Part shown: positions 1 through 38,107 of the stretch, piece by piece | Position numbering within the stretch: the stretch's first letter is position 1 | How the letters are laid out: each line of letters begins with the position of its first letter | Made by a program: the position numbers and the translations under genes | Virus record (IMG/VR): IMGVR_UViG_3300036860_000750 | Location: 1 to 38,107 of that record | DNA from: a virus | Reading direction: 5' to 3' (one strand) | Length of the DNA: 38,107 nt | Notes under the pieces: generated by a model | What the model saw: the letters and a program-made list of their open reading frames with translations, nothing else | Told to the model about the DNA's origin: nothing | The model's database searches: none

Positions 1-127
1 CGGGCGTGTACATCCCGCCGATCGAGTCGGGGAAGGCCATCCGCGCCACGGCGCTGATGCAGCGCGCGCGCAGCATCGCGGCCGGGTACTTCTGCCAGGT
101 CTGGTTGGCCAGCAGGCCCGCCCGCTT
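1..127. repeat. Terminal direct repeat, left copy (circular join)
   Basis: Bases 1-127 are identical to 37981-38107. An exact 127-bp end overlap is what a k-mer assembler leaves when it closes a circle, and a coding frame runs through the join without a break. The true unit is therefore about 37,980 bp. It could instead be a real short terminal repeat of the virion DNA, but the position inside recT, far from the terminase genes, argues against that. Confidence 0.93.
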
Positions 128-493
128 GGCGTCCTCGAGCGTGAAGGCGTACCGCTGCGCGGCCGGCGCCGTGCGCCGGCGGTAGACGATGCGGCAGGCT
201 TCGTCGTCGGAGTGCTCGATGACGATGGCGCCGTCGCCGTGGTCGCGGTAGATGAGGGCGAGCATCAGCTCGGCGTTGCAGACCGGCTTGCCCTGGATCA
301 CCGCGATGTTCGAGAGGCCGTACATCGGGGGGATGTTGATCTCGCGCGCCTTCAGCATAATGCCGAGCGCCTGCTCGGGCGTCTTGATGTGCGCCGGCAG
401 GAACCCGGTCGCGACCAACACCTTGGCCTGCTGCGTCATCAGCGCCCACTCGGCCGCGTCGACACCCCGGTGCGCCAACGATTGCTCAGCCAC
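1..493 (-). CDS. recT: RecT-like single-strand annealing protein, N-terminal part (continues at 37980)
   Basis: This is the first 164 codons of a 318-residue protein whose remainder is 37517-37980. The start is GTG at 491-493, with AGGAGGG about six bases upstream, overlapping the previous stop by 8 bp. The protein carries signatures of the phage RecT-like family: FLPAHIKTPEQALGIMLKA near residue 30, then PPMYGLSNIAVIQGKP and NAELMLALI, and YPAAMLRARCISAVARMAFPD before the acidic, proline-rich tail. RecT proteins anneal complementary single strands during phage recombination and replication. No exonuclease partner is recognisable next to it; the small SWIM protein upstream is a possible helper (inference). 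Confidence 0.78.
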   Translation of the reverse strand, partial: MAEQSLAHRGVDAAEWALMTQQAKVLVATGFLPAHIKTPEQALGIMLKAREINIPPMYGLSNIAVIQGKPVCNAELMLALIYRDHGDGAIVIEHSDDEACRIVYRRRTAPAAQRYAFTLEDAKRAGLLANQTWQKYPAAMLRARCISAVARMAFPDSIGGMYTP

Positions 494-839
494 TGGTGCC
501 CTCCTGCCCGGCCGCCTTGGCGACGGCGGCGCGCGCCTGACCGACGATGCAGGGCGCGCTGACGTGGTGCGCCTGGCAGTAGCCGTGGTGGTCGAAACGG
601 CACGGCTCGTCGTCCACCGCCAGGAGCGCGCGCAGTGCCGCCAGCAGATCCGGCGCGGCGGCGATCAAGCGGGCGTTGGCGGTGCGCTCGTCGTCGCGGT
701 CGTAGCGGTTGAAGTCGCAGACGACCGCGACCGGAAAAGCTTGGATGCCGGGCTCGCCGGCTTTGATGACTTCGCCGCCGTAGATCCGGTCGAACCGATC
801 CGGCTCGAAGTGCCAGGGCCCCGGTGTGTGCGCGGCCAT
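486..839 (-). CDS. Phage protein with HTPGPW N-terminus, 117 aa
   Basis: The start ATG (837-839) overlaps the preceding stop as TGATG. The N-terminus HTPGPWHFEPDRF and the segment TANARLIAAAPDLLAALRAL are two conserved blocks of a very common phage protein family of unknown function, usually found in early operons. The C-terminal part has several Cys and His (CRFDHHGYCQAHH, APC) that could bind a metal. The gene sits directly upstream of recT and overlaps it, so the two are probably co-translated. No function is assigned. Confidence 0.8.
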   Translation of the reverse strand: MAAHTPGPWHFEPDRFDRIYGGEVIKAGEPGIQAFPVAVVCDFNRYDRDDERTANARLIAAAPDLLAALRALLAVDDEPCRFDHHGYCQAHHVSAPCIVGQARAAVAKAAGQEGTSG

Positions 840-1060
840 CACCGCACCACCGCGATCAGCTCGAGCTCGTACCCGGCGACCTCGTCGGGGGTCAGCTCGC
901 GCGGGAAATCGACCACCCCGAACGGGAAGGCCGGGTGAGCGGGCCGGACGCTCCCGACGATCCACCCGCTCGGCACCGCGCCGGTCCGCACCGGCCGGGA
1001 GAGGGGCGCGTACCGCCAGCGGGGACCGTCGTACGTGTCGTCGAAGAGCAGGGCACCCAT
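839..1060 (-). CDS. Hypothetical protein, 73 aa
   Basis: Short soluble protein starting MGALLFDDTYDG, with FPFGVVDFPRELTPDEVAGYE in its second half. The ATG at 1058-1060 overlaps the upstream stop (TGATG) and has GGAGGT six bases before it. No family is recognised. Its place in the tightly overlapping early operon between the SWIM protein and the HTPGPW protein supports it being a real gene. Confidence 0.68.
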   Translation of the reverse strand: MGALLFDDTYDGPRWRYAPLSRPVRTGAVPSGWIVGSVRPAHPAFPFGVVDFPRELTPDEVAGYELELIAVVR

Positions 1061-1359
1061 CACCGCACCTCCGTCGCGCTCGGGCCGTCGGCGCTCAGCC
1101 CGAACAGCAGCCGCGACGCCCGGACGGACAACACCGCCGCCCGGTGCCAGCAGGCCGGGCGCAGCTCGCTCGGGCAGGTGCACAGCACCTCGCCGACCGG
1201 GCCGACCGTGACCCGGTACCCCGTCTCGACGTCGCGGCTCGAGCCCACCGCGTAGGTCGCGTAGCCGCCCGCGCTGCGCCCCAGCCAGCGGACCGCCGCC
1301 AGCCGGCCCCGGGCCCGCGCGAAGGCGCCCGTGATGATCTGCTGCTCCGTCTTGGCCAT
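1060..1359 (-). CDS. SWIM zinc-finger protein, 99 aa
   Basis: The C-terminal half carries CTCPSELRPACWH, the CxC-x(n)-CxH arrangement of a SWIM zinc finger (about residues 66-78), which binds DNA or protein. The N-terminus (MAKTEQQIITGAFARARG) is basic and helical. The ATG at 1357-1359 overlaps the upstream stop as TGATG. SWIM proteins often assist recombination, and this gene lies two genes upstream of RecT in the same operon, so a role in annealing or recombination is a reasonable inference but is not shown. Confidence 0.75.
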   Translation of the reverse strand: MAKTEQQIITGAFARARGRLAAVRWLGRSAGGYATYAVGSSRDVETGYRVTVGPVGEVLCTCPSELRPACWHRAAVLSVRASRLLFGLSADGPSATEVR

Positions 1360-1520
1360 CAGGACACCACGCCCAGCGCGCGGGCCTTGATCCGCAGCAC
1401 CACCAGCGTCGGGCCGTCGCCCTCCAGCGCCGCCCGCAGGAGCGCCTCCCGCACCGCCGGCTTCTTGATGGTCATCCGCTCCACCGTCTCGCGGATCTGC
1501 GCTTCGGTCAACCGCGCCAT
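1359..1520 (-). CDS. Small first protein of the early operon, 53 aa
   Basis: The first gene after the strong leftward promoter. ATG at 1518-1520 is preceded by GGAGAGGG; the predicted transcript starts near 1554, leaving a ~34-nt leader. The protein (MARLTEAQIRETVERM, then KKPAVREALLRAALEG) is mostly helical and charged, with no recognised domain. As the first gene opposite a repressor it occupies the slot of a Cro-like or antirepressor protein, but nothing in it is clearly an HTH. Confidence 0.65.
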   Translation of the reverse strand: MARLTEAQIRETVERMTIKKPAVREALLRAALEGDGPTLVVLRIKARALGVVS

Positions 1521-1560
1521 CGCCCTCTCCGTATCCGGATCGTATCCGGTTGATAACAGG

Positions 1561-1589
1561 ATCATACCGTGATATGATCCGGTTGTCAA
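1561..1589 (-). promoter_or_regulatory. Strong leftward early promoter
   Basis: On the minus strand TTGACA (1589-1584) is a perfect -35, followed by a 17-bp spacer and TATGAT (1566-1561), five of six matches to the -10 consensus. Transcription should begin near 1554 and read the early operon through the circular join to the excisionase-like gene. The GGATCATA palindrome overlaps the -10, so repressor binding would block it. Confidence 0.8.
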
Positions 1590-1611
1590 GCGGTACTAAA
1601 CCGGATATCCT
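1583..1611 (+). promoter_or_regulatory. Rightward repressor promoter, overlapping the early -35
   Basis: TTGTCA (1583-1588), a 17-bp spacer and TATCCT (1606-1611) form a good sigma70-like promoter. Its -35 shares five bases with the -35 of the opposite promoter, so one polymerase should exclude the other. The expected start point falls at or next to the GTG at 1619-1621, implying a leaderless repressor mRNA. Confidence 0.7.
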
Positions 1612-1618
1612 CCGGTCA

Positions 1619-1822
1619 GTGGAGGCGACCCTGGGCGGACGATTGCGGGCCTTGCGGAGGCGGCGCCTGCTGACGCAGAAAGAGCTCGCCGCGAAGGTGG
1701 GCGTGCGCTGGCAGACCATCTCGGCGATCGAGTCCGGGCACCAGGAGCCGCGGTTCAGCACGCTCCGCGCGCTCGCCACTGCGCTGGGCGTCGACCCGGC
1801 TGATCTGGTCGGCACCGAGTAG
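1619..1822 (+). CDS. XRE-family (Cro/CI-like) repressor, 67 aa
   Basis: A single compact XRE helix-turn-helix domain: LRALRRRRLLTQKELAAKVG, then VRWQTISAIESGHQEPRF with recognition helix QTISAIES, and TLRALATALGVDPADLV. There is no cleavage/oligomerisation domain, so it is not a LexA-type CI. The GTG at 1619 is preferred because the promoter -10 ends seven bases upstream, which would leave a leaderless message; a start at 1550 would lie upstream of that promoter. It diverges from the early operon and converges on the 1827-2462 gene, with only 4 bp between the two stops. Confidence 0.85.
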   Translation: MEATLGGRLRALRRRRLLTQKELAAKVGVRWQTISAIESGHQEPRFSTLRALATALGVDPADLVGTE

Positions 1823-1826
1823 GCGA

Positions 1827-2462
1827 TCATCCGGCGGCCTCGAGGCGGCGTGCGGTGGCCACGATGGCCAGCAGCTGGTCGCGGAACGGGAGTGGCGTTT
1901 CGGCCCGCTGCCGTGAGGACAGGCGTGTGCCAGCGCCTGTCCTCACGGCCCGGCGGCGTTCCTCGGCCGAGTGGTAGCCGTCGTCGAGCCGTCGGCCGCT
2001 CGAGGCAGGTCCCCAGTGCAACTCGGGCAACTCAACCCCGTGCGCGTACAGCCACGTCGCCTTGCGTGCCGGGTGGCCGTAGTGCCCTTGCTCGACGCAA
2101 CAGGTCCAGCCGCCCTCCCAGTCGGCGACCACCCACCCGCCCCACTTCGGCGGGTCGTTCAGGCCGAACGCCGGCCAGGCGTGGCTCGCCTCGGGGTGCT
2201 CCAGCACGCCTCCCCAGCGGCGGACCGCGGCCAGGGCTGCGGCGAAGCAGCCGCCGTCGTCGCCCTTGACCCGGCGTTCCCTGGCGGAGGGGCCGCCGAA
2301 CCAGTACCGGCCCCACCGGGCACAGGGTGGATGGCAAACCACCGGGTAGGGACCCGGATACAGGCGAGCGTCCCGCCTGATATCCCAGGGCTCTACCTCA
2401 GGGAGCCCGAAGTAGACCCCGTTCGTGTCCACGAACAGCGCCGCCACCTTGATGCCGCTCAT
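1827..2462 (-). CDS. Conserved phage protein with HPPC motif, 211 aa
   Basis: Last gene of the replication operon. Conserved-looking blocks are VVCHPPCARWGRYW (about residues 41-54), GDDGGCFAAALAAVRRWGG, LEHPEASHAWPAFGL, GHYGHPARKATWLYAHG and TPLPFRDQLLAI. The PPC block resembles the catalytic Pro-Cys of C5-cytosine methyltransferases, but no SAM-binding FxGxG is visible, so methyltransferase activity is only a suggestion. The gene overlaps the upstream one as ATGA. Confidence 0.75.
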   Translation of the reverse strand: MSGIKVAALFVDTNGVYFGLPEVEPWDIRRDARLYPGPYPVVCHPPCARWGRYWFGGPSARERRVKGDDGGCFAAALAAVRRWGGVLEHPEASHAWPAFGLNDPPKWGGWVVADWEGGWTCCVEQGHYGHPARKATWLYAHGVELPELHWGPASSGRRLDDGYHSAEERRRAVRTGAGTRLSSRQRAETPLPFRDQLLAIVATARRLEAAG

Positions 2463-2644
2463 CCCGGCGGCGTCTCCTGGAGCGCCTCGCGGAGCAGCCG
2501 GATGCAGAACCCGCAGCCGAAGCCGCCCGCCTCCGGGTCCAGCTTGACCAGCACCGCAGCCAGCACCCCGCGCGCCCGGCCGAGTTCGCGGGCCAACTCG
2601 TCGCGCTCGGTCTCCAGGCGGGCCAGGCGCTCGGCCTCGGTCAC
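2459..2644 (-). CDS. Small coiled-coil protein, 61 aa
   Basis: GTG start (2642-2644) overlaps the upstream stop as GTGA. The first half (LARLETERDELARELGRARG) is a heptad-like coiled coil; the second half has CGFC in FGCGFCIRLLREAL, possibly a metal pair. No known family. Its translational coupling on both sides supports it as a real gene. Confidence 0.62.
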   Translation of the reverse strand: MTEAERLARLETERDELARELGRARGVLAAVLVKLDPEAGGFGCGFCIRLLREALQETPPG

Positions 2645-3300
2645 GGCCGGTTCTCCGGCAGAGAACTTCCCGCCAGCGCCGGCGGCGGCCGCTCGCCGCT
2701 CCGCTCCTCGGGCGGCACGAAGGCGTAGCCCAGGACGCGGAGGACGTCGGCTTCTTCCGGCGTCGGCACCGCGATCGCGTACTCGGCCAGGTCGGCGGTG
2801 TAGGGCGCCGGCAGCCGCCAGAGCCGGCCGTCGCGGAAGAAGAAGCCCCGCGGCAGCCAGCCGCCCTGGCTGCGCTTGAGCACGAGCTGCTGGTTGAACT
2901 CGGCCGGGCCGGTGCGGATCAACAGCAGGCAGCCCCACGTCCGCGGCTCGCACGAGAACAGATCCAGCGCCACGCCGCGGTAGGTCAGCCGCTTGTAGCG
3001 CGGGCCGATCGCCTGGCGGCCGTTCTTGTCCAGGCGCGGTGCGAACGTGCCCTCGGCGAGCAGCTCCCGGCAGCGCTCGGCGAGCAGGTCGACCGCGACC
3101 CGAACCTGGCCGAACAGGTCCGCCGGCCGCTGCTCGTAGCGCGGGATGCAGACGACCTCGAGGTCGCCGACGTCGGGCTTGCGCCTCCTGATCGACCCGG
3201 CCACCTCGAGGCGCTCGGTGGCGGTCTCGAGCAGGCGCACGACCTCGGCGGCGAGCACCTCGGCCTCGGCCAGCGGCATGCGCCGCCTCTCCTCGGCCAT
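2641..3300 (-). CDS. DNA polymerase beta-like (family X) nucleotidyltransferase, 219 aa
   Basis: The core reads VAGSIRRRKPDVGDLEVV (residues 33-50). This is the GS-x(9)-D-x-E/D signature of Pol-beta-type nucleotidyltransferases, with predicted metal ligands D46 and E48 and a third acid at D113 in GVALDLF. FNQQLVLKRSQGGWLP (about 135-150) matches the later palm block. The protein lacks the N-terminal 8-kDa and thumb domains of full Pol X (about 330 residues). It may fill short gaps or act on RNA or nucleotides. It lies next to thyX, in a DNA-metabolism context. Confidence 0.8.
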   Translation of the reverse strand: MAEERRRMPLAEAEVLAAEVVRLLETATERLEVAGSIRRRKPDVGDLEVVCIPRYEQRPADLFGQVRVAVDLLAERCRELLAEGTFAPRLDKNGRQAIGPRYKRLTYRGVALDLFSCEPRTWGCLLLIRTGPAEFNQQLVLKRSQGGWLPRGFFFRDGRLWRLPAPYTADLAEYAIAVPTPEEADVLRVLGYAFVPPEERSGERPPPALAGSSLPENRP

Positions 3301-4055
3301 CAGCCGACCGCGAGCATCGCGAAGCTGTGCGGGAAGTGCGGCCGGCCCAGCTCCCGCACGGCGGCTGCGTAGGCGACGATCTCGGCCTGCGCCGTCGTCT
3401 CGTCGAGCCGCTCGTCGAGGAAGTGCAAGACCGCCAGGAGCGAGGCCGTCCAGCGCCAGCGCACGTACAGGCCGTAGGCCGGCAGGAACAGGCGCGCCTG
3501 CTCAGCGCAGATCCCGGCCCCGAGCGCGCGCCGGTGGGTCGCCGCCGCGTGGGCCTGGTGCGCGCCCAGGATCTCCGTCCAGATGCCGGCCTCCGGCAGC
3601 GGTCCGCCGCTGCCCTGCTTCTTGCTCTCGGGCGAGGCGCGCCAGGCGGCCGGGCAGTAGAACGCGGGCTCTTCGGTCACGTACCGCCGGCTGGCCTCGT
3701 TCCAGGCCACGCCGTCCTCGTCGACTAGGTGGGCCGAGCCGACGGCGTAGCGGTGCCACTGGCGCGCGATCATCAGCGGCGCGCGCACCTCGAACGCCAG
3801 GACGGAGTGCCGGAACGGGCTGTTCTCGACGCGCCGGAGCAGGAAGTTGATGAGCCCGACGTCGCGCTTGCCCAGCTCGCGCACCTCTTTCTCGAACGAG
3901 GCGCGGGCGGCGTTGACGACCTGCACCTCGTGCTCGTCGGTGCCGAAGTGCTTGAGCACGCCGACCAGCCGGACGTAGCCGGCGTCCAGGACCGGCACCA
4001 GACCGCCGGGCGCGCCCTCATCCGTGCCGCGCAGCCCCGCGTCGCCGCCCGCCAT
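3300..4055 (-). CDS. thyX: FAD-dependent thymidylate synthase ThyX, 251 aa
   Basis: ThyX makes dTMP from dUMP with methylene-tetrahydrofolate, FAD and NADPH. The signature is spread over RQWHRYAVGS (98-107) and NEASRRYV (119-126), separated by an 11-residue insert; the classical RHRxxSxNExSxRY is compact. VNAARASFEKE (48-58) and a C-terminal FLDERLDETTAQAEI block also fit the family. The ATG at 4053-4055 overlaps the upstream stop as TGATG. A phage thyX boosts dTMP supply for replication. Confidence 0.9.
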   Translation of the reverse strand: MAGGDAGLRGTDEGAPGGLVPVLDAGYVRLVGVLKHFGTDEHEVQVVNAARASFEKEVRELGKRDVGLINFLLRRVENSPFRHSVLAFEVRAPLMIARQWHRYAVGSAHLVDEDGVAWNEASRRYVTEEPAFYCPAAWRASPESKKQGSGGPLPEAGIWTEILGAHQAHAAATHRRALGAGICAEQARLFLPAYGLYVRWRWTASLLAVLHFLDERLDETTAQAEIVAYAAAVRELGRPHFPHSFAMLAVG

Positions 4056-4285
4056 CACCGGCCCTGTTCCGTACGCCGCGGCCGCACCTCGTCCCGGCGC
4101 CGCTCCGCCAGCCGCGCCGACCGGCGCCCGAGCCAGCGGAAGAAGCCCACCCCGTAGCGCGCCAGCACGGCCGCGCCGCCGCGCTGCCCGATCGCCTCGT
4201 AGCGCGAGCGCCCGTGGCGCGCCGCGGTGGCCTCCCCGCCGCGCCGGCCGGCCTCGCGGCAGCTCACCCCGCCGCCGCCGACCAT
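4055..4285 (-). CDS. Small KGG-motif-like basic protein, 76 aa
   Basis: The N-terminal half repeats an RGG pattern: REAGRRGGEATAARHG and YEAIGQRGGAAVLARYG. These are degenerate forms of the KGG repeats of GsiB-type stress and DNA-associated proteins. The rest is strongly basic (FFRWLGRRSARLAERRRDE). No enzyme motif is present. The gene overlaps its upstream neighbour by 22 bp. A nucleic-acid-binding role is an inference from charge alone. Confidence 0.6.
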   Translation of the reverse strand: MVGGGGVSCREAGRRGGEATAARHGRSRYEAIGQRGGAAVLARYGVGFFRWLGRRSARLAERRRDEVRPRRTEQGR

Positions 4286-4446
4286 CGGCCTCCCCCGAGC
4301 ACCCAGCCCACCAGCGCGCCAAGCAGCGCCAGGACGCCGTAGAACGCGGCCAGTCCCAGGCGCCGCCGGCGCCGCCGGCGGCGCAGCGCCAGCGTGTACA
4401 GGCTGCGCAGGACCAGCGGGTCGGCGTGCGCCTTCACTTCGGCCAT
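4264..4446 (-). CDS. Single-pass membrane protein, 60 aa
   Basis: A run of eight arginines (residues 22-29) is followed by LGLAAFYGVLALLGALVGWV, a clear transmembrane helix with a positive-inside N-terminal flank, then a short glycine-rich tail. ATG at 4444-4446 has GGAGAGAGGG just upstream. No family is recognised. It could anchor replication proteins at the membrane or act as a small host-modifying protein; neither is shown. Confidence 0.65.
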   Translation of the reverse strand: MAEVKAHADPLVLRSLYTLALRRRRRRRRLGLAAFYGVLALLGALVGWVLGGGRWSAAAG

Positions 4447-4610
4447 GCCCTCTCTCCTTGGGCCGTGGGCCGGCAAGCGCACGGCACGAGCTGCTCGCTC
4501 TTGCGCAGCTCCCACGGCCGTGCGTGCTCGACCCGCAGCCAGCCCGCGTCGCGGCAGAGCGGACAGCGCACGGAAGGCTGCCCCCCCGGCCACCTGTCTT
4601 GCGATCCCAC
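4434..4610 (-). CDS. Zinc-ribbon protein, 58 aa
   Basis: Found by reading the gap between the replication protein and the membrane protein. GTG at 4608-4610 follows GGGGAGG by five bases. The protein has CPLC (residues 16-19) and CAC (44-46), which together could form a four-Cys zinc site around the segment WLRVEHARPWELRKSEQLVP. The stop overlaps the next gene by 13 bp. The zinc site, the strong ribosome site and the operon position support it. Confidence 0.6.
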   Translation of the reverse strand: MGSQDRWPGGQPSVRCPLCRDAGWLRVEHARPWELRKSEQLVPCACRPTAQGERAWPK

Positions 4611-5495
4611 TCAGACCTCCCCTTTCGGCGCCCGCGGTAGGTCGGCCCCCCAGCCGACGTCGTCGGGGTCGTAGGTTTGCGCGCCCCAATCCGCCGGTCT
4701 CACGTCGCTCGCGGAGGGCGGATCACGCGCCGAGCGCAGCTCGCCCAGGTGCTTGCCGATCGCCCGCGGCGTGCAGCCGACCGTGAACGCGGCCCGGTAG
4801 CGCTCGACCAACCGGGGCACCTCCTCGGGGCTCACCGGCGGGTCGGCGGCCAGCAAATCGCCGATCGCCGCGTCCCATCCGCTCTTCTCGCCCCGGGTGT
4901 TCGGCGCGAACCCGAGCGCGTCGACCAGCGCCGTTCCGAGCGCTGCGCCGGCCTGATCGAGATCTTCGGGTCCGTCCCGTTCTCGTTCAGGTTCGTCGCC
5001 CCGCCCCCCACGAACCTGTATGAGTGCATGGCTGGCCGGCTCTTCTTCCCGGGGACGGGGTACGGGGACGGGTACGGGTACGGGGTCGTGACGCGCGTCA
5101 CGATCCGACTGTGACGGCGTCACGGTCGCCGTCACGCTCGCGTCACGGTCGCCGTCGGGGTGCGCGTCACGGCCGGCGCGGCCGTTGGCGCGGTAACGCG
5201 CGGCGCGGTCGGCCGCGGTGGGATCGGCTTTGTCGTTGTACTGGGCGAAGTCGTGGATCGCGTAGCCGTCGCCGTCGCGGTCCCAGCCGCGTTTGGCGAC
5301 CAGCTCGGCGATCGTGCGCCTCGTGCCCTTGATCGCCCGGACGAGGTAGAGCGCCTGGTCTTCGGTCAAGTAGCCGTGGGTGTGGTGGCGGTTGGCGTAG
5401 GAGATCGAATTGCCCCAGAGGCGGTACGCCTTGTCCGAGAACGACATCACCTTGCCGTTGTCGTAGAGCTGGTCGTCCCAGCGGCCCCACGGCAT
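4611..5495 (-). CDS. Replication initiator-like protein with N-terminal winged helix, 294 aa
   Basis: The N-terminal ~90 residues (MPWGRWDDQLYDNGKVMSFS, AYRLWGNSISYANRHHTHG, DGYAIHDFAQYN) match the winged-helix domain at the front of many phage replication/replisome-organiser proteins. The middle is a low-complexity linker (repeated DRDA and PVPVPVPVP). The C-terminal ~100 residues (GWDAAIGDLLAADPP, FTVGCTPRAIGKHLGEL) look like a small partner-binding domain. No ATPase motif is present, so helicase or polymerase would come from the host. The gene contains iteron-like repeats at 5095-5171, as lambda gene O does. ATG overlaps the HNH stop as TGATG. Confidence 0.75.
   Translation of the reverse strand: MPWGRWDDQLYDNGKVMSFSDKAYRLWGNSISYANRHHTHGYLTEDQALYLVRAIKGTRRTIAELVAKRGWDRDGDGYAIHDFAQYNDKADPTAADRAARYRANGRAGRDAHPDGDRDASVTATVTPSQSDRDARHDPVPVPVPVPRPREEEPASHALIQVRGGRGDEPERERDGPEDLDQAGAALGTALVDALGFAPNTRGEKSGWDAAIGDLLAADPPVSPEEVPRLVERYRAAFTVGCTPRAIGKHLGELRSARDPPSASDVRPADWGAQTYDPDDVGWGADLPRAPKGEV
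4988..5018. repeat. Perfect inverted repeat beside candidate origin
   Basis: CAGGTTCGT (4988-4996) and ACGAACCTG (5010-5018) form a perfect 9-bp inverted repeat with a 13-base loop, inside the replication-protein gene. It is followed by TATGAGTGCATGG, one of the least GC-rich bits of the gene. It may be part of an origin together with the iterons 75 bp away, or a chance coding palindrome. Confidence 0.45.
5095..5176. repeat. Iteron-like repeats inside the initiator gene (candidate origin)
   Basis: GCGTCACG occurs at 5095, 5117, 5140 and 5164, spaced 22, 23 and 24 bp, close to two helical turns. The two central copies extend to the identical 17-mer GCGTCACGGTCGCCGTC. Between 5051 and 5085 there is also a GGGGAC/GGGTAC tandem run that encodes PVPVPVPVP. 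In lambda the origin is a set of iterons inside gene O that bind the O protein. The same arrangement here suggests, but does not prove, an origin. Confidence 0.55.
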
Positions 5496-5869
5496 CACCG
5501 GCCCCCTTTCGCCAGGTTGCACCGGGCATGGGTGGTCTGCAGGTTCGACGGGTCGGAGGTCCCACCGCGGCAGAGGGGCACGATGTGGTCGATGCGCAGG
5601 TGCGCCGGCAAGACCGGCTGACCGCAGATACCGCAGCGCCAGCCGTCGCGCTCGGCGATCGCACGCCGGCGGACTCGGCGCCGTTCCTTGCGCACCGCCA
5701 GCAAGCCCTGCCGGTGCCGGAGCCGCCACTCGAAGTGCGCACGCGACGGGATCTCGCAGAGCCCGAGGCGGATCCACTGCGGCGGTGGCTTCGGCGCCCT
5801 CGCCAGCCGCTCGATCTCAGCCCGCATATCCGGCGGAAACGCGCTCAACGCAAGCACAGGTCGGCTCAT
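5495..5869 (-). CDS. HNH endonuclease, 124 aa
   Basis: The C-terminal half is a zinc-stabilised HNH nuclease: RDGWRCGICGQPVL with CxxC at 79-82, the catalytic DHIVPLCRGG (H95), SNLQTTHARCNLAKGG with N109 and the second metal pair. The N-terminal half is basic and helical and could bind DNA. ATG at 5867-5869 overlaps the upstream stop as ATGA. It lies next to the replication gene rather than next to terS, so a homing or replication-linked role is more likely than a packaging role. Confidence 0.85.
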   Translation of the reverse strand: MSRPVLALSAFPPDMRAEIERLARAPKPPPQWIRLGLCEIPSRAHFEWRLRHRQGLLAVRKERRRVRRRAIAERDGWRCGICGQPVLPAHLRIDHIVPLCRGGTSDPSNLQTTHARCNLAKGGR

Positions 5870-6132
5870 CGGCCCGTCCTCGCTTTCTTCGGGCGGACCG
5901 TCCCCGGCCGCTCGAACCGGACCGTCGCGGCCAGGAGCCGCGGCGGGTGGTACCGGCCATCCCAACGCGCCGCCGACCGCTTCGGCGTCATCACCACCTG
6001 CACGCCGTAGAGCTCGGCCAGCCGGTGGCAGACCTCGAAAAACCGCCCCTTCCAGGCGTCGGCCTGCTCGGCGTGCTCCTGCTCGAGCCAGGCCGCCTCG
6101 GCGCCCGGGACCAAGCGCTGCTCGCCGCTCAC
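5866..6132 (-). CDS. Hypothetical protein, 88 aa
   Basis: GTG start overlaps the upstream stop as GTGA. The first half is a charged helix (EAAWLEQEHAEQADAWKGRF), then FEVCHRLAELYGVQVVMTPKRS and a basic tail with RVRPKK-like residues. No family is recognised. The mixture of helix and basic C-terminus suggests nucleic-acid or protein binding, without further support. Confidence 0.6.
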   Translation of the reverse strand: MSGEQRLVPGAEAAWLEQEHAEQADAWKGRFFEVCHRLAELYGVQVVMTPKRSAARWDGRYHPPRLLAATVRFERPGTVRPKKARTGR

Positions 6133-6368
6133 GCCGGTGCCCCGCGGGCGCGCCGGCGTTGTGCCCGCCGCTCGGCCCAGCAGACCGAGCAGTGCGCCTT
6201 GCGCCCGCACCAGCGCCGCGTCTGCGCCAGCTCGTGCCCGCGCGCGCACACGAACCGCAGCGGGTAGCGCCGGCCCGGGGAGCAGCCGACGCAGAGCGGG
6301 CGCCCGTGGCTGAGCCAGCAGACCGCGCGCAGGCCGCAGCCCGCGCAGGGCGCGACCAGGGGGCTCAC
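6129..6368 (-). CDS. Double zinc-ribbon protein, 79 aa
   Basis: Eight or more cysteines in pairs: CAGC (8-11), C17, CVGC (26-29), C41 with H45, C54, C60 and CSVC-like 60-63, followed by a basic tail (RRAQRRRARG). This is compatible with two zinc ribbons. The GTG at 6366-6368 overlaps the stop of a 40-codon frame as GTGA. It is probably a nucleic-acid-binding or protein-docking module. Confidence 0.6.
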   Translation of the reverse strand: MSPLVAPCAGCGLRAVCWLSHGRPLCVGCSPGRRYPLRFVCARGHELAQTRRWCGRKAHCSVCWAERRAQRRRARGAPA

Positions 6369-6487
6369 GGCGCCCCCCCGCGAAGGCGGCGGGACCGGTC
6401 GGATCCCGGGCCTTGCGCGGCGGGTCGGCCGTGTGGGACAATGGCTCTTGCGGACAGGGTCATCGCCGTCCTCGCGGGGATGATCAA
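6365..6487 (-). CDS. Possible small protein, 40 aa
   Basis: TTG at 6485-6487 follows GGAGG by five bases; an internal ATG lies at 6463. The frame ends with a GTGA overlap on the next gene, the usual junction in this phage. The protein (starts MIIPARTAMTLSARAIV) has no known match. Its 5' part is completely covered by the predicted plus-strand antisense RNA, so its translation could be the target of that RNA. Confidence 0.4.
   Translation of the reverse strand: MIIPARTAMTLSARAIVPHGRPAAQGPGSDRSRRLRGGAP
6413..6442 (+). promoter_or_regulatory. Plus-strand promoter P1 against the replication operon
   Basis: TTGCGC (6413-6418), 18-bp spacer, GACAAT (6437-6442); start expected near 6449. It points opposite to all surrounding genes. 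It is the weakest of three similar promoters (others at 7140 and 7790) but the only one followed by a textbook intrinsic terminator. Confidence 0.5.
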
Positions 6488-6585
6488 CGCAACCTCCGTC
6501 TCTGGTCGGCGCGTTCGCCTGCACGGGTCCCGCGCGCCGGCCGGTGGTTTCCTTTACCCGGGCCGGTCCGCCGGCCCGGGTTTTT
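6449..6585 (+). ncRNA. Predicted ~137-nt antisense RNA
   Basis: Bounded by a sigma70-like promoter on the left and a perfect G+C hairpin with a T5 run on the right, on a strand with no plausible gene. The RNA would be antisense to the ribosome site and start of the 40-aa frame at 6487 and to the end of the 316-aa gene (stop at 6554). This is comparable in design to small antisense RNAs of temperate phages. A coding alternative (ATG at 6441) would begin inside the -10 and so is unlikely. The existence of the RNA is inferred from signals only. Confidence 0.5.
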
Positions 6586-7504
6586 GTTCCGCTTCCGTGC
6601 GAGGCCGCCGCATGCGCACGAGCGCGCCCGGGGGACCCGCCCGGAACTCGCTCCGCAGCGCCCGCCAGCCCCGCTGGGCCTCCGGGGGCCGGCGCAGCGC
6701 CCGCAGCCGCTCCTCGGCCCGGCGCACGACCCCGAGCACCCGCGCCCGCCAGGCCGCGTGCGCGGCGACCGCCCGCAGCCAGGCGCTCTCCCCGTCCGGC
6801 GCGCGCAGGTAGGCGCCCCGCTCGGCGCGCAGGCGCGCGGTGCGCTCCCCGATCAGGGCCTCGGCCCGGACCTTGAGCCGGACCAGCGCGTTGGCCCAGG
6901 CCTCCCGGTCGGCCGCGAGCACGTGGCGCCCGACCGGGAGGTCGTCGTGCAGCTCGGCCTCGACCAGGGCGGCGTGGGCCTCCTCCAGGGCCGTCCGGTC
7001 GCGCTCGGCGCAGGCCGGGCAATCGCAGCCCAGCGGCCCCTTGTCGGCCCGGTGCCCGCAGCACGGGCAGCGCGGCCAGGTCGGGTCCGACGGGCCGACC
7101 GCGGCCTGGCAGCGCCGGCAGCCGCCGGCCGTCCCCGCGTTGTCCGCCTGCGCGGGCGCGGGTACAATGGCACTCGCCGCGAGCGGTGACCCTGTCCTTT
7201 GCCCTCGTGGCACCGGCGTCGCGCCCCGCCCGCTCGCGGGCACCCGGTGCGGCGCCGCGGACGGTGGGGTGCCCCCGCCCCCAGCGAGGTCCTCCTCCGG
7301 GTCCGTCCCGGGGTCGGCCGTTGGGCGCCCGACCGCCGCCGCCGCCCCGCGCTCCAGCTCGTCCCGCACCTGGCCCAGCAGCAGCGTCAACGCCGCCTCC
7401 CGGCCGGCGCCCGGCTCGTCCAGCGCGGCCCCGATCTGGGCCGCGAGCGCGTCGCACAGCAAGACCAGCGCTTGCAGGCGGTCCCGCGCGCGGTGCTCGC
7501 TCAC
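6554..7504 (-). CDS. Large protein with central zinc-ribbon cluster, 316 aa
   Basis: GTG start overlaps the upstream stop as GTGA. Three parts are visible. An N-terminal helical domain (DRLQALVLLCDALAAQIG, AALTLLLGQVRDELERG) comes first, then a Pro/Gly/Ala-rich linker (about 75-135). Next is a dense Cys cluster (CRRC, CPCC, CDCPAC around 136-175) with a C-terminal charged coiled-coil (ALEEAHAALVEAEL, RLRALRRPPEAQRGW). No enzyme motif is recognised. The linker region overlaps the plus-strand promoter-like element at 7140-7168, so this could also be two genes. Its stop lies in the antisense-RNA terminator. Confidence 0.55.
   Translation of the reverse strand: MSEHRARDRLQALVLLCDALAAQIGAALDEPGAGREAALTLLLGQVRDELERGAAAAVGRPTADPGTDPEEDLAGGGGTPPSAAPHRVPASGRGATPVPRGQRTGSPLAASAIVPAPAQADNAGTAGGCRRCQAAVGPSDPTWPRCPCCGHRADKGPLGCDCPACAERDRTALEEAHAALVEAELHDDLPVGRHVLAADREAWANALVRLKVRAEALIGERTARLRAERGAYLRAPDGESAWLRAVAAHAAWRARVLGVVRRAEERLRALRRPPEAQRGWRALRSEFRAGPPGALVRMRRPRTEAEQKPGPADRPG
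6557..6585 (+). terminator. Intrinsic terminator of the antisense RNA
   Basis: CCCGGGCCGG (6557-6566), loop TCCG, CCGGCCCGGG (6571-6580), then TTTTT (6581-6585). The ten-base stem is perfect and the T run is on the plus strand only; on the minus strand the stem is followed by TAAAGG. The terminator therefore acts on rightward transcripts. Confidence 0.8.
7140..7168 (+). promoter_or_regulatory. Plus-strand promoter P2 inside the 316-aa gene
   Basis: TTGTCC (7140-7145), 17-bp spacer, TACAAT (7163-7168). The transcript would start near 7175 and at once contain GCGGTGACCCTGTCC (7183-7197), which can pair with GGACAGGGTCATCGC (6452-6466) at the 5' end of the predicted RNA from P1. No terminator was found downstream. 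Confidence 0.42.
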
Positions 7505-7746
7505 CGGCCCGCCCCGCCGCTGCCACCGCCGCGGCGGCCACCGCTGCGGCGCGCGGGCTCGCCCTCGAACGCGGCGCCCCCCAGCGGCCGGCCCGGCGCG
7601 AGCAGCGGCCCGCCGCAGCGCGGGCACACCCGCGGCCGCGGCTGGTCCGCCCGCCGCAGGTTGAGCGCCCGGCAGTCCAGCATCAGGCAGGGGTCGGCCC
7701 GCCAGCCCCGGTCCGGGCTCGTTCCGGTCGTTCCGTTCGCCCTCAC
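7501..7746 (-). CDS. Zinc-ribbon-like protein, 81 aa
   Basis: GTG start and GTGA overlaps on both sides. Has C-x-x-x-x-C (PCLMLDC, about residues 20-25) and CPRCGG (about 46-49), followed by GGAAFEGEPARRSGG and a Gly/Arg-rich basic tail. It is compatible with a four-Cys zinc site. No family is recognised. Confidence 0.5.
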   Translation of the reverse strand: MRANGTTGTSPDRGWRADPCLMLDCRALNLRRADQPRPRVCPRCGGPLLAPGRPLGGAAFEGEPARRSGGRRGGGSGGAGR

Positions 7747-7865
7747 AGCGCAGTCCACTTCATCGCTTTCCCCAAACCGTTCTCGTCGCTTGCCCGCCCG
7801 GCCGGCCGATCCGTACAATCGGCCCCGAGCGGTTCCCAAACCTGCTCGTCGGACGGGGCGGTCAC
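7743..7865 (-). CDS. Possible small protein, 40 aa
   Basis: Reads MTAPSDEQVWEPLGADCTDR and ends KAMKWTAL. It starts at GTG with a GTGA overlap and ends with another, which is the rule in this operon. Composition is ordinary for a soluble protein. No family is recognised. The start codon lies in the loop of the 7853-7886 hairpin. Confidence 0.42.
   Translation of the reverse strand: MTAPSDEQVWEPLGADCTDRPAGRASDENGLGKAMKWTAL
7790..7819 (+). promoter_or_regulatory. Plus-strand promoter P3
   Basis: TTGCCC (7790-7795), 18-bp spacer, TACAAT (7814-7819). The sequence after the -10 (CGGCCCCGAGCGGTTCCC) resembles that after P2 (CGAGCGGTGACCC), so the two may be related elements. The start would be near 7826, antisense to the 40-aa gene. 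Confidence 0.42.
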
Positions 7866-7886
7866 CCGGTACGGCGACCGCCCCGT
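7853..7886 (+). other. Perfect 11-bp hairpin downstream of P3
   Basis: ACGGGGCGGTC (7853-7863) and GACCGCCCCGT (7876-7886) pair perfectly around a 12-base loop; only TCCC follows, so it is a poor terminator in the strict sense. It lies 27 bases after the predicted P3 start. On the opposite strand the hairpin holds the stop of the 70-aa gene and the GTG start at 7865 in its loop. Confidence 0.45.
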
Positions 7887-8074
7887 TCCCGCCTCCGGCG
7901 CCGCCCCGCCAGCTTCGGGGCCCCCTGGGCGGGCACCGGCCCGCGCGGCGCCGCCTCCTCCCTCCCCAGCTCGTCTCGACCCTTTCTCGTCCCCTCCTCC
8001 ACCGTTTCCCCAGGGCCGCGGCGCACACTGGCGCGGCCGTGCCGCCCCCCCGGCTCCGCCGATCTCCCGCTCAC
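7862..8074 (-). CDS. Charged basic protein, 70 aa
   Basis: GTG start with GTGA overlap on the HTH gene, and a GTGA junction at the other end. The sequence is dominated by Gly, Arg and Glu (GETVEEGTRKGRDELGREE; RRRRRERGGRR at the end) and looks largely disordered. No family is recognised. The coupled junctions are the main reason to accept it. Confidence 0.45.
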   Translation of the reverse strand: MSGRSAEPGGRHGRASVRRGPGETVEEGTRKGRDELGREEAAPRGPVPAQGAPKLAGRRRRRERGGRRTG

Positions 8075-8268
8075 GCCACGCGCACCCGCCGCGTCGTCTC
8101 GACCCGCACCAGCCGGGCCTTCCAAAAAGCGAACGTGTTAGCGTTCACCTGCAGGCTCCGGGCGGCGGCCTCGATCGTGCCGTGGCGCTCGTACGCCTCC
8201 GCGACGATCTCGGCCAGCGGCTTGCCGTGACGCGCCTCCAGGGCACGGATCTGCTGGGACTTCCTCAC
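8071..8268 (-). CDS. Small helix-turn-helix regulator, 65 aa
   Basis: GTG at 8266-8268 follows GGAGG. The sequence KSQQIRALEARHGKPLAEIV, AYERHGTIEAAARSLQVN and NTFAFWKARL gives a helix-turn-helix in which GTIEAAARSLQVNANTFAFW is the likely DNA-reading part (Fis/transposase-like HTH). It is the first gene of the replication operon, directly behind a strong promoter and divergent from an XRE regulator. It is therefore a likely early regulator or Cro-like switch partner. Confidence 0.75.
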   Translation of the reverse strand: MRKSQQIRALEARHGKPLAEIVAEAYERHGTIEAAARSLQVNANTFAFWKARLVRVETTRRVRVA

Positions 8269-8337
8269 AGGATACGCCTCCTTCCCCTCAACGGAAGCCC
8301 GGGGCGGCGCAGCAGCGCCGTCCCGTGTGCGGAAGCC

Positions 8338-8366
8338 AGCTTACGCTGAGCGGAAGAGATTGTCAA
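8338..8366 (-). promoter_or_regulatory. Replication-operon promoter with operator palindrome
   Basis: TTGACA (8366-8361), 17-bp spacer, TAAGCT (8343-8338) on the minus strand; start near 8331. The palindrome CTTACGCT-G-AGCGGAAG (8340-8356, one mismatch) fills the spacer, and extra CGGAAG half-sites lie at 8330 and 8292. This is a likely operator for the XRE protein encoded at 8427, the HTH protein, or both. The leader also contains a CGGCGC/GCGCCG hairpin near 8305-8321. Confidence 0.72.
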
Positions 8367-8426
8367 GCCCCTCCCTACGAGACCACCCACAATGAGGGGG
8401 CAACACCGCCGAGGAGGCAGAGCCCG

Positions 8427-8807
8427 TTGGCGCGTCGGCGGCCCCGGATGCCCGGCTTCGACGTGGCGCTGGGCCGTCGCCTGGCCCAGGCCCTGGACGA
8501 GGCGAACATGCTCAAGAAGGAGTTCGCCCACAAGATGGGCGTGCCGGCGCAGACCGTCAGCCGCTGGCTGAGCGGGCAGGCGCCCATGGAGGCCGCCGAG
8601 GTCCGCAAAGCCGCCTGCGTCCTGCGGACGACGACGCTCTGGTTGATGGGCGAGGAACCGGCCTCCGACGAGGCGGCCCTGGTCCGGCTGATCCGGCCCT
8701 TGAGCCCCGAGCGGCGCGAGGAGGCCCGGCGGTTCGTGGCCTACCTGCTCGACCAGGAGCGCCGGGAAGGCACCGGGGTCCGCGGCGGAGCCGGCGTCGG
8801 CCGATGA
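8427..8807 (+). CDS. XRE-family transcriptional regulator, 126 aa
   Basis: The N-terminal HTH reads VALGRRLAQALDEANMLKKE, FAHKMGVPAQTVSRWLSGQ, with recognition helix TVSRWLSG. The second half (ALVRLIRPLSPERREEARRF, VAYLLDQERRE) is helical and may dimerise. TTG at 8427 is chosen because AGGAGG lies nine bases upstream; ATG at 8448 is the alternative. It is transcribed away from the small HTH gene and shares its operator region, so it probably represses the replication operon. No LexA-like cleavage domain is present. Confidence 0.82.
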   Translation: MARRRPRMPGFDVALGRRLAQALDEANMLKKEFAHKMGVPAQTVSRWLSGQAPMEAAEVRKAACVLRTTTLWLMGEEPASDEAALVRLIRPLSPERREEARRFVAYLLDQERREGTGVRGGAGVGR

Positions 8808-8904
8808 AGCACGTGGGCCAGGTCAGGCTGCAGCACGCTCGCCCGGATAGGCGCTCGGCCACTTCCTCGGACGCTTCCTCGGCCGACGCCTGTACGGTTG
8901 TGCG

Positions 8905-8927
8905 GCTGCCCTGCTGCCCTGCTGCCC
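8905..8927. repeat. Short tandem repeat in the 8808-8934 gap
   Basis: Three copies of GCTGCCC(T), period 8. The gap of 127 bp between the converging XRE and protease genes also has TTCCTCGG twice (8863-8882) but no gene, T-tailed hairpin or promoter that I can see. Confidence 0.55.
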
Positions 8928-8934
8928 GGTCCGC

Positions 8935-9636
8935 CTACCCAGCTGGCCGTTCGGCCTTCGGTAGACGCACCTCCGGGGCGGCCACGGCCTCACCGCCGCG
9001 CCCCTCGAGCAGCACGCGCAGGTCCTCGGCCGGCACGCGGAAGCGTCCCTTGAGGCCCCAGGCGCTGCCCCAGGAGTTGATCGCGTCGAAGAGCCCGCGT
9101 TTGGGGTCCCAGCCGTTGAGCACCCAGGCGTGGCCCCCCAGCACGGCCGTGCCCTCGTCGACCCGGACGACCCCGTGCTCCGGCGTCATCATCGAGGCCG
9201 TCCAGTCCGTGCCCACCACCAGCGGCCCGCCGAACTGCACCCAGCGGATGCACCCGTCGACGGTCGTCTCCCAGTGGAAGGCGTCGACGTAGCCCAGGCC
9301 CCGCAAGACCTGGCCCGCCGCCCGGACGCTCGTCCCGAAGGCCCGGTCGCGCTCGTTGCCGCTCCACTCGTCGGCGAGCGTCGCCAGGTCGTAGATGGTC
9401 GTGGCCAGCGGCTCGGCCCGGGCCCTGGTCTGGATCACCGGCGCGCACAACATCCAGTGCTTCCAGGCGTGCCCGACGCAGGTGCTCTCCTCCCCCTGGT
9501 CCAGCGGCAGCCCGAACAGCGCCCACTGCCGGACCGGAGCGGCGCCGGGCGCCGCCGCCCGCGCGTCGCTCAGCGCCCGCAGCGGGAAGAGGCGGTCCCG
9601 GGGGTCCTCGACGCGCAACCGGCCGAAAGCCGGCAT
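8935..9636 (-). CDS. Papain-like (C1 family) cysteine protease, 233 aa
   Basis: The papain catalytic set is present in order: Q47 and C53 in LDQGEESTCVGHAW, H169 in VLGGHAWVLNGWD, and N187 in DAINSWGSAWG. These match the oxyanion Gln, nucleophile, general base and Asn of C1 peptidases. There is no signal peptide or propeptide, so it would act inside the cell or in the particle unless released with the holin. It is the last gene of the lysis/late operon, overlapping the holin as TGATG. Its target (peptidoglycan crosslinks, host protein or virion protein) is unknown. Confidence 0.82.
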   Translation of the reverse strand: MPAFGRLRVEDPRDRLFPLRALSDARAAAPGAAPVRQWALFGLPLDQGEESTCVGHAWKHWMLCAPVIQTRARAEPLATTIYDLATLADEWSGNERDRAFGTSVRAAGQVLRGLGYVDAFHWETTVDGCIRWVQFGGPLVVGTDWTASMMTPEHGVVRVDEGTAVLGGHAWVLNGWDPKRGLFDAINSWGSAWGLKGRFRVPAEDLRVLLEGRGGEAVAAPEVRLPKAERPAG

Positions 9637-9953
9637 CAGACCCTGCCGGTCGGCTGTCCGCCCGCGCCGGCCGGGGGCGTTTTCGTCGCGGTGACCGCCT
9701 CGGGCAGCGCTCTCGTGAACCCGTAGACGCCGGCGCTCGAGGTCGCGACGACGATCCAGGCCGCGAAGTACGGCCAGATCATCGCCCGGCTGAAGGCGGC
9801 CTCGAAAGAGACCGCCCAGAGCACGACGCCGGCGGCGGAGAGCCCCAGCACGACCAGCGGGCCGTGCCGGTCCTGCACCAGCCGCATCCACTTCGAGAGC
9901 TGGGTCAGGGCCACGATCACGCCGGTGACCACGGCGATGTTCTCGGCGCTCAT
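9636..9953 (-). CDS. Holin-like membrane protein, 105 aa
   Basis: Three hydrophobic segments: IAVVTGVIVALTQL (about 6-19), LVVLGLSAAGVVLWAV (about 33-48) and MIWPYFAAWIVVATSSAGVY (about 58-77), then a polar Pro/Ala tail. Size and position right after the endolysin gene fit a holin, which permeabilises the membrane at lysis time. The ATG at 9951-9953 is part of a 14-bp duplication that provides a second, out-of-frame ATG upstream. Confidence 0.75.
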   Translation of the reverse strand: MSAENIAVVTGVIVALTQLSKWMRLVQDRHGPLVVLGLSAAGVVLWAVSFEAAFSRAMIWPYFAAWIVVATSSAGVYGFTRALPEAVTATKTPPAGAGGQPTGRV

Positions 9954-9969
9954 CTCTCGGCGCTCATCT
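9942..9969. repeat. 14-bp tandem duplication at the holin start
   Basis: On the minus strand AGATGAGCGCCGAG occurs twice in tandem. The first ATG (9967-9965) opens a five-codon frame, MSAER, whose TGA overlaps the real holin ATG as ATGA. The first copy also abuts the TAG of the 68-aa gene. Its effect on holin timing is inferred. Confidence 0.7.
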
Positions 9970-10174
9970 AGGGCTTCTCCTTGGGCTTGGGGTGCCCGGT
10001 GCCACCGCGGTGGCGGGCCGGCGCCAGCACCCGCACCCGGCCGCGCTGGACCAGCGCGCGCAGCACCCGCGCGTCCTCGGCGTCGCGCGGGTCGTTCGTC
10101 CGCTCGAGCCAGGCCGCCGCGGAGACCAGGCGCGACCAGCAAAAACTCTCGTACGCACCCGCGTCCGGGGGCAT
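9968..10174 (-). CDS. Hypothetical protein of lysis cassette, 68 aa
   Basis: ATG overlaps the endolysin stop as TGATG. Soluble, with FCWSRLVSAAAWLERTNDPRD, ALVQRGRVRVLAPARHRG and a basic PKPKEKP end. No membrane helix and no recognised domain. Its position between endolysin and holin suggests a lysis-related role, but nothing in the sequence proves it. Confidence 0.62.
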   Translation of the reverse strand: MPPDAGAYESFCWSRLVSAAAWLERTNDPRDAEDARVLRALVQRGRVRVLAPARHRGGTGHPKPKEKP

Positions 10175-11646
10175 CAGCGCTCCGCCTTGGAGAGCGCCAC
10201 GGCCGCCTTGATCGCGGCGGCCAACCAGGGGTAGCCGTTCTGCTCCAGCTGCCCCGCGATCGTCCAGAGCTGGTCCCGCACTTTGGTGATGTCGAACGCC
10301 ACGGTGGGCTCCTTAGCCAGAATCGCGGCCCAGGGGAAGGTCGGCCCCGGGCAGTTGGGGCGGGTGCACGCGTCGATCTGGTAGTGGCCGACCACGTGGG
10401 TGCGGTCCAGCGGCAGGCCGTACAGGCCCCCCAGCCAGACGTGCAGCGCCCGGGAGGCCCGGACCTGCACCGCCGGCAGCCGCTCGCCCGGCCGGCCCTC
10501 GTGCTCGATCCCGACCGTGACCGAATTCATCCCGACGTAGCGCGTGGCCACCAGGTCGGCGATGACCGGGTTGCTCAGGTCGGGGTCGCACGTCGGGCCG
10601 TTGGCCCAGCACGTGTCCGAGAGCGGCCGGTACTGCTCGACCTCCCCGCCCTTGCTCACCCAGAAGTGCGCCGAGGAGCTGGACGCGCCGCGGTCGGTGT
10701 TGAACCAGGCGAACGGGGAGCCGTAGCCGTCGGCGATGTGGTCGACGATCAGCAGCGGCCGGCGCCCGGCCCGGCCGGGCGTGTAGTTGACCGCGATCGG
10801 CCGCCGGGTCGCGAAGGGGCACCAGTCCGTCGGCGGCTCCTGGGAGGTCCGCGGCGGCCACGGCACGCTCCCGCGCTCGGCGCTCAGCGCGGCCAGGCGG
10901 GCGCAGAGCGCGTCCACGCCGAACGGACGCCAGTCGCTGCGCTCGTCGTGCGTCGGGCCGGCCGTGAACACGCACCCCCCGAGGAGGTAGCCGTCCGAGG
11001 CGAGCTCGCGGTCGTAGTCCCGCAGCTCGGCCAGGTACTGCTCCTCGGTCAGGCCGTCGGCCCGCCAGCCGCCCGCGCCGCCCTCGACCGCGTCCCGCCC
11101 GCACTCGCCCACGAGCACCGGCGGGTCGCCCGGCTGCCAGCAGGCGCGGTGGCGCAGCGCGTGCCAGACGCTGAACCCCCGGGTGCCCCAGTAGGCGTGC
11201 AGCGCGACCGCGTCGGCCCCGCACCAGCCGTGCGCCCGCGCCGTGCGCCAGTCCGCCGGCTCGTAGCCCCCCGTCGACCAGGAGAAGGCGGCGACCTTGA
11301 GGCCGGCGGCGTGCAGGGAGGGCACGGCGGCGCGGTGCAGCGCGATCAGCTCGCCCAGGCGGTCGCGGTGGACCTCGTTGAGCAGCTCGACGTACAGCCG
11401 CTCGTGCCGGTACCCGGCCAGGCCGTCGAGCAGCTGGCCCAGCACCGCCTTGCCGTCGACGGCGCTCAGGATGCGGTTCTGGTCGACCTCGCTCCAGGGC
11501 CAGCGGTAGACCCGGACCGCGTCCTCGGCCGCCACCCGCAGCGGCGCGGTCGTCCCGACGCCCTTGACCACCGCGGCGGTCCGGGCCCAGGCCAGCGCCT
11601 CGGGCGTGGCTTTGATCACGTGCGGGCCGAGGCGCTCCAGGGCCAC
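10174..11646 (-). CDS. Two-domain endolysin: GH-like barrel plus amidase_2, 490 aa
   Basis: Residues ~1-260 look like a clan-A glycoside-hydrolase TIM barrel: YVELLNEV with N90-E91 as the acid/base position, and PVLVGECGRD with E181 as the nucleophile position. Residues ~285-440 form an N-acetylmuramoyl-L-alanine amidase (PGRP/amidase_2): VDHIADG (H303), VGIEHEG, THVVGHYQID (H421) and RPNCPG (C432) supply the zinc ligands. The C-terminal ~40 residues could bind the wall. The protein would cut both glycan and stem-peptide bonds. No signal peptide, consistent with holin-dependent export. Confidence 0.85.
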   Translation of the reverse strand: MALERLGPHVIKATPEALAWARTAAVVKGVGTTAPLRVAAEDAVRVYRWPWSEVDQNRILSAVDGKAVLGQLLDGLAGYRHERLYVELLNEVHRDRLGELIALHRAAVPSLHAAGLKVAAFSWSTGGYEPADWRTARAHGWCGADAVALHAYWGTRGFSVWHALRHRACWQPGDPPVLVGECGRDAVEGGAGGWRADGLTEEQYLAELRDYDRELASDGYLLGGCVFTAGPTHDERSDWRPFGVDALCARLAALSAERGSVPWPPRTSQEPPTDWCPFATRRPIAVNYTPGRAGRRPLLIVDHIADGYGSPFAWFNTDRGASSSSAHFWVSKGGEVEQYRPLSDTCWANGPTCDPDLSNPVIADLVATRYVGMNSVTVGIEHEGRPGERLPAVQVRASRALHVWLGGLYGLPLDRTHVVGHYQIDACTRPNCPGPTFPWAAILAKEPTVAFDITKVRDQLWTIAGQLEQNGYPWLAAAIKAAVALSKAER

Positions 11647-11648
11647 GC

Positions 11649-12035
11649 TCAGACCAGCCCGAAGGCCCTGCCGAGCAGGGCCAGCAGCGAGAGCGTGGTC
11701 GTGAGACTCAGCCCGACCAGCCAGCGCCGCTGCTCGTCGACCTCGCGGCGGGCCGATGCCGTCTCCTCGGCGCTGCGCCGCAGCTGCGCGTCGAGCGCGT
11801 CGCGGGTGAGCTGCACCGTTTTGAGCGCCTCGACGTCGTGTTCCAGCGCGGTGGTCCGTTCCTGCGTCGGCGGGTGCCCCGGCGCCGCCTCGTGCAACGC
11901 GAACCGCCTCTCGAAGCCCGTGAAGTCTTTGAGGACCAGGTCGAGCTTGGCGTCGGTCGCGTCGAAGCGGCGGTTGATCTCGGTCAGCAGCTCGCGCATG
12001 CTGAAGCGCACGCCCTCGGCCGGGGACTCGCTCAC
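11649..12035 (-). CDS. XhlA-like coiled-coil protein with C-terminal membrane helix, 128 aa
   Basis: A long coiled coil (LLTEINRRFDATDAKLDLVL, ALEHDVEALKTVQLTRDALD, RRSAEETASARREVDEQ) is followed by one transmembrane helix at the end (LVGLSLTTTLSLLALLGRAF). This matches the architecture of XhlA-type haemolysin/lysis accessory proteins, which work with a holin. GTG start; it lies just upstream of the endolysin gene. Confidence 0.68.
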   Translation of the reverse strand: MSESPAEGVRFSMRELLTEINRRFDATDAKLDLVLKDFTGFERRFALHEAAPGHPPTQERTTALEHDVEALKTVQLTRDALDAQLRRSAEETASARREVDEQRRWLVGLSLTTTLSLLALLGRAFGLV

Positions 12036-12097
12036 GCCCGGTCCCCCCGGCGCCGGTCGCTCACCGCGACGTCGTCCTGCGGCTTGCGCTCGCTCAC
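12032..12097 (-). CDS. Possible mini-ORF, 21 aa
   Basis: MSERKPQDDVAVSDRRRGDR plus one residue, starting at GTG and ending in a GTGA overlap with the XhlA-like gene. It may only serve to couple translation across the gap between 12108 and 12035. The ribosome site is weak, so it is a tentative call. Confidence 0.28.
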   Translation of the reverse strand: MSERKPQDDVAVSDRRRGDRA

Positions 12098-12107
12098 GGC
12101 TGGCGCC

Positions 12108-12497
12108 TCACGGCTCCGGCTCGTCGTCTTCCGATTGCATCGCCGCTAGGCGGAAGCGCCCCGGCCCCTCCGTCGCCTCGACGCGCGCGCGGAGGCGGGC
12201 CTTGATACCCGCCCAGTCGCGCTGCGCGACCGGGATGCCCAGCGCGGCCGCGCGGCGCAGGTACAGGCGGGCGAAGAGCTTCTGGACCGCGCCGGGACTC
12301 GCGCCGCCCCCGATCGGATGGAACGACACGGCCGAGCAGGCAGGACAGGGCAACTCAAGCCAGTCGGGGTCGGGGGTTCCGTCGAGCTTGCGGCCGAACC
12401 GGATCGAGGCGAACGCGACGTCGCCGCCGTGCCCGGCCTCGTCGTGGACCACCGTGACGCCGCCGTCCGCCGCGAAGGCCACCGGGCGGACGCTCAT
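12108..12497 (-). CDS. Hypothetical tail-region protein, 129 aa
   Basis: The N-terminal half looks like beta structure (GGVTVVHDEAGHGGDVAFAS); LPCPACSAVSFHP carries a CxxC that may bind metal with nearby His; the C-terminal half is helical (VQKLFARLYLRRAAALGIPV). It overlaps the fibre gene start as ATGA-type coupling. It is probably a small structural or chaperone protein of the fibre; the function is not known. Confidence 0.62.
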   Translation of the reverse strand: MSVRPVAFAADGGVTVVHDEAGHGGDVAFASIRFGRKLDGTPDPDWLELPCPACSAVSFHPIGGGASPGAVQKLFARLYLRRAAALGIPVAQRDWAGIKARLRARVEATEGPGRFRLAAMQSEDDEPEP

Positions 12498-13489
12498 GGG
12501 TTCGCCTCCGCGCGGACGCGGGCGTTGGTGTTCATCGCTTGCACCATCGACGCGTCGCCGGCCGTGAGCCCCGAGCTGCCGGTTCCGGTCAAGGCGACCT
12601 TCTGCCGCCCGCCCGAGTTGGCGCCCACGGCCGTGAACGCCGCCAGGCCGCCGAGCGCCGAGTTGACCGGTCCGAAGTCGCCCGCCGCCGAGACCGTCAC
12701 CGTCGGCGTGATCGCCTTCTCGACCGTCAGGCCGACGATCCAGCAGACGCTGCCGGCGGCGTACGCCTGCCCGATGGTCATCATCTCACCCGTGATCCCG
12801 CTCCCCAGGACCTCGTAGTACCGCTGGCACCGCGCCAGGTCGTCGGCCGGGTGCAGCGGGACGTACGCCATCGCCGCCGCGCCGACCACGAGCGTCGCGT
12901 TGTCGACGTAGAACGTGCCGCTGGCGTTCATGTTCAGCTCGACCTGGAGCACCGTCGCGTCGGCGCGGAGCGGGTTCAGCGTCAGCGTCAGCGTCTCGTA
13001 CGCGCCGCCGCCGGTGTGGTAGCTCCCCTGCGTGCGCGTGAAACCGTCCCAGGCCGAGATCCGGATCGCGTTCGCCACGCTCGCCTTGACCCGGAACGAG
13101 AGCGTGATCGCCCGGCCCCGGAGCTGCGTGACGCCCTCGACGATCTGCAGGAAGTACGACGGCGCCGCGTACGTGCACGTGAGCGCGGCGCAGTAGCCCG
13201 ACGCTGTGTCCACGTCGGCGGTATTGCGGCTCACACTGAGCGTGCTGCCGCCGCCGATCGAGAGCAGCCACCGATCGGCTGAGTACGTGCCGGTCGTGGC
13301 GAAGGGCCCGGTGCCCCGCTGCCAGACCTCGAACCCGGGGTTGGTCAGCAGGTTGTGCTTGGAGTGGGCGTGCAGGACCGCCTCGTCCAGGATGGTCAGC
13401 GCGGCGTTGTGCTGCGTCTTGACGGCGGTGTTGGCGTTGTCGGTGTCCTCGTTGATGGGCAGCGCGAGCTTGGCGGTGTACAGGACCAC
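12494..13489 (-). CDS. Tail fibre / receptor-binding protein, 331 aa
   Basis: N-terminus LPINEDTDNANTAVKTQHNAA resembles a tail-attachment segment. Next comes LLTNPGFEVWQRGTGPFA with YSADRWLL, the front of a carbohydrate-binding jelly-roll seen in phage fibres. The segment AYVPLHPADDLARCQRYYEV is the recurrent linker before the C-terminal domain, which is rich in Ala/Gly/Thr beta strands. It likely binds the host surface. It sits after a second fibre-like gene and a coiled-coil protein. Confidence 0.75.
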   Translation of the reverse strand: MVLYTAKLALPINEDTDNANTAVKTQHNAALTILDEAVLHAHSKHNLLTNPGFEVWQRGTGPFATTGTYSADRWLLSIGGGSTLSVSRNTADVDTASGYCAALTCTYAAPSYFLQIVEGVTQLRGRAITLSFRVKASVANAIRISAWDGFTRTQGSYHTGGGAYETLTLTLNPLRADATVLQVELNMNASGTFYVDNATLVVGAAAMAYVPLHPADDLARCQRYYEVLGSGITGEMMTIGQAYAAGSVCWIVGLTVEKAITPTVTVSAAGDFGPVNSALGGLAAFTAVGANSGGRQKVALTGTGSSGLTAGDASMVQAMNTNARVRAEANP

Positions 13490-13492
13490 GGC

Positions 13493-13771
13493 CTAGCCCC
13501 TGGGCCCCTTCGCGACCAGGACGTAGCCGCGGCCGTCCTCGGTCATCGTCGCCTCATGCGTGCGCAGGTCGACCCCCTCGGCGAGCACGCCGGCCGTGAA
13601 GCACTCGGCCCGCCGCGCGGACAGGAGCGCGCTCCGCTCGGCGAGCGTCTCCAGTTCGGCCTCGAGCTCATCCAGGCGCGCGCTGCACCAGCCCGGCAAC
13701 GGACGCGCCTGCGCGCCGACGAGCGAACCGAACGCCCGCAGGACCGCCCCGTCTCCTCCCGCGCGGCTCAT
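13493..13771 (-). CDS. Coiled-coil protein between fibre genes, 92 aa
   Basis: ATG overlaps the upstream fibre stop as ATGA. The core RLDELEAELETLAERSALLS is a coiled coil, and the rest is DLRTHEATMTEDGRGYVLVA. It may be a fibre assembly factor or a short fibre component; no family match. Confidence 0.6.
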   Translation of the reverse strand: MSRAGGDGAVLRAFGSLVGAQARPLPGWCSARLDELEAELETLAERSALLSARRAECFTAGVLAEGVDLRTHEATMTEDGRGYVLVAKGPRG

Positions 13772-14484
13772 CCGAACAACATCGCCTGGAAATACGAGTA
13801 CGGCCCGCTGCCGTAGAGCGTGAGGCTGCCGCCGCTCGTCTGCGTCACGAGCACCTCGTAGTACTGCGCCCCGTACGCCTGCCCCATCAACACGAGCGGC
13901 GGCGTCGTGTGGTCGACCGATTCGGCCTGGATCCGCTGCTCGGCGAGCACCTGCGAGCCGTTGTACCGGATTTGCAGCAGCCGTTGACCGGAGGCGTTGC
14001 CGGCCCATCGGACCTGAGCGACCAGGACGAGGAAGCCCTGGCGCGGCGTCGTCAACCGGCTCGGGTTCGTGCTCGGGCTGTGGAAGGCATCGGTGTCGTA
14101 GCTCTCCTGGTTGAACGTCAGCGCGGTCGCGACGCCGTTGGGGATCGACCAGTCGGCGTCGTTGTAGGCCCCGCATCCGGCCATCGCGGCGAGCTTGCTG
14201 AGCGCGATCCCGGCGCCGGCGGCGACGTGGCTGTCCTGGACCGCGCCGGCGTCGAGGGCGGCGGCCCACTCGAGCGCCGTGCCGGCGGCGTTGACGCGCA
14301 GGCGTTGCGACGCGCCCCCCCGCGCCAGCCGCGCCAGCGCGCCGGCACCCGTGCCGACGACGAGGTCCCCGGCCGACGTGACGAGCGCGTTCGGGCCGGC
14401 ATCGAAGTTCGCCTTGACCTGGTTGCCCCAGGCTTCGGTGACGACGGCGCCCGCGACGACCGTCGGCAAAGCGGCGTACGCCAT
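13768..14484 (-). CDS. Fibre-like protein with C1q-type jelly roll, 238 aa
   Basis: The N-terminus (MAYAALPTVVAGAVVTEAWG, NQVKANFD) is the typical adsorption-fibre start seen in many siphoviruses. The C-terminal half (WSIPNGVATALTFNQESYD, RQGFLVLVAQVRWAGN, GQRLLQIRYNGSQVL) has the strand order of C1q/TNF-like jelly rolls of receptor-binding proteins. It is probably trimeric at the tail tip. Confidence 0.7.
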   Translation of the reverse strand: MAYAALPTVVAGAVVTEAWGNQVKANFDAGPNALVTSAGDLVVGTGAGALARLARGGASQRLRVNAAGTALEWAAALDAGAVQDSHVAAGAGIALSKLAAMAGCGAYNDADWSIPNGVATALTFNQESYDTDAFHSPSTNPSRLTTPRQGFLVLVAQVRWAGNASGQRLLQIRYNGSQVLAEQRIQAESVDHTTPPLVLMGQAYGAQYYEVLVTQTSGGSLTLYGSGPYSYFQAMLFG

Positions 14485-14487
14485 CGC

Positions 14488-16068
14488 TCAGACGCCCCAC
14501 TTCGCGGTGTTCCACAGTCCGCTGCCCCAGAGGCCGTAGCCCGTGTCGAACGCGCCCTCACAGCCGAGGTACGCGCGCGCGCTCCGCCCTCCGCCGGCCA
14601 CGACCTTGACCGACTCGACCCACATCTGGCGGGCGAAAGCCGCGCGCCCGTTGATCACCGCGATCCGGTCCGCCACCTCGCGGGGGAGCGCCCCGGCGAT
14701 CAACACGTCGGTCGCCAGCGGCACCTCGATCACCGCGGTCGGCCGGGGCAGCATGCCGCGGGTGACGTAGCCGTTGCAGATGCTCTGCGCGACGAGGTAA
14801 TCGAGCTCGCCCAGGGTGGGCACCGTCAGGGGCTTGGGTCCGTACCGGGCCCGGCTCGCCGCGGTGTCGACCCCGGTGTCGCTCACCTGCGTCGTCGCCG
14901 CGACCCGCGCGAGCTTGCCGCGCACCTGCAGGCCGGTCAGGGTCGCGCCGCCGGCCCCCGCGGTCAGCGTCAGCGTCACGAACGGCCCCGAGGTGCGGTC
15001 GAAGACGGCGCTCGCCAGAGACCCGGCCGTGACCGTGTAGTCCGTGCCGGCCGCGAGCGCGACGACGCTGGCGATCGGGTCGTCGCCGGTCGGTTGGACC
15101 TGGAAGGGCCGCGCCTCGCTCGCGCCCAGGGTGACCGTGGCGCCGAACGACCAGAAGGCGGCGTCGGCCGCGTCGACGGCCCGGCGCACGTGGGCGATCG
15201 AGCAGCGGTTGACGATGTTCTGCTCGCCCGAGGCCGGGTCCCAGGACGCGAACCAGGGATCGGCGCCGTCGTCCGTATCCCGGAAGGTGGCCTGGACGCT
15301 GTTCGAGCGGGCCTCGGCCGCTTCCGCCCCGCGGCGCTTGAAGGTCGTCTTCCCGCTCGCGTCGTCGTAGAGCCGCGCGCCGGGCCCTTCCGAGGCCCAG
15401 ATGCGCAGCGCCAGGTCGAACAGCTCGTCGGTCGGCCTGATCCAGAACCAGTTGAGGATCGTGTCGCCGACGTCGAAGTTGCGCAGGCCCGTGTCGGTCA
15501 GGCCGGCCGCGTCCAGCACGTAGCCGAGGGCCACGCTGGTCCTGACGCCGTTCGCCTGCGTGCCGTCGCCGTACAGCGGACTCGAGTAGCCGGTCTTCCC
15601 GACTAGGCGCGCCAGCTGGGAGAGCGCCCGGAACGCGACCGACTGACCGCCCCACTCCGCGCGCGGCACGAGCTCGGTCACGTAGCCGTGCGCGACCGGG
15701 TAGGTCGTCGCCCCGGCCAGGATCCGCCACCGGGCGGCGTGGCCGACGTCGACGTTGGGGTACAGCGGCGAGCCGGCCGCGGGCGAGTAGTCGCCCGACC
15801 GGTTGTCGAGCGCGAAGGTGGTCTCGTTGGCCAGCGGGGGGGACTGGCTGGCGATGGCCGACCGGCCCCGCTCGGCGCTCACCCCCGGCTCGGCGAGCAC
15901 GCGCGTCGAGACGTCCTCGGGCGAGACGATCGCGGTTCCGAGATCGCCGACCGTGAAGGCGGCCAGGCCGGCGACGGTGTAGCCGACGAGCGCGCCGACC
16001 GTGCCGTCGGTCTCGAACGTCCCCCCGCCCGAGAAATCGACCGCCACCTCGTGCAGGAGCGTGCTCAC
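14488..16068 (-). CDS. Minor tail (tail-tip) protein, 526 aa
   Basis: GTG start overlaps the tape-measure stop as GTGA. Near residues 80-110 it has LANETTFALDNRSGDYSP and SPLYPNVDVGHAARWR, blocks common in actinophage-type minor tail proteins. The body is beta-rich, and the end is a Gly/Trp pattern (GYGLWGSGLWNTAKWGV). By order (tape measure, then this) it is the distal-tail or baseplate protein. Confidence 0.72.
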   Translation of the reverse strand: MSTLLHEVAVDFSGGGTFETDGTVGALVGYTVAGLAAFTVGDLGTAIVSPEDVSTRVLAEPGVSAERGRSAIASQSPPLANETTFALDNRSGDYSPAAGSPLYPNVDVGHAARWRILAGATTYPVAHGYVTELVPRAEWGGQSVAFRALSQLARLVGKTGYSSPLYGDGTQANGVRTSVALGYVLDAAGLTDTGLRNFDVGDTILNWFWIRPTDELFDLALRIWASEGPGARLYDDASGKTTFKRRGAEAAEARSNSVQATFRDTDDGADPWFASWDPASGEQNIVNRCSIAHVRRAVDAADAAFWSFGATVTLGASEARPFQVQPTGDDPIASVVALAAGTDYTVTAGSLASAVFDRTSGPFVTLTLTAGAGGATLTGLQVRGKLARVAATTQVSDTGVDTAASRARYGPKPLTVPTLGELDYLVAQSICNGYVTRGMLPRPTAVIEVPLATDVLIAGALPREVADRIAVINGRAAFARQMWVESVKVVAGGGRSARAYLGCEGAFDTGYGLWGSGLWNTAKWGV

Positions 16069-17975
16069 CGGCCTCCCCGATCGGCGTACCGCTGGTTCGC
16101 CTTCGCAACGACGGTGGTGATGAGCTCGGAGCCGATGTAGACCGGCACCGTGACGTCCCCGGAGCCGGCGCCGTAGGTCCCCGCCGGCTGGAACCGGCCG
16201 GCGCTGTGGGGCACGAACAACTCCGGCTGGGCGCCCGTCCCGATCAGGTAGGGCCGGCCCGCCGCGCCGAAGCCGCCGCGGTCGCGCCCGAAGCGGCCGG
16301 CCGGGATCGGGGTCTGCGTCCCGCTCGTCCCGGTGGTGCCGCCGCCGCCGCCGCCGAGCCAATCCGGCAGCTTCCCCCCCGCGACGAGATCGGCGAACGC
16401 CTTCCCTCCCATCAGGTCGATGATCGGGCGGATCGTCTGCTCGAGCTTGATCAGCCAGCGGATCAACTCGCCGAGGCCGTCGATCATCCGCTCGATCCCC
16501 GCGGTCTGGGCGTTGATGTTGGCGGCGAACCGCTGCATGACCGTCGTTCCGTCGTCGCTCGCCTGGATCCACCGCTTGTAGAAGTCGGTCACCTTCTCGA
16601 CCGCCGGCACCAGGATCGTGCTGATGCCCGTCCCGAGCGTGTTGAGCAGCCGCTCGATCCGCAGCCCGGTCGGCTCGAAGTCCACCAGGGCCGCGGTGAT
16701 CCGGTTCCAGGCCGGGGTCAGCAGCCCCTCCTGGCCGCCGAGCGCCTTCATCGCGCCCAGGAGCCCCTGCTCGCCGAAGGCGGTCACGACACGGCCGGCG
16801 GCGGCGATGGTGCTCTCCAGGCCGGCCACGAAGGCGGGACCGTGCCGCTCGATCCACGGGATGGCGGCGTTGATGAACGCGGTCGCGCCGTCGGTCACCT
16901 TCTTCAGGACCGGCAGGAACGCCATCCCGAGCGTGATCGCGGCGGTCTCGAGGCTGCCCTTGAGCTGCTCGACCGAGCCGTTGAGGTTGTTCAGCTTCTC
17001 GGCGCCGACCGTCTCGGCCGTGACCTTGGACATCGACGCCGCCATCGTGTCGAAGCCGCTCGCGCCCTCCTTGGCGAAGACGGCCGCGGCGCGGATCGCG
17101 TCCGAGCCGAAGATCGTCTGCAGCGTGGCGAGCTTCTGTTGCTGGGTCAGGTTCCGGGTCGCCTCGTTGAGCACGCCGGCGACCTCGGCCATCGACCGCA
17201 CCTTGCCGGTGGCGTCGAAGAAGCGGTTAGCGCCCTCGGCCGTGATGATGCCGAGATCCTTCATCGCGTCCCTGGCCTTGTCGGTCGAGGGCTGCAGGTT
17301 CAGGAACATCGTCTTGAGGCTGGTGCCGGCGTCGGAGCCCGTGATCCCGGCCTTGCCCATCACCGCGATGGCCTGCGCCAGGTCGTCGAAGGTGAACCCG
17401 ACCGTGGCCGCGACCGCGCCGGCGGCTTGCAGGCTGAATTTGAACTGGCCGACGTCCAGGGCCGAGGCGTTGGCGGCCCCCGCGATCAGGTCGGCGACGT
17501 GGGCCATATCGGAGCCCTTGAGGTTGAACTGGGCGAGCGCGTTGGCGGCGATGGTCGCCGCGTCGGGCAGGCTGACCCCGCCGGCCGCGGCCAGGTTCAG
17601 CGTCGCCTTGGCCGCGCCGCCCATCACATCGGCGACCGAGAGACCGCCCTTGATCAGTTCCTCGATCCCGGCCGCGGCCTCGGACGCCGAGAAACTGGTG
17701 TCCTTGCCCAGCTGCAAGGCGAGCGCGGAGAGGCCCTTCATTTCCTCGTTGGTCGCGCCGCTGACCGCCTTGACGCCCGACATCGTCTTCTCGAAGCCGG
17801 CCGCGGCCGTGACCGCCGCGGCCCCGGCGCCGGCGATCGCCACGCCCGCGCCGAGCAGGGCCATCTGGGCGACACCGGCGAACGAGCTGATGCGTTGACC
17901 GATGCTGTCGAAGCCCTTCTCGGCCCCCGACGTGTCGGCGCCGACGACGACTTGGAGCTTGGCGACGTCTACCAC
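16065..17975 (-). CDS. Tail tape measure protein, 636 aa
   Basis: TP901-1-type tape measure. The N-terminal core (VAKLQVVVGADTSGAEKGFD, ETTMSGV-like EKTMSGVKAVSGATNEEM, and a helical region with ELIKGGLSVADVMGGAAKA) is followed by hydrophobic segments (MALLGAGVAIAGAGAAAVTA) and a Gly-rich tail region (GGGGGGTTGTSGT). At 636 residues it predicts a tail of roughly 90-100 nm (inference from ~0.15 nm per residue). GTG start; the moron and its promoter lie between this gene and the tail chaperones. Confidence 0.9.
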   Translation of the reverse strand: MVDVAKLQVVVGADTSGAEKGFDSIGQRISSFAGVAQMALLGAGVAIAGAGAAAVTAAAGFEKTMSGVKAVSGATNEEMKGLSALALQLGKDTSFSASEAAAGIEELIKGGLSVADVMGGAAKATLNLAAAGGVSLPDAATIAANALAQFNLKGSDMAHVADLIAGAANASALDVGQFKFSLQAAGAVAATVGFTFDDLAQAIAVMGKAGITGSDAGTSLKTMFLNLQPSTDKARDAMKDLGIITAEGANRFFDATGKVRSMAEVAGVLNEATRNLTQQQKLATLQTIFGSDAIRAAAVFAKEGASGFDTMAASMSKVTAETVGAEKLNNLNGSVEQLKGSLETAAITLGMAFLPVLKKVTDGATAFINAAIPWIERHGPAFVAGLESTIAAAGRVVTAFGEQGLLGAMKALGGQEGLLTPAWNRITAALVDFEPTGLRIERLLNTLGTGISTILVPAVEKVTDFYKRWIQASDDGTTVMQRFAANINAQTAGIERMIDGLGELIRWLIKLEQTIRPIIDLMGGKAFADLVAGGKLPDWLGGGGGGTTGTSGTQTPIPAGRFGRDRGGFGAAGRPYLIGTGAQPELFVPHSAGRFQPAGTYGAGSGDVTVPVYIGSELITTVVAKANQRYADRGGR

Positions 17976-18028
17976 GGCGCCCGTCCGCTGTTACCGGTCT
18001 GTAACCGGAGCGGCCTTGCGGCGGTCCC

Positions 18029-18061
18029 TATGATGGCCCCCACGAGCAAGAGGAGTCTGTT
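18029..18061 (+). promoter_or_regulatory. Promoter -10 and ribosome site of the PH-domain moron
   Basis: TATGAT (18029-18034) is a near-consensus -10 about 27 bp before the gene; no good -35 is visible at 17 bp (GGAGCG). GTTACCGG/GTAACCGG repeats lie at 17990-18008 and may be a regulator site. AGGAG at 18050-18054 is seven bases before the ATG. Independent expression is typical of morons. Confidence 0.5.
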
Positions 18062-18607
18062 ATGTTCGCTGCCTCGCCGCGCTGCGCCGGATGCGGGCGC
18101 AAGACGACCCCCGACCTGCGCACCTGCCCCGACTGCGGCCATGCCGTCCTCCGGGAGGGGGACCCGCCCGTCCACGGCGCCGCGGTTGCGCCCGCCCCCG
18201 GTGAGGCGAGGACGGCCCCGGACGGGCCACCGACCGGGGCCAAGATCGCCTACGACCGGCTCGATCAGGTCGAGAAGGTGCAGGCGGCGCTGCTCGAGGG
18301 GGAGACGCTCCTGGCCGTCTTCGACATGAAGGGCGGCGGCACCGGGTTCCTCGGCATCACCGACAAGCGCCTGATCGTCTACGACAAGGCGTTCCTGCGC
18401 AAGATGAAGGCGATCGTCTCGGTCCCCTACTCCCGCATCCAGACGGTCGCGGCCGAGGACGAGTCGGGGCTGCTCACGGGCCGCGGTTTCTTCTCGAGCA
18501 GCACGGTCGTGGTGACCACCAGCCACGGCGAGCTGTCGTTCGCGTTCCGGGGCGCCGACAAGGCGCACGTGGCGCACGATCTGATCGTGCGCCGCCTGAT
18601 CGGCTAG
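18062..18607 (+). CDS. Zinc-ribbon plus bacterial PH-domain protein (moron), 181 aa
   Basis: The N-terminal CAGC and CPDC (residues 8-11 and 23-26) make a zinc ribbon, then a Pro-rich linker. Residues ~75-181 (LLEGETLLAVFDMKGGGTGF, LGITDKRLIVYDKAFLRKMK, SVPYSRIQTVAAED) are a YokE-like bacterial PH domain. It is the only plus-strand gene inside the 22-kb late operon and lies between the tail chaperones and the tape measure. Its TAG shares CTAG with the opposite stop of the chaperone gene. It is probably expressed from the prophage and alters the host; its function is unknown. Confidence 0.85.
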   Translation: MFAASPRCAGCGRKTTPDLRTCPDCGHAVLREGDPPVHGAAVAPAPGEARTAPDGPPTGAKIAYDRLDQVEKVQAALLEGETLLAVFDMKGGGTGFLGITDKRLIVYDKAFLRKMKAIVSVPYSRIQTVAAEDESGLLTGRGFFSSSTVVVTTSHGELSFAFRGADKAHVAHDLIVRRLIG

Positions 18608-19163
18608 CCGCCCCACGGTCGGCGCCCGGCGCGGCTCCGCCGCTCCCGCTCGTAGCCGGCCCGGTCCATGGCCCGTCTCACCCGACCGATCCACCCACGC
18701 CAGCAGAGACACCCGGCGGTGCCGTCGAGTCCGTCGAGGGTCCAGGGTGGGACGCCGGCCCACCGGGCGCTGAGGACGAGGTCGAGGTAGTCGGGGGCCT
18801 GTCCCAACTTGCCGTCGGTGACGAGCCATTGGACGAGGGGGTCCGGGCCGTCCGCGTCCAGGTAGGGTTTAGGACGTCGGTCAGCACCCCCCGCAGGATC
18901 GCGAGCGTGACCCCGAAGCCGATCGCGCGGAACCCCTCCTGGCTGATCGGGATGGGACGGCCGTTCGAGACCAGATCCCAGTCGGCGACCACGCGCTCGA
19001 GCACGCCGAAGACGGGGTCCGGGTCGGCGCCCGACTGCGCGACGACCCGCTGCGCCTCGCCGGTCACCTCGGCCGGCCGGTAGATCACCCGGATCTGCTC
19101 GCCCGCGTACGGCACGGACACCTCGGCCAGGCGGTCGATCAGGGACGCCAGATCCAACGGCAT
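18604..19163 (-). CDS. Tail assembly chaperone, -1 frameshift product (GT-like), 186 aa
   Basis: After codon 100 (Asn-Pro) the ribosome can slip one base back on AAACCCT and continue YLDADGPDPLVQWLVTDGKL, GQAPDYLDLVLSARWAGVP, CLCWRGWIGRVRRAMDRAG to a stop at 18604. The shifted frame has normal protein composition, unlike the unshifted continuation. Paired tail chaperones made by -1 frameshift lie between the tail tube and tape-measure genes in most siphoviruses, as here. They load the tape measure during tail assembly. Confidence 0.82.
18678..19163 (-). CDS. Tail assembly chaperone, unshifted product (G-like), 161 aa
   Basis: Begins MPLDLASLIDRLAEVSVPYA. The first 100 residues are shared with the frameshift product and carry the conserved part (QVRVIYRP-like EQIRVIYRPAEVTGEAQRV, GFRAIGFGVTLAILRGVL). 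After the slip site the frame stays open for 61 further codons, rich in Ser, Thr, Pro and Gly. This is unusual, because the unshifted protein of most phages ends soon after the slip site. Confidence 0.75.
   Translation of the reverse strand: MPLDLASLIDRLAEVSVPYAGEQIRVIYRPAEVTGEAQRVVAQSGADPDPVFGVLERVVADWDLVSNGRPIPISQEGFRAIGFGVTLAILRGVLTDVLNPTWTRTARTPSSNGSSPTASWDRPPTTSTSSSAPGGPASHPGPSTDSTAPPGVSAGVGGSVG
18864..18870 (-). other. Programmed -1 frameshift slippery site AAACCCT
   Basis: In the chaperone frame the codons are CTA AAC CCT ACC. A AAC CCT fits X XXY YYZ, so both tRNAs can re-pair at AAA CCC after slipping. The phase was checked: AAC starts 294 nt (98 codons) from the ATG at 19163. Confidence 0.85.
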
Positions 19164-19171
19164 GACGCCTC

Positions 19172-20164
19172 CTAAAGTCCCGTCAAAGCGTTGGTGACCA
19201 CAACCTGCAAAGCGCGGCCCCAGGCCGCGTTGTGCGCGACGCGGAACGTCCACTCCAGCGTGCTCAACCCCTCCACGTCGCCCTTGTCCGGGGCGTCGGC
19301 GACCAGGCAATGGCAGTCGATCCGCAGCTTGTAGGGGATCGCGCCCTCGATCAGGGCCCCGATCGCCTCGATCCGCACGAACTTGGACGCCCCGGTCCGC
19401 ATCGTGGCCAGGAAAGCCTGGCCGGCGGTGTCGTTGCCGAGCGTGAGTTTGAGCGTCGCGGTGGGCTTGGCCTCCACGGTGGCGTCGAAGCTCGTCAGGG
19501 CCGCGTTGAGCGGCCAGACCGGGTTGAAGCGGTCGCCGATCGTGAACTCGGCCACGAAGTCGCGGAGCAGCTTGGTCGTGCCCAGGGCGGCGCTGGTGTC
19601 GTCCACGTAGACCGACACCTGGCCCGGCGCGATCGGCACGAGCGCGATCGCCGTCGGCGAGCCGGTGAGGGTCTGGCCGGTCGCGATGGCCCGCGCGATC
19701 GCCGAGCCGGTCATCTCGACCCCGCCGGTCCGCGAGAAGGAGAGGCCCAGCTCGGTGAAGATCAGGTAGGTCGCCTTCTCGGCCAGCCCGCTGCCGGCCT
19801 GGCCTTGCTCGATCGTGAAGGTCTTGGGCGTGTCGGCGGCCGTGCTCGAGGGCGTCCACGTCCAGTCGCGCGAGAGCGTCCCGCCGCCGGGCGTCGTGAT
19901 CACGGCAGTCGTGAGCACCGAGGAGAGCGGGTAGACGATCTCGGTGTAGGTGGGCTTGCCCGTCACCGCCCCGGCCGACCACTCCCGGTTCAGGATGGAG
20001 AGCGTGTCGTACTTCTGCCCCATCGGCCCGTAGGTCTCGACCTCGGCCGCGGGGGCGAGCGCGACATGCATCGCCTGCATGAGCTTGTCGGCGGCGACGC
20101 TCGTCCCCGGCGTGCTCTCCAGGCCGAGCTGGTTGACCTCGAAAACGACCGCGCGGTCCACCAT
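19172..20164 (-). CDS. Major tail (tube) protein, 330 aa
   Basis: Tail-tube-like beta protein: VFEVNQLGLESTPGTSVAAD, YGPMGQKYDTLSILNREWS and TPKTFTIEQG, with a central GLSFSRTGGVEMTGSAIARA block seen in tube proteins. Order (tail terminator, this gene, chaperones, tape measure) supports the call. Length 330 is longer than many tube proteins (150-250), leaving room for an outer domain. Confidence 0.8.
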   Translation of the reverse strand: MVDRAVVFEVNQLGLESTPGTSVAADKLMQAMHVALAPAAEVETYGPMGQKYDTLSILNREWSAGAVTGKPTYTEIVYPLSSVLTTAVITTPGGGTLSRDWTWTPSSTAADTPKTFTIEQGQAGSGLAEKATYLIFTELGLSFSRTGGVEMTGSAIARAIATGQTLTGSPTAIALVPIAPGQVSVYVDDTSAALGTTKLLRDFVAEFTIGDRFNPVWPLNAALTSFDATVEAKPTATLKLTLGNDTAGQAFLATMRTGASKFVRIEAIGALIEGAIPYKLRIDCHCLVADAPDKGDVEGLSTLEWTFRVAHNAAWGRALQVVVTNALTGL

Positions 20165-20175
20165 CTCTCAGCTCC

Positions 20176-20583
20176 TTAGGGTGCCTGGACCAGGAGGCGG
20201 AACACGCCGCCGGCGTGGCGCCATTGCCGACCGTCGGTGACCTCGACCATCGTGTGCGCTTCTTCGCGCACGCACGTCAGCACGCGCCCGTCGGCGGTCG
20301 TCCCCGAGGCGCGGTGCAGCCGGGCGTCGATGGCGTCGGCGAGGGGCGCCAACGCCGCGAACGACGAGCCCTGCCCGGTCGCCTTGATCAGGTAGAGCAG
20401 GTTCGCCCAGACCCGGAAGGCGCCGAGCTGCGCGAGGTCCGTGCCCGCCAGCATCTGGAAGACCACGAACGGGAGCGCGGCGCCCTCCGGGGCGACCCCC
20501 TGGTAGATGCGCCCGTCGGCCACCGCCGGGGGCGCGTTCAGGGCGGCGAAGATGAACTGGTCCGCCCGGTACGGCTCGAGCAC
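20176..20583 (-). CDS. Tail terminator / completion protein, 135 aa
   Basis: Resembles gp17-type (DUF3168-like) tail completion proteins: an N-terminal helix with QFIFAALNAPPAVADGRIYQ, FVVFQMLAGTDLAQLGAFRV, ALAPLADAIDARLHRASG and a C-terminal VEVTDGRQWRHAGGVFRLLV. The gene lies between the gp10-like gene and the tube gene, the usual place for this protein. It caps the tail before it joins the head. Confidence 0.72.
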   Translation of the reverse strand: MLEPYRADQFIFAALNAPPAVADGRIYQGVAPEGAALPFVVFQMLAGTDLAQLGAFRVWANLLYLIKATGQGSSFAALAPLADAIDARLHRASGTTADGRVLTCVREEAHTMVEVTDGRQWRHAGGVFRLLVQAP

Positions 20584-20586
20584 CGA

Positions 20587-20766
20587 TCAGCTCTTCTCGG
20601 CGCGCTTCGGGGTCTCGTAGGGCTCGCCGTCCTCGTAGTGGGTCGCCTTGAAGCCGAGCGCCTCGTAGGTCTCCCCGTTCGGGCCGACCTTCGCGCTCCT
20701 GAAGTCGGCCGGGGTGACGGCGTACTCCCGTCCGTCCTCGTGGGCGATCCTGAGCATCCGTGCCAC
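20587..20766 (-). CDS. Small head-tail region protein, 59 aa
   Basis: Found by reading the gap between the gp10-like and terminator genes. GTG at 20764-20766 has AGGAGG five bases upstream. The protein (MARMLRIAHEDGREYAVTPA, DFRSAKVGPNGETYEALGFK, AEDGEPYE-like end) looks well folded and acidic. No family is recognised. A strong ribosome site and good composition make this a confident gene of unknown role. Confidence 0.68.
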   Translation of the reverse strand: MARMLRIAHEDGREYAVTPADFRSAKVGPNGETYEALGFKATHYEDGEPYETPKRAEKS

Positions 20767-20775
20767 CGGAGCCTC

Positions 20776-21108
20776 CTAGGCGAAGAGCTTCTTCATGGCC
20801 GCGACGAACGGCCCGCGCGCGGCCTCGGCGGCCGGGATGAGGTAGGGCCGCGCCGGCATCGAGCGGGTGCCGAACTCGACGTAGGCGCCGTACTCCGCGC
20901 TCGGGCCGACCGTCGCGCTGAGCGGGGTCGTCATCACCGTGTGGATCGAGCGGCGCAGTGCCCCCGTGCGGACCGGCACCCGCCTCTTGGCGTCGGCCTC
21001 GATCCCGAGAGCGGCGGCCTGCACGATCGCGCCGGCGCGGGGCCGCAGCGCCTGACGGAGCTTCGGCAGGTGGTTGAACACGACCTTCACGGATGCCGAA
21101 CGCGCCAT
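20776..21108 (-). CDS. HK97 gp10-like tail component, 110 aa
   Basis: Matches the gp10 family: SVKVVFNHLPKLRQALRPRA, ADAKRRVPVRTGALRRSIHT, SAEYGAYVEFGTRSMPARPY and LIPAAEAARGPFVAAMKKLF. This family is a head-tail joining or tail-neck component. ATG at 21106-21108. Confidence 0.85.
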   Translation of the reverse strand: MARSASVKVVFNHLPKLRQALRPRAGAIVQAAALGIEADAKRRVPVRTGALRRSIHTVMTTPLSATVGPSAEYGAYVEFGTRSMPARPYLIPAAEAARGPFVAAMKKLFA

Positions 21109-21109
21109 C

Positions 21110-21490
21110 TCAGCCCAGCCGCGCCGCGACGCAGCGCACGAAGACCATCGAGGTCGTGGGCGCGACCACGCCGAGCACCTCGTAGGTCTGCACCCCGGTC
21201 GGCAGCGTGACGGCGAGGCGGTCCGACTCACGCACGTCGGCGTCCCAGGGCAGGTAGACCGTGAACGGGGTCCGCGTGCCGAGCCGGTCGGCGAAGACGG
21301 CCTCGTCCGGGGATTGCATCCCCGAGCGCGCGACCCGGCAGGCGACCGTGCTCGCCGTCGCGTAGGCGTCGGTGAAGCCGCCGGCGCCGTCGCTCACCTG
21401 AGCGATGCGCTGGACGGCGCAGGAGTCGGTCAGCGCGCCCGCCACGGACGTGCGCAACCCCGCCAGCATCTCGACCGTCAGCAGGGCCAT
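21110..21490 (-). CDS. Head-tail joining protein, 126 aa
   Basis: Carries CAVQRIAQVSDGAGGFTDAY, FADRLGTRTPFTVYLPWDAD and ESDRLAVTLPTGVQTYEVLG, the pattern of stopper-type head-tail joining proteins. It sits between the connector and the gp10-like protein. It seals the connector after packaging. Confidence 0.8.
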   Translation of the reverse strand: MALLTVEMLAGLRTSVAGALTDSCAVQRIAQVSDGAGGFTDAYATASTVACRVARSGMQSPDEAVFADRLGTRTPFTVYLPWDADVRESDRLAVTLPTGVQTYEVLGVVAPTTSMVFVRCVAARLG

Positions 21491-22123
21491 CTACGCGAAC
21501 ACGATCCCGCGGTAGCCGCGCAGGATCTCGGCCGCCAGCGGCGGGACCGGCCGCTCCGCCTCGTCGGTCTCCCGGTAGGTCAGCGCCAGGTCGCCCTGCC
21601 CGACCGAGATCTGTTTCAGCGCCGCCATCGAGGGGTCGAGGCGGCGCAGCATCCGGTCGGCCACGATCAGGGTCGTGGCCGTCTGGATCTCCTTGGGCAC
21701 CGGCAGCGGGCTGGTGAAGGTGTAGGTGACTTTGAGCAGGGTCCCCGGCTCGTGGGCGGTGCCGACGACCACGTCGGTCGGCGGGGCGGAGCTCAGCGCC
21801 AGGAGGCCCGTGGCCGGGTCGAGCAGCTCGAAGCCGCTGTTGGCCACCAGCGCCGTCCAGCTCGCCCCGACCGCGGGGCTGCGGATCGAGGCGCCCGAGA
21901 CCGCGGCAACCGGGGTGCGCTTGAGGTAGACGACCGGTCCCTCCAGGACGTGCAGCTCGTCGGTGACCGGCGAGGCCACCAGCCAGGCCAGACCGGTGTA
22001 GCGGTCGACGAACGCCTCGGTCTCCTCGATCAGCCCGTCGCACTGGGTGTTCTGGGCGGCGGTGAAGGTCCGCCCCAGCTCCTGGGCGACCAGCGCCTGG
22101 GTCGTGTAGCCCTTCTGGACCAT
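21491..22123 (-). CDS. Head-tail connector (adaptor), 210 aa
   Basis: N-terminal helices (QALVAQELGRTFTAAQNTQC, EETEAFVDRYTGLAWL) followed by a beta insert and a C-terminal helix (TTLIVADRMLRRLDPSMAAL) with DEAERPVPPLAAEILRGYRG. This is the layout of gp6-like connector proteins that bind the portal. It is the first protein after the capsid genes in the neck block. Confidence 0.75.
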   Translation of the reverse strand: MVQKGYTTQALVAQELGRTFTAAQNTQCDGLIEETEAFVDRYTGLAWLVASPVTDELHVLEGPVVYLKRTPVAAVSGASIRSPAVGASWTALVANSGFELLDPATGLLALSSAPPTDVVVGTAHEPGTLLKVTYTFTSPLPVPKEIQTATTLIVADRMLRRLDPSMAALKQISVGQGDLALTYRETDEAERPVPPLAAEILRGYRGIVFA

Positions 22124-22126
22124 GGC

Positions 22127-22210
22127 TCAGACCCGGGGCCGCCGCCGGCCCGGGGCGGGGGGGTGCTGGCCGACCCGCCCCCGGCCGGCGGTCCAGAAGC
22201 GCTGTCCCAC
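22127..22210 (-). CDS. Possible small protein, 27 aa
   Basis: MGQRFWTAGRGRVGQHPPAP plus a basic RRRPRV-type end, starting at GTG (22208-22210) and stopping 3 bases before the connector ATG. It fills the 100-bp gap. With no strong ribosome site it may only be a gap; low confidence. Confidence 0.3.
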   Translation of the reverse strand: MGQRFWTAGRGRVGQHPPAPGRRRPRV

Positions 22211-22223
22211 CGCGGGCCGGCCC

Positions 22224-22586
22224 CTACCGCCCCTTGTTCCGGGGCGGACCGCCGACCATCTTGGTCCCGGCCGGCTTCTTGCGGGCCGCCTCCTCGGCCT
22301 GCGGGTCGGCGATCCGCGCGCGCCGGATGCGCGCCTCCTCCACGGCCCCGCGCGCCATCGCCTCCGCCAGCGCCTTCTGCTCGGCCTCGACCGCCGAGGG
22401 CGGCGTGAGCGCCTCGTTCGCGGACAGCCCGTAGCGCGCCGCCTCCTCGTCGGTCAGCGTGCCGCCCGGGGCCACGAGCAGGAAGGCGGCCTCGGCCGAC
22501 AGGTTGCCCGCGTCGTCGGGCTGCAGCGTCTTGGTCCGGGCCGCGTCGCTGAAGATCGGCTTGCCGGTCGTGTTGTGGTAGGGCAT
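22224..22586 (-). CDS. Capsid-region protein, 120 aa
   Basis: Begins MPYHNTTGKPIFSDAARTKT, then LTDEEAARYGLSANEAL and a charged helical C-terminus (EAEQKALAEAMARGAVEEAR, DPQAEEAARKKPAG). It may be a minor head or scaffold-like protein. No recognised family. It lies between the decoration-like gene and the connector. Confidence 0.65.
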   Translation of the reverse strand: MPYHNTTGKPIFSDAARTKTLQPDDAGNLSAEAAFLLVAPGGTLTDEEAARYGLSANEALTPPSAVEAEQKALAEAMARGAVEEARIRRARIADPQAEEAARKKPAGTKMVGGPPRNKGR

Positions 22587-22600
22587 CGTTTCCTCCTCGC

Positions 22601-23077
22601 CTACGCCGTCGCGACGTAGAACAGGTACACGTCGAAGACGCCGGCGGTCAGGTCGGCCGCGGCGATCACCGCCGACACGTCGCGCGCCGCGGTCGTCTTG
22701 AGCGAACTCGCCCCCGTGAACACCGGGATGACGCTCTTGCGCCCGGCCGTCGACCAGGGCGCGCCGGAGACGGCGGCCGCGGCGACGACGTCGCCGGCCG
22801 CCTCGACCTGGACGGCGACGGTGCCCGCGCCGCCCGAGGTCGGGGGCGTGACCACGTCCACGAAGCCGCCCAGGACCACCGCGCCCGACGGGATGACCGC
22901 CGAACCGACCAGCCCGATCGTGCCCACGGCCCCGCCGTCGGCCGCGAAGTCGTAGCGCGCCCGGACGCCCCGGATCGCGCCGTAGACGGCCGGCGCGCCG
23001 GCCGTGGCCTCGGCGCTGAGCGCGCCGCCGCGCGCCTGCGCCCCCTCGATGACCCGTCCGCCGCTCATCACAGCCAT
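22601..23077 (-). CDS. Putative head decoration / structural protein, 158 aa
   Basis: GGAGG lies just before the ATG. The body is Ala/Gly/Val-rich beta structure with blocks such as VRARYDFAADGGAVGTIGLV, VVLGGFVDVVTPPTSGGAGT, SGAPWSTAGRKSVIPVFTGA and ADLTAGVFDVYLFYVA, a pattern of widespread phage structural proteins. Directly downstream of the major capsid gene it is probably a decoration protein; tail use is the alternative. Confidence 0.65.
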   Translation of the reverse strand: MAVMSGGRVIEGAQARGGALSAEATAGAPAVYGAIRGVRARYDFAADGGAVGTIGLVGSAVIPSGAVVLGGFVDVVTPPTSGGAGTVAVQVEAAGDVVAAAAVSGAPWSTAGRKSVIPVFTGASSLKTTAARDVSAVIAAADLTAGVFDVYLFYVATA

Positions 23078-23087
23078 TCAGTCCTCC

Positions 23088-23204
23088 TTACCCGCCCGGG
23101 TGATGGAGTCGGTCGTGATCCGCGTTCGTGAGCACGCGGAGGTTCTCGGGGCGGTCGTCGAGCTTGTCGCCGTTGATGCGGTGGACGTGTTCATACTGTC
23201 TGAA
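23088..23204 (-). pseudogene. Remnant of an HNH homing endonuclease, 38 codons
   Basis: Directly after the capsid stop, in the same frame, the sequence reads YEHVHRINGDKLDDRPENLR and VLTNADHDRLHHPGG before a TAA. H-x-H-x-x-NGDKLDxRPENLxVLT is the core of phage HNH homing endonucleases. There is no start codon and no N-terminal part, so it is a leftover. Homing elements often invade next to capsid genes. Confidence 0.75.
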
Positions 23205-24458
23205 TCAGATGCCGGTGATCGTCGCAAACGCCGACGGCCGGTACACCGCCAGCGCGAGCGCTTCCTCGGCCAGGATCGCGACCTTGTTCTCCACGAAGTA
23301 GGTGCTGTGCTCGGTCGAGAGCACGACCATGACCCCCTCCCGCCGGATGACCTCGGCGAAGGGCCGGAACGCGCCGGTCAGCCCGGTGTTCTCGGTGAGC
23401 CCCGTCGTCTGCCGGACCTCCTTGCCCCAGATCCGCTCCGGGCCGGGGTCGGCCGGCGAGCCCCAGATGTAGATGCCGTCGGCCGTCGTCAGGGTGCGGA
23501 TGTCGGTCCAGTCGTTCGGGTGCAGCACGACCGCGGTCGGCTCGGCGAAGCCGGACCCGGCCGCGCCGCGGACTTTCTGCATCGCCTTGAAGATCGCCGT
23601 CGGGACGGGGTCCGCCCCCTTGGCCTGGGTCTGGATGCCCGCGCGGTTGAGGATCCCGGTCAGGTTCGGCGCCACGCCCGACCCGGTCAGGAGCTGGGTC
23701 TCTTCCTGGCGGCGGACCATGAACATCAGCCGGCCCCGGACCTGGCCCTCGAGCTGGCGGTTGTCGCGGAGCGTCTGCCGGGTGGCGGGTATCCAGGTGG
23801 CGATGTCGCGGACGGTCTCGGTCCGCAGCGTCCACGCCAGCGCCGACTCGGGCTTGGTGCCGCCCTCGGCGACGGCCGCCGCCGCGTTGGTGACGGTCGT
23901 CTCCTCGTAGTAGTCGACCGTGTTCGAGTCGGTGGTGGAATCGAGCATCAGGTCGGCGATGGTCCGGTCCTCCAGGCCCATCTCGACGACCTCGCGTCGC
24001 TGGGCCTGCGGGCTGATCGTGCTCAGCGTGATGAGCGCCTTGGCGTCGGGGTAGGGCAGCGCGATCCGCGCCGTGCCGTTGACGCCCCGGTCGAGCAAGG
24101 CCTTGTACTCGGGCGACTCGGCGATGATCTCCCGCAGGCTCCGGGGCGGCGGCCCGTCCGCCTTGCCGTTCGGGCCGGGCATCGGCGGCCGCGACCCCGG
24201 GGCCGGCTCGTGGGTCGCGCGGTACTGAGCGCGGGCCTCCTCGGCCATCCTGGCCCAGTCGGTCAGCTCATCGCGCTTCTTGCCGAGTTCGGTGAGCTCG
24301 GTGTTGCGCCGGCGGATCTCGTCGGCCTTGGTCTTGCTGTCCCCCTCGACCAGGGTGACCCTGGACATGTCCATCTCGGGGCCGGCCTGCTCGAAGATCT
24401 CGTGCAGGGCCTTCGACTTCGCCGCGATCTCCTCGCGGATCTCGGCCAACGCGGGCAA
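23205..24458 (-). CDS. Major capsid protein (HK97 fold), 417 aa
   Basis: TTG at 24456-24458 follows AGGAGG by five bases. The first ~115 residues are a charged coiled coil (ALAEIREEIAAKSKALHEIF, RRNTELTELGKKRDELTDWA), the scaffolding delta domain that the protease removes. The rest is HK97-like: VAEGGTKPESALAWTLRTET, DIATWIPATRQTLRDNRQLE, PTAVVLHPNDWTDIRTLTTA and a C-terminal IRREGVMVVLSTEHSTYFVE. It forms the shell. A fragment of an HNH nuclease follows the stop. Confidence 0.92.
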   Translation of the reverse strand: MPALAEIREEIAAKSKALHEIFEQAGPEMDMSRVTLVEGDSKTKADEIRRRNTELTELGKKRDELTDWARMAEEARAQYRATHEPAPGSRPPMPGPNGKADGPPPRSLREIIAESPEYKALLDRGVNGTARIALPYPDAKALITLSTISPQAQRREVVEMGLEDRTIADLMLDSTTDSNTVDYYEETTVTNAAAAVAEGGTKPESALAWTLRTETVRDIATWIPATRQTLRDNRQLEGQVRGRLMFMVRRQEETQLLTGSGVAPNLTGILNRAGIQTQAKGADPVPTAIFKAMQKVRGAAGSGFAEPTAVVLHPNDWTDIRTLTTADGIYIWGSPADPGPERIWGKEVRQTTGLTENTGLTGAFRPFAEVIRREGVMVVLSTEHSTYFVENKVAILAEEALALAVYRPSAFATITGI

Positions 24459-24469
24459 GGCGTCCTCCT

Positions 24470-25786
24470 TCAGACCACCGCGCCGTGCAGGCGCGCGAGC
24501 GTGCGCTGGAACTCCAGGTACAGGCGCTTGCCGTCCGGGGACGGCGGGGCGGTCTCGGTCAGCAGGTCGTCGAGCTCGTCGGCCAGGCCGCGCAGGCTGT
24601 CGCGCCAGGCGCCGATCCGCTCGCGCCGCGCGGCCGAGATCGGCCGGCCGACCTTCGTCTCCGCGACCAGGTCGCCGACCGCGTGCTCGAGGTCGTGCAG
24701 CGCCCTGCCGCGCTCGCCGACGCCCTCCTCGGCGGCGTGCCGCTCGAGGTGCCGGCCAGCCCGGGCGGCCGCCGCCTCGGGCAGGTCGGCCTGGGGCAGA
24801 CGGGCGAGGGCGTTGCGCAGGTGAGGCAGGTCGACGTCGCCGCCCTTGTCGTGGTGGGGCAGCTTGCGGAGCGCGCGCGGGACCGTCTTGCCTTCCTCGT
24901 CCTTCTCGCCCCCCGGCAGGATCGCGGCGAACGCGGAGTCCGGTAGGTCGTTCTGGTAGGCCACGTCCCACTCGCGCTTGAACGCGGCGCCGCCGGTGCC
25001 AGCGCAGCCGGTGCCAGCGCCGCTGGCGGGGGCGGCCTTCGCCGCCTCGAAGGTGCCGTCGTGCTCCCCGCAGTGGGCGCGCGCCTCGGCCGCCGTCCAG
25101 TCCTCGGTCCGGTAGCGGTACGCCTGCTCGGTCAGCGTCGTCTCGCCCTTGAGGCGGCCCAGGATCACGTTGTACGGCTTGCCCTCGTGGCGGCGGCTCA
25201 TCGTGCGGAACGTGCCGTCCTGGAAGTCGCCCGGGTCGCGCAGCCGGCAGGCGTGCACGCCCTCCATCGGCTTGGCCTCGGCCGCCTTGGCGTCGAGCAC
25301 GCCGGCGCGCGGCTCGGCCGGGACGGTCACCAGGCTGACCTCGTACAGCTTGATCTTCTTGAGCACCCGGACCTGGTGGGCCCCGCCCCCGGCGGGCCCG
25401 CGGACCATCCGCTCGGCCTGGCGGAACTCCCACTCGAGCGCCTCGTAGCCGATCGATAAGCCCATCGACTTGCCGGCCGCGAGGCGTTCGGCCGTGATCG
25501 AGCGGGCGCGCTGGGCCTCGGGGTGGCTGTGGAACCGGGCCTGGATGAACAGGCCGCGGGCGTCCTCGCGGGCGAGCGTGGGCAGGGCGACCGGGTCGCG
25601 CCAGTCGTGGCCCCAGGCGATGAAGCCGTCGCGCAGGAACGCCGGGATGGTCTCGGCGTAGGCGCCCGGCTCGACGGTGTCGCCGTAGGAGTCGACGCTG
25701 CCGAAGGCCGAGGCGTAGCCCTCGAGCGTGCCGCTGCCCTGGCCGGCGACCTTCGCCTCGGTCAGCGGAAGAGTCTTGGTCTCCAC
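24470..25786 (-). CDS. Prohead protease (HK97-type) with C-terminal extension, 438 aa
   Basis: N-terminal U35-type protease: TLEGYASAFGSVDSYGDTVE, FIAWGHDWRDP (catalytic His) and AAGKSMGLSIGYEALEW (catalytic Ser). The C-terminal ~230 residues carry CRLRDPGDFQDGTFRT, KPYNVILGRLKGETTLTEQA and DWTAAEARAHCGEHDGTFEA, a second module found fused to some phage proteases, plus a helical end. The start GTG at 25784-25786 is chosen over the GTG at 25804, which lies inside the leader hairpin. Expressed from its own promoter. Confidence 0.85.
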   Translation of the reverse strand: METKTLPLTEAKVAGQGSGTLEGYASAFGSVDSYGDTVEPGAYAETIPAFLRDGFIAWGHDWRDPVALPTLAREDARGLFIQARFHSHPEAQRARSITAERLAAGKSMGLSIGYEALEWEFRQAERMVRGPAGGGAHQVRVLKKIKLYEVSLVTVPAEPRAGVLDAKAAEAKPMEGVHACRLRDPGDFQDGTFRTMSRRHEGKPYNVILGRLKGETTLTEQAYRYRTEDWTAAEARAHCGEHDGTFEAAKAAPASGAGTGCAGTGGAAFKREWDVAYQNDLPDSAFAAILPGGEKDEEGKTVPRALRKLPHHDKGGDVDLPHLRNALARLPQADLPEAAAARAGRHLERHAAEEGVGERGRALHDLEHAVGDLVAETKVGRPISAARRERIGAWRDSLRGLADELDDLLTETAPPSPDGKRLYLEFQRTLARLHGAVV

Positions 25787-25884
25787 AAGAAAGAACGGCC
25801 CCACCGCGCCTGAGGCCCGATCCTGGCGCGAGGGCCGTTCTGAACGGGCGAGCTGCCCGTTACGTGCCGCTGTTGGGTTGTGTC
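25787..25884 (-). promoter_or_regulatory. Structured leader of the capsid operon (attenuator or translational switch)
   Basis: About 98 nt without any gene. Hairpin 1: a perfect 7-bp stem at 25843-25861 (AACGGGC/GCCCGTT). Hairpin 2 at 25793-25840: outer 9 bp (25832-25840 with 25793-25801) and inner CGCGCC/GGCGCG. It is followed on the minus strand by TTTCTT (25792-25787), directly touching the GTG start. The hairpin also buries GGTGGGG, the only ribosome-site-like sequence. It can be read as an intrinsic terminator or as a sequestered ribosome site. Confidence 0.6.
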
Positions 25885-25890
25885 GTTGTG

Positions 25891-25919
25891 AGCATGCGAC
25901 CCGGGCCCGCGCCTGTCAA
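25891..25919 (-). promoter_or_regulatory. Capsid-operon promoter
   Basis: A perfect -35 TTGACA (25919-25914), 17-bp spacer and CATGCT (25896-25891) give a promoter with a weak -10. Its -35 includes the TGA of the upstream 63-aa gene. The start near 25884 yields the structured leader. Confidence 0.6.
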
Positions 25920-26107
25920 GGCCCGGACCCGGTCTCGAGCATCCGGGGCGGCGCGGCCGCCAATTCGGTGACCGTCCGGCGCCGCTCCCGGCGGCTCTTG
26001 TAGGTGACCTCGGCGCCGCAGCCCGAGCAGACGACCCGGGCGTAGTCGCAGACCTCGGCCAGCCAGCGCCCGCAGGCCGGGCAGCGCAGCTGGGTCTGGG
26101 GGATCAC
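25916..26107 (-). CDS. Com-like zinc-ribbon protein, 63 aa
   Basis: Starts MIPQTQLRCPACGRWLAEVC: CPAC (9-12) and CSGC (about 26-29) in VVCSGCGAEVTYKSRRERRR. This matches the size and Cys spacing of Mu Com-type proteins, which bind mRNA and control translation of a neighbouring modification gene. GTG start in a GTGA overlap. A nearby methyltransferase gene (29644-30615) makes that role thinkable, not proven. Confidence 0.65.
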   Translation of the reverse strand: MIPQTQLRCPACGRWLAEVCDYARVVCSGCGAEVTYKSRRERRRTVTELAAAPPRMLETGSGP

Positions 26108-26277
26108 GCCGCGGCCTCCGGCTCGGCGGCGTCGAGCCGGGCGGCGACGCGCCGTGGTGAGTCCGGTGCCCAGCGCACCCGCCGGGACGCCGGACGACTG
26201 GCGGGCGAAACCGGCCCCGTAGACGCACGCCGAGCGCCTCTTGCGGCCCCGCCACTGCGGTGGCACCGGCGCGTCAC
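26104..26277 (-). CDS. Possible basic protein after portal, 57 aa
   Basis: GTG overlaps the portal stop (GTGA) and the frame ends in a GTGA overlap with the Com-like gene. The protein is very basic (RRCHRSGGAARGARRASTGP, PASRRVRWAPDSPRRVAARL). Composition is not typical, and another frame is also open here, so the gene is uncertain. Confidence 0.35.
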   Translation of the reverse strand: MTRRCHRSGGAARGARRASTGPVSPASRPASRRVRWAPDSPRRVAARLDAAEPEAAA

Positions 26278-27656
26278 CCGGTTTCCTCCGCGGCCGGCGC
26301 CGCCGCCGGCCGGCCGCGCGCGCCTCCCCGGCGCCGGCCTGGCGGCAGCGCGCGCAGCGGGGCCGGCTCCTCGATCGCGCTCCCCTCCTCGGCCGCCGGC
26401 TCGGCCGGCACGAGTTGATCGGCCGGGGTGGGCGTGTTGGCCATCTTGACGTAGAGCACGTCGCCGTCGGGCAGCGGCTCGAGGCCGACCCTCTCGCGCG
26501 CCTCGTTGACGAACATCCAGCCGCCCTGGACGGCGACGTCGAGCCGCTTGAACAGGGAGTCGAGGTCGGGCTGGAGCACGCGCACCTGGGTCAGATCGAA
26601 GTCGACGACGCTGCGGGACGCGTCGCCGAACTCGGGCAGCAGCTGGGCGGCGATCTCGGCGGCGAGTAACCGCTGGGTCGGGATGACGTTGGACTCGTAG
26701 GCGGCCTCGCGCGCCTCGGCGTAGTTGGCGAACGTCGAGCGGTCCAGGCCAGCGCCCAGGCCGACCACGATCGCCGGGATGCCGAAGATCGCGCTGATGC
26801 GCTCCTCGGGCAGCCGGCGCAGGTCTTTGAGGTTCATCTGTTCGGGCGAGAACGAGAGGACCTGCACCCGCGTCTTCGCGGTCATCACGAGGGCGTCGCC
26901 GCGGTTGTCGCCGCCGAAGCGGGCCCGGAAGTCGGCCTTGATCTTTTCGGCTTCGTCCTTGGTCGCGCCGATCTCGGAGTCGGGCGAGATCACCACCCCG
27001 GGCACGCCGAGGTTCTTGAGGATCGCGGCCGAGAAGTTGGCCGCCTCGTCGTCGGTGAAGACCTCGCGCGCCAGGGACGCCAGCGGCGAGAGGCCCTTGC
27101 GCGGGTCGGCGGGGTCGATGCCGTAGCGGAAGTGGACCAGGTCGTGCGGCTCGACCCGGACCGGCGCCTTGCGGCCGTCGGGCCGGTACTCGTAGTGGCT
27201 CAGGAACGCCGAGCCGTCGTCGGGGGACTTCGGCTCGACCAGCCGGCTCGGCAGCCACCAGAGCTCGACCGGCCGGCCGGCGCCCGAGCGGACCTTCCCC
27301 CAGTAGGCGTTGCCGGTCAGCATCCAGTCGGCCAGGGTGGCCATCCAGAGCAAGACCCCGGAGTAGTAGGGGTTCGGGCTGGCCAGGAGCTGCACGAGCG
27401 GGTGGTCGGGCAGCGGCGTCGGGTTGCCCTTGGCGTCGCGCCGGCTGACCCGCAGCGGCGCCTCGGGGAAGGCCCGGGCGACCCACAGGACGACCGCCTG
27501 GACCGCGGCGTTGCCGGCCGGATCGACGTTCGCGGCGTCGTCGTACCGGGTCCGGCCGAGGCTGACCCAGGACCAGGAGCGCCCGGCGCCCCAGCTCATC
27601 GTGAACTTCTTGAGCCCCGCGCCGACCGCGAAGAGCGCGCGCGTCAGGACGTTCAT
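26274..27656 (-). CDS. Portal protein (HK97 family), 460 aa
   Basis: HK97-type portal: NAAVQAVVLWVARAFPEAPL, LPDHPLVQLLASPNPYYSGV, LLWMATLADWMLTGNAYWGK, KGLSPLASLAREVFTDDEAA and the central LRRLPEERISAIFGIPAIVV, with YVKMANTPTPADQL near the end. The C-terminal ~45 residues are a Pro/Arg/Ala-rich disordered tail. The portal ring is the packaging gate and head-tail attachment site. Confidence 0.92.
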   Translation of the reverse strand: MNVLTRALFAVGAGLKKFTMSWGAGRSWSWVSLGRTRYDDAANVDPAGNAAVQAVVLWVARAFPEAPLRVSRRDAKGNPTPLPDHPLVQLLASPNPYYSGVLLWMATLADWMLTGNAYWGKVRSGAGRPVELWWLPSRLVEPKSPDDGSAFLSHYEYRPDGRKAPVRVEPHDLVHFRYGIDPADPRKGLSPLASLAREVFTDDEAANFSAAILKNLGVPGVVISPDSEIGATKDEAEKIKADFRARFGGDNRGDALVMTAKTRVQVLSFSPEQMNLKDLRRLPEERISAIFGIPAIVVGLGAGLDRSTFANYAEAREAAYESNVIPTQRLLAAEIAAQLLPEFGDASRSVVDFDLTQVRVLQPDLDSLFKRLDVAVQGGWMFVNEARERVGLEPLPDGDVLYVKMANTPTPADQLVPAEPAAEEGSAIEEPAPLRALPPGRRRGGARGRPAAAPAAEETG

Positions 27657-27823
27657 CGGCCCTCCTGCTCACTCAGCCAGCGCAGAGCGCGCGCCCGGAC
27701 ACGGGCGAGCAAGGCCAGCACCGGGTCGGGCGGGTTCACCATCGGGTCGTCCGGCGGTCGAGGACGGGCGGTCACGGCCGGCTTCGGCCGGCCCGGCTGC
27801 GCGGCCCTGCTGCGGCGGCTCAC
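27653..27823 (-). CDS. Small protein between terminase and portal, 56 aa
   Basis: GTG overlaps the TerL stop (GTGA); ends in ATGA with the portal gene. The N-terminal half is Arg/Pro-rich; the C-terminal half is a helix (PVLALLARVRARALRWLSEQ). No family is recognised. It is coupled on both sides, so it is a likely gene. Confidence 0.6.
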   Translation of the reverse strand: MSRRSRAAQPGRPKPAVTARPRPPDDPMVNPPDPVLALLARVRARALRWLSEQEGR

Positions 27824-29214
27824 ACCGAGGCCCATCCGCCGCCGCGCGCCAGGTCGTTGAACGCGGCGGACGACGCGTCCATCTGGTCGTCGTGCGGCCA
27901 GTCGGGCTGGTTATGGAGCTGCGTCGCGTACCGCTCGTTCCAGGGCGCACGCAGCAGCTTGACGTTGCCGGCCTCCGCCTGGGCCGCGAAGGGGAGCGCC
28001 CGCTGGATCTTGTCGCCCGACGGCGCCCGGGCGCGCGCGTCGTAGCCGGAGAGCGCGGTGACCATCTCGTGCGCCACGATCAGCCCGCTCGCGCCCGGCT
28101 CCTGCTCGAGCCGGACCGCGCACTCCCGGCCGTCCTGCGCCGCGGTGGTGAGCACGAGCCTCTTGACCGCGGCCGGCCCCTCCTGCACCTCGATCACGTC
28201 CTCGACGTAGTAGACGCCCTCGACCGCGCGCATCTTCACCCCGGCGGTCGAGTCCGGGTCGTCGCCGGACAGCTTCTTCGCCGTGGCCGCCAGGTCCCAG
28301 GCGCGCACGGCCCGCCCGCCGGCGGGCACGGCGTCGACGACCCCGAACCAGCCGCGCGAGAAGACCTTGCCGGCGGTCGGCCTGATCTTCCAGTTGCCGC
28401 CCCGCTCGCGGTCGCCGAGCAGCCGCTCGCGCTCGAGGCGCGGCAGGGCCATCAGGTTGGCCAGGTAGCCCGGGTCGCGTCGCATCAGGATCGGGTTGTC
28501 CCAGAACGTCGAGAGGACGAAGGTGACCGACTTGGGCGGCGCCTCCGGGAAGCGCGCGCGCAGCTCCTCGGGGTCGTCGGCCCAGACGATCTCGTCGTCG
28601 ACCCGCACCATCCAGCGGAGCACGCCGGAGCGCTCGGGCAGCGCGTAGCCGTCCTCGCCGATCCACCAGTCGACGAAGCGCGCGACCCAGGAATCGGCGT
28701 CGGCGTTGCAGGCCGCGCGCACGTAGGGCCGCACGCCCGAGAGCGAGCGGTTGCGGCTGAGCAGGTAGAAGAACTGGCCCTCGCTGAAGTGGGTCAGCTC
28801 GTCCCACTCGAGCAGGGCGACCTCGCTGCCGTGCCAGGCGAGCTTGTCCGTCTCGTGCTGCAGGTGCGCGAACGTCACGCCGGCGCCGCTGGGGAACGTC
28901 CACTCCAGGCGCGTCTCGGACGGGCGCGCGCCCAGGTGCGGGTAGAGCTCGACCGCCTTGTCCCAGAGCCCGCCCTCGTTGCGTATCTGCGGGGAGGTGC
29001 GCCGGAAGACGACCGCGCCGAAGAGGGGGTTGTGCACGTGCCGGAGCGGCTCGAGCAAGAGCCCGAAGGTCTTACCGCCGCCGGCGGCGCCGCCGATGAC
29101 GGCGATGTCGGCGCTGCTGGCCAGGAAGCGCGATTGCGGCCCCGGCTGCGGGCCGATCCGGCGGACCGGCGCCTCGGCGCCGCCGCGGCCCGAGGCCCTA
29201 GTCGGCGCGAGCAC
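27820..29214 (-). CDS. terL: Terminase large subunit, 464 aa
   Basis: Walker A GGAAGGGKT (41-49), Walker B VALLEWDEL with catalytic D138-E139, coupling-type motif RAACNADADSWV, and a nuclease domain with AWDLAATAKK and the C-terminal PWNERYATQLHNQPDWPHDD acids. The ATPase pumps DNA through the portal and the nuclease cuts genome units. Overlaps TerS by 17 bp; GTG start. Confidence 0.93.
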   Translation of the reverse strand: MLAPTRASGRGGAEAPVRRIGPQPGPQSRFLASSADIAVIGGAAGGGKTFGLLLEPLRHVHNPLFGAVVFRRTSPQIRNEGGLWDKAVELYPHLGARPSETRLEWTFPSGAGVTFAHLQHETDKLAWHGSEVALLEWDELTHFSEGQFFYLLSRNRSLSGVRPYVRAACNADADSWVARFVDWWIGEDGYALPERSGVLRWMVRVDDEIVWADDPEELRARFPEAPPKSVTFVLSTFWDNPILMRRDPGYLANLMALPRLERERLLGDRERGGNWKIRPTAGKVFSRGWFGVVDAVPAGGRAVRAWDLAATAKKLSGDDPDSTAGVKMRAVEGVYYVEDVIEVQEGPAAVKRLVLTTAAQDGRECAVRLEQEPGASGLIVAHEMVTALSGYDARARAPSGDKIQRALPFAAQAEAGNVKLLRAPWNERYATQLHNQPDWPHDDQMDASSAAFNDLARGGGWASV

Positions 29215-29641
29215 CGACCCGTCCGTTCAGCGCCCTCCCCGTCGGCTCGCCGATCGCGCGGTCCTCCCGCCCGTTGTCGGGGATGACGACCTGCACCTGC
29301 AGCGGCGCCCCGTCGCGGCCGGTCAGCTCCTGGACGCGCCGGCCGTAGGCGTGCGGGTAGCGCCGCTCGAGCTTCCAGGCCGCAGCGGTCCACTCGCCAT
29401 CGGAGGCCGCCTTCTCGATCTTGGCCAGCCAGCCGAGGACGGCGCGGGCCTCGGCCTCTTTCAGCGCCTCCAGGAACTCCACGTACGGGTGCCGCCCGGC
29501 GGCCGCGCGTTGGAGCCAGGTCGCCCAGGTGCTGTAGCCGATGCCGGCGTACTGGGCGGCCATCTCGTAGGTCGCACCGAGTTGCACCGCCTGGCAGGCG
29601 CGCGCCTGACGCTCGGCTGTCAGCTTGGTAGGGCGGCCCAT
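29198..29641 (-). CDS. terS: Terminase small subunit, 147 aa
   Basis: N-terminal HTH: GRPTKLTAERQARACQAVQL, GATYEMAAQYAGIGYSTWAT (recognition helix), followed by FLEALKEAEARAVLGWLAKI and AAAWKLERRYPHAYGRRVQE. This is the standard layout of phage small terminases that recognise the packaging site. The C-terminal ~45 residues are flexible. ATG at 29639-29641, directly upstream of TerL. Confidence 0.85.
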   Translation of the reverse strand: MGRPTKLTAERQARACQAVQLGATYEMAAQYAGIGYSTWATWLQRAAAGRHPYVEFLEALKEAEARAVLGWLAKIEKAASDGEWTAAAWKLERRYPHAYGRRVQELTGRDGAPLQVQVVIPDNGREDRAIGEPTGRALNGRVGARAD

Positions 29642-29643
29642 AG

Positions 29644-30615
29644 CTAGAGTTCCTGGAGGGCGACAAAGGCGGCGGGCTCGAGCAGGCGGGGCTCTAAGCC
29701 CATCCCGGCGAGCCGCTCGAGGATCACGGCGACGTAGGCCGGGTCGATCTCGAGGGCGCAGCAGAGCCGGGCGGCCTGCTCGGCGGCGACGATCGCGGTG
29801 CCCGAGCCGACGAACCCGTCGAGCACGACGTCGCCGGTCTGCCCGTGGTTCGTGATCTGGGCGAGGACCAGCTCGGCCGGCTTGATCGTGGGGTGCTCTT
29901 CGCTCCGCTTCGGGCGTTCGATCTCGAAGACCGACGTCTTGGCGTGGCCCCCGACCCAATGGGAACCGGGATGGTCGCCCCGTCCGGGGCGACCATCGCC
30001 CGCGGAGCGGTGCCCGTAGTAGATGCCCTCGTGGCGGTAGTGGTAGTCGGAGTGGCCGAGGACCATCGTGTCTTTGACCCAGACCAGATCCTGACGGAAA
30101 CGCCACCCGCCGGCGACGAACGCGTTCCCGAAGACGAGGCATTGCCCCCCCGCCGGGTGGGCGACGTAGACGGCCGCGCCGTCGGCGAGAACGGCGTCGA
30201 GGGTCGTGAACGCCTGCGCCAACAGATCGGCCAGACGCCCCCGGTGGTCGTTCTCCAGCGTCAGGGCGTCGGCAGTTTTGCCCACGTAGTCCACGCCGTA
30301 GGGCGGATCCGTCCACAGAACCGCTGCCTTCGCATCGCCCATCAGCCGCGCCACGTCCTCGGCGCTCGTCGCGTCCCCGCAGAGCAGCCGGTGGCTCCGC
30401 CCCGGCACGGTCGCGCTCGGGATCTCCCAGAGCTGCCCGCGCTCGGTGTTCCACTTCGCCCGCAGCTCCTCGGCCCGGTCGAGCTGCGGCCCCGGGTCCT
30501 CGCCGGCTGTGGCCTGACCTCGGCCAGGATGCGGTCGAGCTCGTCCTTGCCGAAGAGACCGTCGAGTGCGTGCCCGTCCTCCTCGAGGAACGCGGCCAAG
30601 CGCGCGGGGTCCCAC
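29644..30615 (-). CDS. DNA methyltransferase (N6-adenine/N4-cytosine, beta-class order), 5' end disrupted
   Basis: Real coding begins about 30515: GEDPGPQLDRAEELRAKWNT, then DPPYGVDYVG (catalytic motif IV), TIKPAELVLAQITNHG and VLDGFVGSGTAIVAAEQAAR (SAM motif I). DPPY before FxGSG fits a beta-class enzyme. The usual partner domain (DNRAAELAEWDPARLAAFLE and LDGLFGKDELDRILAEV) is present but in another frame (30516-30735). Codons 1-33 of the frame drawn here are a shadow. Either the gene is damaged, or it is read by frameshifting, or two indels are assembly errors. Confidence 0.7.
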   Translation of the reverse strand: MGPRALGRVPRGGRARTRRSLRQGRARPHPGRGQATAGEDPGPQLDRAEELRAKWNTERGQLWEIPSATVPGRSHRLLCGDATSAEDVARLMGDAKAAVLWTDPPYGVDYVGKTADALTLENDHRGRLADLLAQAFTTLDAVLADGAAVYVAHPAGGQCLVFGNAFVAGGWRFRQDLVWVKDTMVLGHSDYHYRHEGIYYGHRSAGDGRPGRGDHPGSHWVGGHAKTSVFEIERPKRSEEHPTIKPAELVLAQITNHGQTGDVVLDGFVGSGTAIVAAEQAARLCCALEIDPAYVAVILERLAGMGLEPRLLEPAAFVALQEL

Positions 30616-30735
30616 TCGGCGAGCTCGGCGGCGCGGTTGTCGAACAGCGCCAGCCGGCGCTTCTGTTCGGGCGTGAGGCCGGAGCGCCGGACGGCGACGA
30701 TGGTCTGGCCGTCGGCGTCGACGACGCGGTGCTCA
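30516..30735 (-). pseudogene. Out-of-frame ParB-like segment of the methyltransferase gene
   Basis: In a third frame this stretch reads EHRVVDADGQTIVAVRRSGL, TPEQKRRLALFDNRAAELAE and WDPARLAAFLEEDGHALDGL. This is the segment normally fused in front of phage ParB/methylase proteins. It has no start codon. A one-base shift at GTG-T-GAG (30733-30736) joins it to the upstream zinc protein, and a second shift near 30515 joins it to the methyltransferase. The two shifts cancel, and the flanking frames are in phase (1089 nt apart). Confidence 0.65.
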
Positions 30736-31026
30736 CACCGCCACCAGGGCGAAGGGCTCGCCGAAGAGGCGGCGGTAGGCCGGGTGGGTCCAGCTGCCCG
30801 GGCAGCCCTTACGGTCGCACTGCACGCGCACGACGACGGCGGCCCGGCGCCGGCAGCGCATCACCGGCACCCCCGCACGCCACTCGCCGAGCCAGAGCCG
30901 GCAGACCGGGCAGACGATCGGCCCCCTCAGCCCGCACCCTCCCGAGAAAAACGAAGCCGCCGCCCCCGGGCCGCTGCCGGCCGGGACCGGCGGCAGGACA
31001 GCCGTCCGTCGCCGCCAAGCGTACAT
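30733..31026 (-). CDS. Zinc-ribbon protein at the head of the late operon, 97 aa
   Basis: CPVCRLWLGEW (about 39-49), then MRCRRRAAVVVRVQCDRKGC with further Cys, and WTHPAYRRLFGEPFALVAV. The Cys pattern fits a Com-like zinc ribbon. The start is uncertain: ATG at 31024-31026 has GGAAG adjoining it and no clear promoter. It could be the N-terminal part of the disrupted methyltransferase protein, since the reading continues smoothly after a one-base shift at its TGA. Confidence 0.55.
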   Translation of the reverse strand: MYAWRRRTAVLPPVPAGSGPGAAASFFSGGCGLRGPIVCPVCRLWLGEWRAGVPVMRCRRRAAVVVRVQCDRKGCPGSWTHPAYRRLFGEPFALVAV

Positions 31027-31080
31027 CTTCCGTGCCGCGTTGTGTTAGGCGCGCACACCGTCGGGGCACCGGCCCGGATC

Positions 31081-31089
31081 TGGTAGGCT
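31081..31089 (+). promoter_or_regulatory. Extended -10 promoter of the integrase
   Basis: TGGTAGGCT is an extended -10 (TGn-TAGGCT). The start point would fall at about 31096-31099, on or next to the GTG, so the integrase mRNA may be leaderless. No -35 is clear. Confidence 0.45.
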
Positions 31090-31098
31090 GGCGGGGCC

Positions 31099-32268
31099 GT
31101 GCCGGGCCAGGATGCGCCGCGACCCAAACGCCCCAACGGCGCCGGCTCGGAGTGGTTCGACGCCAAGCGGGCGATGTGGTTCGCGACCTACACCCGCGGG
31201 CTGCGCCCCGACGGGGTGCCGGAGGTCAAGCGGTTCGCCTCGAAGGTCAGCGCCGAGGAGGCCGCGCGCAAGCGGGACGAGGACCGCGCGCGGTGGCTGG
31301 CGCACACGGTCCCCGCCGCACCGGTCGAGCTGCAGACGCTCGGCCGGTTCTTGCGCCGGCGCTGGCTGCCGTCCCTCAAGCGCGGGCCGGAGACGCTCCG
31401 GCGCTACGAGCGCGACGTGCGGCTGCACATCGACCCGGCGCGCCCGACGCCGACCTCGATCGGCCACGTCCGCCTGCGCGCGCTCTCACCGGCGCACCTG
31501 CAGCGGCTCTACGACGCGCTCCCGCCGAGCGTCGCCTCCAACGTGCACGCGCTGCTGCACGTGGCGCTGAAACGCGCGACCCGCTGGGGCGACCTGCCGC
31601 GCGACGCCAACCCGGCCGACCTGGTCGACCCGCCGGTCTACGCCGCCCCCGAGATGCACCCGCCCAAAGAAGAGCAGGTCGCGCACTTCTTCGCTTCCTG
31701 CCTGGAGCGGGACGACCCCTGGCTGGACCTCTGGTTCTTCCTCGCCGACACCGGGTGCCGGCCGGGCGAGATGCTCGGGGCCGAGTGGGCGGACATCGAC
31801 GCCGGCGGTGAGTGGTTCGTCCAGAGGCAGCGCCGCACGACCGGCAAGCCCCAGAAGGCGGTCCTCAAGAACAAGCTGCGCCGGCGGGTGCAGCTGACCG
31901 AGCGCTTGATGGCGCGCCTCGAGCAACGGCGGGAGCGGCAGGCGGCGCTGCGGGAGCGCGCCGGCGGCTACTGGACGGAGGAAGGGTTGATCTTCGCCAA
32001 CCGGCTGGGCGGGGCGTTCCAGTGGGGCAACGTGTCCCCCGAGTTCCGCGCGGCCCTGCGCGCCGCCGGCCTGCCGTCCTGGCCGCCCTACGTGTTCTTC
32101 CGGCACGCGCACGTCACGATCGGGCTCGGCTTCGGGGTGTCCCTGCAGGCGATGGCCCGGCGGACCGGGCACAGCGTCGAGGTGATGGCCCGGGTCTACG
32201 CCCACCGGTCGGCTCGAGCGGACAGAGAAGCCGCCGCGGCGTTCGAGCGGGCGACCCGCCCGGGCTGA
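31099..32268 (+). CDS. int: Tyrosine integrase, 389 aa
   Basis: An N-terminal arm-binding-like region (WFDAKRAMWFATYTRGLRPD), a SAM-like core-binding domain (about 75-185) and a catalytic domain with R221 (LADTGCRPGEMLGAEW), a Lys near 257-259, R335 in VFFRHAHVTIG, H358 in RTGHS and nucleophile Y367 in ARVYAHR. The position of the usual first His of HxxR is Val332, an uncommon substitution. GTG start. It lies divergent from the late operon and converges on the excisionase-like gene, so attP is probably in the short gap behind it. Confidence 0.9.
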   Translation: MPGQDAPRPKRPNGAGSEWFDAKRAMWFATYTRGLRPDGVPEVKRFASKVSAEEAARKRDEDRARWLAHTVPAAPVELQTLGRFLRRRWLPSLKRGPETLRRYERDVRLHIDPARPTPTSIGHVRLRALSPAHLQRLYDALPPSVASNVHALLHVALKRATRWGDLPRDANPADLVDPPVYAAPEMHPPKEEQVAHFFASCLERDDPWLDLWFFLADTGCRPGEMLGAEWADIDAGGEWFVQRQRRTTGKPQKAVLKNKLRRRVQLTERLMARLEQRRERQAALRERAGGYWTEEGLIFANRLGGAFQWGNVSPEFRAALRAAGLPSWPPYVFFRHAHVTIGLGFGVSLQAMARRTGHSVEVMARVYAHRSARADREAAAAFERATRPG

Positions 32269-32273
32269 GCCCG

Positions 32274-32296
32274 GTGGACAAACCGCGTTTGTCCAC
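32274..32296. repeat. Inverted repeat in the int-xis gap (attP candidate)
   Basis: GTGGACAAA (32274-32282) and TTTGTCCAC (32288-32296) form a perfect 9-bp inverted repeat around CCGCG. A third copy, TTTGTCCAC, lies at 32465-32473 in the excisionase-like gene. Such repeats could be Int or Xis arm sites. The 125-bp gap holds no other gene. No tRNA 3' end is recognisable. Confidence 0.45.
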
Positions 32297-32393
32297 TTGT
32301 CCGCCGGCGGGCCACGACGGGGCCCGGCCAGGAGATGGGGCGCGGCGGGATGACACGGCTTGGAACTGAAACCGCGGCCGGTTCCCACCGCGC

Positions 32394-32663
32394 TCACCGG
32401 TGCCCTTTCCAACGCGGGACGGTGCTCTGCGGCGCGTGGTGGTCCTCCGTGGTTGCTCCACCGGTTTGTCCACCGCCGCCGGCGGCCAGCGCCTGCTCGG
32501 CCCAGGCGTCGAGCGCTTTCTTGGAGTAGCGGATGGTCTGGGGCCCCAACCGCCAGTGGGGGATGAGCCGCTGGCGCCGGAGCCGGCGCAGCACGCCCCG
32601 GCTGACCCGCAGGTACGCGGCGGCCTCGAGCTCGTTGAGGATGTCGGGGTTGGGCTCGGTCAC
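32394..32663 (-). CDS. Excisionase-like MerR/AlpA HTH protein, 89 aa
   Basis: HTH_17-type: LNELEAAAYLRVSRGVLRRL, RRQRLIPHWRLGPQTIRYSK and KALDAWAEQAL are the standard three segments of excisionase/AlpA proteins. The C-terminal tail is Gly-rich. It is the last gene of the early operon and converges on int, so it should be made early, when excision is wanted. Overlaps its upstream gene as GTGA. Confidence 0.82.
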   Translation of the reverse strand: MTEPNPDILNELEAAAYLRVSRGVLRRLRRQRLIPHWRLGPQTIRYSKKALDAWAEQALAAGGGGQTGGATTEDHHAPQSTVPRWKGHR

Positions 32664-32977
32664 CCGGTGAACTCCTGGAGCACGGCCGCGAGCCGGCCCC
32701 GGCTGGCCGGATCGTCCAGGTCGTCCATCTCGACCACGGCGTCGGCGACCCGGCGCAGCTTCTCCGGCAGCGTGCGCCCGCGCAGCACGAGGAAGATCAG
32801 CGGTTTATCCAGGAGGATGGCCAGGCCCAGCTCCAGCGCGAACTTGACGTCGACCTCGGCCGGGCAGATCCCGAGGTAGGCGTGGGAGCCGCGCAGCATC
32901 GGGAGCAGGACGCGGCGGGCGTGCGCGAAGTAGCGGCGCTCCTCGTCGGAGACCCCGGGCCCGCGCCGTTTGCTCAC
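32660..32977 (-). CDS. Hypothetical phage protein, nucleotide-binding-like fold, 105 aa
   Basis: FAHARRVLLPMLRGSHAYLG, AEVDVKFALELGLAILLDKP and LRRVADAVVEMDDLDDPASR. The beta-alpha pattern with LDKPLIFLVLRG resembles nucleoside 2-deoxyribosyltransferase/TIR-like folds of phage proteins. No catalytic Glu can be assigned safely. GTG start in a GTGA overlap. Confidence 0.65.
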   Translation of the reverse strand: MSKRRGPGVSDEERRYFAHARRVLLPMLRGSHAYLGICPAEVDVKFALELGLAILLDKPLIFLVLRGRTLPEKLRRVADAVVEMDDLDDPASRGRLAAVLQEFTG

Positions 32978-33183
32978 CCCATCAGCTCCTGGGCGACGCG
33001 GCGCAAGAGGGCGCCGATCTCGGCGTCGCTCGGCCCGTCCTCGGTGCGGCAGACGTACACGGTTCCGCTTCGCTCGTCGTGCCCGACCGCGACCAGCACC
33101 AGCGGGGTGGCGTGGTGGCGCACGCAGTCGCGGGCCCAACGCCCCAGCCGCTCGCGGGTGATCGCCTCCACCGGCACGCTCAC
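32974..33183 (-). CDS. Hypothetical protein, 69 aa
   Basis: Starts MSVPVEAITRERLGRWARDC, followed by VLVAVGHDERSGTVYVCRTE and a helical end (EIGALLRRVAQEL). Small alpha/beta fold, no family recognised. GTGA-coupled on both sides. Confidence 0.6.
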   Translation of the reverse strand: MSVPVEAITRERLGRWARDCVRHHATPLVLVAVGHDERSGTVYVCRTEDGPSDAEIGALLRRVAQELMG

Positions 33184-33683
33184 GTCCCCTCCCGGCTCTT
33201 GCGCACCCGGTAGGCGCGGAGTTGGTGCAGGATCGGCGCGACCTGAGCGACCGCCATCCCGAGCGTGCGGGTGCAGAACTCAACGATCAAGCCGTCGGTC
33301 AGCGCGGCCTCGGCGCCCTCCAGAAGGTTCGCCGCCAGGTCCCTGGCCTCGTGGGCGCGTAACTGCACGCGCGGCTCGGGGCCGGGCAACGAGAGCGTGA
33401 CGAACGGCTCCTGCGTCCGGGCGCCGTAGCCGGACCGGACCTCGATCTTGCGCTCGGTATCGCCCGGGACGCGCACGCCCATCGCGGCCTCGAGCACGGC
33501 GTCGGCGACGGCCTGGCCGATCGTGCGGTCGGCCTCCCGTATTTCCTCGTCCAGCTCCTCCCACGGCGTCGTCCAGTCGGGGTCGGGCGGTCCCCCGGCG
33601 GCCCGGGCCGCTTCCGTGGCCAGGCGCGCCATCGTCGCGAAGACGAGGCGGCCGAGCTGCTCGCGGTCGACGTGGGGGGTCAC
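33180..33683 (-). CDS. Conserved phage protein, 167 aa
   Basis: Two blocks: an N-terminal helical one with WEELDEEIREADRTIGQAVA, a motif shared by many phage proteins of unknown role, and a C-terminal one with EPFVTLSLPGPEPRVQLRAH, EARDLAANLLEGAEAALTDG and AQVAPILHQLRAYR. The second resembles a common phage unit that ends in LRxYR. GTG start in a GTGA overlap. Confidence 0.68.
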   Translation of the reverse strand: MTPHVDREQLGRLVFATMARLATEAARAAGGPPDPDWTTPWEELDEEIREADRTIGQAVADAVLEAAMGVRVPGDTERKIEVRSGYGARTQEPFVTLSLPGPEPRVQLRAHEARDLAANLLEGAEAALTDGLIVEFCTRTLGMAVAQVAPILHQLRAYRVRKSREGT

Positions 33684-33808
33684 GGCGCGTCGTCCCCCGG
33701 CGCCGGTGCCACCGGAGTGGCGGGGGCGTCGCGCTCGGCGAGCCCGGCCACGTCGCCGCGCACGGTGGTCGCCCAGGAGTCGGCGCACTCCCCGCACACC
33801 CAGGTCAT
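33680..33808 (-). CDS. Small CxxC protein, 42 aa
   Basis: Begins MTWVCGECADSWATTVRGDV with CGEC at residues 5-8; the rest is Ala/Pro-rich. ATGA and GTGA overlaps. It probably needs a partner or dimerisation to hold a metal. No known function. Confidence 0.5.
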   Translation of the reverse strand: MTWVCGECADSWATTVRGDVAGLAERDAPATPVAPAPGDDAP

Positions 33809-34029
33809 ACAGACGAAGCCCCGACGTTGGGGGCTGGGTCGGGCTCGGAGCAGGGATCGATCTCGATGTTCTGCTCGATGACCCGCCGGTAGCGGCGACC
33901 GCACCCGGCGCAGGTGTAGACCTGGCGGTGCCGCCGCAACAGGAGCATCTCACCGCAGCCGCAATCGACCTGCAACTGGCCCAGGTACCCGCTGGTGTCG
34001 ATGATCCGCCCGTCGAACGTCCTAGCCAC
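33805..34029 (-). CDS. Zinc-ribbon protein, 74 aa
   Basis: CGC (23-25) and CAGC (40-43) around EMLLLRRHRQVYTCAGCGRR, a compact zinc ribbon, with an acidic tail (DPCSEPDPAPN). GTG start overlapping the upstream gene by 8 bp. A nucleic-acid-binding function is likely but not shown. Confidence 0.62.
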   Translation of the reverse strand: MARTFDGRIIDTSGYLGQLQVDCGCGEMLLLRRHRQVYTCAGCGRRYRRVIEQNIEIDPCSEPDPAPNVGASSV

Positions 34030-34294
34030 CGTCCGCCGCCTCCCGCCCCGCCGCCGGCCCGCCGACCAGGGCGGCGCGCATACGCCGGATCGCCTCAGCG
34101 TTCTCCGGCCAATAGCACCACTCCGGGGCGGGTACCCAACCCAGCGCTTCCCGCAACGCCCCCTCCCGCCGCGCGCACCGGGCCTCGGCGGCGGCCAGCG
34201 CGGCGGTGAGGCGCTTGACCTCAGCCCTGAGTCGGATGATCGTCCGCACGTCCTCTGCAGCGCGTTGCTTCCAGAAAGCGGTGTCCTCAGGCAT
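34022..34294 (-). CDS. Coiled-coil protein, 90 aa
   Basis: RLRAEVKRLTAALAAAEARC and EGALREALGWVP form a long helix; AEAIRRMRAALVGG ends it. Paralogous in look to the 134-aa coiled-coil gene at 35214 (both have RLTAALAA-x-EA). The two may be divergent duplicates. Function unknown. Confidence 0.62.
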   Translation of the reverse strand: MPEDTAFWKQRAAEDVRTIIRLRAEVKRLTAALAAAEARCARREGALREALGWVPAPEWCYWPENAEAIRRMRAALVGGPAAGREAADGG

Positions 34295-34490
34295 CCGTCG
34301 GCCCCTTCTGGTTTGGCGGCACGTCGGCCAGGGCGGCGTCGTACTGCCGCAGCGCGGCCCGCAAGTCGCCCCAGGCGTTGTAGCGCGCCGCGAACGAGAC
34401 GGCTGACGGCCGCGACTCCCCCATCTCGATGTAGCCCCGGAGCACGCCGATGACCTTCTCGCACCGCTCCGCCCGCGCTTCGGCGCTCAC
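34287..34490 (-). CDS. Helical protein, 67 aa
   Basis: MSAEARAERCEKVIGVLRGY, SFAARYNAWGDLRAALRQYD and ALADVPPNQKGPTDA. Mostly helix, no motif. GTG start in a GTGA overlap; overlaps the next gene by 8 bp. Confidence 0.6.
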   Translation of the reverse strand: MSAEARAERCEKVIGVLRGYIEMGESRPSAVSFAARYNAWGDLRAALRQYDAALADVPPNQKGPTDA

Positions 34491-34702
34491 CCGATCCCCA
34501 CCAGCCGGTCGAGTTGGTCGGCGCGTAGGTGCACGTTGTGGTCGCCGTCGGACAGCAACCACAGGCACCGCCCGCAGACCCGGCAGAACCGGAAACGGAG
34601 CTTCGCCTCATCGGGGCCGAGGACCATCTCCTCGCAAACGTTGCGGTGGTCGCACATCGACCAGTAGTACAGCCGCTTAAGCGCCCTGATCCATCTCTTC
34701 AC
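34487..34702 (-). CDS. Zinc-binding protein, 71 aa
   Basis: MKRWIRALKRLYYWSMCDHR, then C24 and FCRVCGRCLWLL with two close Cys pairs, followed by HLRADQLDRLVG. The GTG has AGGAGG six bases upstream, the strongest ribosome site in this part of the operon, and follows a 46-bp gap; a local boost in translation is likely. Confidence 0.65.
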   Translation of the reverse strand: MKRWIRALKRLYYWSMCDHRNVCEEMVLGPDEAKLRFRFCRVCGRCLWLLSDGDHNVHLRADQLDRLVGIG

Positions 34703-34748
34703 CGCTAACCTCCTGTCTTAGACCGGGCTGTACCGGCGCGGTCGGCGA

Positions 34749-34952
34749 TCATCCGATCCCCGGCAGCGGCTCGGCGAGCACCTTGTCGAGCAGCCGTTCG
34801 AGCAGCTCGCGCGGCACGACGACGCCGGCCAGCGCCTCCGACGAGATCACCGACCGGATCAGGGCATCGCGCTCCCCGGGGGTCAGCTCGTTTCTCCCCC
34901 GCACGACCACCAGGGATCGGTGGGCCAGACCGTTAGCCCATATCAAGCGCAT
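34749..34952 (-). CDS. Hypothetical protein, 67 aa
   Basis: Begins MRLIWANGLAHRSLVVVRGR, then NELTPGERDALIRSVISSEA and RELLERLLDKVLAEPLPG. Likely alpha/beta, soluble. Overlaps the upstream gene by 20 bp. The gap of 46 bp behind it (34703-34748) holds only the next ribosome site. Confidence 0.55.
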   Translation of the reverse strand: MRLIWANGLAHRSLVVVRGRNELTPGERDALIRSVISSEALAGVVVPRELLERLLDKVLAEPLPGIG

Positions 34953-35217
34953 CGCTTTCCTCGTCGGCGTTCGTGCTCAAGAAGGCTCGGGGTCCTTCCG
35001 TTCCCTCCCGCCCCACCCGGGGCGCGTCGGCCAGCGCGGCCACGGCGTCGGCGTACGCTTCTTCGTACCCCTCGCCGATGCCCCGGTAGAGGGCGGCCCG
35101 CACCGGCGGCGGCAAGGCGAAGTAGCAGGGCTTGCAGAACGTCTGCCGATGGGCCTTCGGTCGGCCGCAGCGGCAGACCGTCCCGACCAGTTCGCGGATG
35201 AGCCCATCGGTCGTCAT
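34933..35217 (-). CDS. Zinc-ribbon protein of a common phage type, 94 aa
   Basis: CRCGRPKAHRQTFCKPCYFA with CRC (15-17) and CKPC (28-31) is a pattern shared by many phage proteins of unknown role. The remainder is helical (RGIGEGYEEAYADAVAAL) with an acidic end. ATG in an ATGA overlap. Confidence 0.66.
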   Translation of the reverse strand: MTTDGLIRELVGTVCRCGRPKAHRQTFCKPCYFALPPPVRAALYRGIGEGYEEAYADAVAALADAPRVGREGTEGPRAFLSTNADEESDALDMG

Positions 35218-35618
35218 TCCGCCCCCTCCCGCTCCGCCTCCGGCCCGCCGGCCAGGGCGGCGTCGACCAGATCGACGATCCAGAAGCCGTTGACCGCCTC
35301 CTCGTTCTGGCCGGCGGTCCTGAGGGTGAGTAGCGCTTCTTGATACCGCTCCGCCCGCGCCTCGGCGGCCTCGGCCCGCTGGAGGGTCGCGAGCCAATCG
35401 CGGTGTTTGCCCACGTAACCCTCGTCGGCGTCTAACCACTTCCGGCGGTTCTCGTCCCGTTCCGCCTCGGCGGTGGTCGCCCGCGCGGTCAACGCGCGCT
35501 GTGTTTGGATCAGCACCCCCCGGTCGTTGTTCGCCCTGTCCCGCTGCGCCTCGACCGCGGCCAGCGCGGCGGTGAGGCGGTCTATCTCCGCCCGGAGTTC
35601 CTCGGGTGTCTCAGGCAC
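35214..35618 (-). CDS. Coiled-coil protein, 134 aa
   Basis: PEELRAEIDRLTAALAAVEA, LTARATTAEAERDENRRKWL and LQRAEAAEARAERYQEALL make long coiled coils; the segment FWIVDLVDAALAGGP ends it. It may oligomerise or scaffold. Resembles the 90-aa gene at 34022. Overlaps the upstream gene by 8 bp. Confidence 0.65.
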   Translation of the reverse strand: MPETPEELRAEIDRLTAALAAVEAQRDRANNDRGVLIQTQRALTARATTAEAERDENRRKWLDADEGYVGKHRDWLATLQRAEAAEARAERYQEALLTLRTAGQNEEAVNGFWIVDLVDAALAGGPEAEREGAE

Positions 35619-36012
35619 CGCTCGCCTCGTTCCACGCCAGGACGGCGGCCGTCAGCGCGTCGAGGTGCTCGCCGCAGGCGCGCGCGCTCAGGTCGCCGGC
35701 GGCCGTCGCGGCGAACTCGGCGAGGCAGTCGGTGTAGGCGTCGGCGCAGCCGCAGACGCGCACGGCCACCGCCGAGGCCGCGGCCAGCCGGGCGATCTCG
35801 TGGTGGGCCAAGCGCAGCCGCTCGCGGGCGCTGTCGGCCTCGAACCGGGCCAGGCGCAGCTCCGCCTCCAGCGCGCCGATCCGCTCGTGCAGCTCGAGCC
35901 AACCCTCCGCCACGTCCGCCAGGTCGCGCTGGGCCTGGGCGTAGCCGGCCAACCAGGCCGCGCCCGGACGGGCGCCGGAGTTGCCCGGGCTGGGCCGCTG
36001 CCGCTCGCTCAG
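35611..36012 (-). CDS. Helical protein with putative CTG start, 133 aa
   Basis: Begins MSERQRPSPGNSGARPGAAW, then ELHERIGALEAELRLARFEA and a Cys pair in VRVCGCADAYTDC. No ATG, GTG or well-placed TTG fits. A CTG at 36010-36012 overlaps the previous stop as CTGA, exactly as GTGA and ATGA do elsewhere, and GGAGGGG lies five bases upstream. Other possible starts leave the first residues uncovered. Confidence 0.6.
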   Translation of the reverse strand: MSERQRPSPGNSGARPGAAWLAGYAQAQRDLADVAEGWLELHERIGALEAELRLARFEADSARERLRLAHHEIARLAAASAVAVRVCGCADAYTDCLAEFAATAAGDLSARACGEHLDALTAAVLAWNEASGA

Positions 36013-36224
36013 CGCAGCCCCTCCGGCGGCAGGGCCCGCTCGACCAGCGGGGCCAGGCGGGCGTAGGCGCGCTCCAGCCGCTGCAGCCACAGGCGCGCGT
36101 CGGACAGCGAGCGGCGGCGCAACGCGCCCTGGGCGGCCGCGGTCAGCAGGCCGACGTCGGCCAGGACCGCGATCAGGGGCTCGAGCACCGCGCTGGGCAG
36201 CTCGCCGGCCGGCCGCTGGTTCAC
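36009..36224 (-). CDS. Helical protein, 71 aa
   Basis: Begins MNQRPAGELPSAVLEPLIAV, then LADVGLLTAAAQGALRRRSL and RLERAYARLAPLVERALPPE. All-helical and basic. GTG start overlaps the methyltransferase stop as GTGA. Unknown role. Confidence 0.6.
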   Translation of the reverse strand: MNQRPAGELPSAVLEPLIAVLADVGLLTAAAQGALRRRSLSDARLWLQRLERAYARLAPLVERALPPEGLR

Positions 36225-36910
36225 GCCTCCCGCCCCCGGACCGCCTTCGACAACTGACGACCGATCCACTCGGTGTAGGCGGGAGGGATCGCCGCGGCCA
36301 ACTCGAGCGGACGCATCCAGTCGATGTCCATCTCGCGGCTCCAAGTCGTGTGGTCGCTCGGTAACATCGGCTTGTTTCCGTTCCGCCATGCACCCCCACG
36401 GACGTGGGGGTGTCCGTAGATGCCCGTGATCGGGTACGAGTGGTTGCAACCCGGCGTGAAGGGCAGTAGGCCGGCGTTCGACTCGAACCAACGGTGTCGT
36501 CGGACACCGAGCCCGAACATCGTCCCGCAAAGCACCACGTCCGGCCGCATCGGCGCACCCGGCACGTTCTCGATCACCCAAAAAACACCGTTGTGGATCA
36601 GTGCCTCCCGCGTTGGGCCGATCAGATCGGGGTGCCGGCCGTCCTTGGCGACCATCCCGCTGCGGATGTACGCCTGGCACGGCGGCGAGGCGTGGACCGC
36701 GTTGAACTCGCGGCCGTGTTCTGCCAAGTACTCCAGCGCGTCGGCCTGAACGAAGGCGTCCCCCGCGTAGCGGGGCTGCGGCCGGTTGTCGACGCCGGTG
36801 ACGTGGAAGCCGGCCCACTGGTAGCCGCGCGCCGCCCCGCCGGCGCCTGAAAACAGATCGAGGAGCTTCGGCCGGCTGATGTCGGCCAGGTGCGGCGGGA
36901 GCGGCGTCAC
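36221..36910 (-). CDS. C5-cytosine DNA methyltransferase, 229 aa
   Basis: Motif I DLFSGAGG (18-25), motif IV ASPPCQAY with nucleophile C78, motif VI ENV (114-116), motif VIII RRHRWFES (137-144) and a motif-X-like AAAIPPAYTEWIG near the end. Each catalytic element is present, but the protein is short for the family (about 300-400 residues). The target-recognition region is small and may read a short or loose site. Phage enzymes of this type protect the genome from host restriction. GTG start in a GTGA overlap. Confidence 0.88.
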   Translation of the reverse strand: MTPLPPHLADISRPKLLDLFSGAGGAARGYQWAGFHVTGVDNRPQPRYAGDAFVQADALEYLAEHGREFNAVHASPPCQAYIRSGMVAKDGRHPDLIGPTREALIHNGVFWVIENVPGAPMRPDVVLCGTMFGLGVRRHRWFESNAGLLPFTPGCNHSYPITGIYGHPHVRGGAWRNGNKPMLPSDHTTWSREMDIDWMRPLELAAAIPPAYTEWIGRQLSKAVRGREA

Positions 36911-37095
36911 CGGCGTCGTCCGTGCATCGGGCAGGGCGACCGCGACACGTCGCACCGGCACCCCTGCACGCCGCAGGCCCGGTAGGGGGGCAGCCCGGCG
37001 AGTTCCTCGTGGAAGGCGTCGCAGTTGGCGCAGTAGCGGTTGCGCTCGTCCTCGGGGTGGTGGCTGAGCAGCCCACAGCGGGGGCAGGTGATCAT
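36907..37095 (-). CDS. Double zinc-ribbon protein, 62 aa
   Basis: MITCPRCGLLSHHPEDERNR with CPRC (4-7), YCANCDAFH with CANC (22-25), then CGVQGCRC and CPMH. The first two pairs make one zinc ribbon and the second set may bind another. ATG in an ATGA overlap, chosen over longer frames. Confidence 0.72.
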   Translation of the reverse strand: MITCPRCGLLSHHPEDERNRYCANCDAFHEELAGLPPYRACGVQGCRCDVSRSPCPMHGRRR

Positions 37096-37520
37096 AGGGT
37101 GCGCACCCCCGCGACGACACCGCTGAACTCCGGGAGTACCCACTGGGCCCGCGGGTCCGCCAGCGCGAAGCAATGCAGGACGTGGGGGGCTAGGTTCACG
37201 TACCGGTCGGGCGGCGGCAGCACCGTGAGCGCGTACCGGTCACCCAGGAAGGCCTCCTTGGTGCGGCGCAGCTCGTCCCAGGTCGGGAGCCGCTGCCTAT
37301 GGCTCAAGCTCAAGTGCAGCCACCGTCGGCCGTCCGACTCGGTCGCGCCCGAGAGCACCGCGCGCAGGCCCTCGGCCCGCGGCGTCTCGTAGGCCGCCCC
37401 GTCCAGGCCGTCCAGCACCTTGCGCCAGCCGGCCGGCGGCGGCTGGGGCAGGGCGGCGAGCGCCCAGGGCGTCGAGCCGTCGGGCGCGAGCACGTCGAAC
37501 TGGTGGGGCGTCCGGCTCAC
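37092..37520 (-). CDS. Conserved phage protein (DUF7694-like), 142 aa
   Basis: The central block RRWLHLSLSHRQRLPTWDEL, RRTKEAFLGDRYALTVLPPP and DRYVNLAPHVLHCFAL matches a widespread small domain in phage recombination/replication regions. It sits directly behind recT, and its start overlaps the recT stop as ATGA. The family name is from memory; activity is unknown. Confidence 0.75.
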   Translation of the reverse strand: MSRTPHQFDVLAPDGSTPWALAALPQPPPAGWRKVLDGLDGAAYETPRAEGLRAVLSGATESDGRRWLHLSLSHRQRLPTWDELRRTKEAFLGDRYALTVLPPPDRYVNLAPHVLHCFALADPRAQWVLPEFSGVVAGVRTL

Positions 37521-38107
37521 CGCTTCGCCGCCTTAGCCGCCAGCTCGCGCTCGGTCTCCTCCAGGACCGGGCCGTAGGTGTCGACGAAGCTGGTCCAGAC
37601 GTTCTCCGGGTCGTCGGGGGCGGGCAGCTCGACCGCGGTGCCGGGCTTGATGCGCTTCATCCGGGCGAAGATTTCCCGGGCGATCTCGCGCACGTCGACC
37701 GCGGTCGGCGCGGGCTTGAGCGACGGGTTGCGCGCGGGGTCTATCGAGGCGGGCAGCGTCTCGGAGGGCGTGGCCGGCGGCTCGTCCGGTTGCTCGGTCG
37801 CGCTGAAGTAGGCGGCCAACTCGTCGCCGCTCAGCGGCTCCTCCTGGGCCGCAGCCGGGGCCTGGGCCTGCGGCGCGCGGGCGTAGACCGCCGGCACCGG
37901 GGCGCGGGCGGGAGAGGGCTCGTCGACGGCCAGGGTGACCGCGCCCTCGGCGTCGACCTCGGTCCGCGCGCCGAGCGCGTCGGGCGTGTACATCCCGCCG
38001 ATCGAGTCGGGGAAGGCCATCCGCGCCACGGCGCTGATGCAGCGCGCGCGCAGCATCGCGGCCGGGTACTTCTGCCAGGTCTGGTTGGCCAGCAGGCCCG
38101 CCCGCTT
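37517..38107 (-). CDS. recT: RecT-like annealing protein, C-terminal part (continues at 127)
   Basis: This copy contains the last 154 codons plus the duplicated end (37981-38107), so within the window it is cut at its 5' side. It carries MLRARCISAVARMAFPDSIG and MYTPDALGARTEVDAEGAVT. A Pro/Ala/Gln-rich linker (about 200-265) follows, then a C-terminal helical segment (VDVREIAREIFARMKRIKPG, TFVDTYGPVLEETERELAAK). The long disordered C-terminal tail is typical of annealing proteins that bind partners such as host SSB. Confidence 0.75.
   Translation of the reverse strand, partial: KRAGLLANQTWQKYPAAMLRARCISAVARMAFPDSIGGMYTPDALGARTEVDAEGAVTLAVDEPSPARAPVPAVYARAPQAQAPAAAQEEPLSGDELAAYFSATEQPDEPPATPSETLPASIDPARNPSLKPAPTAVDVREIAREIFARMKRIKPGTAVELPAPDDPENVWTSFVDTYGPVLEETERELAAKAAKR
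37981..38107. repeat. Terminal direct repeat, right copy
   Basis: Exact copy of 1-127; see the left copy. Features mapped here duplicate those at the start. Confidence 0.93.

Follow-up and report, generated by a model that had tools for sequence, protein, structure and literature searches.

The window, the whole 38,107-nucleotide stretch of viral DNA that was analysed, carries on its minus strand a replication initiator gene encoding a protein of 294 amino acids. The protein matches the replication initiation protein family PHROG_2447 (E=7e-19) over residues 1–172, which comprise the N-domain and the linker. In the AlphaFold model, residues 11–80 have pLDDT values of 94–98, the linker (approximately residues 111–176) has low values, and the C-terminal part is helical. 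The PHROG_2447 match and the predicted fold bear out the first-pass annotation, which had described the product as a winged-helix initiator-like protein. None of the Pfam families, Phage_rep_O included, matches the protein; a PDB sequence search returned nothing useful, and Foldseek gave no match to the model at E < 0.001. A second Foldseek look yielded mostly generic winged-helix domains as structural neighbours; one neighbour, the plasmid initiator 4pta (Z 5.8), was considered too weak to rely on.

An HNH endonuclease gene (5495–5965, minus strand) lies immediately upstream of the initiator gene, and Yvonnetastic, Blett and Appa also have HNH genes next to the initiator. A thymidylate synthase gene (3300–4322, minus strand; PHROG_85, E=2e-46) is located nearby. 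In several relatives, the initiator is adjoined by replication genes, namely those for a DnaB-like helicase, a helicase loader and SSB. The features of the locus are as follows:

4611–5495, minus strand: replication initiator gene, 294 amino acids, with a winged-helix N-domain, a disordered linker and a helical C-domain
5256–5468, minus strand: part encoding the predicted winged-helix DNA-binding domain (residues 10–80), assigned from the order of helices and strands and from structural neighbours
5165–5171, plus strand: iteron core CGTCACG, copy 1 (coding strand CGTGACG), read RD
5141–5147, plus strand: iteron core CGTCACG, copy 2, read RD
5130–5136, plus strand: iteron core CGTCACG, copy 3, overlooked in the first-pass annotation, read VT
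5118–5124, plus strand: iteron core CGTCACG, copy 4, read VT
5096–5102, plus strand: iteron core CGTCACG, copy 5, read RD
5087–5093, minus strand: reverse-oriented iteron core, which forms a perfect palindrome (5086–5103) with copy 5
5051–5085, plus strand: G-run array GGGGACGGGGTACGGGGACGGGTACGGGTACGGGG; CCCGTA-type hexamers on the coding strand, read VPVPVPVP
5019–5050, no strand assigned: stretch between the array and the inverted repeat; GC 0.60 in the 20 bp next to the array
4988–5018, no strand assigned: inverted repeat with 9-bp arms and a 13-nt loop

The iterons, the array and the inverted repeat are all located inside the part of the gene that codes for the disordered linker. The motif GCGTCACG had been placed at 5095, 5117, 5140 and 5164, and all four positions were found again, as were the 17 identical bases common to the copies at 5117 and 5140. 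The step of 22–24 bp (about two helical turns) that had been claimed for these copies has to be revised to one helical turn, or 11–12 bp, given the fifth CGTCACG at 5130. The five cores are spaced 22, 12, 11 and 24 bp apart and form a lattice with a step of about one helical turn, in which two positions are empty. Copy 5 and a reverse iteron copy (5087–5094) together make up the perfect palindrome, which is 18 bp long. By itself GCGTCACG is not rare, with 10 matches in the whole window against 6.3 expected; half of these matches (5/10, both strands) are packed into 85 bp. Only one other place in the record, a trivial GCC tract, holds an 8-mer that is present five times per 100-bp window, and the lattice score reaches its maximum of 38 at the iterons, compared with 14 at the next-best place in a scan of the window.

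The array at 5051–5085, which the first-pass annotation did not mention, is the only place in the window where six GGG runs follow one another in a chain. It is hexameric and irregular. Hexamer runs of another type (TCAGCG) occur in the tail gene region at 12976–12995 and 14963–14978. The perfect 9-bp inverted repeat had been reported correctly (arms 4988–4996 and 5010–5018) and reaches p=0.03 by synonymous permutation, but it is weak by itself because such repeats are common in the window, where 47 perfect inverted repeats of at least 9 bp were listed (loops up to 20, some nested). The strongest one in the window is at 1910–1949, with 16-bp arms and an 8-nt loop. The repeat had also been said to lie with the part of the gene that is lowest in GC. 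However, the 40-bp windows with the lowest values start at 5431 (GC 0.525) and 4956 (0.575), and the one starting at 5011 has a GC of 0.60. The stretch between the array and the inverted repeat (5019–5050) could conceivably serve as an unwinding site.

The iteron word falls in two codon frames, giving RD three times and VT twice. When synonymous codons were permuted within the gene with the protein sequence held fixed, CGTGACGC was seen five times compared with 0.94 expected (p=0.0006), and the most-repeated 8-mer in a word-blind version of the same permutation gave p=0.012. These computations show a constraint at the DNA level beyond the protein sequence. Chains of C runs by themselves were rejected as a signal, being mostly due to proline codons; their tandem period exceeds the permutation.

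A tblastn search with the N-domain retrieved 89 phage records (Gordonia, Mycobacterium, Microbacterium, Propionibacterium, Streptomyces and Arthrobacter). The N-domain of Gudmit was used for further scans because the alignment query was too divergent, and yielded 80 viral and 25 genome loci. A close relative of the window protein or of its N-domain was not found in viral contigs, so the evolution of the window's own iteron copies cannot be followed. Most of the approximately 100 relatives, which are from actinobacterial phages and prophages, have a common linker layout: iterons on an 11–12 bp lattice are followed by an array and then by an AT-richer stretch, often with a hairpin. A comparison with related phages for conserved iterons had been suggested; what is kept is the 11–12 bp lattice, while the words vary by subgroup (CGTGAC, CGAAGC, CGAATC, AGCAAA, CCGAAC and GTAGAC). 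The autocorrelation of 83 linkers has peaks at lags 11, 12, 22–24, 35, 36, 46 and 47. In 71 dereplicated relatives, 811 linker matches were counted at lags 11, 12 and 22–24, compared with a permutation mean of 236 (50 permutations, highest 291), whereas the control lags stayed at background (143 vs 132 expected); the protein sequence was again held fixed, and shared ancestry is only partly corrected in these family tests.

The relatives' arrays consist of CCCGA/CCCGT pentamers or CCCGTA hexamers, and the pentamer arrays are read as peptides such as PDPTRPDPT or PSRPVPSRP. An array of 5- or 6-mers of at least 14 bp is present in 52 of the 71 dereplicated relatives, with a permutation p < 0.05 in 43. 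The starts of the pentamer arrays use all three codon frames (21/12/12), and 68 such arrays were found in 73 kb of initiator genes compared with 3 in 213 kb of flanks, so that they are restricted to the initiator. The C-rich array is absent or built from a different unit in several relatives, and none was found in Aegeus and SF3. The 20 bp after the array have a GC of 0.488 compared with 0.600 expected, with lower values in 56 of 59 dereplicated relatives. Perfect hairpins often follow, with arms of 9–12 bp and loops of the TAAC, TAC or TAAA type; the mean arm of the post-array hairpins is 7.0 compared with 5.3 by permutation (p < 0.05 in 25 of 83). The TAAC/TAC-type loop is recurrent in five of the loci (L030, L072, L073, L054 and L105), and hairpins of this kind may be a priming or protein site. 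Based on sequence comparison, the window array appears to be the counterpart of the CCCGA/CCCGT pentamer arrays, and its inverted repeat may tentatively be equated with the post-array hairpin, although it is located 32 bp from the array and has a long loop. The window displays the post-array GC dip in part only, being mildly less GC-rich there, and many relatives illustrate the post-array elements better than it does.

The layout is also found outside the initiator frame. In Propionibacterium phage E6, this frame stops early and the iterons continue beyond its end; the array CCCCGTACCCGTACCCGTACCC lies past the initiator end in a small annotated frame, gp51, with a different reading. The same array is found in B22 in a stretch without an annotated gene. 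In Arthrobacter phage Sonali, a short initiator is followed by a 190-bp gap that contains three copies of GCAATGC, with spacings of 12 and 24 bp, as well as an array ACAGACAGACAGACATACATAC. The lattice score alone was rejected as an origin mark, as protein repeats outscore the site in E6 and B22 and the initiator is not the top-scoring place in Appa, Gudmit and Melba. The repeats in E6 (L121) are dense, lie in gp39 and gp40 (28290–28460 and 28980–29130), are read as alanine-rich sequence and outscore the origin on the lattice. The array is a more specific origin mark than the lattice score. GC skew, which had been suggested as a sign of the origin, gave no consistent signal and was abandoned as a marker; its extremum falls at the origin only in E6, where it is a maximum.

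In-gene phage origins are already known from lambda O, Tuc2009, TP901-1 and SPP1. The replisome organizers Rep of the lactococcal phage Tuc2009 and ORF13 of TP901-1 have been shown by experiment to bind direct-repeat regions in their own genes, which are the phage origin (PMC8965321), and the Tuc2009 record annotates the Rep gene as containing the origin. The N-domain of Tuc2009 Rep (Rep2009, ORF16) is judged homologous to the winged-helix-type N-domain of the window initiator family, with an hhalign probability of 91% between the two profiles (E=9e-7, 68 columns). The Tuc2009 gene, like the window, has a lattice and then a short-repeat array: CAACCAA-type iterons with spacings of 22 and 11 bp precede AGGAT/AGGTT pentamers. 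In 32 dereplicated relatives, Tuc2009-like ones included, autocorrelation lags of 11, 22, 33–35 and 44 were found for the iterons and lags of 5, 10, 15, 20, 25 and 30 for the array. Tuc2009 and TP901-1 differ from the window in their low-GC hosts, in the iteron words CAACCAAATG, in the array units AGGAT and TAGGT, in a lattice step of 11 bp rather than 11–12 bp, and in a coding-strand array that is purine-rich rather than C-rich. Linkers such as RLGKDRLG and IEENRIEE are read from pentamer arrays in initiators of Firmicutes phages (L126 7096–7878, L127–L195), which extends the effect beyond actinobacterial phages.

The likeness to lambda O drawn by the first-pass annotation is fitting as regards the manner of working, and the permutation test applied to the window gene is also passed by lambda O. 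Its origin likewise lies within the initiator gene, after the part for the N-terminal DNA-binding domain, and has four iterons 20–24 bp apart with AT-rich DNA adjoining. In contrast to the window, lambda O has 19-bp iteron units, a short-repeat array was not found in it, and its N-domain is Phage_rep_O, which the window initiator does not match. A profile comparison between the window initiator family and the lambda O N-domain gave no link; L071, which is distantly related to the window gene, has its C-terminal domain in common with lambda O (41% over 51 aa). By these comparisons, Tuc2009 Rep appears to be nearer than lambda O to the window initiator. According to its published description, gene 38 of SPP1 (gp38, oriL) likewise contains direct repeats, together with an AT-rich unwinding region (PMC6316719). 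One study proposes that mycobacteriophages may have an origin inside repA or immediately upstream of it (PMC7157519). Searches of the open-access literature gave no account of CCCGA repeats, of the lattice-plus-array architecture or of its spread, and no mapped in-gene origin for actinobacterial phages or prophages.

The permutation tests, the family lattice and the Tuc2009 homology support the first-pass proposal of an origin inside the initiator gene. We estimate at roughly 0.87 the probability that approximately 5019–5171, in the linker-coding part, is the replication origin of the phage and works in the following manner, in which lambda and Tuc2009 serve as the analogy for iteron binding and for the opening of adjacent DNA. 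The winged-helix N-domain would bind the CGTCACG iterons one helical turn apart, and the initiator would assemble cooperatively on one face of the DNA. This assembly would strain and melt the adjoining stretch, and the short-repeat array would then be held by more initiator, probably as a single strand. The C-domain, or a partner or neighbouring protein, would bring the replicative helicase. The layout would then be a sequence rule by which the origin can be pointed out in many phages and prophages of actinobacteria.

Short repeats of this kind have been described at other origins: the 3-nt DnaA-trio and the 5-nt repeats of V. cholerae ori2 (RctB) lie beside double-strand sites and are bound as single strands (PMC10797057), and the DnaD recognition element, with paired TnnT motifs, is also bound as a single strand (PMC10201434). 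The DnaA-trio, the DnaD element and ori2 are a possible model for the phage array, although the initiators differ. In the model that we favour by this analogy, the array would be a comparable single-strand ladder. Distant phages from many Gram-positive hosts have the same layout, among them Tuc2009 with its experimentally mapped origin. The short-repeat array, of which the kind but not the sequence is conserved between distant hosts, is a well-defined candidate for a new type of origin element. We put at somewhat below even odds the wider proposal that phages of high- and low-GC Gram-positive hosts have a widespread class of origin in which the linker of a winged-helix initiator encodes the one-turn iteron lattice followed by a 4–6-nt ladder, and in which this ladder is such an element. 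The ladder would correspond in phages to the DnaA-trio, would be held single-stranded by the initiator or by its DnaD/DnaT-like C-domain and would set the direction of helicase loading.

Within the origin reading, the array could instead, with low probability, act mainly as a G-quadruplex or i-motif that separates the strands or pauses the polymerase. The six GGG runs in the window have loops of 2–3 nt and meet the sequence pattern of at least four runs, and GGGTC or GGGAC repeats are present in most actinobacterial relatives. This function cannot be the shared one because the Tuc2009-type arrays of Firmicutes phages (AGGAT, AGAAG and AGAAT) and that of Sonali (CAGA) contain no comparable GGG runs; a G-quadruplex may be a lineage-specific addition in high-GC members.

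Iteron arrays also act as operators and centromeres, and a ParB-like gene is close to the initiator in Appa. The iterons might thus be bound by the initiator or a ParB-like protein for autoregulation or segregation while replication starts elsewhere, and sequence data do not distinguish binding from origin firing. We nevertheless regard an operator or partition site as very unlikely, as the counterparts in Tuc2009 and lambda function as origins, an unwinding region is a better match than an operator for the array and the AT-richer stretch by the iterons, and the site lies within the gene, not at its promoter.

Even less probable is that the repeats are a by-product of the protein, in which amino-acid repeats of a flexible, low-complexity Pro/Arg-rich linker would yield DNA repeats. 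The linker is indeed disordered in the model, and VT, RD and PDPTR motifs are recurrent in relatives. The first-pass annotation had itself raised the possibility that DRDA amino-acid repeats in relatives fully explain the DNA repeats; this explanation fails because the word is read both as RDA and as VT and exceeds the synonymous permutation, and in the relatives the excess of linker repeats is found at the lattice lags. Words reappear in more than one frame and in both orientations with a strong surplus over synonymous permutation, the 11-bp spacing is no multiple of three, and B22, E6 and Sonali keep the layout beyond the initiator frame. A protein-level origin of the repeats is therefore largely refuted. 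With the replication origin as the preferred reading, the odd linkers of these initiators (PDPTRPDPT and VPVPVPVP, or RLGKDRLG in Firmicutes phages) would be accounted for by a protein that follows the DNA element.

A recombination, packaging or attachment site that by chance falls within the initiator gene would also be marked by repeats and inverted repeats, but its probability is negligible, as the layout follows the initiator family across hosts, integrase and terminase genes are located elsewhere in related genomes, and the terminase genes of the window are far off, at ~27.8–30.7 kb.

Follow-up and report, generated by a model that had tools for sequence, protein, structure and literature searches.

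We detected, inside the leftward early operon of a temperate phage, a compact plus-strand unit (positions 6413 to 6585) that we read as a small gene for a cis-antisense RNA working like the OOP RNA of phage lambda or CopA of plasmid R1; on the sequence, we give this reading a probability of roughly 0.5. A promoter-like site, a terminator, a noncoding body, a strand-biased fold, and an overlap with ribosome sites are all seen in the unit. The reading is favored by the directionality of the terminator, the membership of the promoter-like site (S1) in a set of three (S1 to S3), the lack of a coding signal, the fold, a comparable unit in another phage genome (the L024 unit), and the precedents of lambda and CopA. 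It is weakened by the weak promoter, the ordinary rank of the fold, a target leader frame devoid of coding signal, and the lack of a homologue.

Genomic setting of the unit

The window, i.e., the whole stretch of DNA that was analyzed (38,107 bases of record IMGVR_UViG_3300036860_000750, 73.3% G+C), has identical ends of 127 bases, pointing to a probably circular record. Its gene content identifies the source as a temperate, tailed phage, since it combines genes for an integrase, a repressor-like HTH protein, a RecT-like protein, and replication initiation. The features that frame the unit are as follows.

31099-32268: integrase gene
Spanning both ends of the record: RecT-like gene
8448-8807, plus strand: phage repressor-like HTH gene, running rightward, with an ACAAT at 8389-8393 upstream
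8338-8366, minus strand: probable leftward early promoter, TTGACA-17-TAAGCT, which would produce the target mRNA
6554-7501, minus strand: ORF of about 315 to 316 aa upstream of the unit, with its stop at 6554-6556
6365-6487, minus strand: 40-aa leader frame, the predicted target, with start TTG 6487 and SD GGAGG at 6493-6497 (5-nt spacing)
6129-6368, minus strand: gene for a 79-aa cysteine-rich (zinc-ribbon-like) protein, by GC3 the first solid gene downstream of the unit
4611-5501, minus strand: replication-initiation protein gene (phrog_2447, E = 8e-19), with homologues among actinophage proteins

Below the unit, the leftward operon proceeds through the 79-aa gene, an 88-aa gene, an HNH gene, and the replication initiator. 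Neither the 79-aa gene nor the 315-aa ORF matched any family in Pfam or PHROG. The latter shows a dip in GC3 at 7140-7270, around the second promoter-like site (S2), and may represent two genes joined by chance and split there. Within the replication-initiator gene, two tandem 23-nt repeats (5117-5162), 83% alike and joined by a third copy at 5260 (78%), mark a possible origin or mere repetitive coding.

Terminator and body of the predicted RNA

6413-6442, plus strand: promoter-like site S1, TTGCGC (6413-6418)-18-GACAAT (6437-6442)
6450-6585, plus strand: predicted antisense RNA of ~136 nt, comprising hairpin 1 (6458-6485), hairpin 2 (about 6499-6547), and the terminator
6556-6581, plus strand: intrinsic terminator hairpin, ACCCGGGCCGG TCCG CCGGCCCGGGT then TTTTGTTCC, followed by TTTTGTT

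The original prediction had posited a perfect 10-bp GC stem with a T run; these 10 G-C pairs were confirmed, and one A-T pair extends them to an 11-bp stem capped by a tetraloop and followed by the tail TTTTTGTT. With both strands of the genome considered, no T-tailed stem is longer, and a stem of at least 11 bp was encountered in 4% of 400 dinucleotide shuffles of the genome. As the T run is present on the plus strand only, the hairpin is directional, terminating rightward transcription against the operon; a leftward terminator at the same position was rejected because the minus strand lacks a U run. The stem is built from the last codons and the stop of the 315-aa ORF. Elsewhere in the genome, a perfect 16-bp inverted repeat with no T run (GCCGTGAGGACAGGCG-8-CGCCTGTCCTCACGGC; 1910-1949) lies ~90 nt beyond a small rightward HTH gene (end at about 1821), and only one other folded segment of the genome has a lower z than the one that begins at 1821. 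This repeat is perhaps a noncanonical terminator, in which case terminators in this phage would need no U tract.

The leftward genes flanking the unit have a GC3 of about 1.0, which drops to the background level at 6370-6600, so that most of this region looks noncoding, in agreement with the noncoding stretch initially described. Coding on the plus strand is likewise unlikely, given that the long plus-strand frames cross the terminator and show no GC3 signal. The plus-strand RNA is predicted to fold with a minimum free energy of -78.5 kcal/mol (z = -3.8), against z = -1.6 for its complement, and 8 of its 45 pairs are G-U pairs that break on the opposite strand. By z it ranks 18th among 1,086 genome windows (17 of the 1,086 were lower), some coding windows fold equally well, and the difference between the strands, about 2 SD, is not extreme. 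Hence, the predicted fold is suggestive but not decisive. The lowest fold z of the genome (-6.4) belongs to the minus strand at 9731-9870, inside a small ORF (9636-10142).

Overlap with the leader frame

The predicted RNA overlaps the final ~30 nt of the 315-aa ORF, including its stop at 6554-6556, and covers the start (TTG 6487) and the SD (GGAGG, 6493-6497) of the 40-aa leader frame; both overlaps had been put forward from the outset and hold. It spans, in addition, an internal start of the same frame (ATG 6463), whose SD GAGGA at 6469-6473 also has a 5-nt spacing, so that both SD/start pairs of the leader fall within it. The leader ends in a TGA that shares bases with the GTG at which the 79-aa gene starts. 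Complementarity to the SDs is in itself expected of an antisense RNA; however, in the predicted fold, the loop of hairpin 1 (CCUC, 6470-6473), complementary to the SD of ATG 6463, is unpaired, and so is part of the CCUCC at 6493-6497 that is complementary to the TTG 6487 SD. These segments could provide an exposed anti-Shine-Dalgarno contact of the kind used by control RNAs, although their exposure in the model may be due to chance. The leader frame has low GC3 and no coding signal, leaving its translation uncertain.

Promoter-like sites facing the operon

A plus-strand promoter had been proposed at 6413-6442. The sequence TTGCGC-18-GACAAT is indeed there, with an expected transcription start near 6449/6450, but by consensus alone it makes a weak promoter. 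It matches 7 of 12 positions of the sigma-70 consensus (which may not be that of the host); 46 sites genome-wide score at least 7/12, and a shuffled gap yields a 7/12 site in 9% of cases. S1 rises above chance by belonging, with two further sites, to a set that was unremarked in the original prediction.

7140-7168, plus strand: S2, TTGTCC-17-TACAAT, 9/12, at the edge of the GC3-low stretch inside the 315-aa ORF
7790-7819, plus strand: S3, TTGCCC-18-TACAAT, 9/12, within the noncoding gap at 7690-8070
7825-7900, plus strand: candidate short structured RNA from S3, with two hairpins, the second of 13 bp without a U tract

The pattern TTG-N20-22-ACAAT occurs at these three plus-strand positions (6413, 7140, and 7790) and nowhere on the minus strand, against 0.06 to 0.08 expected per strand over the whole genome, a figure that overstates the case somewhat since the pattern was chosen after the sites had been inspected. 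All three lie in low-GC3 stretches of the leftward operon. The S3 RNA gave a fold z of -4.3 in an interval chosen for it, whereas a fixed 140-nt window over it showed no strand bias; the S2 region folded no better than shuffles. The S1 and S2 RNAs contain a perfect 11-nt complementarity. There is a slim chance that S1 to S3 are three successive antisense units, each a promoter with a hairpin, that together restrain the lytic genes of the lysogen in graded fashion, and that the RNAs of S1 and S2 can pair with each other.

Three low-GC3 gaps in succession, each holding a plus-strand site directed against the same leftward operon, are also what would be seen if the promoter rather than the RNA mattered. 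Rightward transcription from S1 (and from S2 and S3) would then collide with the leftward polymerase and lower operon transcription, with the terminator merely ending the rightward transcription. Such convergent-transcription interference has been proposed as a role of the lambda pO promoter distinct from that of oop RNA (PMC3985674). We rank it as the main rival to an antisense RNA but consider it unlikely, as it needs neither the strand-biased structure nor the exact ribosome-site overlap seen for the S1 RNA. If transcribed, the set of three sites would offer one operon in which transcriptional interference and RNA pairing can be told apart.

ACAAT itself occurs five times in the genome (four on the plus strand and one on the minus strand), always in noncoding or low-GC3 sequence within 6438-8393, near the repressor gene, and includes an inverted pair at 8359/8389. 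Furthermore, S1 and S2 have in common an inverted repeat, GGACAGGGTCAyCGC, at 14 of 15 positions, a level not reached in 60 shuffles. These observations raise the prospect that the ACAAT motifs are half-sites for the repressor or another DNA-binding protein and that the hairpin has a role of its own, either as a rightward terminator or as a 3'-end element of the 315-aa mRNA. We regard this as quite unlikely: three of the four plus-strand ACAAT sites carry a TTG at promoter spacing (17 to 18), where 0.06 such arrangements are expected per genome strand, and the hairpin, given its T run, can act as a terminator solely for plus-strand transcription. Finally, S1 might be a 7/12 look-alike beside a real terminator that mops up stray rightward transcription, with no dedicated RNA, as its weakness as a lone promoter and a fold z unexceptional for the genome would allow, but the presence of the strongest terminator of the genome ~115 nt beyond it, in the same orientation, and its place in the set of three render this decidedly improbable.

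Comparison with known antisense RNAs

In plasmid R1, CopA consists of stem-loops and a terminator and is transcribed against a leader whose reading frame runs into the following start; for lambda OOP, destabilization of the target depends on RNase III. OOP, transcribed from pO in opposition to the pR operon, is antisense to the cII mRNA; the oop RNA seems dispensable for replication, whereas replication is influenced by pO itself, a promoter that opposes transcription from pR (PMC3985674). The resulting ambiguity between RNA and promoter carries over to the S1 unit. Like OOP (PMC3985674 and PMC7067206), the predicted S1 RNA is a short antisense RNA that faces an early/replication operon, finishes at an intrinsic terminator, and reaches into the 3' end of the gene upstream; its candidate promoter, weak by itself and supported as one of the set of three, lies in a gap. 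However, OOP is 77 nt long against ~136 nt here, no similarity was found between the two, and OOP targets a cII-type gene, while the upstream gene here is not cII-like (the 315-aa ORF has no family match); unlike OOP, the S1 RNA also covers the ribosome sites of a downstream leader. The likeness to antisense RNAs of temperate phages advanced in the original prediction thus extends to the layout of OOP, and perhaps its mechanism, and stops short of an RNA-family match.

CopA/CopT acts through translational coupling (PMC5415839), and the S1 unit shares with it antisense stem-loops and a terminator opposite a leader overlapping the next start, an arrangement that may point to such coupling, albeit for a leader devoid of coding signal. 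In contrast to CopA, the gene after the leader encodes the 79-aa cysteine-rich protein, and the replication initiator is the fourth gene down. Covariance models of Rfam found no match at the gathering score anywhere in the window, which further separates the unit from CopA and the other plasmid control RNAs in Rfam. With no Rfam match, no cII-type neighbor, and a putatively coupled gene other than the initiator, we do not assign the S1 unit to either the OOP or the CopA family. Mycobacterial RNA-based prophage origins (PMC7157519) were also compared and offered no basis for a sequence test.

Proposed mode of action

For the favored antisense-RNA reading, we infer transcription, pairing, coupling, RNase action, and an effect on replication along the following lines. 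Host RNA polymerase would initiate plus-strand transcription near 6450 and stop at the hairpin, releasing an RNA that ends near 6585. This RNA would pair with the early mRNA of the leftward operon where the 315-aa gene ends and across both SD/start pairs of the leader (6487/6463), blocking translation of the leader and, through the TGA/GTG overlap, that of the 79-aa gene, and the duplex might be exposed to a double-strand RNase. As a result, the promoter-distal block (79-aa, 88-aa, HNH, and replication-initiator genes) would be made in lower amounts than the promoter-proximal genes. Control of replication genes fits the predicted layout, with the initiator (4611-5501) in the same leftward operon and three genes between. 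If the unit is transcribed, this phage, for which our searches yielded no close relative, would possess a control RNA of the OOP/CopA type.

Search for relatives and a comparable unit in another phage

DNA similarity searches with the region in phages and plasmids returned nothing informative, and protein-guided scans of IMG/VR with the early-region proteins recovered no relatives of the operon genes, only distant thyX matches. Scans with the RecT-like protein and the terminase did return relatives, the nearest being a fragment (G001; 84% in the terminase) that shows no match to the S1 region and seems to stop short of it. In genome contigs, RecT gave no relatives and the terminase gave relatives of at most 41 to 57% from many phyla, the top ones mostly Alphaproteobacteria. 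A covariance model built from S1 found S1 itself, its other matches being weak (best E = 0.04). None of these searches, with DNA, with the operon's proteins, or with the covariance model, recovered a homologue of the region.

A unit of the same architecture is nevertheless predicted in L024 (IMGVR_UViG_3300033168_000001), a distant relative that shares a RecT-like gene with the present phage at 48% identity.

L024, 7812 to 7697-7699, minus strand: predicted unit antisense to early-region genes, with promoter TTGACA-18-TATACT at 7812 (11/12) and a 12-bp stem plus TTTT at 7731-7703

As in the S1 unit, an antisense promoter, a short RNA (~80 nt; z = -3.6), and a terminator occur together; they cover the start of a 107-aa frame, an early gene just past a small HTH-like gene, and the layout resembles that of lambda OOP. 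The two units show no sequence similarity and differ in RNA length, neighboring genes, and promoter quality, that of L024 being better. This parallel suggests that operons of this type can harbor such units and is no sign of conservation of S1; if both are transcribed, it suggests that antisense promoter-terminator units arise repeatedly inside temperate-phage early operons. A minus-strand terminator in L023, tried as a further analogue, was rejected as it lies inside a gene.

Other regulatory regions of the phage

An 18-nt inverted repeat (8793-8810/8873-8890; 94% complementary) is located at the end of the repressor gene. At 1540-1620, divergent promoters (TTGACA-17-TATGAT leftward and TTGATA-17-TATGAT rightward) and repeated TATCCGGTTG-like sites precede a small HTH gene. 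This region has the appearance of a second immunity-like region, which would give the phage two repressor-type regulatory regions.

Follow-up and report, generated by a model that had tools for sequence, protein, structure and literature searches.

How are the prohead protease and capsid genes of a phage switched on when the start codon of the protease lies against a hairpin that also hides its ribosome site? This question is raised by the window, the whole stretch of 38,107 nucleotides analysed here, which is an IMG/VR virus record (IMGVR_UViG_3300036860_000750). The record carries identical 127-bp direct terminal repeats at 1-127 and 37981-38107, and thus the genome of 37,980 bp is probably complete. 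Its late genes lie on the minus strand, where the two terminase genes (small, then large) are followed by the portal gene (PF04860, E = 6e-61), a small zinc-ribbon ORF, prohead protease and capsid. An in-frame alternative GTG for the protease is found at 25804, within the second of two leader hairpins (hairpin 2); the alignment with homologous proteases begins near residue 7, and the start at 25786 is therefore favoured. Matches to the C-terminal module of the protease (24700-24955, residues ~278-362) are found in dozens of viral contigs and in some from Bathyarchaeota, in which the protease domain itself is mostly unmatched. A ThyX-type thymidylate synthase is encoded at 3300-4322 on the minus strand (Thy1, E = 3e-25).

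A preliminary description of this DNA had proposed that the protease and capsid genes possess their own promoter and a cis-regulatory leader with two strong hairpins, and the promoter, the leader and both hairpins are all present on the minus strand (Table 1). Transcription is predicted to start at about 25884. The promoter is not called under a stricter 9-of-12 rule; TTGACA-N17-CATGCT occurs once in the window genome and once in a related contig (L178, in G001), in each case preceding the protease leader. The strength of the hairpins is borne out by the fold score of the leader and by shuffling, since a terminator as good as hairpin 2 with its T-tract was obtained in 0 of 100 shuffles. As described, GGTGGGG is the sole ribosome-site-like sequence of the leader. 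No match to Rfam was found in the window at the gathering score. No leader peptide was seen by eye in the window leader, which leaves the suggested ribosome-mediated control without support. One simple explanation for a buried ribosome site is passive: a weak site could hold the protease below the capsid with no protein regulator, and the strong site at the capsid start, together with the buried one of the protease, fits this idea. Such a stoichiometry device, which would not account for the promoter, the T-tract, or the Com gene and Com targets described below, seems highly improbable to us.

Table 1 Features of the protease-capsid control region (window positions)
Feature	Position	Strand	Basis or remark
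Sigma70-like promoter, TTGACA-N17-CATGCT	25891..25919	-	sequence; p = 0.005 vs shuffles
Promoter parts	-35 TTGACA 25919-25914; spacer 17 nt; -10 CATGCT 25896-25891	-	
Leader RNA, ~98 nt	25787..25884	-	sequence; fold z = -3.05
Hairpin 1, 7 bp, AACGGGC-AGCTC-GCCCGTT	25843..25861	-	sequence, fold
Hairpin 2, terminator-like, hides ribosome site	25792..25841	-	-34.5 kcal/mol
Ribosome-site-like GGTGGGG	25799..25805	-	buried in 3' arm of hairpin 2
T-tract TTCTT	25787..25791	-	touches GTG start codon (25786-25784)
Apical element GGCCC-TC-GCGCC-N6-GGGCC-TCA-GGCGC	25806..25836	-	candidate target of Com-like protein
Small C4 zinc-ribbon protein, Com-like, 63 aa	25919..26107	-	GTG start; C-x2-C-x14-C-x2-C
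Prohead protease (Peptidase_S78)	24470..25786	-	GTG start; PF04586, E = 5e-19
Major capsid protein	23205..24458	-	PF05065, E = 7e-38; own ribosome site AAGGAGG

The layout recurs in divergent relatives, which supports the proposal of a cis-regulatory leader before the protease and capsid genes. Relatives were viral contigs from protease and capsid searches, among which 120 non-redundant protease starts were analysed. Of the 42 close relatives, 21 carry a terminator-like hairpin in the 75 nt preceding the protease start codon at p <= 0.05 and 17 do so at p <= 0.01; by the same test, 6 of 67 distant relatives reach p <= 0.05 and 2 of 67 reach -17 kcal/mol. At 28 hairpin loci, a sigma70-like promoter is found upstream (combined P = 3e-14; p = 0.97 at random positions of the same loci), and the RNA predicted from these promoters is mostly 50-105 nt long. 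The start codon, often TTG or GTG, falls on or a few bases from the T-tract in the window, L078, L089, L093, L081 and L088, and likewise in L107, L104, L100, L190, L179 and L167; at these loci, the G-rich 3' arm is the sole ribosome-site-like sequence. L006, L194 and L009 have the ribosome site downstream of the hairpin instead. The leaders do not form one sequence-conserved RNA, as no shared motif was found beyond GC-rich words, small sub-groups excepted. In named, annotated phages with related proteases, the protease overlaps or closely follows the preceding gene in nearly all cases, leaving little or no room for a leader.

Conservation of the stems, on which the preliminary description depended, is seen in L178, which keeps TTGACA-N17-CATGCT, a 7-bp hairpin 1 and a hairpin 2 reaching the GTG, all with different stem sequences. 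The label "attenuator" suits the window in view of its T-tract, but L178, L115 and L109 retain a start-hiding hairpin and have no T-tract. Hiding of the start signals therefore looks at least as basic as termination. The predicted lengths would also suit a small non-coding RNA gene made up of a promoter, a 50-105-nt RNA and a terminator, and mycobacteriophages do produce abundant non-coding RNAs. An RNA product of this kind is not expected to lack any motif common to the leaders beyond GC-rich words, to differ in its 5' part between the close pair L081 and L080, or to place its hairpin on a start codon, and we give this explanation almost no credence.

The gene just upstream of the promoter encodes a small zinc ribbon and is absent from the preliminary description, which had suggested feedback from a protein of the capsid operon; nothing points to such feedback, and the evidence leads to this Com-like gene. 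Its stop codon (TGA, 25918-25916) overlaps the -35 box. A C4 zinc ribbon occupies the position just upstream of the promoter at 19 loci in all, the window included, and among nine Com-positive loci examined the -35 box lies <=31 nt from the Com stop in eight. By Pfam and PHROGs, some of the relatives' ribbons are members of the Mu Com family. The L006 ribbon matches PF10122 with E = 1.6e-9 (37.5 bits, cut-off 22.9), those of L002 (22.4 bits) and L078 (21.7 bits) fall slightly under the cut-off, and several of the ribbons match the PHROG entries gpCom or translational regulator. In a single comparison, the L078 ribbon matches Mu Com with E = 1e-8. In L168, a Com-like gene found by profile immediately precedes the leader, and its product shares 45% identity with the L093 protein across 53 aligned residues.

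The window ribbon is a diverged type that is tied to Com only by weak profile matches. It does not match the Pfam Com model PF10122 at the cut-off; it aligns with a profile of Mu Com and its kin at an hhalign probability of 76% and matches the PHROG entry "translational regulator" with E = 0.0023. Its AF2 model (pLDDT 76) has four short strands, and the fold matches in the PDB are weak. In other phages, it is 43% identical to the ribbon of L115 and about 70-82% identical to that of L272, the value over its full length being about 70%. Judged from sequence, three parts recur: a gene of Com type, a promoter, and a hairpin that is predicted to hide the protease start and in many cases also has the form of a terminator. 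Com genes and terminators are associated in the raw counts (Fisher p = 0.0013), in which L168 is scored as Com-negative because its Com-like gene was found later, and the association is not significant after tree correction.

In phage Mu, Com activates mom by opening the stem that hides the mom start. Its binding site is CC(N)2-3GAG within a hairpin loop that a C-G pair closes, the bipartite form is GAGNNCC(N)2-3GAGNNCC, and the target adjoins and overlaps the inhibitory stem containing the mom GUG start (PMC6483171). The target hairpin of Mu is AUGC-CUGCGA-GCAU. This published target, with a closing C-G and the loop C-N3-GA, is found exactly in the leaders of L078 (GGGC-CCCCGA-GCCC and GCGC-CGCGGA-GCGC) and L093 (GGGC-CGATGA-GCCC and GCGC-CGATGA-GCGC). 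A version with a loop one base shorter is found in L168 (GGCC-CGCGA-GGCC and GGCC-CACGA-GGTC) and, as a single copy, in L109 (GCGC-CTTGA-GCGC). The paired targets of L078, L093 and L168 lie at -64 and at -34 to -38. Three leaders with two targets were observed against 0.08 expected (P = 9e-5), where the leaders of L078 and L093 are similar and thus not fully independent. The systematic scan came after the motif had been sighted in L093 and L078; the motif itself is published. Four of the seven occurrences of the bipartite motif on the + strand of 870 kb lie inside leaders, and the same target scan over the 1,950-bp com/mom stretch of Mu returned the mom site only.

In L078, L093 and L168, the predicted fold uses the 3' arm of the first target as partner for the start-proximal 3' strand of the inhibitory stem, and the two structures therefore exclude each other. 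The layout, its recurrence, the Com homology of the relatives, the published Com target in leaders of relatives and this mutual exclusion can all be read from sequences and predicted folds; we infer that the control is positive. A Com-like protein could also act as a repressor or feedback regulator, lowering protease output by binding the apical loop and stabilising hairpin 2, and in the window type, as with the second target of L078 and L093, the candidate site does form the tip of hairpin 2. Mu Com is, however, an activator, and in L078, L093 and L168 the first target can form only at the expense of hairpin 2, which makes repression very unlikely in our judgement.

The window leader contains neither the GAGNNCC motif nor the CC(N)2-3GAG target hairpin, and the published motif is likewise absent from Com leaders of other subtypes (e.g. 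L187, L190, L179). The window and L115 have almost the same apical element of hairpin 2 (score 22.5, shuffle maximum 12.5), and the proteases of the two belong to different clades. Across 1.9 Mb of fetched DNA, the core of this element occurs only in the window, in L115 together with a contig resembling the same phage, and in recognisable form in L178. The phages with the element are the three in which the window type of ribbon was found; in L178, the ribbon lies ~2.3 kb upstream of the leader with inserted genes in between. The window ribbon may thus bind its own conserved element. Similarity between the leaders of the window and L272 is at chance level. In L272, the stretch from the Com-like gene to the protease leader (2989-5354) holds an unassigned ORF and a DUF5131 gene, with another hairpin behind the Com-like gene. 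Over 18 Com-positive loci, leader similarity goes with that of Com (partial Mantel p = 0.031) but not with that of the protease (p = 0.32). In L104 and L100, the best pair, very divergent proteases are combined with nearly the same leader and Com, and the hairpin shows a compensatory pair change.

The GGCCC of the apical element (25836-25832) has two possible partners, GGGCC (25818-25814) and the 3' arm of hairpin 2. Pairing with GGGCC is estimated to cost 8-14 kcal/mol in free RNA, and a bound protein would therefore be needed to favour it; with such a protein, the window leader might adopt it. RNA-binding proteins select between alternative leader hairpins in the BglG/LicT (RAT) and TRAP attenuators as well. 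Those proteins belong to another family, the genes here are phage head genes, and across the full leader set alternative pairing stays at chance level: intrinsic antiterminator pairing of upstream leader sequence with the 5' arm of hairpin 2 gave a combined p of 0.62.

We consider it fairly probable that the window leader is an RNA switch that gates protease and capsid within the late operon and is operated by the Com-like ribbon encoded upstream. On the best and most economical reading, the protease-capsid operon is governed by a com/mom-like switch, which is often combined with a terminator. By default, hairpin 2 would form and hide the ribosome site, and its T-tract should end most transcripts from the local promoter; we infer that this terminator is functional in vivo. 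The Com-like protein would be produced earlier, from the terminase-portal transcript, and would bind a small leader hairpin built from the 5' arm of hairpin 2. Formation of hairpin 2 would then be blocked, leaving the ribosome site free and transcription unterminated.

As in Mu com/mom, a small C4 zinc-ribbon gene lies just upstream and the start signals are held in an inhibitory stem; the relatives also share a small target hairpin adjoining and overlapping the stem, with the published motif in L078, L093, L168 and L109. Unlike in Mu, where the target gene is the DNA modification gene mom, the genes here are prohead protease and capsid, a promoter lies between regulator and target gene, the inhibitory stem often has a T-tract, and the window ribbon and its target have diverged. 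Literature searches on Com near capsid genes returned no description of such a system, and capsid production is probably switched on here by an RNA-binding protein in a manner not described before. The one role so far known for Com is activation of an accessory gene, mom. If our reading is true, the Com RNA-binding fold controls capsid maturation genes across a broad group of uncultivated phages, the target sites are predicted by a binding motif that was published independently, head production has a testable RNA-level switch, and a small zinc-ribbon/RNA pair becomes usable for synthetic control. It is tempting to speculate further, though we hold this tentatively, that Com-family ribbons are general RNA-binding switches that move, each together with its leader RNA, from one phage gene to another unrelated one, acting here as both antiterminator and translational activator to time capsid synthesis.

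Like the absence of a Pfam Com match for the window ribbon and of the GAGNNCC motif from its leader, about 12 hairpin leaders without a recognised Com-like gene count against a com/mom-like switch. Other small genes fill the slot before the promoter: a GIY-YIG and HTH_17 fusion in L082, an HNH nuclease with a C-terminal extension in L085 and a small protein without Pfam match in L084. The succession of regulator gene, promoter, short leader, intrinsic terminator and late genes resembles lambda Q/pR'/tR' and AlpA, in which a factor loaded onto RNA polymerase relieves a promoter-proximal terminator; the hidden ribosome sites would then be by-products of a compact design. The promoter of the relatives lies mostly 13-77 nt before the terminator, AlpA acts at such a site, and the gene next to the promoter varies as in the Q families (zinc ribbon, HTH_17 in L082, others). 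This antitermination would, however, leave unexplained the Com RNA targets in four leaders and the start-hiding hairpins without T-tract in L178, L115 and L109. Pfam scans of the small upstream proteins found no Q family, the regulator here being a zinc ribbon of 50-70 aa that is unrelated by Pfam, and the placement in the middle of the late operon and the hiding of the ribosome site differ from both systems. We therefore regard it as unlikely. Within the com/mom-like reading, leaders at loci that lack a recognised Com-like gene may respond to other regulators. L009, a locus without a recognised Com-like gene, carries a bipartite GAGNNCC motif and a target-like hairpin at -85 of its protease.
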